64,000 nt of DNA from positions 248,001 to 312,000 of the forward strand of contig NZ_FOMD01000002.1 of assembly GCF_900112525.1 (NCBI RefSeq). The letters are read 5' to 3'. The notes under the pieces were generated by a model, which had not been told where the DNA came from, did not search any database, and worked only from the letters and a program-made list of their open reading frames with translations. Made by a program: the position numbers and the translations under genes. Origin of the DNA: Klenkia taihuensis (GTDB lineage Bacteria > Actinomycetota > Actinomycetes > Mycobacteriales > Geodermatophilaceae). Shown here piece by piece: positions 1 through 64,000 of this stretch; the stretch's first letter is position 1, and the number at the start of each line of letters is the position of its first letter.

Positions 1-373
1 GGCCGAGCAGGCCCAGCACCGCCAGGGTCACCGGCACCAGCGCGACGACGGCGGTCGCGGCGACCACCTCCCGGGCCGGACGGCGGTCGGCCACCCAGGC
101 CAGCAGCCACAGCGTGACCGCCCCGGCCGGCAGCAGCCGCTGGGGCTCCAGGCCGTGACCGGCCCACCACGCGCCCAGGACGACGACGGCGACGACCAAC
201 GCCGGGAACGGGGCGCGGTGGCGGGCCAGCGCGGTCGACCACAGCAGCAGCGAGACCAGCACCGCGCCGGCCGAGAGCCCGCCGAGCCTGACCACCGGGC
301 CCAGCGAGAGCACCGCCAGCACGGCCACCGGCGCGACGAGGCGCAGGCGGGCCGACGTGGTCATGCCGGTCAT
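1..373 (-). CDS. N-terminal part of a membrane protein, possible sensor histidine kinase (cut by window edge)
   Basis: The reading frame is open from the ATG at 373 to the left edge, giving 124 residues. It contains about five hydrophobic stretches separated by short Arg-rich loops. No catalytic domain is inside the window. The gene follows the ABC permease by 9 bases on the same strand, so it is probably in one operon with that exporter. Actinobacterial ABC-2 exporters are often followed by a sensor kinase and response regulator, and an all-membrane N-terminus of this kind would fit such a kinase. This is inference from context; another integral membrane protein is equally compatible with what can be seen. 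A second ATG lies at 364. Confidence 0.55.
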   Translation of the reverse strand, partial: MTGMTTSARLRLVAPVAVLAVLSLGPVVRLGGLSAGAVLVSLLLWSTALARHRAPFPALVVAVVVLGAWWAGHGLEPQRLLPAGAVTLWLLAWVADRRPAREVVAATAVVALVPVTLAVLGLLG

Positions 374-382
374 CGTCCACGC

Positions 383-1180
383 TCAGGCGTCGCGGGTGCG
401 CAGCCGCCACACCGCGGCGGCCAGCCCGACCGCGACGTAGCCCAGCAGCACGGCGAACCCCGTCCAGGGTGCGAACTGGTCGGCGGTGGTGGTCAGCCGC
501 AGCAGGCTGCCGCCGGCCGAGCTGGGCAGCCAGCGCACCACGTCCGGGCCCCAGTCGCCGGGCAGCAGCCCGCCGAGGACCGGCAGCAGGAAGACGAGCC
601 CGAACAGCGTCGCGACGGCGCCGGCCGTGGAGCGCAGCAGCCAGCCCAGCGCGGAGCCGAGCAGGGTGATCGCGGTGAGGTAGAGCGCCGTCCCCAGCAC
701 CACCCGCAGGACGCCGTCCTCGGCCAGGCCCGGCATGCCGTCGACGACGGCCGAGCCGACGGCGTAGGCGGCGAGCGCACCGGCCGCGGCGACGACCAGC
801 ACCAGGGCGCCGAGGACGGCGGCCTTGGCCGCCACGACCGGCCAGCGGCGCGGGGCGGCGGCGAAGGTGCTGCGGATGGTGCCGGACGTGTACTCGCCGG
901 TGACCAGCAGGACGCCGAGCACGCCCATCGCCAGCTGCGCCAGGTTGTAGCCGGCCAGCGCGAGGGTCAGGGGCTGGGCGAAGTCGACGCCGGGCGGGCC
1001 CCCGCCGCTCCCGCTGGGCCCGCCGGTGTCGGCGGTGCTGGTGAACAGCAGGCCGAGCAGCACCATCCCGACCAGCGAGCCGCCCAGCACGTACCAGGTG
1101 GAGCGCAGCGAGCGGGCCTTCACCCACTCCCCCCGCAGGAGACCGGTCGTGGTCGCGGTGTGCTCCAGGGTGGTGGTCAT
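383..1180 (-). CDS. ABC-2 type transporter permease
   Basis: A 265-residue integral membrane protein with about six hydrophobic segments. It would form the membrane channel of an ABC-2 exporter together with the ATPase encoded just upstream. After a short cytoplasmic N-terminus (residues 1-22, containing GEWVKARSLRSTWY, a typical pre-TM1 motif of this family) come TM1, a Gly/Ser-rich extracellular loop, a central group of helices, and a last helix before an Arg-rich tail. The start ATG overlaps the ATPase stop by four bases (ATGA), indicating translational coupling. The substrate cannot be read from sequence; relatives export drugs, peptides or lipids. Confidence 0.9.
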   Translation of the reverse strand: MTTTLEHTATTTGLLRGEWVKARSLRSTWYVLGGSLVGMVLLGLLFTSTADTGGPSGSGGGPPGVDFAQPLTLALAGYNLAQLAMGVLGVLLVTGEYTSGTIRSTFAAAPRRWPVVAAKAAVLGALVLVVAAAGALAAYAVGSAVVDGMPGLAEDGVLRVVLGTALYLTAITLLGSALGWLLRSTAGAVATLFGLVFLLPVLGGLLPGDWGPDVVRWLPSSAGGSLLRLTTTADQFAPWTGFAVLLGYVAVGLAAAVWRLRTRDA

Positions 1181-2091
1181 GCCGGCTGCTCCTCGGTGCG
1201 GTACTCGCGCTCGTCGGCGGTGAGCGCCATGAACGCCTCCTCGAGGGAGGCCTGGACGGGGGTGAGCTCGTGCAGTGCGATGCCGGCCTCCGCGGCCCGG
1301 TCGCCGACGACCTCCGCCGGCACGCCGCGGACCAGCAGCACGCCGCGCTCGGCGGACTCGACGACGACGTCGGGTCCGGTGAGCAGCCCGGCGAGCTCGC
1401 CGGCCCGCGGGCTGCGCACGCGGACGCCGTCGCCCCCGGCCCGGCGGATGAACTCGCCGGTGGGCACGTCGGCGACCAGCCGGCCCCGGCCCATCACGAC
1501 CAGGTGGTCGGCGGTCACCGCCATCTCGGCCATCAGGTGGGAGGAGAAGAAGACGGTGCGGCCCTCGGCGGCCAGCCGGCGGGCGAGGGTGCGGATCCAC
1601 AGCACGCCGTCGGGGTCCAGGCCGTTGACCGGCTCGTCGAGCACGACGGTGGCCGGGTCCCCGAGCAGCGCGGTGGCCACGCCGAGCCGCTGGCCCATGC
1701 CGAGGGAGAACCCGCCGACCCGCTTGCCGGCCACCGCCGTGAGCCCGGCGAGCTCCAGCACGGTGTCGACCCGGGCCCGGGGCAGGCCGGCCGTGGCGGC
1801 CAGTGCCTGCAGGTGGGCGCGGGCGGTGCGGCCGGGGTGCAGCGCCCGGGCCTCCAGCAGCGCGCCGACCTCGCGGAGCGGGTCCCGGTGCTCGGCGTAG
1901 GGCCGGCCGTTCACCAGCGCGGTGCCGGCGGTGGGCCGGTCCAGGCCCAGCACCATCCGCATGGTCGTGGACTTCCCGGCGCCGTTGGGGCCCAGGAACC
2001 CGGTGACGACGCCCGGCCGGACCGTCACCGTGACGTCGTCGACGGCGAGTCGCTCGCCGTAGCGCTTGGTCAACCCCTGCAGCTCGATCAT
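1177..2091 (-). CDS. ABC transporter ATP-binding protein
   Basis: A 304-residue cytoplasmic ATPase that powers the ABC-2 permease encoded downstream. Walker A is GPNGAGKST near residue 40. The signature region reads FSLGMGQRLG, Walker B plus D-loop VVLDEPVNGLDPDG, and the switch histidine lies in SSHLMAEM. A C-terminal domain of about 90 residues follows, as in the DrrA/BcrA drug-resistance subfamily. The ATG at 2091 starts MIELQGLTKRYGE, the expected first beta strand, so the longer upstream reading frame is not needed. It is the first gene of a minus-strand operon: ATPase, permease, membrane protein. Export of an antimicrobial or lipid is the usual role, but the substrate is unknown. Confidence 0.93.
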   Translation of the reverse strand: MIELQGLTKRYGERLAVDDVTVTVRPGVVTGFLGPNGAGKSTTMRMVLGLDRPTAGTALVNGRPYAEHRDPLREVGALLEARALHPGRTARAHLQALAATAGLPRARVDTVLELAGLTAVAGKRVGGFSLGMGQRLGVATALLGDPATVVLDEPVNGLDPDGVLWIRTLARRLAAEGRTVFFSSHLMAEMAVTADHLVVMGRGRLVADVPTGEFIRRAGGDGVRVRSPRAGELAGLLTGPDVVVESAERGVLLVRGVPAEVVGDRAAEAGIALHELTPVQASLEEAFMALTADEREYRTEEQPA

Positions 2092-2253
2092 GGCGTCCAG
2101 CCTGCTGCGCGCCGGGCCCGCCGTCGTCGCCCCCGCGGCGTCACCTCGGCCCGCGCGGCGTACTCCTGCAGACGTAGGTCCACCTCCGGGTGGAGGCACG
2201 GATGGGACCCCGGGCCGATGTGCGGGGACGCCGCCGTCGCCAGGATCGACGGC

Positions 2254-2448
2254 ATGGACAACGGGACGGACGGGGCGGAGATCGCCCGGGTGCTGCGCCA
2301 GCTGCGGCTGGCGGTGTTCCGCGGCGACGTGGTCGTCGACGCCGCGCGGGTGGCCTCCTGGCCGCCGGGGGCGCGGCTCGCGCTGGACCAGTGCGCCCGC
2401 CGGGCCGCGGCGCGCGGGCACCGGTTCGAGGTGCAGCGGGCCGCCTGA
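2254..2448 (+). CDS. Small hypothetical protein (64 aa)
   Basis: A short ORF starting at ATG 2254 and ending three bases before the tRNA on the opposite strand. The product is predicted soluble, with an amphipathic first half (GAEIARVLRQLRLAVFRGDV) and an Arg/Ala-rich C-terminus ending in RFEVQRAA. I recognise no domain. Its codon use (third-position G/C) looks like that of the neighbours, which favours a real gene, but no strong Shine-Dalgarno sequence is seen. It could be a spurious ORF. Confidence 0.4.
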   Translation: MDNGTDGAEIARVLRQLRLAVFRGDVVVDAARVASWPPGARLALDQCARRAAARGHRFEVQRAA

Positions 2449-2450
2449 GG

Positions 2451-2523
2451 TGCCCCCGGCAGGATTCGAACCTGCGGCCTGCGGTTTAGGAAACCGTCGC
2501 TCTATCCCCTGAGCTACGGGGGC
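2451..2523 (-). tRNA. tRNA-Arg (anticodon CCT)
   Basis: Read on the minus strand, 73 nucleotides fold into a complete cloverleaf. The acceptor stem is GCCCCCG/CGGGGGC with discriminator A. The D arm is GCTC/GAGC and the T arm is GCAGG-TTCGAAT-CCTGC. The anticodon loop is TTCCTAA with anticodon CCT, reading AGG (Arg). The 27-43 pair of the anticodon stem is an A-C mismatch. The 3' CCA is not encoded. AGG is a rare codon in DNA this G+C-rich, so this is a minor arginine isoacceptor. Confidence 0.95.
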
Positions 2524-2600
2524 CCGGGTGCGGGTCGAGGTTAGCGGGCGCGTCGCCGCCGTCCGGGAACCCCCGGAGGAGCAGGATCGTGGTCCTGGGT

Positions 2601-2626
2601 GGAAGCGGAAACGAGACGAAGCGGTT
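2601..2626 (+). promoter_or_regulatory. Possible SigR/SigH-type (redox ECF) promoter
   Basis: GGAAG at 2601-2605 is followed after exactly 18 bases by GTT at 2624-2626. The consensus of actinobacterial SigR/SigH promoters is GGAAT-N18/19-GTT. It would drive the acetyltransferase at 2701 with a leader of roughly 70 nucleotides. A SigA-like -10 (TACCTT, 2626-2631) overlaps the same place and is the simpler alternative. Confidence 0.25.
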
Positions 2627-2700
2627 ACCTTGTCTGTCCGGAGTCGAGCGCGGGCTCCAGGTCCCGGCAGCGGAGCCGGGCAGGAGGTGGGATCAGCACG

Positions 2701-3033
2701 ATGAGCAGCACGCAGCAGGTGCACGTGGAGGACGCCCCGTCCCGCGGGCGTTTCGAGATCAGCGTCGACGGCCAGGTCGTCGGCATGGCGAGCTACCACG
2801 TCGACGACGACGTGATGACGCTCCCGCACACCGAGGTGTCCCCCGCCGTCGCCGGCCGGGGGCTGGGCACGGTCCTCGTGGCCGCGGTCCTCGCCAGCGC
2901 CCGCGAGCGCGGCCTGTCGGTGCTGCCCTACTGCTCCTTCGTCCGGCACTACCTGCAGCAGCACCCGGCCGACCACGACCTGGTGCGCCCCGACGACCGG
3001 CCGCACTTCGGCCTGCCGCTCACCGCGCGCTGA
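2701..3033 (+). CDS. GNAT-fold N-acetyltransferase, YjdJ/COG2388 type
   Basis: A compact 110-residue protein of the single-domain GNAT family. A beta strand with the GxxxG-type region ISVDGQVVGMASYHV is followed by the acetyl-CoA binding segment EVSPAVAGRGLGTVLV (Q/R-x-x-G-x-G variant) at about residues 40-58. The C-terminus FVRHYLQQHPADHDLV has the tyrosine-bearing motif usual in this short family (YCSFVRxYLxxHP). The substrate is unknown. The ATG at 2701 is preceded by GGAGGTGGGAT. The gene stands between a tRNA and the photolyase gene, which starts 26 bases later on the same strand, so the two may be cotranscribed. Confidence 0.85.
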   Translation: MSSTQQVHVEDAPSRGRFEISVDGQVVGMASYHVDDDVMTLPHTEVSPAVAGRGLGTVLVAAVLASARERGLSVLPYCSFVRHYLQQHPADHDLVRPDDRPHFGLPLTAR

Positions 3034-3059
3034 CCTCGCAGAATCCGTAGGTTCGGGCG

Positions 3060-4418
3060 GTGCCGACCGCCATCCACTGGTTCCGCCGTGACCTGCGCCT
3101 GGGCGACAACCCTGCGCTGCTCGCCGCCCGCGAGGCCGGCGACGTGCTCCCCCTCTTCGTGCTCGACCCGGCGATCTGGGAGAAGTCCGGCGACCCCCGC
3201 AGGCACTTCCTGGCCGGCTGCCTGGCCGAGCTGCACGAGGCCACCGACGGCCGGCTGGTCGTCCGGCACGGCACGCCCCAGGACGTCGTCCCCGCCCTCG
3301 CCCGCGAGGTCGGCGCCGACACGGTGCACATCGCCGGGGACACCGGGCCCTACGGCCGGCAGCGCGACGCCGCGGTGGAGAAGGCGCTCGGCGACGACGC
3401 CGCGCTGGTGCGCACCGGCTCCCCGTACGCCGTCGCCCCGGGCACGATCACCAAGGACGACGGCACCCCCTTCAAGGTGTTCACCCCCTTCTCCCGCCGG
3501 TGGCGCGACCACGGCTGGCACGACCCGGCGGCCCGCCCCCGGAAGGTGAGCTGGGCCCGCGCCGACGGCGAGGACCTGCCCGAGGCACCCGACCTCGGCG
3601 ACACCGAGGTGCTCGAGCCGGGTGAGGCCGCGGCGCACCGGCGCTGGAAGGCCTTCCTCGACGACCGGATCGAGGGCTACGACGAGGAGCGCAACCGGCC
3701 CGACCTGGACACCACCAGCAGGATGTCGGCGCACCTGCACTTCGGCACCGTGCACCCGCGCACCCTGCTCAAGGACATCGCCGACTCCGGGAAGGTCGGC
3801 AAGGGCGTGGAGACCTACACGACCGAGCTGTGCTGGCGGGACTTCTACGCCGACGTGCTCTGGCACCGGCCCGAGACCGCCCGCGAGTACTACAACCCCG
3901 AGCTGCAGGGGATGACCTACTCCACCGGCGAGCAGGCCGACGAGGACTTCGAGGCCTGGGCCGCCGGCCGCACCGGCTTCCCGGTCGTCGACGCCGCGAT
4001 GCGCCAGCTGCTGGCCGAGGGCTGGATGCACAACCGGATGCGGATGATCACCGCCAGCTTCCTGGTCAAGGACCTGCACCAGGAGTGGACCCGCGGCGCC
4101 CGGTACTTCATGCAGCACCTGGTCGACGGCGACCTGGCCAGCAACAACCACGGCTGGCAGTGGGTCGCCGGCACCGGCACCGACGCCGCGCCCTACTTCC
4201 GCGTCTTCAACCCGGTCAGCCAGGGCCAGAAGTTCGACCCGGACGGCGACTACGTGCGCCGCTACGTCCCCGAGCTGCGCGGCATCGAGGGCAAGAAGGT
4301 GCACGAGCCGTGGGACGTCGCCGACGGCCTGCCCGAGGGCTACCCGGAGCGGATCGTGGACCACAAGCACGAGCGCGAGGTCGCCCTCGACCGCTACGCC
4401 AAGGCGCGGGGCCGCTAG
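3060..4418 (+). CDS. phrB: Deoxyribodipyrimidine photolyase (CPD photolyase, class I)
   Basis: A 452-residue light-dependent DNA repair flavoprotein that splits cyclobutane pyrimidine dimers. The N-terminal antenna domain opens with the diagnostic IHWFRRDLRLGDNPAL. The C-terminal FAD domain carries TSRMSAHLHFGTVHPR, CWRDFYADVL and NNHGWQWVAGTGTDA, the last being the photolyase signature. Length fits the family. The GTG at 3060 gives the correct family N-terminus. In actinobacteria the antenna cofactor may be 8-HDF, a precursor of F420; the F420-dependent enzyme encoded at 15.6 kb shows the cell likely makes that cofactor (inference). The gene overlaps by four bases the convergent CBS-domain gene. 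Confidence 0.95.
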   Translation: MPTAIHWFRRDLRLGDNPALLAAREAGDVLPLFVLDPAIWEKSGDPRRHFLAGCLAELHEATDGRLVVRHGTPQDVVPALAREVGADTVHIAGDTGPYGRQRDAAVEKALGDDAALVRTGSPYAVAPGTITKDDGTPFKVFTPFSRRWRDHGWHDPAARPRKVSWARADGEDLPEAPDLGDTEVLEPGEAAAHRRWKAFLDDRIEGYDEERNRPDLDTTSRMSAHLHFGTVHPRTLLKDIADSGKVGKGVETYTTELCWRDFYADVLWHRPETAREYYNPELQGMTYSTGEQADEDFEAWAAGRTGFPVVDAAMRQLLAEGWMHNRMRMITASFLVKDLHQEWTRGARYFMQHLVDGDLASNNHGWQWVAGTGTDAAPYFRVFNPVSQGQKFDPDGDYVRRYVPELRGIEGKKVHEPWDVADGLPEGYPERIVDHKHEREVALDRYAKARGR

Positions 4419-4852
4419 GCCGGCAGCAGGTCCCGGTCGGCGGCGCGGGCGGCGACGTCGGCGTCGGTGCAGAAGCCGCGGCCGCTGCGCTTGAAGCACA
4501 GCAGGCCGAGCAGCCGGCCCGTGTCGTCGACCACCGCGGTGCGCCGCCGGCCCTCGGCCCGCAACCGCGCCGCCACGACCTGCACCGGCTCGGACGGCGG
4601 CACGGTGCGGCCCTCGAGGCGGCCGAGCTCCTCCACCGGCTGCTGGTCCGGGCCGGCCAGGTCGTCGCGCTCGACGACGGCGACCAGCCGGACGCCGTCG
4701 ACCACCAGCAGCGCGTGCACGTGGTCGTCGGCGAAGAACGCCCGCGCCTGCCCGGTGGTGGTGCCGACGCCGCAGGTCTTGGGGGCGCGCACCATCGCCT
4801 CACCGGCGGTGCGGGCCGCGGAGCCCCCCGCGCACGGATCGGTCGTCACCAC
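4415..4852 (-). CDS. CBS-domain pair protein
   Basis: A 145-residue protein consisting mostly of two CBS motifs (about residues 20-75 and 80-130), the Bateman module that binds adenosine nucleotides and regulates partner proteins. Typical features are the first-motif strand HALLVVDGVRLVAVVERDDL and the second-motif strand RRTAVVDDTGRLLGLLCFK. No enzyme domain is attached. The C-terminal tail contains one Cys (GFCTDADV). It is convergent with phrB, with four bases of overlap. The partner it regulates cannot be inferred. Confidence 0.82.
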   Translation of the reverse strand: MVTTDPCAGGSAARTAGEAMVRAPKTCGVGTTTGQARAFFADDHVHALLVVDGVRLVAVVERDDLAGPDQQPVEELGRLEGRTVPPSEPVQVVAARLRAEGRRRTAVVDDTGRLLGLLCFKRSGRGFCTDADVAARAADRDLLPA

Positions 4853-4882
4853 CCCAGCGTGCCCCAGTGCGCGCCGGGGCGC

Positions 4883-5719
4883 TCAGCCGCGGCTGCGGAT
4901 CCAGTCCGGCAGGGTGCCCGAGTCCAGCATGCGCTGCCGCAGCGGCGTCACCAGCTCGACCAGCCGCTCCACCTTCTGCGGGCCCAGGTGCGCCCAGCCC
5001 TCGGTCGCGAGCAGGTCGGTGACGGTCTCGACGTCGTCGCGCAGGTCGCGGCCGGCCTGCGTCAGCCCGTCGTCGTCCACCAGGCCGCGCAGCCGGAGCC
5101 GCTGCACCCCGGCGTCCCACTCGGCGTCGGTCCAGCCGCGGGTGGAGCGCACGAAGTCCACCGACCCCGACGCGAGCCCGCCGGTGACCAGCGCCTCGAC
5201 CGGGTCCAGCCCGGAGGTCTGCAGCGCGGCGACGTGCCCGTCGCCGCGGTGCTCGCGCAGCAGCAGGCCGGCGTGCCACAGCTGCAGCAGCGGGTCCTCG
5301 GGCCACGGGACCGCCGACCACGCGGCGTGGACCGGCCGGCCCGCCGGCGTCAGCCCGGCGCAGGCCTCGCGGGCCAGGTCCACCGCCTCGGCGACGTCCG
5401 GCTCGCCCAGCACGTCGTGCAGCCGGGTCGCTACCGCCTCGCGGCGGGCGGCCGCCCACTCCTCGGGCGCTGCGGCGTCCCACACCGCGGGGACGGCGGC
5501 GTGCACCAGCCGCGGGGCGAAGACGTAGAACGTGGCGACGACGAGCTCGGGCCGGCACGGGCCGAACGCCGAGGCCCGGGCGGCGAAGTAGCCGGCGCGG
5601 GTGGCCGGCACGCCGAACCGCTCGTAGGCCGCGGCCACCTCGGGGGCGAAGAACCCGGTGACGTGCAGGGTCTCCAGGGTCCCCCAGGCGCGGCGGGCCA
5701 GGGCAGGGGTCACGGTCAT
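4883..5719 (-). CDS. SCO6745/SalK-family protein
   Basis: A 278-residue soluble protein that I match to the actinobacterial SCO6745 (SalK-like) family. The N-terminal segment ARRAWGTLETLHVTGFFAPEVAAAYERFGV and the helix-turn-helix-like C-terminus (RGLVDDDGLTQAGRDLRDDVETVTD) are characteristic. The C-terminal half resembles a winged-helix DNA-binding fold, but no regulatory target is known. ATG 5719 was chosen because the family begins at this alanine-rich helix; an in-frame upstream extension has no support. The gene is divergent from nei2, with about 43 bases between the starts. Confidence 0.8.
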   Translation of the reverse strand: MTVTPALARRAWGTLETLHVTGFFAPEVAAAYERFGVPATRAGYFAARASAFGPCRPELVVATFYVFAPRLVHAAVPAVWDAAAPEEWAAARREAVATRLHDVLGEPDVAEAVDLAREACAGLTPAGRPVHAAWSAVPWPEDPLLQLWHAGLLLREHRGDGHVAALQTSGLDPVEALVTGGLASGSVDFVRSTRGWTDAEWDAGVQRLRLRGLVDDDGLTQAGRDLRDDVETVTDLLATEGWAHLGPQKVERLVELVTPLRQRMLDSGTLPDWIRSRG

Positions 5720-5762
5720 GCGGCGATCCTGCACCCGGGGCAGGATCAGCGGGTGATCGCCG

Positions 5763-6569
5763 GTGCCTGAGGGCCACACCCTGTTCCGCCTGGCCCGTGA
5801 GCAGCACGGGAGGTTCGCCGGCCGCGAGGTGCACGTGACCAGCCCGCAGGGCCGGTTCGCCGCCGAGGCCGAGCTGGTCGACGGCCGCGTGCTCGACGAG
5901 GTGACCTCCTACGGCAAGCACCTGTTCGCCGTCTTCGGCCCCGACGTGGTGCACGTGCACCTGGGGCTCTACGGGAAGTACACGACCGGCACCGGCCTGC
6001 CGCCCGAGCCGCGCGGCGCGCTGCGGATGCGCTGGGAGGGGCCCGGGGAGGACGGCGAGGGTGTCTGGACCGACCTGCGCGGCCCCACCGCCTGCGAGCT
6101 CATCACCGACGGCGAGGTGCAGCTGATCCTCGACCGGCTCGGCCCCGACCCGCTGCGGAGGTCGGACCCGGGCCGGGCATGGGCGCGGATCAGCCGGTCC
6201 CGGCAGGCGGTCGGCGCGCTGCTGATGGACCAGTCCGTGCTCGCCGGGGTCGGCAACGTCTACCGCGCCGAGGTGCTCTTCCGGCACGGCATCTCGCCCT
6301 TCCGGCCCGGCAAGGCCCTCACCGAGGCGGAGTGGGACGCGGTGTGGGCCGACCTGGTCGTGCTGCTGCGCGCCGGCGTGCGGGCCGGGCGGATCGTCAC
6401 CACCCGGCCCGAGGACCGCACCCGCAAGCGCGGTGCGGCCAGCCGGGTCGACGCGCACTACGTCTACCGGCGGGCCGGGCAGCCGTGCCGGTTGTGCGGC
6501 ACCCCCGTGCGCACCGAGGAGATGGTGGGCAGGAACCTGTTCTGGTGCCCGACCTGCCAGGCCGTCTGA
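5763..6569 (+). CDS. nei2: DNA glycosylase/AP lyase of the Fpg/Nei family (endonuclease VIII, Nei2 type)
   Basis: A 268-residue base-excision repair enzyme that removes oxidised pyrimidines and cleaves the AP site. After the initiator the mature N-terminus is PEGHTLFRLAR: Pro as the Schiff-base nucleophile and Glu as the catalytic acid. PEGH, rather than PELP, marks the Nei2 branch. The helix-two-turn-helix region (ISRSRQAVGALLMDQSVLAGVGNVYRAE) and a C-terminal zinc finger with CRLC and CPTC pairs are intact. The start is GTG 5763. It is immediately followed by the disrupted GNAT gene; the stop codon at 6567-6569 overlaps that gene's ancestral reading frame. Confidence 0.93.
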   Translation: MPEGHTLFRLAREQHGRFAGREVHVTSPQGRFAAEAELVDGRVLDEVTSYGKHLFAVFGPDVVHVHLGLYGKYTTGTGLPPEPRGALRMRWEGPGEDGEGVWTDLRGPTACELITDGEVQLILDRLGPDPLRRSDPGRAWARISRSRQAVGALLMDQSVLAGVGNVYRAEVLFRHGISPFRPGKALTEAEWDAVWADLVVLLRAGVRAGRIVTTRPEDRTRKRGAASRVDAHYVYRRAGQPCRLCGTPVRTEEMVGRNLFWCPTCQAV

Positions 6570-6601
6570 CCAGCCGTCTGACCATCCGCCCCGACGACCT
6601 C

Positions 6602-6651
6602 GCGTCCCGGTCCTGGGCATCACCGGGACCGGCGGGTCGGGCAAGTCCTCC
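6602..6651 (+). other. Probable foreign micro-insertion: fragment encoding the P-loop of an IcmF-type GTPase
   Basis: Codons 6604-6651 read VPVLGITGTGGSGKSS. This matches the Walker A segment of IcmF (fused isobutyryl-CoA mutase/G-protein chaperone; family consensus VLGITGTGGAGKSSL) and has nothing to do with GNAT acetyltransferases. On its left the GNAT N-terminus (LTIRPDDL) is in a different frame; on its right the GNAT sequence resumes at DPRVRDLVALHV in the frame of the fragment. The segment therefore looks like a roughly 47-50 base insertion into a GNAT gene. No other part of icmF is present in the window. Confidence 0.6.
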
Positions 6652-6693
6652 GACCCCCGCGTCCGTGACCTGGTCGCGCTGCACGTCGGGTCG

Positions 6694-7071
6694 ATGCTGG
6701 CCGACTCGCCGCCCGGGACGTCCTACGCCCTCGACCTCACCGGCCTGACCGGCCCGGGCATGACGGTCTGGACGGCGTGGGACGGCGATGCGCTCGCCGG
6801 GATGGTCGCCCTCTCGGCGGCCGGCGAGCTGAAGTCGATGCGCACCCACCCGGACCACCTGCGCCGCGGGGTCGCCGCCGCGCTGCTGGAGCACGCCCTG
6901 GCCGCCGCGCGGGGGCGGGGGCTGGACCGGGTGGTGCTGGAGACCGGCACCGCCCCGCCCTTCGCCCCCGCCGTCGCGCTCTACCGGCGGGCCGGGTTCA
7001 CCGACCGGGGCCCGTTCGGGGACTACGTGGCCGGGCCGGACAACCGGTTCCTGGAGCTGCGGCTCAGCTGA
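6694..7071 (+). CDS. GNAT N-acetyltransferase with disrupted N-terminus (probably frameshifted)
   Basis: The acetyl-CoA binding core is intact: SMRTHPDHLRRGVAAALLEHAL, then LVLETGT-like VVLETGTAPPFAPAVALYRRAGF and the closing GPFGDYVAGPDN, all typical of the small GNAT family. The family's N-terminus should read roughly IRPDDLxDPRVRDLVALHVGSML. Here its first part lies in another frame (from about 6566, with GTG 6545 a possible original start overlapping nei2), separated by the IcmF-like insert at 6602-6651. In the intact frame the only start codons are ATG 6433, deep inside nei2, and ATG 6694, which drops about 30 N-terminal residues (125-aa product). It may be a pseudogene or a shortened enzyme. 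It converges with the ABM gene with 8 bases of overlap. Confidence 0.6.
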   Translation: MLADSPPGTSYALDLTGLTGPGMTVWTAWDGDALAGMVALSAAGELKSMRTHPDHLRRGVAAALLEHALAAARGRGLDRVVLETGTAPPFAPAVALYRRAGFTDRGPFGDYVAGPDNRFLELRLS

Positions 7072-7375
7072 TCGTGCCCTTGGCGTCGTCCCCGGCCGGG
7101 ACGGCCTGCAGCACGTGCACCTTGAGCGGCTCGGCCAGGTCGTCCTTGACGCCCTCGCTGAGCTGGTTGAACGTCGTCCCGGCGCCGTGCGCCTCCAGGG
7201 CCGCGCCGTCGGACCAGCGCTCGACCATGACCAGCACCCCACCGCCCTCGTGCAGCGCGTACAGCTCGCAGCCGGCCTCCTCGTGGACGGCCGGGATGGC
7301 CTGCACGAACGCCTCGCGGACGGCGTCGAAGCGGTCGGGCTTGGGCGTGATGGTGGCGACGACGGTGACGGTCAT
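7064..7375 (-). CDS. Antibiotic biosynthesis monooxygenase (ABM) domain protein
   Basis: A 103-residue protein of the dimeric alpha+beta barrel ABM family. It opens with the beta strand MTVTVVATITPKPDRFDAVRE, has the core EEAGCELYALHE and VMVERWSDGAALEAH, and a helix FNQLSEGVKDDLAEP. Relatives are quinol monooxygenases (YgiN type) or metabolite isomerases; the role here is unknown. The ATG at 7375 gives the canonical N-terminus. The gene stands alone between two other small genes with no clear functional link. Confidence 0.85.
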   Translation of the reverse strand: MTVTVVATITPKPDRFDAVREAFVQAIPAVHEEAGCELYALHEGGGVLVMVERWSDGAALEAHGAGTTFNQLSEGVKDDLAEPLKVHVLQAVPAGDDAKGTIS

Positions 7376-7404
7376 GCCCGTGGTCTGCCCCGCGCCGAGG
7401 GGGC

Positions 7405-7713
7405 TCACCCCTGCACCTCGACGTGCGCGGTGACCACGTCCCCCAGGTCGATGCCCTCCGCCCGTCGGAGGGCCAGCTTCAGCGGGACGACGTAGCCGCC
7501 GTCCCTGGGCCACAGCGCGGTGGTCGACGTGGTCGCGCCGACGCGGACGCGCACCGGGACCATGCCCCAGCCGTAGGTCACCCGGCGGGCGACGTCGTGC
7601 ACCAGGTCGGCCGGCTCCCCGGTCACCTCGAGGAAGTGGTGGGGCGCGGGTCCGCGCCACTCGACGACCGGTCCGGTCACGTCGAACTCGACGACGACGA
7701 CGTCGCTGCCCAC
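7405..7713 (-). CDS. DUF1905 family protein
   Basis: A protein of about 102 residues matching DUF1905. The beta-rich N-terminus VEFDVTGPVVEWRGPAPHHFLEVTGE is followed by the hallmark segment GWGMVPVRVRVGATTSTTALWPRDGGYVVPLKLALRRAEGIDLGD. DUF1905 proteins are small beta barrels of unknown function. I prefer GTG 7713 because the family starts here and it leaves 51 bases for a promoter before the divergent fprA; an ATG at 7755 would add 14 residues that look like intergenic sequence. Neither start has a clear Shine-Dalgarno sequence. Confidence 0.75.
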   Translation of the reverse strand: MGSDVVVVEFDVTGPVVEWRGPAPHHFLEVTGEPADLVHDVARRVTYGWGMVPVRVRVGATTSTTALWPRDGGYVVPLKLALRRAEGIDLGDVVTAHVEVQG

Positions 7714-7764
7714 GGCGCCCAGCGTGCCCTGGTGCCCGGCGTGCCGGTAGGGCATCGTGCGCGC

Positions 7765-9090
7765 ATGGACCGACCGTTGCGGGTGGCCGTCGTCGGGGCC
7801 GGTCCGGCCGGCATCTACGCGGCGGAGGCGCTGGCCGGCCAGGACGAGGTCCCGGTGGCCGTCGATCTGCTGGACCGGCTGCCCACCCCCTTCGGCCTCG
7901 TCCGGCACGGCATCGCGCCCGACCACCTCAAGATGCGCGCGCTGGCGGACACGCTGCGGCACACGCTGGACCACCCGTCGGTGCGGTTCGTCGGCGACGT
8001 CGAGGTGGGCCGCGACCTGTCGGTGGCCGATCTGCGGGCGCACGCCGACGCGGTGGTCTTCACCCACGGCGCCTCGGGGGCTCGCCGGCTCGGGATCGAG
8101 GGCGAGGACCTGCCCGGGAGCCTGGCCGCCACCGACGTCGTCGCCTGGTACACCGGCCACCCGGACGCCGACCGGGCCCGGGTGGAGCAGGCGGTGGCCC
8201 GGGCCCGCGACGTCGTGGTGGTCGGGGTCGGCAACGTGGCCCTGGACGTGGCGCGGGTGCTGGCCCGCGGCCCGGCGGAGCTGGAGACCACCGACATGCC
8301 CCAGCACGTCCTGGACGCGCTGGCCACCGCGCCGGTCGAGCGGATCACGCTGCTGGGCCGGCGGGGTCCCGCGCAGGCGTCCTTCACCACGCAGGAGCTG
8401 CGGGAGCTGGGCCACCTGTCCGCCGCGGTCGCGCTGACCGACCCCGAGGGGCTGGACGAGGAGTCCGAGGTCCGGGCGGTCGCCCGGAACCTGGCGACGC
8501 TGCGGGAGTTCGCCGAGCACGTCCCGGAGCCGGGCAAGGCCACCGTGCGGCTGCGCTTCTTCGCCCGGCCGGTGCGGCTGACCGGCCGGGACCGGGTCAC
8601 CGGCGTGGTCGTGGAGCGGGTGGCGGTCGACCCGGCCGACCGGCTGACGAGCACCCGGGAGACCGAGGAGCTCGCCGCCGACCTGGTCGTCGCCGCCGTC
8701 GGGTACGCCGGGCAGGACCTGCCCGGCCTGCCGGTGTCGGGCGGGGTGGTGCCCAACGAGGGCGGCCGGGTGCTGCGGGACGGCGCGCCGAGCCCCGGCG
8801 AGTACGTGGCCGGGTGGATCAAGCGCGGGCCCAGCGGCGTCGTCGGCACCAACAAGCACGACGCCCGCGAGACGGTGGCCGCGCTGCTGGCCGACGCGCC
8901 GACGCTGCCGCGGGTCGAGGGGCCCGACCTGGTGGAGACGCTGCGGGCACGCGGCTGCCGGCCGGTGCTGCTGGAGAACTGGCGGTCCATCGACGAGGCC
9001 GAGCACGCCCTGGGCGCGGAGCGGGGCCGCGCGCGGACGACGATCCACGAGCGGGAGGCCCTCCGCACCGCCGCCCGCGTGCAGCGTTGA
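7765..9090 (+). CDS. fprA: Ferredoxin/adrenodoxin-NADP reductase-type flavoprotein (FprA-like)
   Basis: A 441-residue FAD/NADP oxidoreductase of the adrenodoxin-reductase (FprA) family, which passes electrons between NADPH and ferredoxins, for example to P450s. The FAD dinucleotide fold is VAVVGAGPAGIYAAEAL at the N-terminus. The family-specific LPTPFGLVRHGIAPDH follows at about residue 40. The NADP site is VVVVGVGNVALDVARVL at about residue 150, and the C-terminal FAD contact is AGWIKRGPSGVVGTNKHDA. ATG 7765 is the natural start. Its stop codon lies inside the left arm of the inverted repeat that begins at 9083. The P450 at 13.3 kb is a conceivable partner (inference). Confidence 0.92.
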   Translation: MDRPLRVAVVGAGPAGIYAAEALAGQDEVPVAVDLLDRLPTPFGLVRHGIAPDHLKMRALADTLRHTLDHPSVRFVGDVEVGRDLSVADLRAHADAVVFTHGASGARRLGIEGEDLPGSLAATDVVAWYTGHPDADRARVEQAVARARDVVVVGVGNVALDVARVLARGPAELETTDMPQHVLDALATAPVERITLLGRRGPAQASFTTQELRELGHLSAAVALTDPEGLDEESEVRAVARNLATLREFAEHVPEPGKATVRLRFFARPVRLTGRDRVTGVVVERVAVDPADRLTSTRETEELAADLVVAAVGYAGQDLPGLPVSGGVVPNEGGRVLRDGAPSPGEYVAGWIKRGPSGVVGTNKHDARETVAALLADAPTLPRVEGPDLVETLRARGCRPVLLENWRSIDEAEHALGAERGRARTTIHEREALRTAARVQR

Positions 9091-9158
9091 TCAGGGAGGT
9101 TGATCCGACTCCGTCCTCCCTCACCAGCTCTGGTGCAGGGAGACGGACTCCCGTGCAG
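9083..9158 (+). repeat. Left arm of a 76-bp inverted repeat
   Basis: Starting with AGCGTTGATCAGGGAGGTTG, this arm matches the reverse complement of 9457-9532 over about 76 positions with roughly nine mismatches; the outer 24 bases are identical. Bases 9110-9147 also form an internal hairpin (TCCGTC...GACGGA with a CACCAG/CTGGTG core) that could act as a bidirectional terminator. The repeat contains the stop codon of fprA (9088-9090). It encloses one small gene. Confidence 0.85.
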
Positions 9159-9176
9159 GAGGACGAACCCCCCGCG

Positions 9177-9449
9177 ATGCCGGTGACGGCGGTGGCGCTG
9201 ATCGCGGCAGCCGTGCTGCACGCCCTCACCTGTCTGCTGCTGACCACCTCGCTGCCGCAGTACGTGCCCGTCGTCTTCGACGCGTCGCTCGAACCGGCCG
9301 TGGCCGGCACGCGGGTGCTCGCCACCGCCCTGGCCCTGGGCGACGGGGTGGTCGTGGCAGGAACCGCGGCCGTCGCCGGGGGGTACCTGGCCTACCTGGT
9401 CACCTGGGCCGTCGCCGTCCGCCGCACCCGGCCCGGCGCCCGCAGCTGA
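9177..9449 (+). CDS. Small two-helix membrane protein inside an inverted-repeat cassette
   Basis: A 90-residue protein with two clear transmembrane helices: residues 2-23 (PVTAVALIAAAVLHALTCLL) and about 42-78 (TALALGDGVVVAGTAAVAGG, continuing into AYLVTWAVAV). A short loop, SLPQYVPVVFDASLEPAVAG, lies between them, and the tail is basic (RRTRPGARS). No family is recognised. AGGAGG lies 15 bases before ATG 9177; an in-frame GTG at 9153 would add eight residues, but then that AGGAGG would be coding. The gene is completely enclosed by the two arms of the long inverted repeat (9083-9158, 9457-9532), so it may have arrived as a unit. Confidence 0.65.
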   Translation: MPVTAVALIAAAVLHALTCLLLTTSLPQYVPVVFDASLEPAVAGTRVLATALALGDGVVVAGTAAVAGGYLAYLVTWAVAVRRTRPGARS

Positions 9450-9456
9450 CCACTCC

Positions 9457-9532
9457 CTGCACCGGGGTCCGTCCTCCTGCACCAGATCTGGCGCAGGAGG
9501 ACGGAGTTGGATCAACCTCCCTGATCAACGCT
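9457..9532 (-). repeat. Right arm of the 76-bp inverted repeat
   Basis: This is the reverse-complement partner of 9083-9158. Its inner hairpin (9468-9505) is an almost perfect 18-bp stem, TCCGTCCTCCTGCACCAG against CTGGCGCAGGAGGACGGA, with a two-base centre. It sits between the convergent 3' ends of the small membrane-protein gene and ppc, where a bidirectional terminator would be useful. Confidence 0.85.
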
Positions 9533-9547
9533 GAGCCCGGGGGCGCC

Positions 9548-12331
9548 TCAGCCGGAGTTGCGCAGGGCCGTCGCCACGCCGTTGATGGTCAGCTGGATGC
9601 AGCGGCGGACCAGCTCGTCGTCGTCCCCCTCGCGGCGGCGGCGCAGCATCTCGACCTGCAGGTGGTGCAGCGGCTCCAGGTAGGGGAACCGGTTGCGGAT
9701 CGAGCGGGCCAGCGACGGGTTGTCGGCCAGCAGGTGGTCCGCGCCCGTGATCGCCAGCAGGACGGCGACGGTGCGCTCGTGCTCGGCGGTGATGACGTCG
9801 AAGACCCGGTGGCGCAGGTCCTCGTCGGGCACCAGCTCGGCGTACCGGGCGGCCAGCTCCAGGTCGGTCTTGGCCAGCACCATGCCCATGTTCGACAGCA
9901 CCGTGCGGAAGAACGGCCAGCGCGCGTGCAGGTCCTGCAGGCGGGCCAGCTTCGCCGGGTCGTCGTCGATCCAGGACTGCAGCGCCGTCCCGGTGCCGAA
10001 CCAGCCCGGCAGCATGATCCGGGTCTGCGACCAGCTGAACACCCACGGGATGGCCCGCAGGTCGGTGATCCTGTCGCCGGGCTTGCGCGAGGGCGGCCGC
10101 GAGCCGATGTTCAGCTCAGCCAGCTCGCGGATCGGGGTGGCCGCCCGGAACCACTCGACGAACCCCGGGGTGTCGTGCACCAGCGCGCGGTAGGCGGCCT
10201 CGGCCCGGCCGGCCAGGTCGTCGAAGAGCGCGTAGACCTCGTCGGCCTCGTCGCCCAGGCCCTCCAGGGACAGCAGCGAGCTCTCCAGCACGGCCGCGAC
10301 CAGCGCCTCCAGGTTCCGCCGCGCCAGGTCCGGCTCGGCGTACTTGGCGGCGATGACCTCGCCCTGCTCGGTGATGCGCAGCTGCCCGGCGACCGACCCC
10401 GGCGGCTGCGCCCGGATCGCCTCGTAGGAGGGACCGCCGCCGCGGCCGACGGTGCCGCCGCGGCCGTGGAACAGCCGCAGCTCGACGCCGGCCTCGCGGG
10501 CGACGTCGACCAGCGCGAGCTCGGCCCGGTACAGCGCCCAGTTGGCGGCCAGGTAGCCGCCGTCCTTGTTGCTGTCGGAGTAGCCGAGCATGACCTCCTG
10601 CGTGCCGCCGCGGCCGTCGACCATCGACCGGTACACCGGCTCGGCGAGCATCGCGGCGAGGGTCTCCCCGCCGCCCTGCAGGTCGCCGATCGTCTCGAAC
10701 AGCGGCGCGATCATGATCGGCGAGGCGGGCAGGCCGTCCTCGCCGAGGGTGACCAGGCCGACCTCCTTGAGCAGGACGGCGACCTCCAGCACGTCCGACA
10801 CCGACTCGCACATGCTGATCACGTAGTTGGGGATCGCGCGCGGGCCCAGCCGGCGCACCTGCTCGGCCGCGGCGGCCAGCAGGTCGAGCTCGCCGCGGGC
10901 CAGCTCGGACAGCTGCGCGTCGGCGCCCACGAGGGGACGGCGCAGCCGCAGCTCCGCGGTCAGCAGCTCGCGCCGGGCGGTCTCGTCGAGCGCGGCGTAG
11001 TCCTCGCAGACCCCCGCCCAGGCGAGGAGCTCGGCGAGCACCTCCTCGTGCACCGAGGAGTTCTGCCGCATGTCCAGCCCGGACAGGTGGAAGCCGAACA
11101 CCTCGACGGCGTCGCGCAGGCGGCGCAGCCGGTCGTCGGCCAGCGCCCCGGCGCCGTGGGTGCGCAGCGAGGCCGCGACCACGTCGAGGTCGGCGATCAG
11201 CTCGGCCGGCTCGGCGTAGGGCTCGAGCTCGACGTCGGGCAGGGGCCCGGGCACGTGCCCGACCACCGACAGCGCGGTGGCGGCCAGCCGCCGGTAGATG
11301 CCGCGCAGCGCCCGGCGGTAGGGCTCGTCGGCGCGGAACGGGGAGTCGTCGCGGGAGGCCTCGGCCAGCGCCTCGAGCTCGGCGGTCGGCGCCACCAGCC
11401 GCTCGGACATCGACAGCTCGTCGGCCAGCGCGACCAGTTCGCCGAGGTGGTGGCCCAGCGCGGTCTCCGCGGCGCGGGTGGTGGCCAGCCGGACGGCGGC
11501 CGCGGTGACGAACGGGTTGCCGTCGCGGTCACCGCCGATCCAGGACCCCGTGCGCAGCATCGGGGTGGGCAGCAGGTCGGCGTCGGGCCAGCGCTGGTGC
11601 AGCGCGGCGCGCAGGTCGGCGTTGATCTGCGGGACGACGGCGAACAGCGACAGGTCGTAGTAGCGCAGCGCCTCGTCGATCTCGTCCTCGAGCCGCAGCC
11701 GCGACAGCCGCAGCAGCGCGGTCTGCCAGAGCGTGAGCACCTCGCGCCACAGGTGCGCCGACCACTGCGCCTCGTCGGGGGCGGTCTCCCGGGTGCGGAT
11801 CAGCTGGGCCACCTCGCGCTGCACCCGCGACACCGTGCGCCGGCGGACCTCGGTGGGGTGCGCGGTGACCACCGGGACGACGAGGGCGCCGTCGAGCTCG
11901 CGGGCCACGTCGGCCGGGTCGAGGCCGGCTGAGTCGAGCAGCTCGAAGCTGGCGGCCAGCGTGCCCTTCTGCGGCGGGGACCCCTCGCGGCGGTGGTGCC
12001 GGCGCCGGCGCTCGTGGTGCACGTCCTCGGCCAGGTTGGCCAGCAGCGAGAAGTGACTGAACGCGCGGATGACGTGGTTGGCGCTGCGCACGTCCAGGCC
12101 GGCCAGCGTCTGGGCGAGGCCGCTGCGGTCGACCTCGGAGCGGCGGATGCGGAAGGCCTCGACCCGGGCGGCCTCCACGAGGTCGAACACCTCCTCGCCG
12201 GCCTGCTCGCGCACCACCTCGCCGAGGACCCGGCCCAGGAGCCGGATGTCCTCGCGGAGAGGTGCCTCGTCGGCACGGTCCTCGGGGGCGTCGGGGCGGA
12301 GGTCGGCGACGTCGACGGTTGCTTCGGACAC
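9548..12331 (-). CDS. ppc: Phosphoenolpyruvate carboxylase
   Basis: A 927-residue anaplerotic enzyme that carboxylates PEP to oxaloacetate with bicarbonate. Catalytic motifs are present in order: [12 protein letters not shown] (about residue 155, catalytic His), the [10 protein letters not shown] segment, [30 protein letters not shown] and [17 protein letters not shown]. The C-terminal four residues are RNSG, close to the RNTG of other bacterial enzymes. GTG 12331 ([12 protein letters not shown]) was chosen because the longer upstream frame is antisense to the next gene. The gene is divergent from the SMP-30 gene, with 55 bases between starts. It supplies the oxaloacetate used by the citrate synthase encoded at 23.2 kb. 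Confidence 0.97.
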
Positions 12332-12386
12332 GGGCGCATTCTCCAGGCCACGTGTGACGGTCCGGTGTCGCGGGGAGGAGACCGCC

Positions 12387-13292
12387 ATGCTGACGCTCAC
12401 CGCCACGCCCGCCAGCACCGTCGAACCGGCCGTCCACGGCGAGGGACCGGTCTGGGACGCCGCCCGCCAGGAGCTGCTCTGGGTCGACATCGACCGCGGT
12501 CTCGTGCTCCGCGGCGAGGTCACCGGGGACGACGTCCGCCAGGTCGCCGCGCACCGCGGCGGCGGCACCGTCGGCTTCGCCGTCCCCGCCGCGGACGGCG
12601 GGTGGCTGCTCGGCGCCGACGGCGGCTTCACCCACCTCTCGCCCGAGGGCACCGCCACCGCGCTGGTCGACGTCCCCGGGGAGGGCCCGGCGGCGGGCAC
12701 CCGGATGAACGACGGCGCCGCGGACCCGGTCGGCCGGTGCTTCGGCGGCACCATGGCGTTCGACTCGACCCCGGGCGCGGGCTCGCTGCACCGGGTGGAC
12801 CTCGACGGGTCGGTGCACGTGGTGCTGCGCGACCTGACCATCAGCAACGGCATCGAGTGGACCGGCGACGGCTCGACGGTCTACCTCGCCGACTCCGGCG
12901 CCTCCACGGTGCGGGCCTACGACTACGACGTGGCCACCGGGGTCTTCGGGGACAGCCGCGTCGTGGTCGACCTGACCGGTGAGAACGGCGCCCCGGACGG
13001 GCTGACCGTGGACGCCGAGGGCTGCCTCTGGGTCGCGGTGTGGGGCGCCGGCCAGGTGCGCCGCTACGGGTCCACCGGCGAGCTGCTGGCCGTGGTCGAG
13101 GTGCCCACGCCGAACACGTCGAGCTGCGCGTTCGCGGGCGCGGACCTCGACCTGCTGGTGATCAGCACCTCGACGCAGGGTCTGACCGACCCCGACCCGC
13201 ACGCCGGCCGGCTGTTCACCGTGCGCCCGGGCGTCACCGGCCGCCCTGCTGCGGTCTACCGCGGCCCGGTCACCGGCCTGCGCCCCGCGTGA
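12387..13292 (+). CDS. SMP-30/gluconolactonase/LRE family protein
   Basis: A 301-residue six-bladed beta-propeller lactonase-like protein. Family marks are [19 protein letters not shown] at about residue 17 (the metal-binding Glu of EGP), a substrate-loop region [20 protein letters not shown] (Asn/Asp ligands), [20 protein letters not shown] and [19 protein letters not shown], the last containing the metal-binding Asp. It probably hydrolyses sugar lactones with a divalent cation; the real substrate is unknown. ATG 12387 follows GGGGAGGAG at good spacing. It is divergent from ppc. Confidence 0.9.
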
Positions 13293-13338
13293 CGTACGGA
13301 GTGGTTCCGGATACGGCGGAGGCGGGTAGCGGCTGCGG

Positions 13339-14706
13339 GTGACCGCCCTCCACGACCGAGCCGTCCAGCACCCCGCCCCCGCCGTCCCCGCGCCCGCCTC
13401 CCGGGCGGGGGTGGGCGAGACGCTGCGCCTGGCCGGCACCGCGTTGGCCCCCATGCTGGCCCGCGGCATCATCCTGCGGCGGCCGCCGCTGGTCCGGCTG
13501 GCCGACCGGCTGCAGCTCGACGACCGGGCGGTGCGGGCCCTGCAGGCGAGCCGCCGCCGGCACGGCGACGGACCGCTGCTGCTGCGCGTCCCCGGTCGCT
13601 CCCTCGCGCTGGTGCTCTCCGCCCGCGACGCCGGGCGGCTGCTCGCCGAGGGGCCGACCCCCTTCTCCCCCGCCACCCGGGAGAAGCGGGCCGCCCTGCA
13701 GCACTTCCAGCCGCGCGGGGTGCTGATCAGCCCGCCCGAGGAGCGCCCGGCCCGCCGCGCCTGGAACGAGACGGCGCTGCAGGTCGACGTCCCCCTGCAC
13801 GCGCAGGCCGCCTCGGTCGCGCAGATCGCGGCGCAGGAGCTGTCCGGCCTGCGCACCGCCGGCCGGTGGGACTGGGACACCTTCGCCCCGGCGTGGTGGC
13901 GGGCCGTCCGCCGGCTCACCCTCGGCGACGCCGCGCGGGACGACGAGGCGCTCACCGACCTGCTGGGCAGGCTGCGGTCGCGGGCCAACTGGGCGTTCCT
14001 GCGGCGCACCGACGGCCCCGCCCGGGCCGAGCTGCTGCGCCGCATCGAGGCCTACGTGCAGGCCGCCGAGCCCGGCAGCCTGGCCGCCACCGTCGCCGCG
14101 CTGCCCGCCGACCCCGACGTGCACGTGGCCGACCAGGTCGCGCACTGGCTGTTCGCCTGGGACGCCGCCGGCATCGCCACCCACCGGTCGCTGGCCCTGC
14201 TGGCCGGCCACCCCGCCCACGCCGCCGCGGTCGCCGAGGAGGTCGACCGGGCGGACGCCGTGGCGCCGGACCTGCCCCTGCTGCGGGCGACCGTGCTGGA
14301 GTCCGTCCGGCTCTGGCCGACCACGCTGGCGGTGCTGCGCGAGTCGACGCAGGACACCGACTGGGCGGGCAGCACGGTCCCGGCCGGCACCACGTTCGTC
14401 ATCGCGTCGTCCCTGGCGCACCGGGACGACGAGCTGCTGGACGACGCCGACCGGTTCGCCCCGCAGCTGTGGGCCGACGACGCGGCCCCCGGCGGCACCA
14501 GCGCCTCGCTGTGGTCGATGGTGCCCTTCAGCGCGGGCCCGGCCCGCTGCCCCGGCCGCGACCTGGTGCTCTACACGACCGGGGTGGCGCTGTCGGTGCT
14601 CACCGCCGGCCACCGGGTCGAGCAGGTGGCCGGCCGGCGGGTGGTCGAGGGGACGGCGCTGCCGCGCTCCCTCGACCACACCGCCCTGGCCTACCGGGTC
14701 AGTTGA
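13339..14706 (+). CDS. Cytochrome P450 with atypical I-helix
   Basis: A 455-residue haem-thiolate protein. The K-helix ExxR is ESVR at about residue 321, and the haem-binding loop is FSAGPARCPGRD with the cysteine at about residue 404. The I-helix region (about 272-280) reads FAWDAAGIA where most P450s have the acid-threonine pair of (A/G)GxDT. The threonine that helps oxygen activation is therefore missing, which is seen in some peroxygenase-like or non-monooxygenase P450s. There is no membrane anchor. GTG 13339 starts MTALHDRAVQ. The gene overlaps the convergent SDR gene by 8 bases. Substrate unknown; FprA at 7.8 kb could be a redox partner (inference). Confidence 0.92.
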   Translation: MTALHDRAVQHPAPAVPAPASRAGVGETLRLAGTALAPMLARGIILRRPPLVRLADRLQLDDRAVRALQASRRRHGDGPLLLRVPGRSLALVLSARDAGRLLAEGPTPFSPATREKRAALQHFQPRGVLISPPEERPARRAWNETALQVDVPLHAQAASVAQIAAQELSGLRTAGRWDWDTFAPAWWRAVRRLTLGDAARDDEALTDLLGRLRSRANWAFLRRTDGPARAELLRRIEAYVQAAEPGSLAATVAALPADPDVHVADQVAHWLFAWDAAGIATHRSLALLAGHPAHAAAVAEEVDRADAVAPDLPLLRATVLESVRLWPTTLAVLRESTQDTDWAGSTVPAGTTFVIASSLAHRDDELLDDADRFAPQLWADDAAPGGTSASLWSMVPFSAGPARCPGRDLVLYTTGVALSVLTAGHRVEQVAGRRVVEGTALPRSLDHTALAYRVS

Positions 14707-15571
14707 TCGGCGACCCGCCGGTGACCCCGATGACCTCGCCGGCGGTGAAGCTGGCGTCCTCGCTCGCCAGGTACACGTAGGCCCCGGCCAGCTCCGCCGG
14801 CTGGGCGGCCCGGCCGAGCAGCGCCTGCTCCCCGAAGCCCTCGACCTGGTCGGCGGGCATGGTCGCCGGGATCAGCGGCGTCCAGACCGGCCCCGGGGCG
14901 ACGCAGTTGACCCGCACCCCGACCTGGGCGAACTCGTCGGCCATCGACTTCGTCAGGTTGACCAGCGCCGCCTTGGTGGCGGCGTAGGCAGCCAGGTTCG
15001 GCGAGGGCGTGAACGCCTGCACCGAGCTGGTCACGATGATCGACGACCCGGGGGCCAGCTCGGGCTTCGCGGCCTGCAGCAGCCACAGGAACGCGTAGAC
15101 GTTGGTGCGGAACGTGCGGTCGACCAGCTCGGTGGAGAAGCCGAGGACGTCGTCGACCACGTTCTGGAACGCGGCGTTGTGCACCAGCAGGTCCAGTCCG
15201 CCCAGCCCGTCGACGGTCTGCGCCACCAGGCCCTTGGCGACGGACTCCTCGGCGATGTCACCGGGGAGCAGCAGCGCGGTGCGGCCGGCCTCCCGCACCA
15301 GCCGCGCGGTCTCCTCGGCGTCGGCGTCCTCGGAGAGGTAGGAGATCGCGACGTCGGCGCCCTCCCGGGCGTAGGCGATCGCCACGGCCCGGCCGATGCC
15401 CGAGTCGGCGCCGGTGATCAGCGCCCGGCGCCCCTCCAGCCGGCCGGAGCCGCGGTAGGACTCCTCGCCGTGGTCGGGACGCGGGGTGAGCTCGCCGGCG
15501 CCGCCGGGGTGCTCGACCTGCAACCCGGGGATGGCCGAGGAGGCGGGGTGCTTCGTGCGCGGGTCGATCAC
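14699..15571 (-). CDS. Short-chain dehydrogenase/reductase with N-terminal extension (YghA/GSP39 type)
   Basis: A 290-residue NAD(P)-dependent SDR. An approximately 45-residue hydrophilic extension (IDPRTKHPASSAIPGLQ..., HGEESYRGSGRLEGR) precedes the Rossmann fold, as in glucose/ribitol-type general stress SDRs. Cofactor motif TGADSGIG, structural motif HNAAF (NAA), catalytic Ser in SSVQAF and the YAATK catalytic pair are all present. The C-terminus GEVIGVTGGSPIN is canonical. GTG 15571 overlaps the stop of the upstream LLM gene by four bases (GTGA), so the pair is translationally coupled. Substrate unknown, probably a polyol or aldehyde. Confidence 0.92.
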   Translation of the reverse strand: MIDPRTKHPASSAIPGLQVEHPGGAGELTPRPDHGEESYRGSGRLEGRRALITGADSGIGRAVAIAYAREGADVAISYLSEDADAEETARLVREAGRTALLLPGDIAEESVAKGLVAQTVDGLGGLDLLVHNAAFQNVVDDVLGFSTELVDRTFRTNVYAFLWLLQAAKPELAPGSSIIVTSSVQAFTPSPNLAAYAATKAALVNLTKSMADEFAQVGVRVNCVAPGPVWTPLIPATMPADQVEGFGEQALLGRAAQPAELAGAYVYLASEDASFTAGEVIGVTGGSPIN

Positions 15572-16545
15572 GCGAAGGCCTCCCGCCAGGCCGGCATGAG
15601 CTCCTGCTGCGTCCACTCCAGGTAGGGCTGCTGCTGGTCGCCGCCGATCTGCACGAGCGCGAGGTGGGTGTAGCCGGCGTCGGCGTACTCCTGCGCCGCC
15701 TCGATCACCGCGCCGACGTCGTCCCCGCACGGCAGGGAGCCCTCGACGTCCTCCTCGCGGACGAACTGGCTGGCCGCCTCGAACCCCGCCGTCCCGGGCA
15801 GGTCGGCGTTGACCTTCCAGCCCAGGCCGAACCAGCGGAACAGGTCGTGCGCGCGGGTGACGGCGGCGGACTTGTCGCGGTCGAAGCTGATCGGCATCTG
15901 GCCCACGCGGTTCTTGCCGGCCCCGCCCGCGGCGTCGAACATCTCGCCGAGCTCGGGCTTGGGCTCGGTGCCGATCATGACGTCGGCGTACTCGCCGGCG
16001 AGCTCGCAGGACTGCTTGCCCGAGACGGCGATGCCGATGGGCACCCCGCCCTCGGGCAGGTCCCAGATCTTGGCGCCGTCGGCGTCGAAGTAGTCGCCGT
16101 GGAAGGTGGTGTAGCCGTCGCCGGCGAGCAGCTCCTTGATCAGCTGCACCGCCTCGGCGAACATCTCGTGCCGCACCGCGACCGGCGGCCAGCCCTCCCC
16201 GATGACGTGCTCGTTGAGGTTCTCCCCCGCGCCCAGGCCGAGGGTGAACCGGCCGTCGGCGAGGATCTGCAGGGTGGCGGCCTGCTGGGCGACCACGGCG
16301 GGGCGGTACCGCATGATCGGGCAGGTCACGTAGGTCATCAGGTCGATGCGGCTGGTGGCCTGCGCGGCCGCGCCGAGGGTGACCCAGGCGTTGGGCGCGT
16401 GGCCCATCGAGTCCAGCCACGGGAAGTAGTGGTCGCTGCTGACCGCGAAGTCGAAGCCGACCTCCTCGGCCCCGACCACGTGCGAGACCAGCTCCTTCGG
16501 GCCGGCCTGCTCGGTCATCATCGTGTAGCCCAGCTGCATGCTCAT
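15568..16545 (-). CDS. F420-dependent LLM-class oxidoreductase (TIGR03557-like)
   Basis: A 325-residue TIM-barrel protein of the luciferase-like monooxygenase superfamily, F420-dependent branch, related to F420-dependent glucose-6-phosphate dehydrogenase. Recognisable segments are EEVGFDFAVSSDHYFPWLD, TYVTCPIMRYRPAVVAQQAATLQ, the phosphate-contact LGLGAGENLNEH and IAVSGKQSCELAGEYADVMIG. It implies that the organism makes coenzyme F420. It is the first gene of a two-gene unit with the SDR, suggesting linked redox steps on one substrate (inference). ATG 16545 starts MSMQLGYTMMTEQ, matching the family. Confidence 0.9.
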   Translation of the reverse strand: MSMQLGYTMMTEQAGPKELVSHVVGAEEVGFDFAVSSDHYFPWLDSMGHAPNAWVTLGAAAQATSRIDLMTYVTCPIMRYRPAVVAQQAATLQILADGRFTLGLGAGENLNEHVIGEGWPPVAVRHEMFAEAVQLIKELLAGDGYTTFHGDYFDADGAKIWDLPEGGVPIGIAVSGKQSCELAGEYADVMIGTEPKPELGEMFDAAGGAGKNRVGQMPISFDRDKSAAVTRAHDLFRWFGLGWKVNADLPGTAGFEAASQFVREEDVEGSLPCGDDVGAVIEAAQEYADAGYTHLALVQIGGDQQQPYLEWTQQELMPAWREAFA

Positions 16546-16617
16546 GCCGCGCGCGCTACCCCCGCCGGGGGGATCCCCAACCGCCCCCAGGTCAAGCGCC
16601 GCCTCCCAGCCGGCCGG

Positions 16618-16684
16618 GGCAAGGGAGCCCCTGCACCACGGATGGGCCCCACCCGTGATGGAAGGGATCCCTTGCCTCGGCGGG
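16618..16684 (+). repeat. 67-bp palindromic repeat, copy 1
   Basis: This copy is identical base for base to 17738-17804 and in the same orientation. The unit is itself an imperfect palindrome. GGCAAGGGAGCCCCTGCACC at one end pairs with GGAAGGGATCCCTTGCC at the other, around the centre GGATGGGCCCCACCC. Copy 1 ends five bases beyond the stop of the DUF559-type gene, where it can act as a terminator. Nothing else is visible in the 144-base gap 16546-16689. Confidence 0.9.
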
Positions 16685-16689
16685 ATGGT

Positions 16690-17610
16690 TCAGACGGCGC
16701 ACCGGCCGACGCGGGCGCGGTACACCGCCAACACCTGGGCCCGGACAGCAGCCGGGTCACGGACCACGTCGGCGTAGGTGAACCGGAGCACGAGCCACCC
16801 CGCGGCGGACAGCAGGCGGTCCCGTTCCAGATCCCTGCGGCGGTCCTCCGGCGAGGTGTGGTGGGCAGCCCCGTCCAGCTCGACGACCAGTCCCGCCTCG
16901 GGCCAGCACCGGTCGAGGTAGCAGCGCCGTCCCGGGAGGTCGACACGACGCTGGCCCTGGCTGGGTGGCAGCTCCGGGTGGGCGAAGACCCCGAGCACCC
17001 CCAGCGCCTCGAGCTCGCTGCGGACGCCGTCCAGGACGAGGGCGATGGTCCGGCGCAGCTCGACGTGACCGGCCACGTTCGCCCGCTGCCGGAGCGCGGC
17101 ATCCAACTCCTGACCGGACACCGTGCCGCGCCGGACCAGATCGATCACCGCGGGGCGACGATCACGCAACGGGAGGAGGGGCCAGGAGTCCACTGCGGTC
17201 CTCGCCGGCTCGGTCAGCAGCAGCCCGCGCACGGTGCGGCACATGGGTGGGGCCGCGACGAACCCGGTGCGGCGGTGGACCACCAACCGCGGACCGCCGG
17301 CCAGCCGGCGACCGTGGTCGACGGTGAGGTGGACGGTGCCGCCCAGCGGTTCGCCGCGGTGGAGGGCGAGGGCCGTGAGGTGGCTGAGCGCGGCATCCCG
17401 CATCGCGTACCGCAGAGCCGCCCGTGCCCGCAGCTCGTCGGTCACCGTGGTCGCCGTCGCGACGTAGGTGTGCGGGTGCAGCCGGGTCACCCAGCGGAGT
17501 CTGGTTCCCGCGTCGACGGTGCGGGCCGGGACCGCCTGCAGCAGCTCCTGCCTGGTCGCGATGCCGCCGTGGGCCGCGAGGGCAGCGAGCAGTTCCTTCT
17601 TCCCGGACAC
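16690..17610 (-). CDS. AbiEi-like winged helix plus DUF559 (Vsr-like endonuclease) protein
   Basis: A 306-residue protein. Residues 1-45 (GKKELLAALAAHGGIATRQELLQAVPARTV) form a winged-helix start like that of AbiEi-type antitoxins. Residues about 200-300 resemble DUF559, a PD-(D/E)XK fold related to very-short-patch repair endonucleases. Key residues are the Asp of RCYLDRCWPEAGLVVELDGAAHH, where the ELDG acidic pair fits the active site, and ERDRLLSAAGWLVLRFTYADVV. Such HTH-DUF559 genes are multicopy in many high-G+C actinobacteria and have no established role. It is bracketed by two identical palindromic repeats (16618-16684, 17738-17804). GTG 17610 was chosen because upstream codons run into the repeat. 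Confidence 0.8.
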   Translation of the reverse strand: MSGKKELLAALAAHGGIATRQELLQAVPARTVDAGTRLRWVTRLHPHTYVATATTVTDELRARAALRYAMRDAALSHLTALALHRGEPLGGTVHLTVDHGRRLAGGPRLVVHRRTGFVAAPPMCRTVRGLLLTEPARTAVDSWPLLPLRDRRPAVIDLVRRGTVSGQELDAALRQRANVAGHVELRRTIALVLDGVRSELEALGVLGVFAHPELPPSQGQRRVDLPGRRCYLDRCWPEAGLVVELDGAAHHTSPEDRRRDLERDRLLSAAGWLVLRFTYADVVRDPAAVRAQVLAVYRARVGRCAV

Positions 17611-17737
17611 GGGGCGCACCCTGCACCCGCTGGCGAACGGTCGGGGGCGACGCCTGTGGACAGCTGGGCGCCGTCCACCGATCCGCCGTGCCCCTTGCGC
17701 AGGCGCCGCCCGGCTGCTGCACCCTCTCCCCCGCCGA

Positions 17738-17804
17738 GGCAAGGGAGCCCCTGCACCACGGATGGGCCCCACCCGTGATGGAAGGGATCCCTTGCCTCGG
17801 CGGG
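17738..17804 (+). repeat. 67-bp palindromic repeat, copy 2
   Basis: This is the second identical copy of the repeat at 16618-16684. It lies 128 bases upstream of the DUF559 gene's start and 14 bases beyond the stop codon of the ABC permease gene, so it could terminate that operon. In copy 2 the palindrome extends further: CCGCCGAGG at 17731-17739 pairs with the CCTCGGCGG at its right end, whereas in copy 1 the left flank has diverged. Confidence 0.9.
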
Positions 17805-17817
17805 GAGGAGGCGGATG

Positions 17818-18984
17818 TCAGGCGCGCTCGGCCGTGAGGGCCTCGCGGAGCTTGGTCTTGCCCCCGGTGCGCAGCAGGGCGCCGGCGTAGACCCGGCCGC
17901 CGACCCGGACGACCAGCGCGATGGCGACGGCCATGATCGCCACGGCCAGCAGCACCTGCCAGAGCGGGACGTCGCCGGCGGCCATCCGCACCGGCATCAC
18001 CAGCGGGGTCAGCCCGGGGACGAACGACGTGACGGTGGCCAGGCCCGAACCCGGGTCCTGGCCGGCCTGGATGGAGATGAAGAAGCCGACCACCAGCAGC
18101 AGGGTGGTCGGGGTGAGCACGCTGCCGAGGTCCTCCTGCCGGCTGACCAGCGACGCCGCGGCGGCGAACACCGAGGCGTAGAAGGCGTAGCCGACCAGGA
18201 ACCAGCCGATGACCACGAGCACGGTGCCGATGAGCTGGCCGGGGACGCTGACCACGCCGAGGGCCAGCGCACCGGTCACGCCGACCACGGCGATGAGCAC
18301 CATCTGCGCCAGGCCCAGCACGCCGAGGCCGAGGATCTTGCCGGCCAGCAGCTGCCAGGGCTTCATCGTCGACAGCAGCAGCTCCACGACCCGGGAGGAC
18401 TTCTCCTCCACCACGCCCTGCGCGACGAACTGGCCGAACAGGATGAGCAGGCCGTAGAGCACCACGACGCCCACCAGCGCCACCACGACCGCGGGGCCGT
18501 CGTCCTCGTCGGAGGGGTCGAGCTCGGTGACCGACACGTTCGGCGCAGGCTGCAGGTCCACGCCCTGCGCGGCCAGCTGCGCGCCCACCGACAGCGCGCC
18601 GACCGCGGAGCGCACGATGTCGTCCACGCTGCCCGAGGACTCCACCAGCAGCTGCGGGGAGTCCCCGACCGGGTCGAGGACGGCGCCGTCCACGTCGCCG
18701 TCGCTGACCGCCTGCCGGGCGGCGGCCTCGTCGGGCAGCTCGGTGACGGTGACCGCGGTGCCCGAGGCCTCGCCGGCCTGCTGCAGCGCGGTCTCCACCG
18801 AGGGGTTGCCGCCGACGACGCCGATGGTGGTCGTCGAGGTCCGCCCGCCGGCCACGAGCTGGAAGATCATGACGCCGACGACGAGCAGCACGATGACCAG
18901 CGAGCTGATGATGAAGCCCTTGTCCCGCACCCGGGTGGTGATCTCCCGACGGGCGACCAGCCGGACCTGACCCGCCGCGCTCAC
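17818..18984 (-). CDS. ABC-2 type transporter permease (NatB/YhaP-like)
   Basis: A 388-residue membrane subunit. A cytoplasmic start (GQVRLVARREITTRVRDKGF) leads into TM1, then a large extracytoplasmic domain of about 140 residues, then five or more helices. GQFVAQGVVEEKSSRVVELLLSTMKPWQLLAGKILG is the coupling region typical of NatB-like permeases that work with a single ATPase. GTG 18984 overlaps the ATPase stop by four bases. Together they should extrude Na+, drugs or a metabolite. The gene ends just before palindromic repeat copy 2. Confidence 0.92.
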   Translation of the reverse strand: MSAAGQVRLVARREITTRVRDKGFIISSLVIVLLVVGVMIFQLVAGGRTSTTTIGVVGGNPSVETALQQAGEASGTAVTVTELPDEAAARQAVSDGDVDGAVLDPVGDSPQLLVESSGSVDDIVRSAVGALSVGAQLAAQGVDLQPAPNVSVTELDPSDEDDGPAVVVALVGVVVLYGLLILFGQFVAQGVVEEKSSRVVELLLSTMKPWQLLAGKILGLGVLGLAQMVLIAVVGVTGALALGVVSVPGQLIGTVLVVIGWFLVGYAFYASVFAAAASLVSRQEDLGSVLTPTTLLLVVGFFISIQAGQDPGSGLATVTSFVPGLTPLVMPVRMAAGDVPLWQVLLAVAIMAVAIALVVRVGGRVYAGALLRTGGKTKLREALTAERA

Positions 18985-19871
18985 GCCGCCACCGCCTCGC
19001 GGAAGAGCTCCACCAGGCTGGGTTCGCGCCGGGCGAAGTGGGTCACCCGGCCGGTGCGCAGGGCCGCGGCGAGGACGGCCTGGTCGTCGGTGGCCGGGTC
19101 GAGCTCGAGCACGGTGTCCCCGCGCTGCTCGCTGACCACCCGGACGCCGGGGACGCCGTCCGCCCAGCCGGGGCCGGCGTCGGGGACGACGACCCGCAGC
19201 TGCCGGCCGCCCTCCCGCCGGCGCAGCTCCGGCACGGTGCCGCTGGCCACGATCCGGCCGCGGGCGAGGATGCCGACCGCGTCGCACAGCCGCTCGACCA
19301 GATCGAGCTGGTGGCTGGAGAACACCACGGGGACGCCGGCCCGGCACCGCTCCAGCAGGGCGTCGGCGAGGGAGTCGACGCCGACCGGGTCGAGGCCGGA
19401 GAACGGCTCGTCGAGGATGAGCACCTCGGGCCCGCTGACCAGTGCGGCCGCCAGCTGGACCCGCTGCTGGTTGCCCAGCGACAGCTTCTCCACCCGCTCG
19501 CCGCGCTTGTCCGCCAGGCCCAGCCGCTCGGTCCACTCCTGCACAGCGCGGTCGGCGTCGGCGGAGCCGGCGCCGTGCAGCCGGGCGAAGTAGGTGAGCT
19601 GGTCGGCGACCTTCATCTTCGGGTAGAGGCCGCGCTCCTCGGGCATGTAGCCGATCCGCTGCCGGCTGGCGTCGTCGAGCGCCGTGCCGCGCCAGCGGAC
19701 CTCGCCGGCGTCGGCCCGGGCCAGGCCCATCGCGATGCGCATGGTCGTGGTCTTGCCGGCGCCGTTGGAGCCGCAGAACCCGAACATCTGCCCGGGCGCC
19801 ACGGTGAAGCCGACCCCCTGCAGCACCCGGTTGTCACCGTAGGTCTTGACCAGTCCGTCGAACTCGAGCAC
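18981..19871 (-). CDS. ABC transporter ATP-binding protein (NatA-like)
   Basis: A 296-residue ATPase, the partner of the NatB-like permease downstream. Walker A is GSNGAGKTT near residue 35. The signature is LSLGNQQRVQL (the NQQ form typical of NatA exporters), Walker B is VLILDEPFSGLDPVG and the switch His is in SSHQLDLVE. The C-terminal part, after ARGRIVASGTVPELRRREGG, is the regulatory domain of this subfamily. It is the first gene of its operon; the 45 bases before it (19872-19916) must hold the promoter, with GGATACGGT on the minus strand as a weak -10 candidate. Confidence 0.94.
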   Translation of the reverse strand: MLEFDGLVKTYGDNRVLQGVGFTVAPGQMFGFCGSNGAGKTTTMRIAMGLARADAGEVRWRGTALDDASRQRIGYMPEERGLYPKMKVADQLTYFARLHGAGSADADRAVQEWTERLGLADKRGERVEKLSLGNQQRVQLAAALVSGPEVLILDEPFSGLDPVGVDSLADALLERCRAGVPVVFSSHQLDLVERLCDAVGILARGRIVASGTVPELRRREGGRQLRVVVPDAGPGWADGVPGVRVVSEQRGDTVLELDPATDDQAVLAAALRTGRVTHFARREPSLVELFREAVAA

Positions 19872-19916
19872 GCGCCCTCCAGGCGGTCGTGAGCGTCGTT
19901 CAGGACCGTATCCGTC

Positions 19917-21089
19917 TCACTCCGGCTCGGGGTGCCGGGCCCCGGCGGCCACCACGGCACCGGCCTCCAGCGCCGCGCGCCGGCCCACCAGGGCGACGTC
20001 GCCGTCCCCGCCGACCGTGGCGTCCCGGCCGACGTCCACCCCGTCGTCGAGCACCGCCCGGTGCACCCGCGCACCGGCCCGCACCCGCACCCCGGGCAGC
20101 AGCACCGAGTCGGTCACCGTCGCGCCCGCCTCCACGACCACGCCGGGCGAGAGCACCGACCGGTGCACGGTGCCGCCCACCCGGGTGCCGCCGGAGACCA
20201 GCGAGCCCTCGACGGAGGCGCCGGGCAGCAGCCGGGCCGCGGAGTGCCGGCCGCCGCGGGTGTGCACCGGCCACGCCGGGTCGTCCAGGTCGATCGGCGG
20301 GTCGGGAGCCAGCACGTCCATGTGCGCCTGCCAGTAGGCCGGCACGGTGCCGACGTCGCGCCAGTAGCCCTCGAACCGGTGCGCCCGGGCCAGCCCGTCG
20401 GCGGTCTGCGCCGGCAGCAGGCCGTCGCCGAGGTCGGCCAGGCCCTCCTCCCCGGCGTCGGCGGCCAGCGCCTCCAGCCGGTCCAGCGTGGGCCGGGGCG
20501 TGAACACGAAGACCTCGTTGGTGGCCGTCGTCGTCGCCGGCTCGTCGGGCTTGTAGGCGTAGTCGGTCACCCGCTCCCCGTCGGTCTGCACGATCCCGTA
20601 GCGGGAGGCGTCGTCCGCGGCGACCTCGGTGGTGACCATGGTGACCTCGGCGCCGGACCCCAGGTGCTCCTCGGCGACGGCCCGGTAGTCCAGCTGGTAG
20701 ACCGCGTCGGCGCTGACCACGACCAGGGCGTCGGGGTCGAACCCGCGCACCAGGTCGGCCTGGCGCCACAGCACGTCGGCGGTGCCGGTCGCCCAGCCCC
20801 CGCGGTCGGTGCCGCGGAACGGCGGCAGGGTCATCAGCCCACCGGTGGTGCGGTCCAGGTCCCAGGGCCGGCCGTTGGCCAGGTGCTCCGAGAGCGACGT
20901 CGGGTGGAACTGCACGGCGACCCACACGTCGGCGATGCCGGAGTGCTGGCAGTTGGACAGCGGGAAGTCCACCAGCCGGTAGACCCCGCCGAAGGGCACG
21001 GCCGGTTTGGCCCGGTGCTCGGTGAGCAGCTCCAGCCGGCCACCGGCACCACCGGCGAGCACGAGGACGAGGATCCGGGAGAGGGCCAT
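19917..21089 (-). CDS. glgC: Glucose-1-phosphate adenylyltransferase-like (GlgC family) nucleotidyltransferase
   Basis: A 390-residue sugar nucleotidyltransferase. The N-terminal pyrophosphorylase loop is LVLAGGAGGRLELLTEHRAK followed by PAVPFGGVYRLVDFPLSNC, diagnostic for GlgC. Further GlgC marks are GTADVLWRQADLV, the metal-binding SADAVYQLDY and FEGYWRDVGTVPAYWQAH. The C-terminal third is a left-handed beta-helix of hexapeptide repeats. It would make ADP-glucose for glycogen or trehalose-type synthesis, although no glycogen gene is adjacent. The GxGGRLxxLT loop has Ala-Gly where the classical enzyme has Arg-Gly, so nucleotide preference should not be assumed. ATG 21089 was preferred over one at 21116. 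Confidence 0.85.
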   Translation of the reverse strand: MALSRILVLVLAGGAGGRLELLTEHRAKPAVPFGGVYRLVDFPLSNCQHSGIADVWVAVQFHPTSLSEHLANGRPWDLDRTTGGLMTLPPFRGTDRGGWATGTADVLWRQADLVRGFDPDALVVVSADAVYQLDYRAVAEEHLGSGAEVTMVTTEVAADDASRYGIVQTDGERVTDYAYKPDEPATTTATNEVFVFTPRPTLDRLEALAADAGEEGLADLGDGLLPAQTADGLARAHRFEGYWRDVGTVPAYWQAHMDVLAPDPPIDLDDPAWPVHTRGGRHSAARLLPGASVEGSLVSGGTRVGGTVHRSVLSPGVVVEAGATVTDSVLLPGVRVRAGARVHRAVLDDGVDVGRDATVGGDGDVALVGRRAALEAGAVVAAGARHPEPE

Positions 21090-21134
21090 GCCCCCCACTG
21101 CCCGGTCCGGGGGCACCGCACGCCCGAACCGGCC

Positions 21135-22433
21135 CTAGATCGTCCGCGCCGCCCGTGAGGCCCGGAACAGCCAGAAGGACGGGACGGCGACGGCGACCAC
21201 CGCCATGGCGACGACGATCACCACGCCACCGGTCCACATCGCCACCGAGACGCCGAACGCACTGGCCAGCGCACCCGCGCGCAGGTCGCCCAACCGCGGA
21301 CCGCCGGCCACCACGACGATGAACACGCCCTGCATCCGCCCGCGCATGTCGTCGGGGGCGGCCAGCTGCAGCATCGAGCTGCGCAGCACCGCGCTGACCA
21401 TGTCGCCGGCGCCGGCCACGGCCAGGCAGAGCACGGCGAACCACAGCGACCCGGCCAGGCCGAACCCGATGATCGCCACGCCCCACACCGCGATCGCGCC
21501 GAGCACCACGGCGCCCTGCCGGTCGACCCGGCTCACCCAGCCCGACGTCAGGCCCATGACCAGCGAGCCGATCGAGATGCCGGCGTAGAGCCAGCCCAGG
21601 CTGTTGGCGTCGCCGCTGAACTCCGTGGCGGCCAGCTGGGGGAACACCGCCTGCGGCCAGGCGAACAGCATCGCGATGATGTCCACGACGAAGGTCATGA
21701 GCAGCACCGGCTGGGTGCGCAGGAAGACGAAGCCGTCCAGCACGCCGCGCACCGCGGACCCGATCCGGACCCGGCCCGCCGCCCCGGCCACAGGCAGCGG
21801 CGGCAGGCCGCGCACCAGCCAGACGGCGGCGGCGAACCCGACGGCGTCGACCACGTAGGTCAGGAAGAGCTCGCCCTGGCCGATGAGCACACCGGCCAGC
21901 AGCGGCCCGGCGATGACGCCTATCTGCCGGACCGTCATCGCCAGTGCGTTGGCCGCCGGGACCAGCTCGGTGCCCACCACGGCCGGGATGGCGGCGCTGC
22001 GGGTGGGCTGGTTGACCGCGGAGAACGCCGACACGAACGCGGTCAGCACCCACAGCACGGCCAGGTTGTCCATCCCCAGCCCGGCCTGGACGGCGAGCAG
22101 CGCGCTGGTGACCGCGGCCCCGACCGAGGTGATCAGCATCAGCCGCCGGCGGTCCATGGCGTCGGCGATGGCACCGCCGAGCAGGCCGAACACCACCAGC
22201 GGGACCAGCGCCACCACCGAGGTGACGCCGACCAGGAACGAGGAGCCGGTGATCGCGTACACCTGGAACGGGACGGCGACCAGCGTCATCTGCTGGCCGA
22301 GCATCGTCACCGTCACCCCGGCGAACAGCCGGCGGTAGGCCGGGATCGCCAGCGGCCGGGTGTCCAGTGCCCAGCCACGGCGGCGGCGCGGCGGTGCTTC
22401 CCCGGGTGCGGGTCCGTCGACGGGTGAGCTCAC
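21135..22433 (-). CDS. MFS exporter (EntS/MefA-like)
   Basis: A 432-residue major facilitator protein with about twelve transmembrane helices. Features are a proline/arginine-rich cytoplasmic N-terminus, the motif-A-like loop GGAIADAMDRRRLM between TM2 and TM3, NQPTRSAAIPAVVGTELVPAANAL after TM4, and DMRGRMQGVFIVVV near TM10. These segments are shared by the EntS/MefA-type drug or siderophore exporter branch. GTG 22433 overlaps the pdxH stop by four bases, so it is translated downstream of and coupled to pdxH. The substrate is unknown; the coupling hints at a metabolite linked to vitamin B6, but this is weak inference. Confidence 0.9.
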   Translation of the reverse strand: MSSPVDGPAPGEAPPRRRRGWALDTRPLAIPAYRRLFAGVTVTMLGQQMTLVAVPFQVYAITGSSFLVGVTSVVALVPLVVFGLLGGAIADAMDRRRLMLITSVGAAVTSALLAVQAGLGMDNLAVLWVLTAFVSAFSAVNQPTRSAAIPAVVGTELVPAANALAMTVRQIGVIAGPLLAGVLIGQGELFLTYVVDAVGFAAAVWLVRGLPPLPVAGAAGRVRIGSAVRGVLDGFVFLRTQPVLLMTFVVDIIAMLFAWPQAVFPQLAATEFSGDANSLGWLYAGISIGSLVMGLTSGWVSRVDRQGAVVLGAIAVWGVAIIGFGLAGSLWFAVLCLAVAGAGDMVSAVLRSSMLQLAAPDDMRGRMQGVFIVVVAGGPRLGDLRAGALASAFGVSVAMWTGGVVIVVAMAVVAVAVPSFWLFRASRAARTI

Positions 22434-23077
22434 GGGGCGAGGCGGCGGACGACCCAGCCGCCGCCCTCCGCGTCGTCGCGCTCGAACCGCAGCCGGTCGT
22501 GCAACCGGTCGTGGCCGCCCTGCCAGAACTCCACCCGCTGCGGCTCCACCCGGTAGGCGCCCCACGAGGCCGGGCGGGGCAGCTTGCCCTCCGGGGTCTG
22601 CTCGTCCAGGTCGCGGAAGGCCCGCACCAGGTCCTCGCGGCCGTCGACGACCGAGGACTGCACCGTGGCCGCGGCGGCCAGCTGCGCGCCCCGCGGGCGG
22701 GGGTCCCACAGCGCGTCGGAGTCGGCGTCGGGCAGCCGGGCCGCCGTCCCCACGACCCGGACCTGGCGCTGCAGCGCGTGCCACGGGAAGACCAGCGCCA
22801 CCCGGTCGTCCAGCGCCAGCTGCGCGCCCTTGGCCGAGGCGCCGTTCGTGACGAACACGAACCCCTCCTCCGACAGCCCCTTGAGCAGCACGACGCGGGC
22901 GTCGGGGGCGCCGTCGGGGTCGGCGGTGGCCAGCACCATCGCGTTGGGCTCGGGCAGGTCGGCGGCCACCGCGTCGTCGAACCAGCGCCGGAACTGCGCC
23001 AGCCAGGTGTCGGCGAGCGTGCTCTCGGAGAAGCTGCCCTCGTCGTAGTCGCGGCGCATCGTCGTCAGGTCGGGCAC
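22430..23077 (-). CDS. pdxH: Pyridoxamine 5'-phosphate oxidase
   Basis: A 215-residue FMN enzyme that oxidises pyridoxamine/pyridoxine phosphate to pyridoxal phosphate. Visible marks are MRRDYDEGSFSESTLADTWLAQFRRWFDDA, FMN-binding DARVVLLKGLSEEGFVFVTN and LALVFPWHALQRQVRVVG, and the C-terminal signature WGAYRVEPQRVEFWQGGHDRLHDR...WVVRRLAP (substrate and FMN contacts). Length is typical. GTG 23077 puts six residues before the conserved MRRDY. It is the first gene of a pair with the MFS exporter and is divergent from citA. SerC, two genes away, also serves B6 synthesis in many bacteria. Confidence 0.95.
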   Translation of the reverse strand: MPDLTTMRRDYDEGSFSESTLADTWLAQFRRWFDDAVAADLPEPNAMVLATADPDGAPDARVVLLKGLSEEGFVFVTNGASAKGAQLALDDRVALVFPWHALQRQVRVVGTAARLPDADSDALWDPRPRGAQLAAAATVQSSVVDGREDLVRAFRDLDEQTPEGKLPRPASWGAYRVEPQRVEFWQGGHDRLHDRLRFERDDAEGGGWVVRRLAP

Positions 23078-23121
23078 CGGGCCATGCTCCCACCCTGCAA
23101 CCACCCCGCGACCAGGTGTGA

Positions 23122-25491
<2,370 letters not shown>

Positions 25492-25508
25492 CCCCGGCCT
25501 GACCGGCC

Positions 25509-27002
25509 TCAGCGCGGCGGCAGGATCCAGGTGTCCTTGGACCCGCCGCCGCGGCTGGAGTTGACCAGCAGCGAGCCCTCCTCCAGGGCCACCCGGGTCA
25601 GCGGTGCACGCACCGCGCGGGTGGTCGACCCGGCGACGGCGAAGACCCGCAGGTCGACCCGCCTCGGCGCGACGACGCCGTCGACCAGGGTGGGCAGGGT
25701 GGAGAAGTCCACCGGCTCCTGGGCGACGAACCGGTGCGGGGCCGCCTCGACCTGGGCGGTCAGCTCGGCCAGCTCCGCGGCCGAGCAGGACGGCCCGAAC
25801 ACCACGCCCTGGCCGCCGTAGCCGTCGACCGGCTTGACCACCAGCTCGCCCAGCCGGCCGCGGACGGCGGCGAGGTCGCCCTCGTCGGCCAGCACCCAGG
25901 TCGGCACGCTGGGCAGCAGCGGCTCCTCCCCCAGGTAGAACCGGATCATCGCCGGCACGTGGCAGTAGGTGGCCTTGTCGTCGGCCACCCCGTTGCCGGG
26001 CACGTTGGCCAGCGCCAGCCGGCCGGCCCGCACCGCACCGCCGAGCAGCACGTCCAGCGGGGTGCCCACCGGGTTCAGGTGCGCGGCGAGGTCGTCGTCG
26101 TCGAAGCGGCGGTAGAGGACGTCGACCGACACCCGCTCGCCGTCCACCTCGACCGCGACGCCGCCCTCGGGGGTGGCCCACAGGCGGTCCGGGGTGGCGA
26201 CCGGGATGCCCATCGCCTCGGCCAGCAGCCGGTGCTCGAACCAGGCGGTGTTCACCCGGCCGTCGGTGAGCAGCGCCAGCTGCGGCGGGCCGTCGCAGGC
26301 CGGGGGCGCGGCGTCGGCGAGCGCGGCCCGCAGCACGGCGACGGCCTCGGACGGCTCGGCCAGGCCGGCGCGGTCGGCGTAGAGGGCGGGCAGCGCGGCC
26401 CGGGTGCTGTCCCGGTTGACGATCGCGTAGCCCAGGCCCGACGGGACCCGCAGGTTGTCCTCCAGCACGACCCAGCCCTCGGCGGTGCGCAGCAGGTCGA
26501 GCCCGGCGACGGCGGCGCGCTGCTGCCCGGGCCAGGCCAGCGAGACCGCGGCCGGGCGGTACCCGGGGCTGCGGGTGACCAGCCACCCGGGCAGCACGCC
26601 GGCGCGGACCGCCTCGGGTGCGGCGTCCCGGCCGTCGCCCCGCCGGCGGCCGGTGGGCCGGTAGGCGTCGGCGAGGAAGGCGTTCAGCGCCCGGGTGCGC
26701 TGCTCGACGCCGCGGGCCACGGTGTCCCACTCGTCGGCGGCCAGCAGCCGGGGCAGGGGGTCGACCGGGAAGGGGTGCTCGACCAGCGCGCCGTCGACGA
26801 AGGAGCCGAACACCACCCCCCGCGCGCGGCGCTCCCGGCCCATCTCGCCGACGGCGGTGGCCAGGCCGACGCCGCCGAGCTCCTGCAGGGCCGGCACCAC
26901 CGAGCGGTAGCCCTCGCGGACCACGCCGTCGGGCCCGACGACCTCGTCGGCGGGGTGCGGCCGGTAGTGCGCGAACAGGTCGGTCGTGCCGGTCATGGCC
27001 AC
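25509..27002 (-). CDS. Circularly permuted type-2 ATP-grasp protein
   Basis: A 497-residue member of the DUF404/DUF407 circularly permuted ATP-grasp family. The N-terminal part carries GVVFGSFVDGALVEHPFPVDPLPRLL. The central ATP-grasp elements are VLEDNLRVPSGLGYAIVNR and DVLYRRFDDDDL. The C-terminal part contains ALANVPGNGVADDKATYCHVPAMIRFYLGEE, KPVDGYGGQGVVFG and NSSRGGGSKDTWIL. Family members are predicted to ligate amino groups to carboxylates and usually stand beside an alpha-E (DUF403) protein; none is present here. Instead it is the last gene of a unit with an S9 peptidase (1-base gap) and an AsnO-like amidotransferase, which hints at a peptide substrate. An alternative start is ATG 26996. 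Confidence 0.9.
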   Translation of the reverse strand: MAMTGTTDLFAHYRPHPADEVVGPDGVVREGYRSVVPALQELGGVGLATAVGEMGRERRARGVVFGSFVDGALVEHPFPVDPLPRLLAADEWDTVARGVEQRTRALNAFLADAYRPTGRRRGDGRDAAPEAVRAGVLPGWLVTRSPGYRPAAVSLAWPGQQRAAVAGLDLLRTAEGWVVLEDNLRVPSGLGYAIVNRDSTRAALPALYADRAGLAEPSEAVAVLRAALADAAPPACDGPPQLALLTDGRVNTAWFEHRLLAEAMGIPVATPDRLWATPEGGVAVEVDGERVSVDVLYRRFDDDDLAAHLNPVGTPLDVLLGGAVRAGRLALANVPGNGVADDKATYCHVPAMIRFYLGEEPLLPSVPTWVLADEGDLAAVRGRLGELVVKPVDGYGGQGVVFGPSCSAAELAELTAQVEAAPHRFVAQEPVDFSTLPTLVDGVVAPRRVDLRVFAVAGSTTRAVRAPLTRVALEEGSLLVNSSRGGGSKDTWILPPR

Positions 27003-27003
27003 C

Positions 27004-28851
27004 TCACAGCCAGCGGTCGAACCACTCCGCGATCGCGTCGGTCAGCACCACCAGGTTCTCCCGGCCCACGACGGTGTGGCCCTCCCCCGCGAGCAGGAGC
27101 AGCTCGGCGGGCTTGTCCAGGGCCGTCAGCGCCCGGTGGGCCTGGACCGACTCCTCGACGGGGACGTTGGTGTCCCGGTCACCGTGCGCCAGCAGGACCG
27201 GCGAGCGCAACCGCTGCAGCGCGGTCATCGGACTGATCGTGGCCAACATCTCGCGGTCGGTGACCGGGTCGCCGTACTCGGTGACCGACGCGGCGGCCAT
27301 CCACGGCTCGGTGCGCTCGAAGAAGGTGCGCAGGTCGCTCATCCCGGCCAGCGAGGCGCCGGCGGCGAACAGGTCGGGCCAGCGGGTCAGCGCCACCAGG
27401 GTGAGGTAGCCGCCGTAGGACCAGCCGTGCGCCCCGACCCGGCCGGGCAGCGCGATGCCCGCCCCGACCAGGTGCTCGACGGTGGCGGGCACGTCGGCGA
27501 AGGAGGCCTCGCGGTCGGCGACGTCGTCCAGGCCCATGAACGCCGCACCCCGGCCGCCCGAGCCCCGCACGTTGGGGGCGAAGACGGTCAGGCCGGTGGC
27601 GGCCAGCGCCTGCGCGACCGGCGACCAGGCCGGCCGCTCCTGCCCCTCGGGGCCGCCGTGGAAGCTGACCACCGTCCGGTTCGGGCCGTGCACGCCGCGC
27701 GGCACGTAGAGCCAGCCGTCCAGCTCCAGGCCGTCGGCGGCGCGGTAGTGGTGCCGCACCGGCCGGACCAGCAGCTCCGGGTCGGGCCGCCGCGGCGAGC
27801 TGGGCAGCCGGGTGACGCCGCCGCCGTCCAGGTCGACGAGGTGCAGCGCGCGGGGGTCGGCCGGGCCGGTCAGCTCGGCGACCAGGGAGCGGCCGTCGGC
27901 GGCCAGCGACCAGCCGGGCATCACCGGCAGCGGCAGGTCCACCCGGTGCACCAGGGTGCCGTCGTCCGCCCGGCGGACGTCGAGCTCGGTGACGCCGTCC
28001 ACGGTCCACACGCACAGCACGGTGCCGTCGGTGCGCACCGCGTAGCCGTCCAGGTCCCCGTCCCGCCGGCGGACGACGACGCGGGGCTCCCCCGGCGCGC
28101 CGTGCTCGTCGAGGGGGACGACGACGAGCGCGGTGCGGTCCTCGCCCAGCGGGCCGGGCTGCGCGGCGCGCAGGTAGACCGACCGGCCGTCGGGGGCGAA
28201 CCGGCCGTCCTCGCTCTGCCGCCCACCGGGGGCACCGGCCGGGATGACCCGCCGCTGCTCGCCGGAGGCGACGTCCACGAGCACCACGTGCCGCCAGCCG
28301 CGCGGGCCCCGGCGCACCAGCAACCGGCCCTCGTCGGCCGACATGGCGGTCAGCGCCAGGAACCCGCCGGTGGCCACGGTGGCCCGGTCCCCGGTGACGA
28401 CGTCGACCAGGACGACGTCGGCGCCCGGGCCCTCGGCGACCGTGCAGGCGTAGTGGCCGGGCCGGGCGGTCCAGCCGCCGGCGAACACGGTGGCGCCGGG
28501 GTGGCCGAGCACCAGCCGGCGGTCGGTGCCGTCGGGGCGCACCGCCCACAGCTGCGCGCGGATCGACCCGCCCGGGCTGACCAGGTAGGCCAGCCACTCC
28601 CCGTCCGGGGACCAGGCCACCGACACGACCTCCTGGCCGGGGCCGGACAGCACCGCCGGCGTCGTCCGCTGGCCCAGGGTCGCGACCTCGAGCTGCGGCA
28701 GGCCGGTGCGGTCGCTGACGTAGGCCACGCGTTCGCCGTCCGCGGCCAGCGCCGGGCACCAGGCGCCCGCGGCCGAGGCGATCGCGGCGAGGGCCTCGCG
28801 GGTACCGGTGGGCAGACCGTGGGTCTGCTGGCGGGGGTCGAGCCGGGTCAT
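27004..28851 (-). CDS. S9 family (prolyl oligopeptidase-type) peptidase
   Basis: A 615-residue serine peptidase. The first about 350 residues form a beta-propeller (repeated motifs such as VAWSPDGEWLAYLVS and RFAPDGRSVYL). The alpha/beta-hydrolase domain follows: oxyanion region VSFHGGPEGQERP, nucleophile elbow GAHGWSYGGYLT (GxSxGG), the Asp in LAHGDRDTNVPVEES and the His in LAGEGHTVVGREN. There is no signal peptide, so it is cytoplasmic. It lies between the AsnO-like gene and the ATP-grasp gene on the same strand. In the known N-acetylglutaminylglutamine gene group a peptidase of another family (M42) holds this place. It could hydrolyse or edit the amidated peptide (inference). Confidence 0.92.
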   Translation of the reverse strand: MTRLDPRQQTHGLPTGTREALAAIASAAGAWCPALAADGERVAYVSDRTGLPQLEVATLGQRTTPAVLSGPGQEVVSVAWSPDGEWLAYLVSPGGSIRAQLWAVRPDGTDRRLVLGHPGATVFAGGWTARPGHYACTVAEGPGADVVLVDVVTGDRATVATGGFLALTAMSADEGRLLVRRGPRGWRHVVLVDVASGEQRRVIPAGAPGGRQSEDGRFAPDGRSVYLRAAQPGPLGEDRTALVVVPLDEHGAPGEPRVVVRRRDGDLDGYAVRTDGTVLCVWTVDGVTELDVRRADDGTLVHRVDLPLPVMPGWSLAADGRSLVAELTGPADPRALHLVDLDGGGVTRLPSSPRRPDPELLVRPVRHHYRAADGLELDGWLYVPRGVHGPNRTVVSFHGGPEGQERPAWSPVAQALAATGLTVFAPNVRGSGGRGAAFMGLDDVADREASFADVPATVEHLVGAGIALPGRVGAHGWSYGGYLTLVALTRWPDLFAAGASLAGMSDLRTFFERTEPWMAAASVTEYGDPVTDREMLATISPMTALQRLRSPVLLAHGDRDTNVPVEESVQAHRALTALDKPAELLLLAGEGHTVVGRENLVVLTDAIAEWFDRWL

Positions 28852-28932
28852 GCCACCTCCTGGGGTCGTCGTCTCCCGGGTGCAGCGGGGACCGCCCGCC
28901 CGGTGTTCCCGGGCGTCATCGGCAGTGCGCGG

Positions 28933-30717
28933 TCAGCGGATGCCCTGCCGCTGCAGCCACAGCTCCAGCAGCCCCACCTGCCACAGCTGGTTGCTGCCCA
29001 GCGTGGTGCGGTGGGTGTTGGGGTCGGCCAGCAGCCGGTCGGTGTAGTCGCCGCGGAACAGCCCGCGCTCGCGGGCCTCGGGGGCGTGCAGCGCCTCGCG
29101 CACGCTGGCCAGGTACTCGCCCTCCAGGTGGATGATCGCCGGCACCGGGAAGTAGCCCTTGGGCCGGTCGATGACGTGCGCGGGGATGACCGCGCGGGCG
29201 GCCTCCTTGAGCACGCCCTTGCCGCCCTGCGCGAGCTTGAGCTCCGGCGGGACGGCCGCCGCGAGCTCGACGAACTCGTGGTCCAGGAACGGCACGCGGG
29301 CCTCCAGGCCCCACGCCATGGTCATGTTGTCCACCCGCTTCACCGGGTCGTCGACCAGCATGATCGTGGAGTCCAGCCGCAACGCCCGGTCCAGGGTGGT
29401 GTCGGCGCCCGGGCGGGCGAAGTGGTCGGCGACGAAGGCCCGGCTGGCGTCCTCGGTGAGCAGCCACCGGTCGGCCAGGATCCCGGCCAGCTCGGCGTGC
29501 GGGCGGTCCACGAAGACCGAGGAGTAGGCGTCGACCGCCCGCCCGGCGGGGACGCCCGCCAGCGGCGGGTACCAGTCGTAGCCGGCCAGCACCTCGTCGG
29601 CGCCCTGCCCGCTCTGCACCACCTTCACGTGCCGGCTGACCTGCTGGGCGAGCAGGTAGAACGCCACGCAGTCGTGGCTGACCATCGGCTCGGCCATCGC
29701 GCCGATCGCGCCGTCCAGGCCGGCGTGCACGTCGGCGGTGGGCACCAGCAGCCGGTGGTGGTCGGTGCCGAAGTGCTCGGCGACGACGTCGGAGTACGCG
29801 AACTCGTCGCCCTCCCGGCCGCCGACGGCCTCGAACCCGATCGAGAAGGTGGCCAGGTCGCGCTGCCCCTCCTCGGCCAGCAGGCCCACGATGAGCGAGG
29901 AGTCCAGGCCCCCGGACAGCAGCACGCCGACCGGGACGTCGGACACCATCCGCCGGCGCACCGCCGTCCGCAGGCTCGCCAGGACGGCGTCCTGCCAGTC
30001 CGCCGGCGAGAGGCCCGCGAGGTCGGGACGGCGCTCGTGCACCGGCGACCAGTACACGTGGTCGGACTCGCGGCCGTCGGGCTCGTAGGTGCGCACCGTC
30101 GCCGGCGGCAGCTTGCCGACCCCGGCCAGGATCGTGCGCGGCGCCGGGACCACGGAGTGGAAGGACATGTAGTGGTGCAGCGCCACCGGGTCGATCGAGG
30201 TGTCCACCCCCCCGGCCCGCACCAGCGCCGGCAGGCTCGAGGCGATGCGCACCCGGCCCGGCCCGCGGCTGAGGTACACCGGCTTGATGCCCAGCCGGTC
30301 GCGGGCCACCACCACGCGGCCGGAGTCCCGCTCGACCACGACGAAGGCGAACATCCCGTAGAAGCGCTCGACGCAGGCGGCACCCCAGCGGTGGTAGGCC
30401 TTGAGCACCACCTCGGTGTCGCTGGTGGAGCCGAACCGGTAACCCGCGGCGCGCAGCTCCTCGCGCAGCTCGCGGTAGTTGTAGACGATCCCGTTGAACA
30501 CGCAGGTCAGGCCGAGCTCGAGGTCGACCATGGGCTGCGCGCCGGCGTCGGTGAGGTCGATGATCCTCAGCCGGCGGTGGCCGAGGGCGACCGGCCCGGA
30601 CTGCCAGGCGCCCGAGCCGTCGGGGCCGCGCGGGGCGAGCTGGTCGCACATGGCGGCCACCGCGCCGACGTCGGCGACCCCGCCGTCGAACCTGACCTCG
30701 GCCGCGATCCCGCACAC
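28933..30717 (-). CDS. asnO: Asparagine synthase-type amidotransferase, N-acetylglutaminylglutamine amidotransferase family
   Basis: A 594-residue glutamine-dependent amidotransferase. Cys2, exposed after initiator removal (VCGIAAEVRFDGG), is the glutaminase nucleophile. The glutaminase domain includes RGPDGSGAW, LGHRRLRIIDL and FNGIVYNYREL; the synthetase ATP-pyrophosphatase loop is VLLSGGLDSS. The segments AMAEPMVSHDCVAFYLLAQQ and VQSGQGADEVLAGYDWYPPL match the TIGR03104 family, which amidates N-acetylglutaminylglutamine, an osmoprotective dipeptide, rather than ordinary AsnB. GTG 30717 gives the obligatory Cys2. The expected partner, the GNAT/ATP-grasp synthetase Ngg, is not in the window; S9 peptidase and circularly permuted ATP-grasp genes follow. 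Confidence 0.9.
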   Translation of the reverse strand: MCGIAAEVRFDGGVADVGAVAAMCDQLAPRGPDGSGAWQSGPVALGHRRLRIIDLTDAGAQPMVDLELGLTCVFNGIVYNYRELREELRAAGYRFGSTSDTEVVLKAYHRWGAACVERFYGMFAFVVVERDSGRVVVARDRLGIKPVYLSRGPGRVRIASSLPALVRAGGVDTSIDPVALHHYMSFHSVVPAPRTILAGVGKLPPATVRTYEPDGRESDHVYWSPVHERRPDLAGLSPADWQDAVLASLRTAVRRRMVSDVPVGVLLSGGLDSSLIVGLLAEEGQRDLATFSIGFEAVGGREGDEFAYSDVVAEHFGTDHHRLLVPTADVHAGLDGAIGAMAEPMVSHDCVAFYLLAQQVSRHVKVVQSGQGADEVLAGYDWYPPLAGVPAGRAVDAYSSVFVDRPHAELAGILADRWLLTEDASRAFVADHFARPGADTTLDRALRLDSTIMLVDDPVKRVDNMTMAWGLEARVPFLDHEFVELAAAVPPELKLAQGGKGVLKEAARAVIPAHVIDRPKGYFPVPAIIHLEGEYLASVREALHAPEARERGLFRGDYTDRLLADPNTHRTTLGSNQLWQVGLLELWLQRQGIR

Positions 30718-30815
30718 GAGCGCCTCCCCTGCCCGGCCGGCGCCGGGTCGGGTCCACCTTGCCCGGTCGGTGTTCCATCCGCGTGTCCGAGCCCTGGGCA
30801 CCGCCGCCGCCGGGT

Positions 30816-30821
30816 TAGCCT
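30816..30821 (+). promoter_or_regulatory. Candidate -10 box of sepH
   Basis: TAGCCT preceded by GGT lies 45 bases before the sepH start. It resembles the TAnnnT -10 of actinobacterial housekeeping promoters. No convincing -35 is visible. The ribosome-binding site CCGGAGGTCG follows at 30851-30860. Confidence 0.3.
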
Positions 30822-30866
30822 CGGCGCTGGTCCCGTGTCCCTGCCCACCCCCGGAGGTCGACCCCC

Positions 30867-31757
30867 ATGCGCACACTGCGCCTCGTGGCCCTCTCGGACG
30901 ACGGCAAGAGCCTGGTGCTGGCCGCGGACGTGCCGGACTCCATCGACAACGGCGAGCGCTTCCACCTGCCCATCGACGACCGGCTGAGGGCCGCCGCCCG
31001 CGGCGACGCGCAGCGGATGGGCCAGATCGAGCTGGACGCGGCGAACGCCCTGCCGCCGCGGGTGATCCAGGCGCGCATCCGCGCCGGGGAGACCCCCGAG
31101 CAGGTCGCGCACGCCTCCGGGACGTCGGTGGAGCGGATCATGCGCTTCGCCCACCCGGTGCTGCAGGAGCGCGCCCGGGTGGCCGAGCAGGCCCAGGGCG
31201 CACGGGTGCGGCTGTCCGAGGGCACGCCCGGCGTCGCGCTGCAGCAGTTCATGTCCGACCGGCTGCGGTTGCTGGGCGCCGACCTCGACGGCGTGCGCTG
31301 GGACGCCCACCGCGCCGAGGACGGCACCTGGGCCGTGCGCGCGGCGTGGAAGGCCGGGCACAAGTCGGGCACCACGAAGTGGAGCTTCGACACCACCACC
31401 CGCACGGTCACCCCGCTGGACGCCACCACCATGGACTTCGCCGAGGGCACCCGCCTGGTGCGCGTGGTCCCCGACGTCCCGGCCGGCCTGCCCGCTGCTC
31501 CCCCGCGGCGCACCGTGGCCGCCGTCCCCGCCGAGGACGAGTGGCTGCCCGGGCCCTCGCCCGCCGAGGACGACGACGAGGTGCGCAACGTGGTGCCCGT
31601 CGACGGCAACCCGGTCGACGTGCTGCTCTCCGGCGACGACGGCCCCGAGCACGACACCGTGGTGCTGGACCGGGTGCTCGACCCCGAGGCCGAGGACCCG
31701 CGGGCGGCCATCCCGGCGTGGGAGGACATCGTCTTCGGGGTCCGCCGCCACCGCTGA
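30867..31757 (+). CDS. sepH: Septation protein SepH
   Basis: A 296-residue FtsZ-interacting cell-division protein of actinobacteria (DUF3071). The conserved N-terminal domain begins MRTLRLVALSDDGKSLVLA and includes the helix-turn-helix-like IQARIRAGETPEQVAHASGTSVERIMRFAHPV (about residues 65-100), which is needed for Z-ring stimulation in studied species. The middle, about 140-190, holds WDAHRAEDGTWAVRAAW and WSFDTTTRTVTPLD. The C-terminal third is acidic, Pro-rich and probably disordered. It acts at the division septum. ATG 30867 follows GGAGGTCG. It is divergent from asnO, with 149 bases between. Confidence 0.93.
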   Translation: MRTLRLVALSDDGKSLVLAADVPDSIDNGERFHLPIDDRLRAAARGDAQRMGQIELDAANALPPRVIQARIRAGETPEQVAHASGTSVERIMRFAHPVLQERARVAEQAQGARVRLSEGTPGVALQQFMSDRLRLLGADLDGVRWDAHRAEDGTWAVRAAWKAGHKSGTTKWSFDTTTRTVTPLDATTMDFAEGTRLVRVVPDVPAGLPAAPPRRTVAAVPAEDEWLPGPSPAEDDDEVRNVVPVDGNPVDVLLSGDDGPEHDTVVLDRVLDPEAEDPRAAIPAWEDIVFGVRRHR

Positions 31758-31850
31758 GCCCCCTGTGACCGGGCACGCCGTGTCCGGCCTGCGCGTTCTG
31801 GGTAGCGGAGGGTCCGGCAACACGGCCGGACCAGCGAGGAGAACGCCAGC

Positions 31851-32327
31851 ATGTCCGCATCGGTGTCCATGCCCACCGGGGGCGTCCAGGTGGGGACCTA
31901 CCCCGACTACGCGCAGGCCCAGCGCGCCGTCGACTACCTGTCCGACGAGCACTTCCCCGTCGAGAACGTGCAGATCGTCGGCACCGACCTGCGCTCGGTC
32001 GAGCAGGTCGTCGGCCGGCTGACCTACGGCCGGGCCGCCGGCGCCGGGGCCGCCTCGGGCGCCTGGTTCGGCCTCTTCGTGGGCCTGCTGCTGGGCATCT
32101 TCGCCCCCGACGGCTCCAGCTGGATCAGCTCGGTGATCACCGGCCTGCTCATCGGTGTCGCCTTCGGCGCGCTGTTCGGCCTGGCCGGCTACGCCGCGAC
32201 CCGCGGCCGCCGCGACTTCGCCTCGACCGGGCAGAAGATCGTCGCCGGCCGGTACGACGTGCTGTGCAACCCGCAGTTCGCCGAGGACGCCCGGGCCCAC
32301 CTGGCCCGCCTCAGCCTCCGCGGCTAA
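31851..32327 (+). CDS. General stress protein 17M-like membrane protein
   Basis: A 158-residue protein with the stress-protein domain at its start: VGTYPDYAQAQRAVDYLSDEHFPVENVQIVGTDLRSVEQV. Two adjacent glycine-rich transmembrane segments follow (about residues 65-85 and 90-115, GLFVGLLLGIFA and LLIGVAFGALFGLAGYAAT). A C-terminal cytoplasmic strand YDVLCNPQFAEDARAHLARL completes the family pattern. Function is unknown beyond association with stress in relatives. Its stop overlaps the convergent TrmH gene by four bases. Confidence 0.88.
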   Translation: MSASVSMPTGGVQVGTYPDYAQAQRAVDYLSDEHFPVENVQIVGTDLRSVEQVVGRLTYGRAAGAGAASGAWFGLFVGLLLGIFAPDGSSWISSVITGLLIGVAFGALFGLAGYAATRGRRDFASTGQKIVAGRYDVLCNPQFAEDARAHLARLSLRG

Positions 32328-33106
32328 CGCAGCTGGGCGAAGGCGACCGCCGCCGCGGCCGCCACGCCCAGCGAGTCGACGCCCGGGCGCATCGGGATCC
32401 GCGCCCGGACGTCGACCGCCGCCATGGCCGCGTCGGTGAGCCCGGGGCCCTCCGCGCCCAGCAGCAGCGCCGTCCGGGGGTGCTGCACCGGGTCGACGTC
32501 CCGCAGGTCGACCTCCGCGCCCGGGGTCAGCGCGACGGTGGTGAACCCGGCCGCGCGCACCCGGGCGAGGTCGCCGGGCCAGTCGGTGAGCACCCGCAGC
32601 GGCGTGGTCAGCAGGTGGCCCATCGACACCCGCACCGAGCGCCGGTAGTACGGATCGGCGCAGGTGGGGTCCAGCAGCAGCGCGTCGATGCCCAGCGCCC
32701 AGGCCGAGCGGCCGATCGAGCCGATGTTCTCGTGGTCGTTGAGGCCTTCCAGCACCGCGATGCGCCGGGCGCCGGCGAGCAGGTCCGCCAGCGCCGGCGG
32801 CTCCGGTCGTTCGCAGGAGGCGAGCACGCCGCGGGTCAGCCGGAAACCGATGGTCTCCGACAGCACCCACTTGTCCGCCTCGTACACCGGCACCCCCGCC
32901 GGGACGTCGAGTGCGCCGACCCGGCCCGGGACGCCGTACACGCAGCGCACCCGCAGACCCGAGCCGAGCAGCCGCTCGACCGCGGTGACGCCCTCGACCA
33001 CCACCGGCCCCGTGCCCCGCTCGGTGCCCGGCCGGCGGTCGCCGGCGTGCAGGTCGTGGAAGTCGGCGACGCGGGGGTCGCGCGGGTCGGTGATGGTCTC
33101 CGGCAC
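32324..33106 (-). CDS. TrmH/SpoU-family RNA 2'-O-methyltransferase
   Basis: A 260-residue SPOUT methyltransferase. The substrate-binding N-terminal domain covers about residues 1-100. The knotted domain has motif 1 LNDHENIGSIGRSAWALG (Asn and Arg kept), motif 2 LLLGAEGPGL (Glu kept) and motif 3 IPMRPGVDSLGVAAAAA. In motif 3 most relatives read SLNVA, whereas here Gly replaces the conserved Asn. It is expected to methylate a ribose 2'-OH in rRNA or tRNA. GTG 33106 (VPETITDPRD) was chosen over the longer frame. It corresponds by context to the methylase near sepH in mycobacteria (recalled). Confidence 0.88.
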   Translation of the reverse strand: MPETITDPRDPRVADFHDLHAGDRRPGTERGTGPVVVEGVTAVERLLGSGLRVRCVYGVPGRVGALDVPAGVPVYEADKWVLSETIGFRLTRGVLASCERPEPPALADLLAGARRIAVLEGLNDHENIGSIGRSAWALGIDALLLDPTCADPYYRRSVRVSMGHLLTTPLRVLTDWPGDLARVRAAGFTTVALTPGAEVDLRDVDPVQHPRTALLLGAEGPGLTDAAMAAVDVRARIPMRPGVDSLGVAAAAAVAFAQLR

Positions 33107-33156
33107 CGGTCCATCCTGACGAGCGGGACGGCCGCGCACCCCGCAGGGTGGGAGGA

Positions 33157-34098
33157 GTGACCACCACCGTGATCGGCGCCGGCATCGCCGGCGTCGCCGC
33201 CGCCCGCGCCCTGCACGACGCCGGTGCGCCGGTCCGGGTCCTGGACCGCGGTCGCCGCCCCGGCGGACGGATGTCGGGCCGCGAGCTGCACGGCCGCGTG
33301 GTCGACCTCGGCGCCTCCTACCTGACCGCCACCCCCGACGGCCCCTTCGCCGGCGTCGTCGCCGACTGGGTCGAGCGCGGGCTGGCCCGGCCGTGGACCG
33401 ACACCTTCGCCGTCGCCGGCCCCGACGGCGTCACCGACCGGAAGACTGGCCCGCTGCGCTACGGCGCGGCCGGTGGCCTGCGGTCCCTGGTCGCCGACCT
33501 GGCCCAGGGGCTGGACCTGGTGACCGGGCACATCGTCGGCGAGGTCGGCCCCGGCCCCACCGTCGACGGCGCACCGGCCGACGCCGTCGTCGTCGCGCTG
33601 CCCGACCCGCAGGCCCGCCGGGTGCTCGCCCCCGGCTCCCCCGCCGAGCAGGCGCTGGACCCGCGCGGCTGGCAGGCCACCCTCGCCGTCGCCATGGGCT
33701 GGCCCGACCGGGGCTGGGACGCCGACCTGCACGGCGTCTTCGTCAACGACCACCCGGTGCTCGAGTGGTTGGCCGACGACGGCACCCGGCGCGGGGACGA
33801 CGCCCCCGTCCTGGTCGCGCACACCACCGGCCCCTTCGCCGCGGGCCACCTGGGCGACCCGCAGGCCGCCGGGCCCGACGTGGTGGCCGCCGTCCGGCGC
33901 CTGCTCGACCTGCCCGAGCCCGCGTGGGTGCACGTGCACCGGTGGACCTTCGCCAAGCCCGCCGACCCCCGCAGCGAGCCCTTCCACCTCGCCGACGGGG
34001 TGGGGCTGTGCGGCGACGGCTGGTCGGCGCCGTCGAAGGTCGAGTCGGCCTGGACGTCGGGCACGCTGCTCGCGCAGGCGCTGCTGGCCGGTCGCTAG
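33157..34098 (+). CDS. Renalase-like FAD-dependent oxidoreductase
   Basis: A 313-residue flavoprotein with the N-terminal FAD fold VTTTVIGAGIAGVAAARAL and the ribose-binding Asp/Arg pair LDRGRRPGGRMSGRE. The segment GASYLTATPDGPFAGVVADWVERGLARPW and the C-terminal FAD contact GLCGDGWSAPSKVESAWTSGTLLAQ match the NAD(P)/FAD amine-oxidase group that includes renalase. Renalase-like enzymes re-oxidise non-productive NAD(P)H isomers; whether this protein does so is inference. GTG 33157 was chosen as the residue before the FAD strand; GTG 33148 is in frame. It is convergent with the kinase gene. Confidence 0.82.
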   Translation: MTTTVIGAGIAGVAAARALHDAGAPVRVLDRGRRPGGRMSGRELHGRVVDLGASYLTATPDGPFAGVVADWVERGLARPWTDTFAVAGPDGVTDRKTGPLRYGAAGGLRSLVADLAQGLDLVTGHIVGEVGPGPTVDGAPADAVVVALPDPQARRVLAPGSPAEQALDPRGWQATLAVAMGWPDRGWDADLHGVFVNDHPVLEWLADDGTRRGDDAPVLVAHTTGPFAAGHLGDPQAAGPDVVAAVRRLLDLPEPAWVHVHRWTFAKPADPRSEPFHLADGVGLCGDGWSAPSKVESAWTSGTLLAQALLAGR

Positions 34099-34727
34099 AG
34101 GTCCACGACCAGGTCGGCGCGGTCCTGCGCGGCGACCACCCGGCGGGCGTTGGGCTCGTCGACGGCGGCCACCCAGGCCTGCGCGGCCGCCGGGTCCTTG
34201 CCGAACTGCACGTGCCGGGCGACCAGCCGGGCCGTCCGCACCTGCTCGTCCAGCCGCAGCGACCACACCTCGTCCAGCGCGGCCCGCACCTGCGGCCACG
34301 GGTGGTCGGGCAGCAGCAGGTAGTTGCCCTCGGTGACCACCACCCGGGTGCCCGGCGGGACGGCGACCGCCCCGGCCAGCGGCTGCTCGAGCACCCGCTC
34401 GAAGGCCGGCGCCCAGACCGTGCGGTCGGTCTCGGTGCGCAGCCGCTGCAGCAGGGCGCGGTAGCCGTCGGCGTCGAAGGTGTCCGGGGCGCCCTTGCGG
34501 TCGCGGCGGCCCAGCGACTCCAGGGCCACGTCGGCGAGGTGGTAGCCGTCCATCGGCACCCCGGCGGCGGGCAGCCCCGCCGCGGTCAGCGCGGGGACCA
34601 GCGCGGCGGCCAGGGTCGACTTGCCGACCCCGGGCGGGCCGGCGAGCCCGACGAGCACGCGCGGCCGGTCGGCGGCCAGTGCCCGCACCCGCTCGACGAG
34701 GGAACCGGGGACGGGCGGGACGGTCAT
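34095..34727 (-). CDS. Nucleoside/sugar kinase of the uridine kinase/phosphoribulokinase P-loop family
   Basis: A 210-residue P-loop kinase. Walker A is GLAGPPGVGKST at about residues 27-38; the substrate-side motif is PMDGYHLADVALESLGRRDRKGAPDTFDADGY; Walker B-like EGNYLLLPDHPW follows. These match the family annotated as nucleoside/nucleotide kinases or fructose-specific YggC-like kinases. Substrate is unknown. ATG 34727 is preferred over 34751. It is divergent from the MFS gene at 34814, with 86 bases between starts. Confidence 0.87.
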   Translation of the reverse strand: MTVPPVPGSLVERVRALAADRPRVLVGLAGPPGVGKSTLAAALVPALTAAGLPAAGVPMDGYHLADVALESLGRRDRKGAPDTFDADGYRALLQRLRTETDRTVWAPAFERVLEQPLAGAVAVPPGTRVVVTEGNYLLLPDHPWPQVRAALDEVWSLRLDEQVRTARLVARHVQFGKDPAAAQAWVAAVDEPNARRVVAAQDRADLVVDL

Positions 34728-34813
34728 CCCGGGAATTGTCGTACCCCGCACCGATGATCCCGCGCACCGGCAGCCGTCCTCTCCCCGACGGCCGCCACCC
34801 CGAGGAGAACCCC

Positions 34814-36268
34814 ATGACCGCCAGCCCCGCCCTGGACCTGCGCTCGGGCACCCAGCGGGTCTTCGCCCACCTGCTGGCCAGCAACCTGCTCGTCGGCGTC
34901 ACCAACTACACCGTCTGGTTCGCGCTGACGTTCTGGATGTTCCTGCAGACCGGGTCGGTGTTCGGCACCGGGCTGGTGGCCGGCATCTTCCTGGTCGCCA
35001 CGGCCGCCACCGGCATCTGGTTCGGCAGCCTGGTCGACCACCACCGCAAGCACACCGTCATGCAGGCCTCGGCGATCGCCTCCGCCGTGCTCTACGCGCT
35101 GGCGTCCGCCGTCCTGCTGCTCGCCCCGGCGTCCTCGTTCACCACGGTCGCCAGCGTGCCCCTCTGGGTGTTCACCGTGCTGCTCATGCTGGGCGTGATC
35201 GCCGGCAACCCGCGGTCGATCGCCCTGCCCACCTGCGTGACGCTGCTCGTGCCCGCCGACCGCCGCGACCGGGCCAACGGCCTGGTGGGCACGGTGACCG
35301 GGGTGTCCATGCTGGTCACCTCGGTGATCAGCGGCCTGCTGGTCGCGTACGGCGGCATGACGGCGGTGCTGGTGGTCGCGCTGGCCGTGCTCGCCCTCGC
35401 GGTGGTGCACCTGTCCCGGGTGCACGTCCCCGAGCCCCAGGTGGTCACCAGCGGCGACGACGACGCCGCCGCCCGGGGGGTCGACCTGCGCGGCACCGTC
35501 ACGCTGGTCCGGGGCGTGCCGGGCCTGCTGCCGCTGATCCTGTTCTCCTGCTTCAACAACTTCCTCGGCGGCGGGTTCATGGCCCTGATGGACCCCTACG
35601 GCCTGTCGCTGATGAGCGTGCAGGCCTGGGGCCTGCTGTGGGGCGGGCTCTCGGCGCTGCTGGTCGTGGGCGGGCTGCTCGTCGCCCGGGTCGGGCTGGG
35701 CAGCCGGCCGATCCGGTTGCTGCTGCTGGCCAACGTGGTGATGTGGGCCGGCACGATGCTGTTCCCCCTGGTCTCCTCGATCCTCACGATGACCGTGGCG
35801 ATGGCGGCGTTCATGCTGGTCATGCCGTTCGCCGAGGCGGCCGAGCAGACGGTGCTGCAGCGGGTGGTGCCCTACGAGCGGCAGGGCCGGGTGTTCGGCT
35901 TCGCGCAGAGCGTCGAGCAGGCGGCCTCGCCGCTCACCGCCTTCCTGATCGCGCCGCTCACGCAGTTCCTGGTCATCCCGTGGATGACCGACGGGGCCGG
36001 CGCGGCCGCCGTCGGCAGCTGGTTCGGCACCGGCACCGCCCGGGGCATCGCGCTGGTCTTCGTGGTCACCGGCGCGATCGGGCTGGTCACCGTGCTGCTG
36101 GCCTTCCTCAGCCCCGCCTACCGGCGGCTGTCGGCGGCGTACGCGACGTCGGACGCACCCGCCCCGGTCACCGGCGACCCGGCCCCCGTCCCGCCCCCGG
36201 CACCCGGGGTGGCCGCGGCGCCGACCGGGGTCGAGGAGGTCGTCGGCGGAACCGGGCAGGGTCGCTAG
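34814..36268 (+). CDS. MFS exporter (MefA/TetA-like)
   Basis: A 484-residue membrane protein with about twelve helices. Motif A is FGSLVDHHRKHTVMQ between TM2 and TM3. GNPRSIALPTCVTLLVPADRRDRANGLVGTVTGVSML is the TM4-TM5 segment typical of macrolide-type exporters. The C-terminus (about 45 residues after SPAYRRLSAAYATS) is Pro/Ala-rich and probably disordered. CCGAGGAGAACCCC precedes ATG 34814. It runs in the same direction as the following three ABC genes, separated from them by 11 bases, so all four could form one export operon. Confidence 0.9.
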   Translation: MTASPALDLRSGTQRVFAHLLASNLLVGVTNYTVWFALTFWMFLQTGSVFGTGLVAGIFLVATAATGIWFGSLVDHHRKHTVMQASAIASAVLYALASAVLLLAPASSFTTVASVPLWVFTVLLMLGVIAGNPRSIALPTCVTLLVPADRRDRANGLVGTVTGVSMLVTSVISGLLVAYGGMTAVLVVALAVLALAVVHLSRVHVPEPQVVTSGDDDAAARGVDLRGTVTLVRGVPGLLPLILFSCFNNFLGGGFMALMDPYGLSLMSVQAWGLLWGGLSALLVVGGLLVARVGLGSRPIRLLLLANVVMWAGTMLFPLVSSILTMTVAMAAFMLVMPFAEAAEQTVLQRVVPYERQGRVFGFAQSVEQAASPLTAFLIAPLTQFLVIPWMTDGAGAAAVGSWFGTGTARGIALVFVVTGAIGLVTVLLAFLSPAYRRLSAAYATSDAPAPVTGDPAPVPPPAPGVAAAPTGVEEVVGGTGQGR

Positions 36269-36279
36269 GGTCGCGGGCG

Positions 36280-36960
36280 ATGACCGACGTCCCGGGGCCC
36301 GCCGCCGCCTGCCGGGACGTGGTCAAGACCTACCGCACCGCGACCGAGTCGGTTCCCGCGCTCACCGACGTCACCGTCGACATCCCGCGGGCACGCGTCA
36401 CCTGCGTGGTCGGCCCGTCGGGGTCGGGCAAGAGCTCGCTGCTGCGCCTGCTGGCCTGCGTGGACTCCCCCGACGCCGGCACGGTGCACGTCGGCGGCCA
36501 CCGGGTCGACGACCTCGGCGCGCGCGGCCGGCGCCGGCTGCGCCGCCGGCACGTCTCCTACCTGTTCCAGCGCCCGGGCCACAACCTGCTGCCCTACCTG
36601 ACCGCCACCGAGCAGGTGCGGTTGGCCGCCGACCTGCGCGGGGCGCACGTGGGCGACGCCGAGGTGGCGGCCCTGCTCGAGCGGCTGGGCCTGGGCGACC
36701 GCGGCGGCCACCGGCCCGCCCAGCTCTCCGGTGGCGAGCAGCAGCGGCTGGCGGTGGCCTGCGGCGTGGTCGGCGGGCCCGCGCTGGTGGTGGCCGACGA
36801 GCCCACCGCCGAGCTCGACACGGCCGCCGCCGTCCGGGTGCTGGAGGCCATGGAGGCCCTGGCGGCCGACGGCGTCGCCTTCGTGGTGTCCAGCCACGAC
36901 CCGCGGGTGATGGCCGTCGCCGACGGCTTCGTCCGCCTCGAGCAGGGTCGGCTGGCGTGA
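36280..36960 (+). CDS. ABC transporter ATP-binding protein (LolD/MacB-like), first of two
   Basis: A 226-residue ATPase. Walker A is GPSGSGKSSLLRLLA at about residues 46-60, signature LSGGEQQRLAVA, Walker B LVVADEPTAELD and switch SSHDPRVM. The short single-domain form and the DEPTAxLD motif place it with LolD/MacB ATPases that drive FtsX-type permeases by mechanotransmission. Its stop overlaps the GTG of the next ATPase by four bases. Two different ATPases plus one FtsX-like permease suggest a heterodimeric ATPase pair. Confidence 0.93.
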   Translation: MTDVPGPAAACRDVVKTYRTATESVPALTDVTVDIPRARVTCVVGPSGSGKSSLLRLLACVDSPDAGTVHVGGHRVDDLGARGRRRLRRRHVSYLFQRPGHNLLPYLTATEQVRLAADLRGAHVGDAEVAALLERLGLGDRGGHRPAQLSGGEQQRLAVACGVVGGPALVVADEPTAELDTAAAVRVLEAMEALAADGVAFVVSSHDPRVMAVADGFVRLEQGRLA

Positions 36961-37625
36961 CCGGGTTCGCCGCGCACGGGGTGGTCAAGCGGTTCACCCG
37001 GGGCACCGAGACCGTCACGGCGCTCGCCGGGGTCGACCTGGCCGTCGCCGGCGGGGAGTTCGTCGCGCTGGTCGGGCCCTCGGGGTCGGGCAAGTCCACG
37101 CTGCTGGCGGTGCTGTGCGGCTGGGAGACCCCCGACGAGGGCACCCTGGAACCCGCGGCGGCGGTCGACCGCGGCTGGTCGGACCTCGCCCTGGTGCCGC
37201 AGGCCCTCGGCCTGGTCGCCGACCTCTCCCTGCTGGACAACGTACTGCTGCCCGCGCGCCTGCGTCGGCACCGGACCACCCGCACCGACGCACCCGGCGA
37301 CCCGGTGCCGCTGGCGCACCGGCTGATGGCCGACTTCGGCCTGGAGCACCTGGCCGACCGCTACCCGCACCAGGCCTCCCTCGGCGAGCAGCAACGGGCC
37401 GCCGTCGCCCGGGCCCTCGTGCTGCGCCCCGCCCTGCTGCTGGCCGACGAGCCCACCGCGCACCAGGACCGCGACCACGCCGACGCGCTGCTGGACGCCC
37501 TGCGCGACGCCGCGCTCGACGGCAGCGCCGTGCTGCTGGCCACCCACGACGAGGTCGCCTGGTCCCGCGCCGACCGCGTGGTGTCGATGCGCGACGGCCG
37601 GCTGGCCGCCGGGGCGCCGTCGTGA
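36957..37625 (+). CDS. ABC transporter ATP-binding protein (LolD/MacB-like), second of two, degenerate signature
   Basis: A 222-residue ATPase. Walker A is GPSGSGKSTLLAVL, Walker B LLLADEPTAHQD and switch LATHDEVAWSRADRVV. The signature reads ASLGEQQRAAVA in place of LSGGQQ, so the serine-glycine-glycine core is partly changed, as in one half of asymmetric ABC heterodimers. The D-loop after Walker B reads AHQD rather than ALD. GTG 36957 overlaps the previous stop, and its own stop overlaps the permease start, so all three proteins are translationally coupled and probably form one complex. Confidence 0.92.
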   Translation: MTGFAAHGVVKRFTRGTETVTALAGVDLAVAGGEFVALVGPSGSGKSTLLAVLCGWETPDEGTLEPAAAVDRGWSDLALVPQALGLVADLSLLDNVLLPARLRRHRTTRTDAPGDPVPLAHRLMADFGLEHLADRYPHQASLGEQQRAAVARALVLRPALLLADEPTAHQDRDHADALLDALRDAALDGSAVLLATHDEVAWSRADRVVSMRDGRLAAGAPS

Positions 37626-40249
37626 GGCTGCTGCCGCCGTGGTCGCGGGCGCCGCTGCTCGGGCTGCGCCAGCCCGCCGCCGTCCTCGCCGTGCTGGTGA
37701 CGACGGCGATCCTGGCGTGCGCGGTGGCCAGCGCCCCGCTGTTCCTGTCCTCCGCCCGCTCGGCCGCTCTGCAGCAGCAGCTGGCCCCGCAGTGCGCCGA
37801 GGCGTCCTGGCCGGAGGTGGGCGTCGGGGTCGCCGCACCGGTCGGCGACCGGGCCGCCGGTCTGGCCGCCGCCCCGCAGGAGGCCTGGGCGGCCGAGGGC
37901 AGGGCCTCCGTCCCCGCCCTGCTCGTCGGGTCGGCCCTGGGCGCCGGGGGGAACCGCCAGCAGGGCGTCCCGGTGGCCGGGGCCGACGGTGCGGCGCTGA
38001 GCCAGCCGGCGACGCTGTTCTGGCGGCCGGGGGCGTTGGAGCACGTCGACGTGCTCGACGACGGGGGCGGCGACGGCGTCTGGGTGCCGGCCAGCTACGC
38101 GCAGGCGGCCGGGGTCGTCGCCGGCGGCACCCTCGCCGTCGGAGGCGTCCCGACCCCGGTCGCCGGCATCTACACCGACCTGTTCGACACCGTCCCCGAC
38201 GAGTACTGGTGCGACTACGAGGACCTGTTCACCAACGCCACCAGCGCCGACACCCCGCCGCCGGCGCTCCTGCTGGCCGGCGACGAGCAGACCCTGGTCG
38301 ACCTGGCCGTCGCGGCGCGCGGCTCGCTGCAGTCGTCGGCGCAGGTCGAGGTGGACGGCGGCACGCTGACCAGCAGCCGGGCCGCTGCCCTCGGCGCCGC
38401 GACCGACCGGGCGCTCGCCCGGCTGCCCGACGTCCCGCCCGACGACGGCGGGAAGGGTGCCGACCCCCGGCTGGCCGACGCCGCCGGCCGGGCCGAGGTC
38501 CTGGAGAGCGGGCTGCGCGGGCCCGTCGTCCCGGTGGCCGTCGCGGGTGGGCTGCTGGCGCTGGTGCTGGTCGCCGCCGCCGGCAGCTTCTGGGCCGACC
38601 GGCGGGCCACCGAGGTGCGGCTGCTGGCCGCCCGCGGGGTGGGCCCGGTGCCGCTGGCCGCCAAGGCCGCCCTCGAGCTCGGCCTGCCCGCGCTGGCCGG
38701 CGCCGCGATCGGCTGGGCGGCGTCCCGGCTGCTGGTCGGCGGCCTGGGCCCCGCACCCGAGCTCGACCCCGCCGCCACCACCGCCGCGCTGTGGGCCGGG
38801 GTCGCCGCGTTCGTCGTCGGGCTCGGCGCGGCCGCCGCGGTGGCCGGGCTGCGGGCACGCGGCACCGCGGAGCGCCCGCTGGGCGCCGCGCCGCGCTGGC
38901 CCTCCCGGGTGCCCTGGGAGCTCGCGCTGCTGGTCGCCGCGGGCTGGTGCTGGGTGCTGCTGGAGGGCCGCGACGCCGTCGTCTCGCAGGCCGGCGTCGC
39001 GCAGGTCAACGGGCTGCTGGTGGCCTTCCCCCTGCTGGCCGTGGCCGGCGCGGCGGTGCTGCTGGCCCGGGTGCTCACCGCCGCGCTCCCGCGGCTGCGC
39101 CGCTGGGCCGGCCGGCGCCGCCCGCCGGTGTTCCTCGCGGTCAACCGGCTGGTGGCCGCGCGGGCGGCGACCGCCACACTGCTGGTCGCGATCGCGCTGC
39201 CGGTGGCCGTGCTGGGGTACACCGCCACGCTCACCGCCAGCTCGCGGGCGACCCTGGACGCCAAGGTCGGCGTGCAGCTGGGCGCCGGGGCCTACGCCTC
39301 CACCGCCACCCGGGTCGACCCCGCCGCCGTCACCGGGTCCGACGGCACCACCGTGCTGCGGTTCGGCAACTCCTCGCTGACCTCGGCCGGCGGTGCGGGC
39401 ACCGACGTGCAGACCCTCGCCGTCGACCCGGCCACCTTCGCCGGCAGCGCGTTCTGGGTCGGCTCCTTCGCCGACCGGCCGCTGCAGGACCTGGTCACCG
39501 ACCTGACGCGGGAGACCGCGACCGTGCCCGTGGTGGCCGCCGGGCTGCCCACCGGGCCCTACGAGCTGCGGCTGGGGAACGTGCCCGTCGACGTCGATGT
39601 GGTGGCCACCGCCGACGTGCTGCCCGGCCGCCGCACCGCCGACCCCGTCGTCCTGGTCGACCGCTCCCGGCTGCCCCAGGTGCCGCCGTCGGCCGGCTCG
39701 GACCAGGCCGTCGAGCGCTGGACGGACGGCGACGTCGCGACCGCCGCCACCGCGCTGCGGGACGCCGGCGCGGTGCGGGTGCTGGACACCGTGCCCGCCG
39801 ACGTCCAGCGGACGGCGAACTTCCTCGGCATCACCTGGACCTTCGGCTACCTCTCCGCCCTCGCCGTGTTCGCCGGCGTCATCGGCGCCGCGGGGCTGCT
39901 GCTCTACCTGGAGGCCCGGTCCAGGTCACGGGTCAGCGGCTACGTGATGGCCCGCCGGCTGGGGCTGAGCCGGGCGGCGCACCTGCGGTCGCTGCTGGTG
40001 GAGCTGGTCGGGGTGGCGGCCGCCGGGGTGCTCGTCGGCGGGGTGCTCGCGGTCGGCGCCGTGGCCGCGGTGTACCGGCGGCTGGACGTCGACCTGCTCC
40101 GCCCGCCCACCCCGCTGCTGGACGTGCCCGTGCCCGCCGTGGCGCTCACCGTCGTCGCGGCCCTGGCCGTGGCCGCCGGGGCGGCCCTGTACGCCCAGCG
40201 CTCGGCCGACCGGGCGGACCCGTCGTCAGTGCTGCGCGAGGACGCCTGA
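37622..40249 (+). CDS. FtsX-like ABC permease, large (875 aa)
   Basis: A large membrane protein with two FtsX-type modules. TM1 (about residues 15-40, AVLAVLVTTAILACAVASAPLFL) precedes an extracytoplasmic domain of about 260 residues. A group of helices lies at about 300-480, with the coupling region FWADRRATEVRLLAARGVGPVPLAAK. A second extracytoplasmic domain (about 540-720) is followed by three C-terminal helices with the second coupling region ARSRSRVSGYVMARRLGLSRAAHLRS. Such proteins export lipids, peptides or antibiotics from the outer face of the membrane. GTG 37622 overlaps the stop of the second ATPase. Confidence 0.9.
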   Translation: MRLLPPWSRAPLLGLRQPAAVLAVLVTTAILACAVASAPLFLSSARSAALQQQLAPQCAEASWPEVGVGVAAPVGDRAAGLAAAPQEAWAAEGRASVPALLVGSALGAGGNRQQGVPVAGADGAALSQPATLFWRPGALEHVDVLDDGGGDGVWVPASYAQAAGVVAGGTLAVGGVPTPVAGIYTDLFDTVPDEYWCDYEDLFTNATSADTPPPALLLAGDEQTLVDLAVAARGSLQSSAQVEVDGGTLTSSRAAALGAATDRALARLPDVPPDDGGKGADPRLADAAGRAEVLESGLRGPVVPVAVAGGLLALVLVAAAGSFWADRRATEVRLLAARGVGPVPLAAKAALELGLPALAGAAIGWAASRLLVGGLGPAPELDPAATTAALWAGVAAFVVGLGAAAAVAGLRARGTAERPLGAAPRWPSRVPWELALLVAAGWCWVLLEGRDAVVSQAGVAQVNGLLVAFPLLAVAGAAVLLARVLTAALPRLRRWAGRRRPPVFLAVNRLVAARAATATLLVAIALPVAVLGYTATLTASSRATLDAKVGVQLGAGAYASTATRVDPAAVTGSDGTTVLRFGNSSLTSAGGAGTDVQTLAVDPATFAGSAFWVGSFADRPLQDLVTDLTRETATVPVVAAGLPTGPYELRLGNVPVDVDVVATADVLPGRRTADPVVLVDRSRLPQVPPSAGSDQAVERWTDGDVATAATALRDAGAVRVLDTVPADVQRTANFLGITWTFGYLSALAVFAGVIGAAGLLLYLEARSRSRVSGYVMARRLGLSRAAHLRSLLVELVGVAAAGVLVGGVLAVGAVAAVYRRLDVDLLRPPTPLLDVPVPAVALTVVAALAVAAGAALYAQRSADRADPSSVLREDA

Positions 40250-40256
40250 CCCGGGC

Positions 40257-41060
40257 TCAGCGCGGGGTGCGGGCGAGCTGACGGGACTGCGCCACCAAGC
40301 GGCCGGTCGAGTCCCACACCCGGTAGTCCTCGTCCACCCAGCCGTCGGAGACCTCGTTGCCGCGGGCCTCGACCAGGCACCAGCCCGGCGCCGGCAGCGC
40401 CCGCACCAGGGTCTGCAGCTGCACGGTCGGGGCCCAGCCCGTGCGGCCGGTGGCCCATGAGCTCGGCGGCAGCACGTCGGTGAAGGCGACCAGACCCAGC
40501 GGGTCGGGCTCCCGGCCGTCGGTGAAGCGCACCCAGGCCCGCACCACCGGTTCGGTGGAGGGCTGGCCGAGCACCCACCCGGCGGTCAGCGGGTCCAGCC
40601 GGGTCTCCATCTGCCGCGAGATGCCGGGCACGGTCAGCCCGGGCGGGGCCAGGTGGGCGTTCTCGGCGACGGAGAAGCAGTCCTCGACCGGGGTGGCGGC
40701 CGGCGGCGGCACGGCGTGCTCGGCGGGGACGTCGTGCAGGGTCCCCGTCGTCCACTGCACCGGGACGGCGGGGCCGCCGGCGTCCCCGAGCACCGCCGAT
40801 CCGTGCTGCAGCGTCCGGCCGGCCGGGCCGGCGGTGACCGAGACGGTGGCCGGGCCGGGCGACGGCGCGCGCAGGTAGGACGCCGACAGGGCCACCGGGT
40901 GGGCGTGCGGGGACACCTCGACCGCGGCCCGGGCGACCACCGCGAGCAGGTAGCCGCCGTTGACCACTCCCCCGCCGACGTCCCAGCCGGCGTCGAGCTC
41001 GGCGGTGAACCCGCCCTCGGCGGGGGTCAGCGCGGTGGCGGCGTCGAAGCTCTGCGGCAC
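40257..41060 (-). CDS. Acyl-CoA thioesterase family protein (TesB-like double hot dog)
   Basis: A 267-residue protein with two hot-dog halves. The first half shows [42 protein letters not shown], typical for actinobacterial thioesterases of this class. The second half has [15 protein letters not shown]-like strands, then [32 protein letters not shown] and the C-terminal strand [50 protein letters not shown]. It should hydrolyse acyl-CoA. GTG 41060 starts [11 protein letters not shown]. It lies four bases after thpR on the same strand. Confidence 0.88.
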
Positions 41061-41064
41061 GGGG

Positions 41065-41631
41065 TCAGCGTGCCACCGGGCCGGACCCGCCCAGCGGCCA
41101 CCCGGCCAACCGCTCGTACCGGGTGCCGGGGCGGCTGCGCCACAGCACCAGGGCGGCCGGCCGCCACGGCGGGCCGTGCGGGCCGGGCAGCCGGTCGGGC
41201 AGCGGAGTGGCCGCCGTCCCCGACCCGGGCCAGCGCCCGAGGGTGAGGTGCGGGAGGAACGGCCGGTCCTCGACCGGGACACCGGCGTGCCGCGCGGCGG
41301 CGGCGACCCGGCCGGCCAGCGCGCCGAGCACGTCGACGTCGCCGCCGACGCCGGCCCACAGCACCCGCGGGCGCCGGCCGAAGGTGCCCGCGCCGGTCAG
41401 CTGCAGGGTGGCCGGCGGGGCGCCGGCGGCCACCGGGCCCAGCGCGCCGAGCAGGCCGGCCACCCGTGCACCGGGCACCTCCCCGAGGAAGGCGAGCGTG
41501 ATGTGCAGGTCGGCGGGGTCCGACCAGCGCGGTGCCCCCGGGTCGTCGCGGACGCCGTCCACGGCCGCGGTGAGCGCCCGCACGACCGCCGGGGGCGGCG
41601 CGACGCCGGTGAACAGCCGCCCTGCGCTCAG
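41065..41631 (-). CDS. thpR: RNA 2',3'-cyclic phosphodiesterase ThpR (2H phosphoesterase), apparently CTG-started
   Basis: A protein of about 188 residues of the 2'-5' RNA ligase/ThpR family. The two catalytic HxTx motifs are HITL (in [14 protein letters not shown]) and HLTL (in [14 protein letters not shown]). The family N-terminal strand [10 protein letters not shown] is present. However, no ATG, GTG or TTG occurs before it in frame: the codon overlapping the upstream stop is CTG (41629-41631, in a CTGA overlap with the upstream gene). Starting at the first GTG instead would cut off this strand. I therefore infer a CTG start with translational coupling. Confidence 0.8.
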
Positions 41632-42110
41632 CCGCGGTCCCGGGGGTCGCTGACCACCAGGCCGGCGTCGGCGAGCGCGGCCGCCAGCCGCAGCCGCTCG
41701 ACCTCGCGGTCCTCGCCGGGCGCGGCGTCGCGCAGCCGGTGCGGCACCTCGAGCGCCCCCGCGGCCTCGACCAGCACGTCGTCGTAGGCGGCGAGCACAC
41801 CGGCCCGGTGGGCGGCCGAGCCGGTGGCCACCAGCGACAGCTCGCGGCGCAGCCGGCGCAGGTCGGCCGCGACGGCCTGCACCGCCCGGCGGTCGGGGGC
41901 CACCGGGGGCGCCCCGAGCGGGGCCCGGTCGGTGTCGGGCCGCCGGGCCGGACGGCGCACCCGCCGGCGGTCGGTGCGGCGGCGCCGCGGCAACCGGGCC
42001 TGGCCGGTGAACAGCCGCAGCGAGAGGTCCATCAGCCAGACCATCGCGAGCACCATGGCCAGCACGAGCGCCAGCTGCACCGGCCAGGGGACGGCGGGCT
42101 CCGGCGACAT
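41628..42110 (-). CDS. Single-pass membrane protein of unknown function
   Basis: A 160-residue protein with one N-terminal transmembrane helix (residues 9-33, [20 protein letters not shown]). A strongly basic juxtamembrane stretch follows ([20 protein letters not shown]), then an alpha-helical cytoplasmic domain ([21 protein letters not shown] onward). The pattern suggests a membrane-anchored protein with a helical or coiled-coil domain, but I recognise no family. ATG 42110 starts MSPEPAVPW. Its stop overlaps the apparent CTG start of thpR. It follows the MFS gene by 44 bases. Confidence 0.75.
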
Positions 42111-42154
42111 GCCCGCACGGTAGGTCACCGGTGACCGCGCCCACAATCGCGGGC

Positions 42155-43498
42155 TCAGCGGCGCGGCCCGGCCGCCGTCCCCGGGGCCTCGCCGGCGGCC
42201 TCCTCGACGACCGCGGCGGCCTGCGGCGCGGCGGGGACGGCGACCGGCGGGTCGACGTGCAGACGCACGCTCGGCGGGACCACGTGCGCCTCCAGCCGGA
42301 CGTGGCGGCCGCGGGAGAGCACCGCGCCGACCACGACGGCGGCGACCAGCACCACCAGGCCGCTGGACACCAGGCCCCACCGCGCGCCCAGGTGCGACGA
42401 CACCCAGCCGACCACCGGCGCCCCGACCGGGGTGCCGCCCATGAAGCACATGAAGTACAGCGCCAGGATCCGGCCGCGCATCTGCGGCTCGACGCCCAGC
42501 TGCACGAAGCTGTTGCAGGCCACGCTGAACACCAGGCCGGCCGCACCGCAGGGCACCAGCAGCAGCCCGTAGGCCCACACGGTCGGCATCAGCCCGCTGA
42601 CCACGGTGATCGCGCCGAAGACGCCCGCGGCCACGACGAGGAAGCGCTGCAGCGGGCGGGAGTCGCGGCGGGTGGAGACCAGCGCGCCGGTCAGCGAGCC
42701 CACGGCGAAGGCGGTGGAGAGCAGGCCGAAGGACCCGGCCCCCAGCCCGAAGACCTCGGTGGCCATGAGCGCGACGGTGATCTGGGAGTTGAACCCGAAG
42801 GTGCCGACGACGAAGGCCAGCAGCATCGCCAGCTGCAGGTCCGGGTGGTCGCGGGTGTAGGTCAGCGCGGCCCGCAGCTGACCCCGGGCGCGGGCGACGG
42901 GGGCGCTGCGCTGCAGCTCCCCGTCGCGCATCAGGGCCAGCGCGGCGATGGTGGCGGCGAAGCTGGCGGCGTTGACGAAGAACGCCGGGGCCGTGTTGCC
43001 GCCGGAGACCGCGATCAGCCCGCCGGCGACGGCCGGGCCGACGAGCCGGGCACCGTTGAACACGGTGGAGTTCAGGCTCACCGCGTTGCCGAGGTAGGCC
43101 GGGCCGACCATCTCCGACACGAAGGACTGCCGGGCGGGGGTGTCCAGGGAGCTGACCGCGCCCAGGAGCAGGGCGAGGGCGAACACGTGCCACAGGGCGA
43201 TCACCCCGGTGGCGACGAGCACGGCGAGGGCGAGGGCGAGCAGGCCGAGGACGGTCTGGGTGACCATCAGCATCCGGCGCTTGTCGTAGCGGTCGGCCAG
43301 CAGACCGCCGTAGAAGCTGAGCAGCAGGGTGGGGGCGAACTGCAGGGCGGTGACCACACCGAGCGCGGTGCCGGAGCCGCCGGAGAGCTGCAGCACCAGC
43401 CAGTCCTGGCCGATGCGCTGCATCCACGTGCCGGTCAGCGAGACCAGGTTGGCGCTGACGTAGATCCGGAAGTTGTGCACCGACAGGGCGCGGAACAT
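42155..43498 (-). CDS. MFS exporter regulated by adjacent MarR protein
   Basis: A 447-residue twelve-helix transporter of the EntS/MefA-like branch. It begins MFRALSVHNFRIYVSANLVSLTGTWMQRIGQDWLVLQLSGGSGTALG, the usual TM1 region. Motif A is GGLLADRYDKRRMLM. LDTPARQSFVSEMVGPAYLGNAVSLNSTVFNGARLVGPAVAG is the conserved TM4-TM5 stretch, and the second-half loop is EPQMRGRILALYFMCFMG. The C-terminus (HVVPPSVRLHVDPPVAVPAAP) is hydrophilic. A MarR-type regulator gene lies 69 bases upstream on the same strand, so it is probably a drug exporter under MarR control. Confidence 0.92.
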   Translation of the reverse strand: MFRALSVHNFRIYVSANLVSLTGTWMQRIGQDWLVLQLSGGSGTALGVVTALQFAPTLLLSFYGGLLADRYDKRRMLMVTQTVLGLLALALAVLVATGVIALWHVFALALLLGAVSSLDTPARQSFVSEMVGPAYLGNAVSLNSTVFNGARLVGPAVAGGLIAVSGGNTAPAFFVNAASFAATIAALALMRDGELQRSAPVARARGQLRAALTYTRDHPDLQLAMLLAFVVGTFGFNSQITVALMATEVFGLGAGSFGLLSTAFAVGSLTGALVSTRRDSRPLQRFLVVAAGVFGAITVVSGLMPTVWAYGLLLVPCGAAGLVFSVACNSFVQLGVEPQMRGRILALYFMCFMGGTPVGAPVVGWVSSHLGARWGLVSSGLVVLVAAVVVGAVLSRGRHVRLEAHVVPPSVRLHVDPPVAVPAAPQAAAVVEEAAGEAPGTAAGPRR

Positions 43499-43567
43499 CC
43501 CCGCGCGCCGTGGTGCGCTGGTCTCGCCGGTGCTCGTGCGGTCAGGCGTGTGCGGTCGCCTCCTGGC

Positions 43568-44002
43568 TCACCCTCCGGCGAGCTCGTCCATGATGCGGGC
43601 GGCCTCCCGCAGGGTCGCCCGGTCCTCGGGCGGGAGGGCGTGCAGCTTCCCCGACAGCCACGCCTCGCGGGCGCGCGCCTCCTCGGTGAGGAGGGCCTCG
43701 GCGGCCGGGGTGAGGTCGATGATCACCTGGCGCCGGTCGGTGGGGTGCGGGGTCCGGGTGACCAGGCCCTTGCCCTCCAGCGCCACCACGACCCGGGTCA
43801 TGGACGGCGGCTGCACGCGCTCGTGGCCGGCCAGCTCACCCGGGCTCATCGCGCCGTGCCGCTTGAGCGTGGACAGCGCGGCCAGGTGGGTGAGCGTCAC
43901 CGACGTGTCGACGCGCTGGTTGCGCAGCCGCCGGGAGAACCGCATGACCGCCAGCCGCAGGTCGTGCGCGAGGGCGGCGGTGTCCAGCGTCGTCCGCGCC
44001 AC
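43568..44002 (-). CDS. MarR-family transcriptional regulator
   Basis: A 144-residue winged-helix repressor. The dimerisation helix is at the N-terminus (LAHDLRLAVMRFSRRLRNQR). The DNA-recognition region is MSPGELAGHERVQPPSMTRVVVALEGKGLVTRTPHPTDRRQVIIDLTPAA (helix-turn-helix and wing, about residues 52-102), and C-terminal helices follow. GTG 44002 is preceded by GAGGTGACAC. It is followed on the same strand by the MFS exporter, the classic MarR-efflux arrangement in which a ligand releases the repressor. A near-palindrome upstream (44024-44039) is a candidate operator. It corresponds by context to Rv0880 (recalled). Confidence 0.92.
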   Translation of the reverse strand: MARTTLDTAALAHDLRLAVMRFSRRLRNQRVDTSVTLTHLAALSTLKRHGAMSPGELAGHERVQPPSMTRVVVALEGKGLVTRTPHPTDRRQVIIDLTPAAEALLTEEARAREAWLSGKLHALPPEDRATLREAARIMDELAGG

Positions 44003-44023
44003 GTGTCACCTCATCGAGAAATA

Positions 44024-44039
44024 GTTAGCCGGGCTCAAC
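44024..44039. promoter_or_regulatory. Candidate MarR operator
   Basis: GTTAGCCGGGCTCAAC is an imperfect inverted repeat: GTT-AGCC against GGCT-AAC with one extra base. It lies 22-37 bases upstream of the MarR start codon, in the only sizeable non-coding stretch of this cluster. TAACTAT on the minus strand, adjoining it, could be the -10 box, so a bound repressor would block the promoter. Confidence 0.35.
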
Positions 44040-44060
44040 GTACCAGCCCGGCCGGGCAGC

Positions 44061-45554
44061 TCAGAGCAGCTGCTGCACGGGCTCGATCGCGAAGTAGACC
44101 ACGAACAGCACGCCGACGACCCACATCAGCGCGTGCACCCGCCGCGCCCGCCCGGTGGCGGCCATGAGCACCACGTAGCTGATGACGCCGGCGCCGATGC
44201 CGTTGGTGATCGAGTAGGTGAAGGGCATCAGCGCGATGGTGAGGAAGGCCGGGATGGCCAGCGCCAGGTCGTCCCAGTGCAGGTTCTTGACCTGGGCGAT
44301 GAGGATCGCGCCGACGATGACCAGGATCGGCGAGGCCGCCTCGGAGGGGACGACGTCCACCAGCGGGGAGAACAGCGTGGCCACCAGGAACAGCGCACCG
44401 GTCACGACGCTGGCCAGGCCCGTGCGGGCGCCGTCGGCGACCCCGGCGGTGGACTCCACGTAGGTGGTGTTGGAGGAGACGCTGGCCGCACCGCCGGCCG
44501 CGGCGGCCAGCGAGTCGACCAGCAGCACCGGCTGGGAGCGCGGCAGGTTCTTGTCCTCGTCGAGCAGGTCGGCCTCGGCGCCGACCGCGGTGACCGAGCC
44601 GACGGTGTCGAAGAAGTCGGCGAGCATGAGCGCGAAGACGATGAGCAGCGCGGCGACGACGCCGATCCGGGAGAACCCGCCGAACAGCGAGAACTGGCCG
44701 ATCTGGGAGAAGTCGGGCAGCCCGACGACCTGGTCGGGCAGCGTGGGCACCTGCAGCGCCCAGCCCTTGGGGTTGACCGAGCCGTCGGCGAGGAAGGTGG
44801 GGCCGACCTGGGCGATCGCCTCGACCACGACGGCGACGACGGTGGTCACGACCAGGCCGATGAGCAGCGCACCGCGCACCTTGCGGACGACGAGGACGGC
44901 GGTGAGCAGCAGGCCGATGACGAAGACCAGCTGCGGCCAGCTGGCCAGGCTGCCGTCGATGCCGAAGGTGATGGGCACGGTGCCGGTCTGCGCGCGGCGG
45001 ACGAAGCCGGAGTCGACCAGGCCGATGAGGGCGATGAAGAAGCCGATGCCGACGGCGATGGCGGTCTTGAGCTGGTCGGGGATGGCCTCGAAGACGGCCT
45101 TGCGGAAGCCGGTCATCACCAGCACGGTGATCAACAGTCCCTCGAGGACGACCAGGCCCATGATCTCGGGCCAGGACATCTGGGTGGCCGCGTAGGCGGC
45201 GACCACGGCGTTGATGCCCAGCCCGGCGGCCAGGGCGAAGGGGTACCGGCCGACGATGCCCATGACGATGGTCAGCACCCCGGCGACCAGCGCGGTGACC
45301 GCGGCGACGGAGCCGAAGTCGAGGGTGTTCCCGTCGACGTCGGCGCCGGACAGGATGATCGGGTTGAGCACCACGATGTAGGCCATCGTGAAGAACGTGA
45401 CCACCCCGCCGCGCACCTCCCGGCCCACGGTGGAGCGCCGGGCGGTGATGGAGAAGTAGCGGTCCAGCCCGTTGCGGGGCTTCATCTGCGGCCCGGCGCT
45501 GCGGCGCTTGGCGCTGCTGGGGGCGGCGTCGGTGGTCTCGGTGTCGTCCGGCAC
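44061..45554 (-). CDS. NCS2-family purine permease (AzgA/PbuG-like)
   Basis: A 497-residue transporter with about 12-14 helices. After a polar N-terminus (about 35 residues, DDTETTDAAPSSAKRRSAG) it shows VGREVRGGVVTFFTMAYIVVLNPIILSGAD, the signature of the adenine/guanine-hypoxanthine branch. Further marks are GRYPFALAAGLGINAVVAAYA, VALLIVFALMLADFFDTVGSVTAVGAEA and SSNTTYVESTAGVADGARTGLASVVTG. It imports purine bases with protons. ATG 45554 is divergent from the DUF2530 gene, with 58 bases between starts. No purine riboswitch is visible upstream. Confidence 0.94.
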   Translation of the reverse strand: MPDDTETTDAAPSSAKRRSAGPQMKPRNGLDRYFSITARRSTVGREVRGGVVTFFTMAYIVVLNPIILSGADVDGNTLDFGSVAAVTALVAGVLTIVMGIVGRYPFALAAGLGINAVVAAYAATQMSWPEIMGLVVLEGLLITVLVMTGFRKAVFEAIPDQLKTAIAVGIGFFIALIGLVDSGFVRRAQTGTVPITFGIDGSLASWPQLVFVIGLLLTAVLVVRKVRGALLIGLVVTTVVAVVVEAIAQVGPTFLADGSVNPKGWALQVPTLPDQVVGLPDFSQIGQFSLFGGFSRIGVVAALLIVFALMLADFFDTVGSVTAVGAEADLLDEDKNLPRSQPVLLVDSLAAAAGGAASVSSNTTYVESTAGVADGARTGLASVVTGALFLVATLFSPLVDVVPSEAASPILVIVGAILIAQVKNLHWDDLALAIPAFLTIALMPFTYSITNGIGAGVISYVVLMAATGRARRVHALMWVVGVLFVVYFAIEPVQQLL

Positions 45555-45600
45555 GGCGACAGGGTGCCACGCACAACCGGTTCTGAGGTCGCGCTCTGGT

Positions 45601-45606
45601 TACAGT
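45601..45606 (+). promoter_or_regulatory. Candidate -10 box for a leaderless DUF2530 transcript
   Basis: TACAGT preceded by GGT ends seven bases before the GTG start at 45613. Transcription would then begin at or next to the start codon, giving a leaderless mRNA, common in actinobacteria. No Shine-Dalgarno sequence is present before this start, consistent with that reading. Confidence 0.35.
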
Positions 45607-45612
45607 CGCGGC

Positions 45613-45822
45613 GTGCCCGCCCCGACCCGCCCCTCCCCTCCCCCGCTGCGGGTGGAGACGCGCCGCGTGGTGCTGGTCGGCATGGTGCTGTGGGCCGTCG
45701 CCCTGGTGGTCGTGCTGCTCCTCGGCGACCGGGTCGACCGCGTCTGGACCTGGACCTGCGTCTGCGGCCTCGTCCTCGCCGCCGGCGGCCTCGGCATCAT
45801 GCGCTGGCAGAAGCAGGGCTAG
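45613..45822 (+). CDS. DUF2530 small membrane protein
   Basis: A 69-residue protein with two transmembrane helices: VVLVGMVLWAVALVVVLLL and VWTWTCVCGLVLAAGGLGI. The cytoplasmic start is Pro-rich (APTRPSPPPLRVETRR). This matches DUF2530, a short actinobacterial family of unknown function found near a purine permease, DUF3027 and MarR genes. GTG 45613 is seven bases after a candidate -10 and lacks a ribosome-binding site. Confidence 0.85.
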   Translation: MPAPTRPSPPPLRVETRRVVLVGMVLWAVALVVVLLLGDRVDRVWTWTCVCGLVLAAGGLGIMRWQKQG

Positions 45823-46131
45823 CCGCGGTCCCCGCACCATGTGACTCGGCGTGGGGTCCGACCCTGACGACCCAGCAACGAGTCACATCGGGCGCCCTCC
45901 ACCTCGGCCCACCGCCGAGAACGCGGTTCCCGTTGCCACGCGGCACCCGAGAACCCCACGAACCCCGATCCCGGTGGCCAGGCGGACGCCCCTACGGCTG
46001 ACCACCCCGAGCGCAACGAGCGGGCGCCGACGACGGGTGGCCCGCAGGGTCACCCGTAGGAGTCGCAGGGAGGGCTCAGCGCACCGCGCCCAGCCGGGGC
46101 GGCCGCGGTGGGAGCGCGCAGCGCGACGGTC
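45823..46131. other. 309-base non-coding gap with a long-spaced inverted repeat
   Basis: No plausible gene is seen here: the short ORFs on either strand are Arg/Pro-rich and codon-atypical. ATGTGACTCG at 45839-45848 and its exact complement CGAGTCACAT at 45879-45888 form a 10-bp inverted repeat with a 30-base spacer that itself contains GGGTCCGACCC. The repeat begins 16 bases after the DUF2530 stop and may terminate transcription. The rest lies between convergent genes and holds nothing else I can identify. Confidence 0.55.
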
Positions 46132-46941
46132 CTACAGGTCGTCGTAGGTGTCGGTGTTGTACAGCGGCGTCAGCTGGATCTCCGACGTGTCGACGGTGAC
46201 CAGGTTGGCCTCGCTGTGCGCGCCGCAGCCGTGGTCGGTGGTGACGACGTGGCCGTCGGCGGGGGCGTACTCGTTGGCGCAGACGCCGAGCTCGAGGCGG
46301 ACGGAGCCGGCCAGCGGCATGAGGAAGGCGCAGTCGCCGCAGGTGCCGGGGGCGTGCCGGGCCATGGCGGAGCCGGGGCCGAACTCGCCGCCGCGGAAGC
46401 GGGCGAGGGCGCCGCGGCGGCCCTCGACGGAGAGCACGCGCTCGCGGCCGATGCCGATCTCCTGGGCGACGACCATGCCGGCGGGGTCGGCGGCCGCGTC
46501 GTCGTCGGCGAGGTAGGCGGGGACCAGGCGGGGGTCGTCCTCGGTGACGGGGAGGACGTCGCCGACGGAGAGATCGCCGGGGCGGATGCGCTCGTGCCAG
46601 GGCACCCAGGCGGGGGCGAGCAGGGCGGTGTCGCCGGGCAGCAGCACGACCTCGTCGACGGTGACGTGCTCGTCGCCGGGGACGTGGGCGAGGGTGACGG
46701 CCCAGTGCCAGCCGGCGTAGCCGGGCAGGGCGGCGGCGAAGGTGTGGGTGAGGACCTCGCCGAGCACGCCCTGGTCGGGGACGGCCTCGCGGGCGGTGCC
46801 CAGGTGCTCGCCGACCTCCTCGGCGGCACCGGCGACCTCGACCGCTGCGGCCCGGGCGGTCTCCACGGCGGCGGTCAGCACGTCGGAGGGGGGCGGCACG
46901 GGGCTGGGCGCGGTGGGCAGGTGCTCGGACACGCCCTCCAT
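46132..46941 (-). CDS. DUF3027 protein with Cys/His cluster
   Basis: A 269-residue protein of the actinobacterial DUF3027 family. The central part GWHWAVTLAHVPGDEHVTVDEVVLLPGDTALLAPAWVPWHERIRPGDLSVGDVLP is its hallmark. The C-terminal 75 residues hold GTCGDCAFLMPLAGS, ELGVCANEYAPADG and TTDHGCGAHSEA. These give a CxxC, a single Cys and a CGAH group, looking like a zinc site. Function is unknown. ATG 46941 was used; GTG 46932 is also possible. It is divergent from the MFS gene that starts at 47074. Confidence 0.88.
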   Translation of the reverse strand: MEGVSEHLPTAPSPVPPPSDVLTAAVETARAAAVEVAGAAEEVGEHLGTAREAVPDQGVLGEVLTHTFAAALPGYAGWHWAVTLAHVPGDEHVTVDEVVLLPGDTALLAPAWVPWHERIRPGDLSVGDVLPVTEDDPRLVPAYLADDDAAADPAGMVVAQEIGIGRERVLSVEGRRGALARFRGGEFGPGSAMARHAPGTCGDCAFLMPLAGSVRLELGVCANEYAPADGHVVTTDHGCGAHSEANLVTVDTSEIQLTPLYNTDTYDDL

Positions 46942-47073
46942 GGTGCCCCACGACGGTGCGGGCCGGTGGGGCCGCGACCCCGGCCGGGTGAGGTCCGCGG
47001 TGGCGGGCACCGGGTGCGGCACCATGGGGCGCGTGAGCGGACGCGTGGGCTGGGCCGTCCGCGGGGGGCAGCG

Positions 47074-48627
47074 GTGATCCGGCCGCGCCGCCGCTGGGGC
47101 CGGCCCTCGCGGGTCGACCGGCCGGGTGCCGGGGCGCGGCGCACCCCGACGCGACCGATGCAGCTGCCCGGCGACGACTCCCCGACGGTGGTGGACCCGG
47201 TCGCGCCGACCGGTCCGCAGACCTGGCGCCCGCCGGCACCCGAGCCGGCGGCGGCACCGCCGTCCCCGGGCCTGGGCGCGCGCCCGCCGAAGGTGACCGT
47301 GACCCGGGTGGCGGCGCGCCGGTCGCGGGAGCTGACGGTGGCGGCGGTGCGGCGGGTGAACGCGGCCAGCCGGGCCGACGGCGCCGGGGACAGCGGCCTG
47401 GCGCACGTGCTGTGGGTCAACGCGCTGCACACCGCCGGCGACGCGATGATCGCGGTCTCGCTGGCGGGCACGCTGTTCTTCGCCGCGTCCACCGACGCCC
47501 AGCGCGGCAACGTGGCGCTGTACCTGCTGGTCACGATGGCGCCGTTCGCGGTGGTCGCGCCGCTGCTGGGTCCGCTGCTGGACCGGCTGCAGCGCGGCCG
47601 CCGCTGGGCGATGGCCGCGAGCCTGGTCGGCCGGGCGGTGCTGGCGCTGGTGATGGCGGCGAACTTCGACGGCCTCTGGCTGTACCCGGCGGCGCTGGGG
47701 GCGCTGGTGCTGTCCAAGGCGCACAACGTGCTGCGGGCCGCGGTCATCCCCCGGGTGGTCCCGCCGGCGATGTCGCTGACCAGCGCGAATGCCCGCACGT
47801 CGGTGTTCGGGCTGGTCACCGCGGGCGTGTTCGGCGGCGTCGGCGCCGGCATCGCGGCGTCGGCCGGGTTCCCGCCGCTGCTGTGGGCGACCGCCGCGGT
47901 GTTCACCGCGGCCGGGGTGCTGGCGCTGCGGCTGCCGCAGCACGTCGACGTCCCCGCGGGCGAGGAGGCCAGCGACCTGCTGACCACCACGATGGAGATC
48001 CCGGTGCCCGGTCGCCGGGGCCGGCCGCGGGTCGCCGCGTCGGTGGTGGACGCGCTGCGCAGCGCCTCGCTGCTGCGGGTGCTGGGCGGCTTCCTGACCA
48101 TCTACGCGGCGTTCCTGGTGCAGGCCGAGGTGCCCGGCGGCTGGGAGCGGACGCTGGCGCTGGGCGCGATCGCGGGTGCGGCCGGGGTGGGCAGCTTCCT
48201 GGGGACGGCGATCGGCTCCCGCCTGCACCGGGCCACGCCCGACACCCTGGTGCTGTGGTCCACGGTGGCGGCGGTGCTGAGCGCGGTGGCCGCCGCGGTC
48301 TTCTTCTCCGTGACCCTGGTCGCCGTGACCGCGGGGGTGGCCGCGCTGGCCGCGGGCCTGGGCAAGGTGTCGCTGGACGCGATCATCCAGCGCGACGTCC
48401 CCGGCGCCCAGCACGCCTCGGCCTTCGCCCGCTCGGAGACGCTGCTGCAGCTGGCCTGGGTGCTCGGCGGCGGGCTGGGGATCGCGCTGCCGGCGACGCT
48501 GCCGACCCTGGCGTTCGGCGTCACCTCCGGGTTGCTGGTGGTGGCCACAGGTCTGGTTGCCTGGCTGGGGCACCACCGCCGTCCCGCCCGGGGCCGCGGT
48601 CGGACGACGGGGTGGGAGCGGGCATGA
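47074..48627 (+). CDS. MFS transporter with long cytoplasmic N-terminus
   Basis: A 517-residue protein. The first about 105 residues are Pro/Arg-rich and hydrophilic. TM1 begins near LAHVLWVNALHTAGDAMIAVSLAGTLFF. LLGPLLDRLQRGRRWAMAAS is the motif-A loop, and LSKAHNVLRAAVIPRVVPPAMSLTSANA the TM4-TM5 region. About ten to twelve helices follow. The gene for a DUF2771 lipoprotein overlaps its stop (ATGA), so the two are coupled. This MFS-DUF2771 pair next to DUF3027 recurs in actinobacteria (recalled: Rv0876c-Rv0875c); substrate unknown. GTG 47074 was chosen; ATG 47158 is an alternative. Confidence 0.88.
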   Translation: MIRPRRRWGRPSRVDRPGAGARRTPTRPMQLPGDDSPTVVDPVAPTGPQTWRPPAPEPAAAPPSPGLGARPPKVTVTRVAARRSRELTVAAVRRVNAASRADGAGDSGLAHVLWVNALHTAGDAMIAVSLAGTLFFAASTDAQRGNVALYLLVTMAPFAVVAPLLGPLLDRLQRGRRWAMAASLVGRAVLALVMAANFDGLWLYPAALGALVLSKAHNVLRAAVIPRVVPPAMSLTSANARTSVFGLVTAGVFGGVGAGIAASAGFPPLLWATAAVFTAAGVLALRLPQHVDVPAGEEASDLLTTTMEIPVPGRRGRPRVAASVVDALRSASLLRVLGGFLTIYAAFLVQAEVPGGWERTLALGAIAGAAGVGSFLGTAIGSRLHRATPDTLVLWSTVAAVLSAVAAAVFFSVTLVAVTAGVAALAAGLGKVSLDAIIQRDVPGAQHASAFARSETLLQLAWVLGGGLGIALPATLPTLAFGVTSGLLVVATGLVAWLGHHRRPARGRGRTTGWERA

Positions 48628-49124
48628 CCAGGGTGGCGACGACGGCGGCCGGCGGGGCCGCCGTCCTGGCGCTGGTGGCCGGGTGCGGCGCCGGCGGGAG
48701 CAGCGGCGCCGCCGAGCAGGGCGGGCCGCCGCCCACGGTGCGGGTGCAGAGCGGCGGCCAGGACGTCACGGTGCAGCCCTCGCAGTACTGCCTGGACGGC
48801 ACCGGCGAGCGCTACGCCGGCACGCCGCCGGTCATCGAGGTGCAGCCGGACTCCACCATCTCGCTGACCGTCCCGGACGCGGTGGCCCGGCAGGGCTGGA
48901 GCGTGCAGGTCTACGACGACCAGCTGCAGGACCTGCTGGGCGAGGTCGACGTCCCCGAGGACACCCCGACCTTCACCGGCATCAACAGCTCCGACGCCGT
49001 CCCGGCCGCCTACTACCTGGTGGTCGTCGAGGACTCCGACGACAGCGCGTGCAGCGGGCTGTCGGGGGCGTGGCCGGTCGGCTTCATCCGCTCCGGCGAG
49101 GAACCCGCAGCCCCCAGCAGCTAG
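48624..49124 (+). CDS. DUF2771 lipoprotein
   Basis: A 166-residue exported protein. The signal peptide (residues 1-20, TRVATTAAGGAAVLALVAGC) ends in a lipobox LVAGC, so it should be lipid-anchored at Cys21 on the outer face of the membrane. The mature part begins with a Gly/Ser linker. It then has beta-rich segments TVRVQSGGQDVTVQPSQYCLDGTGERY and VYDDQLQDLLGEVDVPEDTPTFT, matching DUF2771, and a Cys pair (YCLDG, SACSG) that may form a disulphide. ATG 48624 overlaps the MFS stop by four bases. Confidence 0.9.
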   Translation: MTRVATTAAGGAAVLALVAGCGAGGSSGAAEQGGPPPTVRVQSGGQDVTVQPSQYCLDGTGERYAGTPPVIEVQPDSTISLTVPDAVARQGWSVQVYDDQLQDLLGEVDVPEDTPTFTGINSSDAVPAAYYLVVVEDSDDSACSGLSGAWPVGFIRSGEEPAAPSS

Positions 49125-49504
49125 CCCTCCAGGTCGGTGGCCACCGCCCGCAGCACGGCGGCGACCTTCGCCGCGGCCTGCCGGTCGGGGTGCCGGCCGT
49201 GCCGCAGGCCGTTGCCGACGCCGTCGAGCAGACGGATGAGGTCCTCGATGATCGGGACCAGGTCGTCGGGCTTCTTGCGGGTGCCGGCGACCGCCGAGGG
49301 CAGCGGATCGAGGACGGTCACCTGCAGCGCCTGGTCACCGCGGCGGCCGGCGACGATGCCGTACTCCACGCGCTGGCCGGGCTTGAGCTCGGTGGTGCCG
49401 GCGGGCAACGCGTCCTTGTGCACGAACACGTCGGGTCCACCCTCCTGGGAGAGGAAGCCGAAGCCCTTCTCCGGGTTGAACCACTTCACCTTGCCGCTGG
49501 GCAC
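49121..49504 (-). CDS. cspB: Cold-shock domain protein with C-terminal extension
   Basis: A 127-residue protein. Residues 1-66 are a cold-shock domain: GKVKWFNPEKGFGFLSQEGGPDVFVHKDAL contains RNP1 (KGFGF) and RNP2 (VFVHK). It should bind single-stranded RNA or DNA. Instead of stopping near 67 residues like common Csps, it continues about 60 residues with a helical region (PDDLVPIIEDLIRLLDGVGNGLRHGRHPDRQAAAKVAAVLRAVATDLE), the longer actinobacterial form. GTG 49504 was chosen because the domain starts at once after it. It is convergent with the DUF2771 gene, with four bases of overlap. Confidence 0.92.
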   Translation of the reverse strand: MPSGKVKWFNPEKGFGFLSQEGGPDVFVHKDALPAGTTELKPGQRVEYGIVAGRRGDQALQVTVLDPLPSAVAGTRKKPDDLVPIIEDLIRLLDGVGNGLRHGRHPDRQAAAKVAAVLRAVATDLEG

Positions 49505-49637
49505 GTCGATCCCTCGCTCCACCTCGGAGGCGGCCCGGCCGGGTCGCCGCGACCCAGGCTAGCCGCTGCGGGGCCGGTGGGCGCCCGTGTTACCGGCGGG
49601 TAGGCCGGGCCCGGCGCGGGATGCGACGATGCCCGCC

Positions 49638-49958
49638 ATGGCTGCCCGCAACGCTGCGTCCCGCGTCGTCACCTCGATCGCCGCCGCCGTGCGGCTGGTC
49701 TCCTCGGTCGTCGGCGGGCTCATCGTGCTGTACGCGGTGTTCGTGCTCTTCGAGGCCAACCCGGCCAACCCGATCGTCGAGTTCACCGCCGGGGTGCGCG
49801 ACGACCTGGGCGCCTTCACCCGCGACCTGTTCACCCCCGAGGACCCGAAGATCGCCGAGACGGTGAACGCGCTGATCGCCGCCATCGTGTGGGTGGTGGT
49901 GGGCAACCTGCTGTCCAAGGTCATCACCCGGCTGGCCCCCCGCACGAAGGCGGGCTGA
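49638..49958 (+). CDS. Small two-helix membrane protein
   Basis: A 106-residue protein with helices at about residues 14-36 (AAVRLVSSVVGGLIVLYAVFVLF) and about 77-97 (VNALIAAIVWVVVGNLLSKVI). Between them lies a soluble loop (EANPANPIVEFTAGVRDDLGAFTRDLFTPEDPKIAE). I recognise no named family, although similar small proteins are common in actinobacteria. ATG 49638 was chosen; ATG 49629 would add three residues. It is convergent with the acyl-CoA ligase gene, 3 bases apart. Confidence 0.75.
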   Translation: MAARNAASRVVTSIAAAVRLVSSVVGGLIVLYAVFVLFEANPANPIVEFTAGVRDDLGAFTRDLFTPEDPKIAETVNALIAAIVWVVVGNLLSKVITRLAPRTKAG

Positions 49959-49961
49959 CCG

Positions 49962-51608
49962 TCAGGCGGTGGCGACCTCGGCCGGGCCGAGCTCCTCGGT
50001 GGACACCTGCCGCATCTCGACCTTGCGCACCTTGCCGGTGACCGTCATCGGGAAGCCGTCGACGACCTTGACGTAGCGGGGCACCTTGTAGTGCGCCAGC
50101 TTGCCGGTGCAGAACTCCCGGAGCGCCTCGGCGGTGAGCTCGGGGGCGCCGGCGCGCAGCTGCACCCAGGCCATCAGCTCCTCGCCGTACTTGGTGTCGG
50201 GCACCCCGATGACCTGCACGTCGGCGATGTCGGGGTGCCCGTACAGGAACTCCTCGACCTCGCGCGGGTACACGTTCTCCCCGCCGCGGATGACCATGTC
50301 CTTGATCCGGCCGACGATGTTGAGGTAGCCCTCGGCGTCCATCACGGCGAGGTCGCCGGTGTGCATCCACCGGGCGGCGTCGATGACCTCGGCGGTCTTC
50401 TCCGGGGCGTCCCAGTAGCCGAGCATCACCGAGTAGCCGCGGGTGCACAGCTCGCCCGGCGTCCCGCGGGGCACGGTCAGCCCGGTCTCGGGGTCGACGA
50501 CCTTGCTCTCCAGGTGCGGGTGGGTGCGCCCGACGGTCGAGGTGCGGCGGTCCAGGTCGTCGTCGGCGCCGGTCTGGGTGGAGACCGGGGAGGTCTCGGT
50601 CATGCCGTAGCAGATGGTCACCTCGGCCATGCCCATCTCGTCGACCACGCGCTTCATGACCTCCACCGGGCACGGCGAGCCGGCCATGATGCCGGTGCGC
50701 AGGCTGGACAGGTCGTAGGAGGCGAAGTCGGGCAGCGCCAGCTCGGCGATGAACATCGTCGGGACGCCGTACAGCGAGGTGCACTTCTCGTCCTGCACCG
50801 CCTGCAGGGTCAGCGCCGGGTCGAACCCGGGCGCCGGGATGACCATCGTCGAGCCGTGCGAGGTGGCCCCGATGTTGCCCATGCCCATGCCGAAGCAGTG
50901 GTAGTAGGGCACCGGGATGCACACCCGGTCGGCCTCGGTGTAGCCGCAGCCCTCGCCGACGAAGAACCCGTTGTTGAGCAGGTTGTGGTGGGTGAGCGTG
51001 GCGCCCTTCGGGAAGCCCGTCGTCCCGGAGGTGTACTGGATGTTGATCGGGTCGTCGGCGCTCAGCTCGGCCTCGCGCTCGGCCAGGAACCCGCGGTCGG
51101 CGGCCCGGCCGGTGTCCATCAGCTGCTGCCACTCCGGGTCGCCGAGGAAGAGCACCTCGCGCAGCGCCGGGCACTCGTCCCGGACCTCGGCCACCATCGC
51201 GCGGTAGTCGCTGGTCTTGAACGCAGGTGCCGCGACCAGCACCGAGATGCCGGCCTGCTGCAGCACGTAGGACAGCTCGTGGGTGCGGTAGGCCGGGTTG
51301 ATGTTGACCAGGACGACGCCGAGCTTGGCGGTGCCGTACTGCACGAACACCCACTCGGCGCAGTTGGGCGCCCAGATGCCGACCCGCTCGCCCTTGGCCA
51401 CGCCGAGGGCGTGCAGGCCGAGGGCGAAGGCGTCGACGTCGGCCACCAGCTGCGGGTAGGTCCAGCGGCGGCCGGTGGCGCACTCGACGAGCGCCTCGTG
51501 CTCGCCGACCCGCGCTGCCGTCCGGTCCAGGTTGGCCCCGATGGTGTCGCCCAGCAGGGGGACCGTCGAGGTCCCGCTGGTGTAGGACGGCAGCGCGGGG
51601 GCGGTCAT
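49962..51608 (-). CDS. Fatty acyl-CoA ligase (AMP-binding, FadD/AcsM-type)
   Basis: A 548-residue adenylate-forming enzyme that activates a fatty or aromatic acid to its CoA ester with ATP. The P-loop motif is [19 protein letters not shown]5 is [14 protein letters not shown]7 is [41 protein letters not shown], and the catalytic Lys is in [33 protein letters not shown] is typical of the medium/long-chain FadD-AMP-binding group. The gene is translated immediately after, and overlaps, a small 75-residue protein gene (ATGA at 51605-51608). No other beta-oxidation gene is nearby. Confidence 0.93.
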
Positions 51609-51832
51609 GCCCGCTCTTCGGGACGCAGCTGGACGCCGGCCCGGTTCGGCTTGTCGGTGGGGTGGGCGTAGCGCAGCCGCTCGACCGGCAGGGGGAAGGA
51701 GTGGTCCTCGCCGAAGGGCGACAGCGAGCCGGTCATCTCGCTGATCAGCTCGGTCAGCGGCGGGCCGCCGTCGGTCGACTGGCCCCAGGTGGGCTCGACC
51801 AGGTGGGCCGTCTTCGGGTTCTTCTTGGCCAT
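51605..51832 (-). CDS. Small hypothetical protein coupled to the acyl-CoA ligase
   Basis: A 75-residue soluble protein starting [20 protein letters not shown] and ending [12 protein letters not shown]. It has no membrane segment or cysteine and is rich in Pro and charged residues. The middle, [40 protein letters not shown], looks like a short peptide that might bind a partner. ATG 51832 follows GGCAGGAGTG, a good ribosome-binding site. It is the leader gene of the ligase operon and overlaps it by four bases, so the products should be made in step. Function unknown. Confidence 0.72.
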
Positions 51833-51974
51833 GGCGCACTCCTGCCGTCGTGGCCGGCCTCCCGCCGGCGCTCGGGCCCATCGTCCCGCATCCAACCGCG
51901 CCCCCCGGCACCCACGCCAGCCCGGCCGCAACCTGCGTGCGACGTGGCCCGCACCCGCCTAGGGTCACCTCCCC

Positions 51975-53198
51975 GTGGGCCGCATCGTGGAGACCGTGGT
52001 GCCGGCCCGGCTGGGCACCGGCTTCCGCTGGCTGCTGGCCTCCTCCTGGACGTCGAACCTGGGCGACGGCATCGCGCTGGCCGCCGGCCCCCTGCTGGTC
52101 GCCTCGCTGACCCGTGACCCGTTCCTGGTGTCGCTGGCCGCCGGCGTGCAGTGGCTGCCGCCGCTGCTGTTCGGCCTGGTCGCCGGCGCCGTCACCGACC
52201 GGGTGGACCGGCGGCTGCTGGTGGTGCTGGTCGACCTGCTGCGGGCCGGGGTGCTCGCCGTCCTCACCCTGGCGGTGGCCACCGACCTGGTCACCATCGG
52301 TGCGCTGCTGGGCGCGCTGTTCGTGCTGGGCACCGCGGAGGTGTTCGCCGACAACGCCTCGCAGACCCTGCTGCCCACCCTGGTGCACCGCGACGACCTG
52401 GCGGTCGGCAACGCCCGGATGACCACCGGGTTCGTCACGGTCAACCAGCTCGCCGGGCCGCCGCTCGGCGCGGCGCTGTTCACCGTCGGCGCGGCGTGGG
52501 CGTTCGGCGCGGTCGCCGTGCTGGTGGCCCTGGGCGCGGTGCTGGTGTCGCGGATCGTGCTGCCGCCGGCCGAGCCCGTGCAGCGCCGCCCGGTGCACCA
52601 CGAGATCGCCGAGGGCTTCCGGTGGGTGGTGCACCACGCCGCCGTCCGCACGCTGGTGCTCACGATCTTCGTGTTCAACGTGACCTTCGGGGCCGCCTGG
52701 TCGGTGCTGGTCCTCTACGCCACCCAGCGGCTCGGGCTCGGCGAGGTCGGCTTCGGGCTGGTGACCACCGCGCAGGCGGTGGGCGGCATCGCCGGCATCG
52801 CGGCCTACGGCTGGATCACCCGGCGGGTCAGCCTGGGCAACCTGATGCGGGTCGGGCTGGTCGTGGAGACCCTGACCCACCTGGCGCTGGCCCTGACCAC
52901 CAGCCCGTGGGTGGCCATGCCGGTGTTCGTGGTCTTCGGCGCGCACGCCTTCGTCTGGGGGACGACGTCGGTCACCGTGCGGCAGCGCGCCGTGCCCCGG
53001 CACCTGCAGGGCCGGGTGGGCAGCGTGAACCTGGTCGGCACGTTCGGCGGGCTGGTCATCGGCTCGGGCGTGGGCGGGGTGGTCGCCCAGCAGACGTCGG
53101 TGACCGGGCCGTTCTGGTTCGCCTTCGCCGGGTCGGCGGTGTTCGTGGTGCTCATCTGGGGCCAGCTGCGGCACGTGGCCCACGCCGACGCCGACTAG
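51975..53198 (+). CDS. MFS exporter (EntS-like)
   Basis: A 407-residue twelve-helix transporter. TM1 is [57 protein letters not shown] followed by motif [60 protein letters not shown] is the TM4-TM5 hallmark of EntS-like exporters. [32 protein letters not shown] is the late loop. Substrate unknown. GTG 51975 starts [14 protein letters not shown]. It is divergent from the small coupled ORF and overlaps the convergent membrane-protein gene by four bases. Confidence 0.9.
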
Positions 53199-53689
53199 GG
53201 CCGGCGGGCCCCGTAGAGGGTGCCGGCGCCGTCGGCGGTGAGCACCCAGCGGTCGCGGCCGACCTCGGCCACCTGCACCTCGCGCTCGTCCAGGCGCTGC
53301 ACGGCGCGGGTGCGCCAGATCGTGGTCGACTGCAGCCGCAGGTCGACGTCCCCCTCGGGGGTGGCGACCCGCAGCGTGGCCGGGCCGGCGATGCGCAGCG
53401 CGCCGGCCCGCCAGGGCGAGGTGGCCAGCGCACGGGTCCAGCGGGTCACCCGCAGCAGCGACCCGGCCCCGGCGACCAGCGCGGCGACGCCGCCCAGCAC
53501 CAGCGCGACGACCGCGAGGCCGGCGAAGGGCAGCCGGGTGCCGCCGTCGGACGCCGCCTGCACCGTGGCGACGCCGAGCAGCACCGCCAGCACCAGCGCC
53601 ACCGCTCCCCCGGCCAGCCAGCGCACCGCGCCCGCCCGGGTGGCGGCCAGCGCGGCGCGGGTCTGCGGGTCGTCGAGGGCGCCGGGCAC
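53195..53689 (-). CDS. Two-helix membrane protein with PH-like C-terminal domain
   Basis: A 164-residue protein. Helix 1 (about residues 21-44, [23 protein letters not shown]) and helix 2 (about 53-75, [24 protein letters not shown]) lie near the N-terminus. The C-terminal 85 residues are beta-rich ([65 protein letters not shown]), resembling the small PH-like membrane domains of actinobacteria. Function is unknown. GTG 53689 was used. It is divergent from the helicase-associated protein gene, with 43 bases between starts. Confidence 0.72.
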
Positions 53690-53732
53690 GCACGCGATGC
53701 TGTCATCCCGCCCGCGTCGTAGCGTGGAGCGG

Positions 53733-55967
53733 ATGTCCACGACCGAGGGTGCCGCGGCCCCCGCCACGCTCGCCGCCTGGCTGCGCACCCGCACCGACGA
53801 GCAGCTGGGCACCCTGCTGGCGCTGCGGCCCGACGTCGCCCGCCCCGCCCCGTCCGACGTCGTCGGCCTGGCCACCCGGCTGGCGGTGCCGGTGTCGGTG
53901 GACCGCGCCCTCGACGAGCTCGACGCCGGCACGCTGCAGGTGCTCGACGTCGTCCTGCTCGCACCCGGCGACGGGCTGACCCGCGGTGAGCTGACCGCGG
54001 CACTGCCCGGCGCCCCGGTGGACGAGGCGGTCACGCTGCTCACCGACCGCGCCCTGCTGTGGGGCGACGACGTGCTGCACGCCCCCGAACCGGTCCGCCG
54101 CGCCGTCCGCTACCCGGCCGGGCTGGGGCGCCCGCGCACGCCCCCGCCGTCGGACGTCGAGGGCGACCTGGCCGAGGTGGACGACGACGAGCGCGCCGTG
54201 CTGGAGGCCCTCGCCGGGGAGAACCCGCTGGGCCGGTTGCCCGTGGACAACGCGGGCAGCGCCCCCGACAGCCCGGCCCGCCGCCTGCTGCGCCGCGGGC
54301 TGCTGACCCGGGTGGACGCCGCCAACGTCGAGCTGCCCCGCCAGTACGGCCTGGCGCTGCGCGGCGACCAGCCCTACGGGCCGGTGCGCCGCCGTCCCGA
54401 GCCGCCGACCGAGCACCGGGACCCGGCCGTGGTCGACCGCCGGGCCGCCGGCGCGGCGCTGGAGACCGTCGGGCGGGTCGGCGAGCTGCTGGCCGCGCTC
54501 GAGGAGGACCCGGCGGGCCTGCTGCGCAGCGGCGGCATGGCCATCCGCGACCAGAAGCGGCTGGCGAGGACCCTGGGCGTGGACGAGGGCGCGGCGGGCT
54601 TCTTCGTCGAGGTCGCGCACGCCGCGGGGCTGCTCGACCTGGGCGGGCCGCACCGCGACGAGTGGCTGCCCAGCCGGGAGTCCGACGCCTGGCGCGAGCA
54701 GCCGCTCCCCGAGCGGTGGGCGGTGCTGGCGGCGGGCTGGCTGGACTCGATGCGGGTGATCTCGCTGGTCGGCCAGCGCGACCTGGCCGGCAAGGCGGTC
54801 AACGTGCTCTCCCCCGACGTCGTCCGGCACACCGTGCCGGCGGTCCGGCGCACCCTGCTGGCGACCCTCGGCGACCTCGGGCCCGGTCTCGGCCTGGCCA
54901 CCGACGACCTGCTGGCGCTGCTGCGGTGGCAGAGCCCGCGGCGGGCCGACCGGTTCGTGCTGGTGCCCGCCCTGGTCGGGGAGGCCGAGCAGCTGGGGGT
55001 CGTGGTCGGCGGCCGGCTGTCCGCCGGCGGCCGCGGGCTGCTGACCGGGGGCGAGGAGGGCGCCGCGACGGGCATGCGCGGCCTGCTGCCCGACCCGGTC
55101 GACCACGTGCTCGCCCAGCCCGACCTCTCCCTGGTCGCGCCCGGCCCGCTGGTCGCCGAGCTCGCCCGCACCCTGGCCGTGGTGGCCGACGTCGAGTCCT
55201 CGGGCGGGGCCACGGTGTTCCGGGTGACCGACGGCAGCGTGCGGCGCGCCCTGGACTCCGGCTGGTCGGCCGCCGAGTTGCACGACTTCTTCGCCCGCGC
55301 CTCGCGCACCCCGGTGCCGCAGGCGCTGGACTACCTGGTCGACGACGTCGCCCGCCAGCACGGCCGGTTGCGGGTCGGGGCGATCGAGGCCTACGTGCGC
55401 AGCGACGACCACGGGCTGCTGTCGCAGGTGCTCTCGGACAGGCGCACCGCGGGGGCGGAGCTGCGCCGGCTGGCACCGGGCGTGCTGGTGAGCGGGCTGC
55501 CGGCCGACGAGGTGCTCGAGGTGCTGCGCGCCGCGGGCTACGCGCCCGCCGGGGAGTCGGCCGGCGGCGCCGTCCTCACCCGGCCGGCCGGGCGGCCCCG
55601 GGCCACCGCGCGGCCGGGCAGCCGACCCCCGGCCGGGCCGCGCCCGCTCGGGCCCGACGAGGTCGAGGCCACGGTGCGGGAGATCCGCGCCGGGGACGCC
55701 GCGCTGGCCGCCCGCCGCACCGACCCGGCCCGCCAGGTCCCGGGCGTGACGACGGCGAGCACGCTGGAGCTGCTGTCTCGGGCGGTGCGCGAGCAGCTGC
55801 CGGTCTGGCTGGGCTACGTCGACGCGCAGGGCTCCGGCAGCCGGCGCACGGTGCAGCCGATGACCCTGGGCGGGGGCTTCCTGTCCGGGTTCGACGAGGG
55901 CAAGGGCGAGCAGCGCACCTTCGCCGTCCACCGGATCACCTCGGTCGACCTGGTCGACGAGGCCTGA
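53733..55967 (+). CDS. Helicase-associated protein (XPB/Ssl2-like domain plus WYL-like C-terminus)
   Basis: A 744-residue protein of the actinobacterial family annotated as helicase-associated, found beside XPB. Residues 1-100 are helical (LAAWLRTRTDEQLGTLLALRPDV). The middle has winged-helix-like repeats and the characteristic RGLLPDPVDHVLAQPDLSLVAPGPLVAELARTLAVVADVESSGGATVFRVTDGSVRRALDSGWSAAELHDFF stretch (about 450-530). The C-terminal 70 residues, VWLGYVDAQGSGSRRTVQPMTLGGGFLSGFD...RTFAVHRITSVDLVDEA, look like a WYL domain. It presumably works with XPB in DNA repair; there is no ATPase motif of its own. ATG 53733 was chosen from the family N-terminus. Confidence 0.9.
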   Translation: MSTTEGAAAPATLAAWLRTRTDEQLGTLLALRPDVARPAPSDVVGLATRLAVPVSVDRALDELDAGTLQVLDVVLLAPGDGLTRGELTAALPGAPVDEAVTLLTDRALLWGDDVLHAPEPVRRAVRYPAGLGRPRTPPPSDVEGDLAEVDDDERAVLEALAGENPLGRLPVDNAGSAPDSPARRLLRRGLLTRVDAANVELPRQYGLALRGDQPYGPVRRRPEPPTEHRDPAVVDRRAAGAALETVGRVGELLAALEEDPAGLLRSGGMAIRDQKRLARTLGVDEGAAGFFVEVAHAAGLLDLGGPHRDEWLPSRESDAWREQPLPERWAVLAAGWLDSMRVISLVGQRDLAGKAVNVLSPDVVRHTVPAVRRTLLATLGDLGPGLGLATDDLLALLRWQSPRRADRFVLVPALVGEAEQLGVVVGGRLSAGGRGLLTGGEEGAATGMRGLLPDPVDHVLAQPDLSLVAPGPLVAELARTLAVVADVESSGGATVFRVTDGSVRRALDSGWSAAELHDFFARASRTPVPQALDYLVDDVARQHGRLRVGAIEAYVRSDDHGLLSQVLSDRRTAGAELRRLAPGVLVSGLPADEVLEVLRAAGYAPAGESAGGAVLTRPAGRPRATARPGSRPPAGPRPLGPDEVEATVREIRAGDAALAARRTDPARQVPGVTTASTLELLSRAVREQLPVWLGYVDAQGSGSRRTVQPMTLGGGFLSGFDEGKGEQRTFAVHRITSVDLVDEA

Positions 55968-56001
55968 CCCCTCGCGGCCGGGGGTCGCCCGGCATCCCGG
56001 A

Positions 56002-56036
56002 CCCACCGCCCACCGCCCACCGCGCACCGCGCGGCC
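56002..56036 (+). repeat. Short imperfect tandem repeat (CCCACCG units)
   Basis: The sequence consists of three to four near-copies of a seven-base unit (CCCACCG, CCCACCG, CGCACCG) in the 108-base gap between two convergent genes. No function is apparent; it is a slippage-prone stretch. Confidence 0.5.
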
Positions 56037-56075
56037 ACCGTCGGGGATGTGCGGGCGGCCGGGCCGGCCGGCGGC

Positions 56076-56381
56076 TCAGGCGGCGCCGCCGCCGCTGCCC
56101 GCGACCGGGTGCGCCACCGCGACGACCACGACGCAGGCCAGACCCAGCGCCGCCACCGCGGCGTCCCGGCGCCTGCCCGCGCGGAGCAGCCGGACCAGCG
56201 TGACGACCCCGAGCAGCGCGGCCCAGCCCAGCACCACCCAGCCGACCAGCCACAGGGGTACCGAGATCCGCTCCTCGGTCGTCGAGGTGGTACCCACGAC
56301 GTCGGCCACGGAGAGGGCCAGGGCCGCCAGCACCGCCAGGACGACGGTGGCGAGGGCGGCGCGGGACCGGGCGCGGAGCAC
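56076..56381 (-). CDS. Small membrane protein, hypothetical
   Basis: A protein of about 101 residues with three hydrophobic segments: ALATVVLAVLAALALSVADVV, VPLWLVGWVVLGWAALLGVVTLVRLL and AAVAALGLACVVVVAVAHPVAG. The loop GTTSTTEERIS lies between the first two, and a basic loop RAGRRRDA between the second and third. No family is recognised. GTG 56381 (VLRARSRAAL) is the preferred start; another GTG at 56453 would add 24 residues but would run into the promoter region of the divergent cyclopropane synthase gene. Confidence 0.58.
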   Translation of the reverse strand: MLRARSRAALATVVLAVLAALALSVADVVGTTSTTEERISVPLWLVGWVVLGWAALLGVVTLVRLLRAGRRRDAAVAALGLACVVVVAVAHPVAGSGGGAA

Positions 56382-56488
56382 GGCCGGACGGTAGCCAGCA
56401 CCGACCCGCCGGGTCCACCCTGGAACAAGCGGGGCAGCGACCGGCTTGAGCACGTAGTTGGTCGAGGCAACGAATGTGGCGGTGAGTC

Positions 56489-57772
56489 ATGGCGCAGGGA
56501 CGGACGGTCGCGGACCGGTTGGCGACGGTGCTGGGGACGGTGCTCGGCAGCGAGCGGTTGCCGGTGCGGCTGCGCGGGTGGGACGGGTCGCTGGCCGGGC
56601 CGCCCGGGGCGCCGGCGGTCGCCGTCCGGGGCCGCCGGGCACTGCGCCGGCTGCTCTGGTCCCCCGGCCAGCTCGGCCTGGGCCGGGCCTACGTCTCCGG
56701 TGACATCGACATCGAGGACGACGTCTTCGACACCTTCGCCGCGCTCAGCTCCACCGGCCGGCTGTCCGAGACCGGCCCGATGCGGCCGCTGTCGGTGGCC
56801 GAGCGGCTGGCCCTGCTGCGCACCGTCGCCGGCCTGGGCGGGCTGGGCCGCGACCCCGAGCCACCGGCCGAGGAAGCCGACCTCGGCGGGCACGGGCTGC
56901 GGCACAGCCGACGGAGGGACGCCGCCGCCATCGCCCACCACTACGACGTGGGCAACGACTTCTACGAGCTCGTCCTGGGTCCCTCGATGGTCTACAGCTG
57001 CGCGGTGTGGGAGTCCCCCGACACCGGGCTGGACGCCGCGCAGGAGGCCAAGCTCGACCTGGTGTGCCGCAAGCTCGGGCTCACCGACGGCTCACGCCTG
57101 CTGGACGTCGGCTGCGGCTGGGGATCCATGGCCATCCACGCCGCCGGCCGGTACGGCGCGACCGTCGTCGGCATCACCATCTCCGAGGAGCAGGCCACGC
57201 TGGCCCGCAAGCGGGTCGCGGAGGCCGGGCTCACCGACCGGGTCGAGATCCGGGTGCAGGACTACCGCGAGGTCGACGACGGCCCCTTCGACGCGATCAG
57301 CTCGATCGGCATGGCCGAGCACGTGGGCCGGGCACGGCTGGGCGACTACGTGGACCGGCTGGTCGGGCTGCTGCGCCCGGGCGGCCGGCTGCTCAACCAC
57401 GCGATCGCCTGGAACGCCGGGGAGACCAGCTGGGACGAGGACACCTTCATCGCCCGCTACGTCTTCCCCGACGGGGAGCTGCTGCCGCTGGGGTCGATGG
57501 TCGCCGCGATCGAGGCCGGTGGCCTGGAGGTCGTGGACGTCGAGGCGCTGCGCCGGCACTACGCGCTCACCCTGCGCGCCTGGGTGCGCAACCTCGAGGC
57601 CTCCTGGGACGACGCGGTGGCGGCCAGCACCGAGGGCCGGGCCCGGGTCTGGCGGCTCTACATGGCCGCCTGCGCGCTGGCCTTCGAGTCCGGGGCGATG
57701 GGCGTGGACCAGGTGCTGGCGGTCAAGCCGGGCGGCGAGCAGCCCCCGCTGCGCCGCACCGCCTGGGTCTGA
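56489..57772 (+). CDS. cfa: Cyclopropane-fatty-acyl-phospholipid synthase family methyltransferase
   Basis: A 427-residue SAM-dependent enzyme that adds a methylene or methyl to unsaturated membrane lipids. The N-terminal domain ends with GRAYVSGDIDIEDDVFDTF. The signature AIAHHYDVGNDFYELVLGPSMVYSCAVW is at about residues 150-175. SAM-binding motif LLDVGCGWGSMAIHAA is at about 205, followed by VGITISEEQATLARKR. SSIGMAEHVG carries the catalytic Glu-His region. The gene lies between the helicase-associated protein and XPB, a pair that is usually closer, so it may be an insertion into that unit. ATG 56489 follows GGCGGTGAGTC. Confidence 0.92.
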   Translation: MAQGRTVADRLATVLGTVLGSERLPVRLRGWDGSLAGPPGAPAVAVRGRRALRRLLWSPGQLGLGRAYVSGDIDIEDDVFDTFAALSSTGRLSETGPMRPLSVAERLALLRTVAGLGGLGRDPEPPAEEADLGGHGLRHSRRRDAAAIAHHYDVGNDFYELVLGPSMVYSCAVWESPDTGLDAAQEAKLDLVCRKLGLTDGSRLLDVGCGWGSMAIHAAGRYGATVVGITISEEQATLARKRVAEAGLTDRVEIRVQDYREVDDGPFDAISSIGMAEHVGRARLGDYVDRLVGLLRPGGRLLNHAIAWNAGETSWDEDTFIARYVFPDGELLPLGSMVAAIEAGGLEVVDVEALRRHYALTLRAWVRNLEASWDDAVAASTEGRARVWRLYMAACALAFESGAMGVDQVLAVKPGGEQPPLRRTAWV

Positions 57773-57838
57773 CCTGCGCGGGAAGCTCCTGTCGCTGCCC
57801 GCGGTTACCGTCGTGATGGCCCTACGCGGAGGAGACAC

Positions 57839-59524
57839 GTGAGCGACGGACCCCTGATCGTGCAGTCGGACAAGACCCTGCTGCTCGAGGTCGACCACCC
57901 GCAGAGCAAGGAGTGCCGGGCCGCGATCGCCCCCTTCGCCGAGCTCGAGCGCAGCCCCGAGCACGTGCACACCTACCGGGTCACCCCGCTGGCGCTGTGG
58001 AACGCCCGCGCCGCCGGGCACGACGCCGAGCAGGTCGTCGACGCGCTGGTGCGCTACAGCCGCTACCCGGTGCCGCACGCGCTGCTGGTCGACGTCGCCG
58101 ACACGATGGACCGCTTCGGCCGCCTCACGCTGTCCAACAACCCGGTGCACGGGCTGGTGCTCACCACCACCGACCGGGCCGTGCTCACCGAGGTCTCGCG
58201 CAGCAAGAAGGTCGCCCCGATGCTGGGCGCCCGCATCGACGACGACACGATCGCCGTGCACCCCTCCGAGCGGGGCCGGCTCAAGCAGGCGCTGCTCAAG
58301 GTGGGCTGGCCCGCCGAGGACCTCGCCGGCTACGTCGACGGGCAGGCGCACCCGATCGCCCTCGACCAGGCCGACTGGCACCTGCGCGACTACCAGCAGG
58401 CCGCCGTCGACGGGTTCTGGGCCGGCGGGTCCGGCGTCGTCGTGCTGCCCTGCGGGGCCGGCAAGACCCTGGTCGGGGCCGCGGCGATGGCCGAGGCCAA
58501 GGCCACCACGCTCATCCTGGTCACCAACACCGTCGCCGGCCGGCAGTGGAAGCGCGAGCTGATCGCCCGCACCACGCTGACCGAGGACGAGATCGGCGAG
58601 TACTCGGGCGAGCGCAAGGAGATCCGCCCGGTCACCATCGCCACCTACCAGGTGATCACCACCCGCCGGAAGGGCGAGTACCGGCACCTGGACCTCTTCG
58701 ACGCCCAGGACTGGGGCCTGATCGTCTACGACGAGGTGCACCTGCTGCCCGCGCCGATCTTCCGGCTCACCGCCGACCTGCAGTCCCGCCGCCGGCTGGG
58801 GCTCACCGCCACGCTGGTGCGCGAGGACGGCCGGGAGGACGACGTGTTCTCCCTCATCGGCCCCAAGCGGTACGACGCCCCGTGGCGCGACATCGAGGCG
58901 CAGGGCTACATCGCCCCCGCGGAGTGCATCGAGGTGCGGGTGTCCCTCGACGACGAGGAGCGGATGACCTACGCGGTCGCCGAGCCCGAGGAGCGCTACC
59001 GCATCGCGGCCACCGCGCACTCCAAGCTGCCGGTCATCCGCAGGGTGCTCGACCGGCACCCCGACGAGCAGAAGCTGGTCATCGGCGCCTACCTCGACCA
59101 GCTCGAGGAGCTCGGTGCGGCGCTCGACGCCCCGGTCATCCAGGGCTCCACCACCAACCGGGAGCGCGAGAAGCTGTTCGACGCGTTCCGCTCCGGGGAG
59201 ATCCGCACGCTGGTGGTCTCCAAGGTCGCGAACTTCTCCATCGACCTGCCCGAGGCCGCCGTCGCCGTCCAGGTGTCGGGCACGTTCGGGTCGCGGCAGG
59301 AGGAGGCGCAGCGGCTGGGCCGGGTGCTCCGCCCCAAGGCCGACGGCCGGCAGGCGCACTTCTACACGGTGGTCAGCCGGGACACCCTCGACAGCGAGTA
59401 CGCCGCCCACCGGCAGCGCTTCCTCGCCGAGCAGGGCTACGCGTACACGATCGTCGACGCCGCCGACCTGGCCGGCCGGGGCGAGGTCAACGGCCCCGAC
59501 TGGGTGGACGACGCCACCGACTGA
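57839..59524 (+). CDS. xpb: DNA repair helicase XPB
   Basis: A 561-residue superfamily-2 3'-5' DNA helicase of the archaeal/actinobacterial XPB group. The N-terminal damage-recognition domain (PLIVQSDKTLLLEVDHP) is followed by motif I VLPCGAGKTLVGAAAMAEA, motif II with DEVH (IVYDEVHLLPAPIF), motif III LTATLVREDG, and motif VI QEEAQRLGRVLRPK. The RED motif (VREDGREDD) and the thumb region (SRSKKVAPM... in the N-terminal domain) are typical of XPB. It acts in DNA unwinding at damage. GTG 57839 was used. A hairpin terminator follows at 59545. Confidence 0.94.
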   Translation: MSDGPLIVQSDKTLLLEVDHPQSKECRAAIAPFAELERSPEHVHTYRVTPLALWNARAAGHDAEQVVDALVRYSRYPVPHALLVDVADTMDRFGRLTLSNNPVHGLVLTTTDRAVLTEVSRSKKVAPMLGARIDDDTIAVHPSERGRLKQALLKVGWPAEDLAGYVDGQAHPIALDQADWHLRDYQQAAVDGFWAGGSGVVVLPCGAGKTLVGAAAMAEAKATTLILVTNTVAGRQWKRELIARTTLTEDEIGEYSGERKEIRPVTIATYQVITTRRKGEYRHLDLFDAQDWGLIVYDEVHLLPAPIFRLTADLQSRRRLGLTATLVREDGREDDVFSLIGPKRYDAPWRDIEAQGYIAPAECIEVRVSLDDEERMTYAVAEPEERYRIAATAHSKLPVIRRVLDRHPDEQKLVIGAYLDQLEELGAALDAPVIQGSTTNREREKLFDAFRSGEIRTLVVSKVANFSIDLPEAAVAVQVSGTFGSRQEEAQRLGRVLRPKADGRQAHFYTVVSRDTLDSEYAAHRQRFLAEQGYAYTIVDAADLAGRGEVNGPDWVDDATD

Positions 59525-59544
59525 GCCCGCTCCCGGCGGCGAGT

Positions 59545-59591
59545 GCACGACTGCGGTGGTCAGCCGAGCCGGGTGACCACCGCAGTCGTGC
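59545..59591 (+). terminator. Strong bidirectional hairpin after XPB
   Basis: GCACGACTGCGGTGGTCA (59545-59562) pairs perfectly with TGACCACCGCAGTCGTGC (59574-59591) around an 11-base loop. It lies 20 bases downstream of the XPB stop. No U-tract follows, as is usual for actinobacterial terminators. Part of the stem, CACGACTGCGG, recurs at 59714-59724 in the leader of the next gene. The rest of the 253-base gap (59525-59777) holds no ORF that I would accept and no clear promoter box. Confidence 0.75.
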
Positions 59592-59777
59592 GCTCGGTGA
59601 CGGCACGCGGGGCGGGTGGGACGGAACGGTCCGACGCGGGCGAGACGTGGACCACACCCGCGCGGAGATCATCCGCGAATGCCCAGCTCAACGGCCCGTC
59701 GACAGGGCCTCTACACGACTGCGGGCGGCACGCGAAGGGGAACCCGGCCTGGGCGTGTCGCCTCCGCGTGGGTCACG

Positions 59778-61556
59778 ATGGACGACGCCATGGCCTCCCC
59801 CGCACCGATGTACGCAGCCGGCGCACGCCCCCTCCGCGCGTGGCAGCAGGAGGCCCTCGAGCGCTACGAGGAGACCTCCCCCAAGGACTTCCTGGTCACC
59901 GCGACCCCGGGTGCGGGCAAGACCACCTTCGCCCTCACCCTGGCCGCCCGGCTGCTGCAGCGCCGCGAGGTCGCGCGCGTCGTCGTCGTCGCCCCGACCG
60001 ACCACCTGCGGCTGCAGTGGGCCGACGCCGCCGACCGCGCCGGCATCGTGCTGGACCCCGGCCTGACCAACGCCGTCGGCCCGGTCCGCGCCGGCACCCA
60101 GGGCTACGTGACCACCTACGCCCAGGTCGCGGGCAAGCCGATGCTGCACGCGGCCCGGGCCACCGCGGTCAAGACCCTGGTCGTCCTCGACGAGATCCAC
60201 CACGCCGGCGACGGCCTGTCCTGGGGCGAGGCCGTGGCCGACGCCTTCGGCATGGTCGCCCGCCGGCTGTGCCTGACCGGGACCCCGTTCCGCACCAAGG
60301 TCGACGAGCGCATCCCCTTCGTCCGGTACGAGGAGGACACCTTCGAGGCCGACGACGGCGAGCGCGGCGTCGGCCTGGCCTCCCGCGCCGACTACACCTA
60401 CGGGTACAAGGAGGCGCTGGCCGACAGCGTCGTCCGTCCCGTGGTGTTCGCCGCCTACACCGGTACCGCACGCTGGCGGAACTCCGCCGGCGAGGTGGTC
60501 GCCGCCTCCCTCACCGAGGCCGGCACCAAGAGCGTCGAGATGGCCGCCTGGCGCACCGTGCTGGACCCCAAGGGCCAGTGGGTGCCGCACGTCATCGCCG
60601 CCATGGACGAGCGGATCACCCACCTGCGCGAGCACGGCATGCCCGACGCCGCCGGCCTCGTGCTCGCCTCCGACCAGGACGACGCACGCGCCTACGCCCG
60701 CATCGTCCGCCGGATCACCGGCAAGGCCCCAGAGCTCATCCTCTCCGACGACCCCAAGGCGTCGAAGAAGATCGAGCGGTTCGCCACCGGCTCGGCCCGC
60801 ATCGCCGTCTGCGTGCGCATGGTGTCCGAGGGCGTCGACATCCCCCGCGCCGCCGTCCTGGCCTGGATGACCTCCTACCGCACCCCGCTGTTCTTCGCGC
60901 AGGCCGTCGGCCGCGTCGTGCGCGCCCGCGACCCGCAGGAGTCCGCGACGGTCTTCCTGCCCGCCGTCCGGCCGCTGCTGGCGTTGGCGGCGTCGATGGA
61001 GGAGCAGCGCAACCACGTCATGCCGCCGCCGCGGAAGACCGAGGAGGACCTCGAGGAGCTCGACCTGCCGCCGCGCGAGCCGCGCGAGGGGGCGCTCTCC
61101 CAGCACGAGATGCTCGAGGCCGACGCCCGGTTCGCCCACGTCCTGCACGGCGGCACCGCGCACACCGGCGCCGGCAACCGGCCGACCGCGCTGGCCGCCG
61201 AGGACGAGGAGTTCGTCGGCATCCCCGGCCTGCTGACCCCCGAGCAGACCGCCGAGCTGCTGGCCAAGCGGGACGACGAGCTCCGGCTGCGGATCGCGGC
61301 CAGCCACAAGCACGACGACGGCGACTTCATGCTGGTCGAGGACCACCCCGACGAGCACGAGACCAACGGCTGGCGCGACGCCGCCGAGCTGCGCCGGGAG
61401 ATCAACCGGCTGGTCTCCCGGGTGTCGGCGAAGACCTCGACCCCGCACGCGGTGGTGCACACCCAGCTGCGCCAGTCCGTGCCGGGGCCGCCGTCGGCCA
61501 GCGCGTCGGTCGACGTCCTGCGCATGCGCCGGGAGCGCCTCCGCACGATGCTCTAG
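59778..61556 (+). CDS. DEAD/DEAH-box superfamily 2 helicase
   Basis: A 592-residue helicase. Motif I is VTATPGAGKTTFALTLA (about residue 40), motif II is DEIH in LVVLDEIHHAGDG, and motif III-like LTGTPFRT follows. The C-terminal RecA domain has motif V VSEGVDIPRAAVLAWMTSY and motif VI FFAQAVGRVVRARDP. The last 140 residues contain a charged tail with the beta-strand-like FVGIPGLLTPEQTAELLAKRDDELRLR. This matches the actinobacterial ATP-dependent helicases related to UvrB/XPB-type restriction subunits; the precise role is unknown. ATG 59778 was chosen because the upstream 54 residues are not helicase-like. The stop overlaps the cupin gene. Confidence 0.88.
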   Translation: MDDAMASPAPMYAAGARPLRAWQQEALERYEETSPKDFLVTATPGAGKTTFALTLAARLLQRREVARVVVVAPTDHLRLQWADAADRAGIVLDPGLTNAVGPVRAGTQGYVTTYAQVAGKPMLHAARATAVKTLVVLDEIHHAGDGLSWGEAVADAFGMVARRLCLTGTPFRTKVDERIPFVRYEEDTFEADDGERGVGLASRADYTYGYKEALADSVVRPVVFAAYTGTARWRNSAGEVVAASLTEAGTKSVEMAAWRTVLDPKGQWVPHVIAAMDERITHLREHGMPDAAGLVLASDQDDARAYARIVRRITGKAPELILSDDPKASKKIERFATGSARIAVCVRMVSEGVDIPRAAVLAWMTSYRTPLFFAQAVGRVVRARDPQESATVFLPAVRPLLALAASMEEQRNHVMPPPRKTEEDLEELDLPPREPREGALSQHEMLEADARFAHVLHGGTAHTGAGNRPTALAAEDEEFVGIPGLLTPEQTAELLAKRDDELRLRIAASHKHDDGDFMLVEDHPDEHETNGWRDAAELRREINRLVSRVSAKTSTPHAVVHTQLRQSVPGPPSASASVDVLRMRRERLRTML

Positions 61557-62044
61557 CCCGGGATGCGGACCTCGGACCAGTCCAGACCGTCGAGGTTGAC
61601 GACCACCGCCTCCTGGGTGGTGCGGGCGATCACGACGACCGCCTCCACCTCGGGGTCGGGGTTCTCCTCGCGGTGCGGCACCCACGGCGGCACGAAGACG
61701 TAGTCGCCGGGTGCGGTCTGCACCACCCGCTCCACCGGCTCGTCGCCCTCGACGTCGAGGAACACGAAGCGCGGGGTGCCCGACACGACGTAGATCGCGG
61801 TCTCGGAGTCGCCGTGGTGGTGGTTGCCCGAGCTGGTCGCCCCCGGCACGTGCGTCTGGCCCATCCAGAGGTGGCGCGCCCCGACCGTCGCGCCGCTGAT
61901 CGCCTCCCGGCGGCGCATCCCCGACGTCTGGGCGGTGTCGCCCACCAGCCCGGACGGCGCCACGTGGTGCAGCCCGCGGTGGAACGGGTCGACGGAGGCG
62001 GGGACGAGCACCCCGCTCGGGCTGCGGACGACGTCGTCGGTCAT
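61553..62044 (-). CDS. Cupin-domain protein
   Basis: A 163-residue small beta-barrel protein. Cupin motif 1 is GATSSGNHHHGDSETAIYVVSG (metal-binding HHH and Glu) and motif 2 is APGDYVFVPPWVPHREENP (PG...P...H). The C-terminus ends in a strand VVVIARTTQEAVVVNLDGLDW. It probably binds a divalent metal; whether enzyme or sensor is unknown. The gene is followed upstream by a hexapeptide acyltransferase and a LuxR gene on the same strand, with a 4-base gap to the former. ATG 62044 was used. Confidence 0.88.
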   Translation of the reverse strand: MTDDVVRSPSGVLVPASVDPFHRGLHHVAPSGLVGDTAQTSGMRRREAISGATVGARHLWMGQTHVPGATSSGNHHHGDSETAIYVVSGTPRFVFLDVEGDEPVERVVQTAPGDYVFVPPWVPHREENPDPEVEAVVVIARTTQEAVVVNLDGLDWSEVRIPG

Positions 62045-62048
62045 GCGC

Positions 62049-62627
62049 TCACCCTGCGGGCCGCCGGCCCCGTGCGCCAGGGGCGGGCACCGCCTCCGGG
62101 GGCACCACCACCGCGCCGGCCGGGACGTCGGAGCGCACCACCGCGCCGGCGCCCACCACCGCGCCGTCGCCGACCCGCACCGGGCCGACCACCACGGCCC
62201 CGGCACCCAGCCGCACGCGGTCGCCGATCACCGGCTGGCCGCGGCCGGTGTGCCCCACGGTGACGCCCTGGTTGACCCAGCAGTCCTCCCCCACCGACGA
62301 CGCGGTGAGCACCGTCGACCAGCCGTGCTCCACGAACAGGCCCGGGCCCACGTGGGGCGCGCCGATGTGCAGCGAGGCCAGTGGCGGGTACGCCCGGCGC
62401 AGCAGCCAGCGCAGGGCCCGCGGCAGCGGGGTGAGCCGGTAGTGCACCACCGAGCGGAACTCGGGGTGGTGCACCACCAGCCGGCCGAACCGGGCCCGCG
62501 GCGACAGCGCCGCCCAGGCCGGCCGCGGCAGGCACTCGGCGAACCGCTCCGCGTCGCGGCGCAGGTAGGGGCCGGCCTCCGCCCGCTCGACCAGCCACCA
62601 CAGCGGCGCGGTCAGCACCCGGCTCAC
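62049..62627 (-). CDS. Hexapeptide-repeat acyltransferase (serine acetyltransferase-like)
   Basis: A 192-residue left-handed beta-helix acyltransferase. The helical N-terminus (SPRARFGRLVVHHPEFRSVVHYRLTP) is followed by hexapeptide repeats: APHVGPGLFVEHGWSTVLTASSVGEDCWVNQGVTVGHTGRGQPVIGDRVRLGAGAVVVGPVRVGDGAVVGAGAVVRSDVPAGAVVV. The HIGAPHVGPGLFVEH and GVTVGH parts resemble the CysE catalytic region, but the protein lacks the full CysE N-terminal domain, so the substrate may not be serine. GTG 62627 overlaps the LuxR stop by four bases and indicates coupling. Confidence 0.87.
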   Translation of the reverse strand: MSRVLTAPLWWLVERAEAGPYLRRDAERFAECLPRPAWAALSPRARFGRLVVHHPEFRSVVHYRLTPLPRALRWLLRRAYPPLASLHIGAPHVGPGLFVEHGWSTVLTASSVGEDCWVNQGVTVGHTGRGQPVIGDRVRLGAGAVVVGPVRVGDGAVVGAGAVVRSDVPAGAVVVPPEAVPAPGARGRRPAG

Positions 62628-64000
62628 GGCAGCAGCCCGCGCTCGGCGGCCACCGCGACCGCCTCGGTGCGCCCGGAGACGCCGAGCTTGGCCAGCACCC
62701 GCGACAGGTGCACCGACACCGTCTTCTCGCTGATGAACAGCTCGGCACCGATCTGCCGGTTGGTCAGGCCCGCGGCGACCCGGCCGAGCACCTCGGCCTC
62801 CCGCGGGGTGAACACCGCCGCCGGGTCGGCCGGCCGGGCGCCGCCCGCGCCGAGGTCGAGCCGGCCGCGCCGGGCCAGTGCCTCGACCCGGGTGCGCAGC
62901 GGGACCGCACCCAGCGCGACGGCGGCCTCGTGCGCGGCCCGCAGCCGCTGCGCCGCCGGCTCCCGCTCGCCCGCGGCCAGCAGCGCGGCCCCCTCCCGCC
63001 ACCGGCAACGGGCCTGCTCCCACACCTGGCGCGGCCCGAACGCCGCGCCCGCCCCCGCCCACGCGGCGGCGTCGTCCCGCCCGTGCAGCCGGGCCACCTC
63101 GGCGGCCAGCCGCAGCGCCCAGGCCCGGCCCTCGCCCTCCACCTCGCCGACGTGCTCGGCGAACAGCTCCTGCGCCTGCCGGGCCTGGTCCACCAGCCGC
63201 TCCCCGGCCGCCACCCAGCGCAGCGCCGTCTCCTCGTCGCCGGGCACCCGGGCTGCGGCCGCGGCGTCCGCCACCGGCCCGAGGGCGACCGCGGCCAGCC
63301 GGACGGCGACCAGGAAGTCCACCGGCCAGATCTCGCGCAGCCGCCGGACGGTGCGCTCGGCGACCGCCACGGCGGCGGTCGCGTCCTGGCGCCACGCGGC
63401 CAGCTCGATGCCGGCGCTGCCCGACGACAGCACCAGCGCGGCGTGGCCCAGCCGGTCCCCGACGGCCCACGCCTGCTCCACCTGCTCGGCCACGTCGGCA
63501 CCCCGCCCGATCGCCACGTGCAGCCCGGCCACCCGCACGTGCGCGGCGGTGTCGGGCACCCGGACGAGCTCGTCGGCGGTGGCCCGCGCGTCGTCCCACC
63601 GGCCCGCGTGGAACTGGGCGAGCACCCGCAGGTAGCGCAGCTCGGCGGCGTAGAAGCTCCAGCCCGCGCCCCGCGCGGCCGCCCGGTCCAGGGCCGGGCC
63701 GGCGTGGGCCACCGCCGCCGCCAGGTCACCGGACTCGTAGGCGAGCGTGGCCAGGTTGAACGCCGCCCGCAGCTCCACGTCGAGGTCGCCGGCCCGCCGG
63801 GCGCGCTCCAGCGCCTCGGTGAGGTCCGCGGTGCGGGCGGCCGGGTCGCCCTCCTCGGTCATCCGGGCCAGCGAGATCATCGTGTCCGACCAGGCGCTCT
63901 CCAACCCCAGTCGCTCGGCGCCGGCCAGCGCCTCCCGGGCCGCGTCGCGCGCGACGGCGTCGCCGCCGCCGACGCTCCAGGCGGTGCGGGCCCGCGTCGT
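62624..64000 (-). CDS. Large LuxR-family (LAL-type) transcriptional regulator, 5' end outside window
   Basis: The reading frame is open from the window edge to the stop at 62624, giving 458 residues. Most of it is a series of helical TPR-like repeats (for example AAFNLATLAYESGDLAAAVAHAGPALDRA and ELRYLRVLAQFHAGRWDDARATADELV). The C-terminal helix-turn-helix is FTPREAEVLGRVAAGLTNRQIGAELFISEKTVSVHLSRVLAKLGVSGRTEAVAVA. LAL regulators have an N-terminal ATPase, which would lie beyond the edge. No start codon within the window looks genuine. The gene is followed by and coupled to the hexapeptide transferase and cupin genes, which it may regulate. Confidence 0.9.
   Translation of the reverse strand, partial: TTRARTAWSVGGGDAVARDAAREALAGAERLGLESAWSDTMISLARMTEEGDPAARTADLTEALERARRAGDLDVELRAAFNLATLAYESGDLAAAVAHAGPALDRAAARGAGWSFYAAELRYLRVLAQFHAGRWDDARATADELVRVPDTAAHVRVAGLHVAIGRGADVAEQVEQAWAVGDRLGHAALVLSSGSAGIELAAWRQDATAAVAVAERTVRRLREIWPVDFLVAVRLAAVALGPVADAAAAARVPGDEETALRWVAAGERLVDQARQAQELFAEHVGEVEGEGRAWALRLAAEVARLHGRDDAAAWAGAGAAFGPRQVWEQARCRWREGAALLAAGEREPAAQRLRAAHEAAVALGAVPLRTRVEALARRGRLDLGAGGARPADPAAVFTPREAEVLGRVAAGLTNRQIGAELFISEKTVSVHLSRVLAKLGVSGRTEAVAVAAERGLLP

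Follow-up and report, generated by a model that had tools for sequence, protein, structure and literature searches.

The AbiEi-like/DUF559 nuclease gene in the window, i.e. the whole 64,000-nt stretch of the Klenkia taihuensis genome analyzed here, and the two palindromes that bracket it occur, or are missing, as one block in related genomes. Many genes of this family are bracketed in the same manner, their palindromes are gene-specific and each gene's pair is of one type. Related lone palindromes occur at gene 3′ ends, where they vary between species. On balance we favor reading the feature as one palindrome–nuclease unit (palindrome, AbiEi-like/DUF559 gene, matching palindrome) whose nuclease would cut the palindromes and cause them to be copied.

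The two repeats are 67 bp long with every base alike (Table 1), and all 43 25-mers that are duplicated on one strand of the window belong to this pair. Of 69 positions, 58 and 56, respectively, are self-complementary, which makes the copies imperfect palindromes. The copy at 17738, folded as 17728–17808, was more stable than every one of 200 dinucleotide shuffles, whether treated as DNA or as RNA of either strand (z-scores of −8.9 for DNA, −8.0 for RNA and −10.2 for RNA of the opposite strand; the shuffle test covered this copy). The original prediction of identical palindromic repeats around a single AbiEi-like/DUF559 gene is borne out by these values and by the domain matches given below. 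A search against Rfam returned 11 matches, all to microRNA families and below the gathering scores, which we regard as generic hairpins and not as a known RNA.

Table 1. Positions of the palindromes, genes and motif discussed in the text (G000 is the window's own genome)
Feature	Position	Strand	Remarks
Palindrome, 3′ side of nuclease gene	16613..16681		identical core 16618–16684; 8 nt past the gene's stop codon
Nuclease gene, 306 aa	16690..17610	−	AbiEi-like N-terminal region and DUF559/MTES_1575 Vsr-type nuclease domain
GTCCACAG motif, presumably DnaA-box-like	17654..17661	−	sole copy in the 64-kb window; upstream of nuclease gene
Palindrome, 5′ side of nuclease gene	17733..17801		identical core 17738–17804; 16 nt past the ABC-2 permease stop codon
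ABC-2 transporter permease gene	17818..18984	−	one border of insertion site
Luciferase-like monooxygenase gene	15568..16545	−	other border of insertion site
Palindrome family J copy	9082..9165	+	cognate DUF559 gene is G000:C3:223211-224050
Palindrome family J, second copy, inverted	9456..9533	−	brackets small ORF 9177–9449 together with the 9082..9165 copy

The protein encoded between the repeats has a DUF559 match in Pfam (E = 2e-10), and the AbiEi models of PADLOC match its residues 13–180 (E = 2.7e-8). Pfam AbiEi_4 gave no match in the window protein itself and matched 8 of 24 relatives from the genus, in which MTES_1575 was found 23 times and DUF559 20 times; Y1 transposase was absent from the seven Pfam families listed for these relatives. 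In an alignment of 24 proteins E201, D233 and E244 are invariant and D246 and H251 nearly so, and these conserved positions are probably the catalytic residues. At E ≤ 1 the family profile hit just two PDB sequences, 3hrl and 3r3p ('Mobile intron protein'), which we count in favor of the unit model; 3r3p we take to be I-Bth0305I. An NCBIfam search gave nothing near a cut-off, and tblastn yielded no match to plasmid or phage copies, the latter counting against the unit model. Genes of the AbiEi-like/DUF559 type are frequent, with 2 to 15 profile matches (E ≤ 1e-15) per genome in 57 genomes of the family. Four genes near the unit encode a luciferase-like protein, an ABC-2 permease, an SDR and an ABC ATPase, the first two lying on the unit's strand. 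In its N-terminal region the window protein resembles AbiE type IV toxin–antitoxin systems by matching AbiEi models, but the same chain carries the nuclease domain and no AbiEii toxin gene adjoins the gene, both adjacent genes being something else. For the ABC ATPase one gene further on, matches were obtained to ABC_tran (5e-31) and to AAA_21 (9e-11), the latter being a model that names AbiEii.

We compared the left and right flanks of genes of this family and scored a locus as bracketed if its flank score reached 16 or higher and exceeded the top score from 100 dinucleotide shuffles by more than 2. In the window's own genome 9 of 11 profile matches pass. For the genus the count is 23 of 27 loci, for the family outside the genus 32 of 60 and for the order outside the family 10 of 15, versus 2 of 241 control genes; the genus and own-genome sets overlap in loci and orthologues are not independent. 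Controls were ORFs of at least 100 aa taken from the window as well as from regions retrieved on account of their palindromes. With a control limit of 60 aa, scores above 18 came from 4 of 270 genes: the window ORF near 9177–9449 and three genes of the DUF559 type. The family set leaves out L222 (contig end), the genus set L042 and L049 (the halves of the homologue in Modestobacter sp. Leaf380) and L057. A null model based on cross-pairing was dropped for the dinucleotide shuffles because it was inflated by the likeness of palindromes between genera. The loci that pass count in favor of the unit model. The loci that fail (2 of 11, 4 of 27, 28 of 60 and 5 of 15 in own genome, genus, family and order, respectively) count against the unit model; at both failures in the own genome, L275 and L278, degenerate matching palindromes are visible by eye. 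Flank sequences differ from gene to gene among the 11 own-genome matches, for most of which no dispersed palindrome family was seen. Genes of this kind are also bracketed in Modestobacter muralis and Blastococcus records.

Hairpins recognized by a covariance model of the window palindrome (window-type model) flank both sides of the window gene, of its orthologue in G006, of the two-frame homologue in Leaf380 (G004, same genus as the window) and of paralogues in G006, G008 and G005, with one weak flank in G005 (E = 0.017). Three further loci carry such a hairpin on one side. The original prediction of an enrichment near DUF559 genes is favored by the window-type hairpins around several such genes and by matched palindromes of other sequence at most genus loci and at about half of the remaining family loci.

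A second shared feature of these genes is found near their start. Counted from 200 nt before to 60 nt after the called start, GTCCACAG or CTGTGGAC is present at 10 of 11 genes in the own genome, 20 of 24 in the genus, 49 of 59 in the family and 3 of 10 in the order, and at 3 of 290 controls. The motif is most often located 57–58 nt before the start codon. We assume that GTCCACAG resembles the actinobacterial DnaA box.

The pairing of gene and palindrome is also seen at locus C, a conserved paralogue that is bracketed in all nine species of the genus by four palindrome types: GGTATCGGAAGC in G000, G001, G002 and G007, GGCAAAGGAAC/GC in G003, G004 and G005, GGCATGGGAGCC in G006 and GGGAGGGGTACCCC in G008. 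Left and right palindromes are of the same type in every species (diagonal mean 28.5 versus 14.3 off the diagonal, permutation p = 0.0003). Furthermore, palindrome similarity rises with protein similarity across 56 bracketed elements (Mantel r = 0.297, reached in 0 of 2000 permutations; segments below 30 nt and five loci were left out), which, like the pairing at locus C, supports the unit model. A covariance model built from 23 copies showed a covariation of 0.227 versus 0.121 after shuffling, a value that none of 500 shuffles reached. Among copies within one genome the stem is conserved and the loop is not, with stem and loop identities of 94 and 54% in G004 (19 copies), 94 and 53% in G003 (8 copies), 96 and 63% in G005 (4 copies) and 94 and 43% in G002 (4 copies), a contrast that counts in favor of the unit model. 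Identities are lower in G001 (78 and 43%, 12 copies) and in two sets of G006 (70 and 33%, 6 copies; 50 and 43%, 3 copies), where alignment offsets may reduce the figures; these lower values count against the unit model. The loops of lone copies have diverged, so that recent copying is not evident for most of them, which is a further point against it.

The insertion site of the window's unit (site A) can be traced in all nine genomes of the genus, the permease and luciferase-like genes being either direct neighbors or flanking the unit. Gene and both palindromes are present in two species, the window's genome and G006, and we count this block-wise occurrence for the unit model. The G006 protein is 78% identical to the window's, and the palindromes differ. 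In the other seven species about 37–110 bp separate the border genes, without gene or palindrome, so that the empty sites proposed earlier do exist in relatives; several sites of family J, described below, are likewise empty. At site A, G007 has one copy of GCGCCTGACCT, imperfect copies of which flank the unit on either side in the window's genome, and G001 carries GCCTGACCT twice around a 15-nt remnant. Read together, these sequences suggest, for this one site, an insertion with target duplication and a later loss in G001; the imperfection of the target-site duplication counts against the unit model. Leaf380 carries a bracketed homologue (67% identical, in two frames) at a different site, site B, which again favors the unit model, and G003 and G006 have a lone palindrome there. 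With regard to a gene that would interrupt its own recognition site, the lone palindromes at site B stand against the absence of any palindrome at the empty sites A. An apparent hairpin of G002 near site B appears, judging by its translation, to belong to a coding sequence and was left out.

The palindromes are not confined to the flanks of nuclease genes. At E ≤ 0.01 with both strands counted, the window-type model has 14 matches in G000, where they are not confined to the bracketing pair, and 36, 30, 44, 55, 21, 50, 6 and 1 in G001 to G008, respectively. We surveyed 60 new regions from about 79 places among the matches listed (five in G000), together with the loci collected earlier. In total 78 hairpins were examined: convergent genes enclose 37 of them, tandem genes another 37 and divergent genes four, and five overlap a called gene; the genes were called with our own script and some contexts may be wrong. 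A neighbor's stop codon lies within 30 nt of 61 hairpins and within 15 nt of 52. Away from bracketed genes, 14 clusters of orthologous lone sites were compared by reading, and the stems differ in 12 and are alike in two; in two of the 12 (G002/G006 and G001/G006) the difference lies mainly in the inner half. Species thus usually carry their own palindrome type at orthologous lone sites. The lone GGCATGGGAGCCC palindromes of G003 had no bracketed cognate gene among the loci looked at, which counts against the unit model.

In the window's genome the palindrome of the window gene itself occurs in few copies, which counts against the unit model. The abundant one is family J, which belongs to a sister gene, a situation that the original prediction did not foresee. 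With ten concatenated own-genome palindromes as query, family J was found at at least 31 places, a lower bound as 40 of 159 candidates were scored: two beside the cognate DUF559 gene, two in the window around 9177–9449 and 27 others, of which 17 were inspected. For each of the other nine palindromes the query copy alone was found, at a threshold that also missed their diverged partner copies. Similarly, 21 fetched copies of the site-B type of Leaf380 comprise two beside the gene, two around small ORFs and 17 alone. We count these cognate copies away from the genes in favor of the unit model. We looked up both flanks of the 17 inspected J sites in G001, G007 and G002, some sites being resolved in part of these genomes. 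Five sites in G001 (0–12 nt between the flanks) and one in G002 have no palindrome, in support of the unit model. A plain short hairpin takes the place of J at L305 (G001, G002), L329 (G001) and L331 (G002), another palindrome family does so at L309 and L316 (G001, G007), and at L321 the G001 flanks enclose a window-type hairpin. Many other J sites have J-like hairpins in the relatives, G002 with a specific stem variant. The seven J sites that were aligned showed no consistent target-site duplication, which counts against the unit model.

Several further arrangements were observed at such sites. The two inverted J copies of the window (9082–9533) enclose a 90-aa ORF without Pfam match, which is possibly a unit with a cargo other than the nuclease. 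At L110 (2477–3432) of G001, two hairpins that both match the window-type model and are unlike each other enclose a NERD nuclease-related gene, and at L127 (2610–3895) of Leaf380 two site-B-type hairpins enclose small ORFs without DUF559 match. At L369, L370, L371 and L350 a palindrome family (CGGACGGTGATCAGGTGACC...) some 105 nt long is found in G001 and G007 where the window's genome has J. That genes other than DUF559 are bracketed as well is counted against the unit model.

How such a unit might work is suggested by its parts. The AbiEi-like N-terminal region would recognize the cognate palindrome and the Vsr/EDxHD-type domain would nick or cut it, perhaps when it is extruded as a hairpin. 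Repair could then copy the unit in full, or just its palindrome, to another site, in a manner akin to homing nucleases or REPtrons. The repeat would thereby spread, the gene would come to lie between two palindromes, the flanking copies would stay alike, and gene 3′ ends would be tolerated sites. Cutting and mobilization by the nuclease are predicted here from sequence comparison.

In a published account, a REPtron consists of a palindrome-flanked gene whose palindromes are also dispersed between genes, with a private family for each gene and several genes per genome (PMC6006769). Family J, with two copies beside its gene and at least 29 other places, and the Leaf380 site-B type, two of whose 21 fetched copies adjoin the gene, fit this picture; for the window gene the likeness is limited, its own palindrome family being small in its genome. 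The enzyme differs, as it is a DUF559/MTES_1575 Vsr-type nuclease and not an HUH/Y1 transposase, and by eye the window copies show no GT[AG]G foot, a feature of RAYT/REP, the base of the palindrome being GCCGAGGC/GCCTCGGC. As no HUH domain was found and the window copies have no GTAG foot, the system would be REPtron-like in its working and not a RAYT. The RAYT/REP resemblance proposed originally thus extends to bracketing, dispersed cognates and private palindromes and stops short of membership. Vsr-type nucleases are not known to form a covalent tyrosine–DNA intermediate, so the copying route would have to differ from that of REPtrons. Judged by sequence, the nearest nucleases with known biology are the EDxHD homing endonucleases, whose related domain is represented by 3r3p among the profile matches. 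I-Bth0305I of this family is reported to dimerize on a target of nearly 60 bp (PMC3943268). This length appears similar to the palindrome lengths found here. In contrast to that system there is no intron or intein, the gene stands free between palindromes and an AbiEi-like region precedes the nuclease; a homing role is putative. Other arrangements outside the classical REP–RAYT pairing have been described, namely dispersed palindromes (CGTC REPs) and tyrosine-transposase genes between terminal repeats (TIRtrons) (PMC3733652). CGTC REPs differ in being without a known dedicated enzyme, and TIRtrons in still using HUH tyrosine transposases.

The palindromes could also be passive. They might act as bidirectional terminators or mRNA 3′-end stabilizers that travel with an accessory gene as an insulated cassette, without any action of the nuclease, their copies being matched by gene conversion or recombination. 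In favor of this reading, convergent or tandem genes border 74 of the 78 hairpins, and most hairpins are close to a stop codon; the plain short hairpins in relatives at three of 17 J sites and the bracketing of a NERD-domain gene (G001) and of small ORFs (G004 and the window) point in the same direction. However, terminators need no conserved stem, yet stems are 94–96% identical in four genomes against 43–63% for the loops, most orthologous lone sites have stems that vary with the species, and matched flanks occur in just 2 of 241 control genes. A terminator scan detected no T-tract terminator at either window palindrome; we rejected a plain terminator on this ground, and position keeps termination among the rivals. 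Taken together, we judge a passive cassette to be unlikely, while giving it more weight than the readings that follow.

Binding sites for a regulator would account for the conservation of stem over loop and for the correlation between palindrome type and protein similarity, since the AbiEi-like domain could bind palindromes to control its own gene and others, the two co-varying like a transcription factor and its sites, with a nuclease that is no mobilizer. An upstream copy is indeed situated 43–122 nt before the start codon in seven DUF559 cases. But this explains neither the copy just past the stop codon nor the sites that are empty in relatives, only 4 of 78 hairpins lie between divergent genes, and GTCCACAG with its preferred position is the better candidate for a promoter operator, which leaves an operator role improbable. 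A misassembly could produce copies that are 100% identical, and a chance local duplication would be unrelated to the gene; as the arrangement recurs with different sequences in other genomes, at orthologous loci as well as at unrelated ones, we regard such an artefact as extremely improbable. More than one of the unit, cassette and binding-site readings may hold.

If the palindrome–nuclease unit is taken further, it may represent a new class of selfish element in Actinomycetota that is built on palindromes; we put this proposal forward tentatively and with more doubt than the unit itself. Here a Vsr/EDxHD nuclease fused to an AbiEi-like DNA reader would cut 3′-end hairpins and put its own palindrome in their place, spread lone palindromes and units, and drive a concerted, genome-wide turnover of hairpins, with up to 11 independent nuclease–palindrome pairs per genome. 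Some bacterial palindromic repeats would then have an enzyme of their own that is not an HUH transposase, and gene-end hairpins could be colonized and swapped by mobile elements. Tying many AbiEi-like/DUF559 genes to a private palindrome provides a testable substrate for a frequent gene family. In the open-access papers searched, seen mostly as titles and beginnings of abstracts, an association of DUF559 with palindromes was not described, and the AbiEi-like/DUF559 form was found without a function.

Bracketing is not universal, as most DUF559 genes across the phylum are unbracketed, which counts against the unit model: 29 of 30 sampled loci were scored (L184, at a contig end, was dropped), and with two own loci left out 5 of 27 reach a score of at least 16, one of them via tandem repeats; the cross-pair null had its 99% level at 14 and a maximum of 19.5. 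In this sample, L167 and L169 are short DUF559 genes flanked on either side by CCCTTGAGGGG-like repeats (scores of 22 and 16, respectively). L187 (G060) is a DUF559 gene with long tandem repeats that are inverted on its two sides (score 146).
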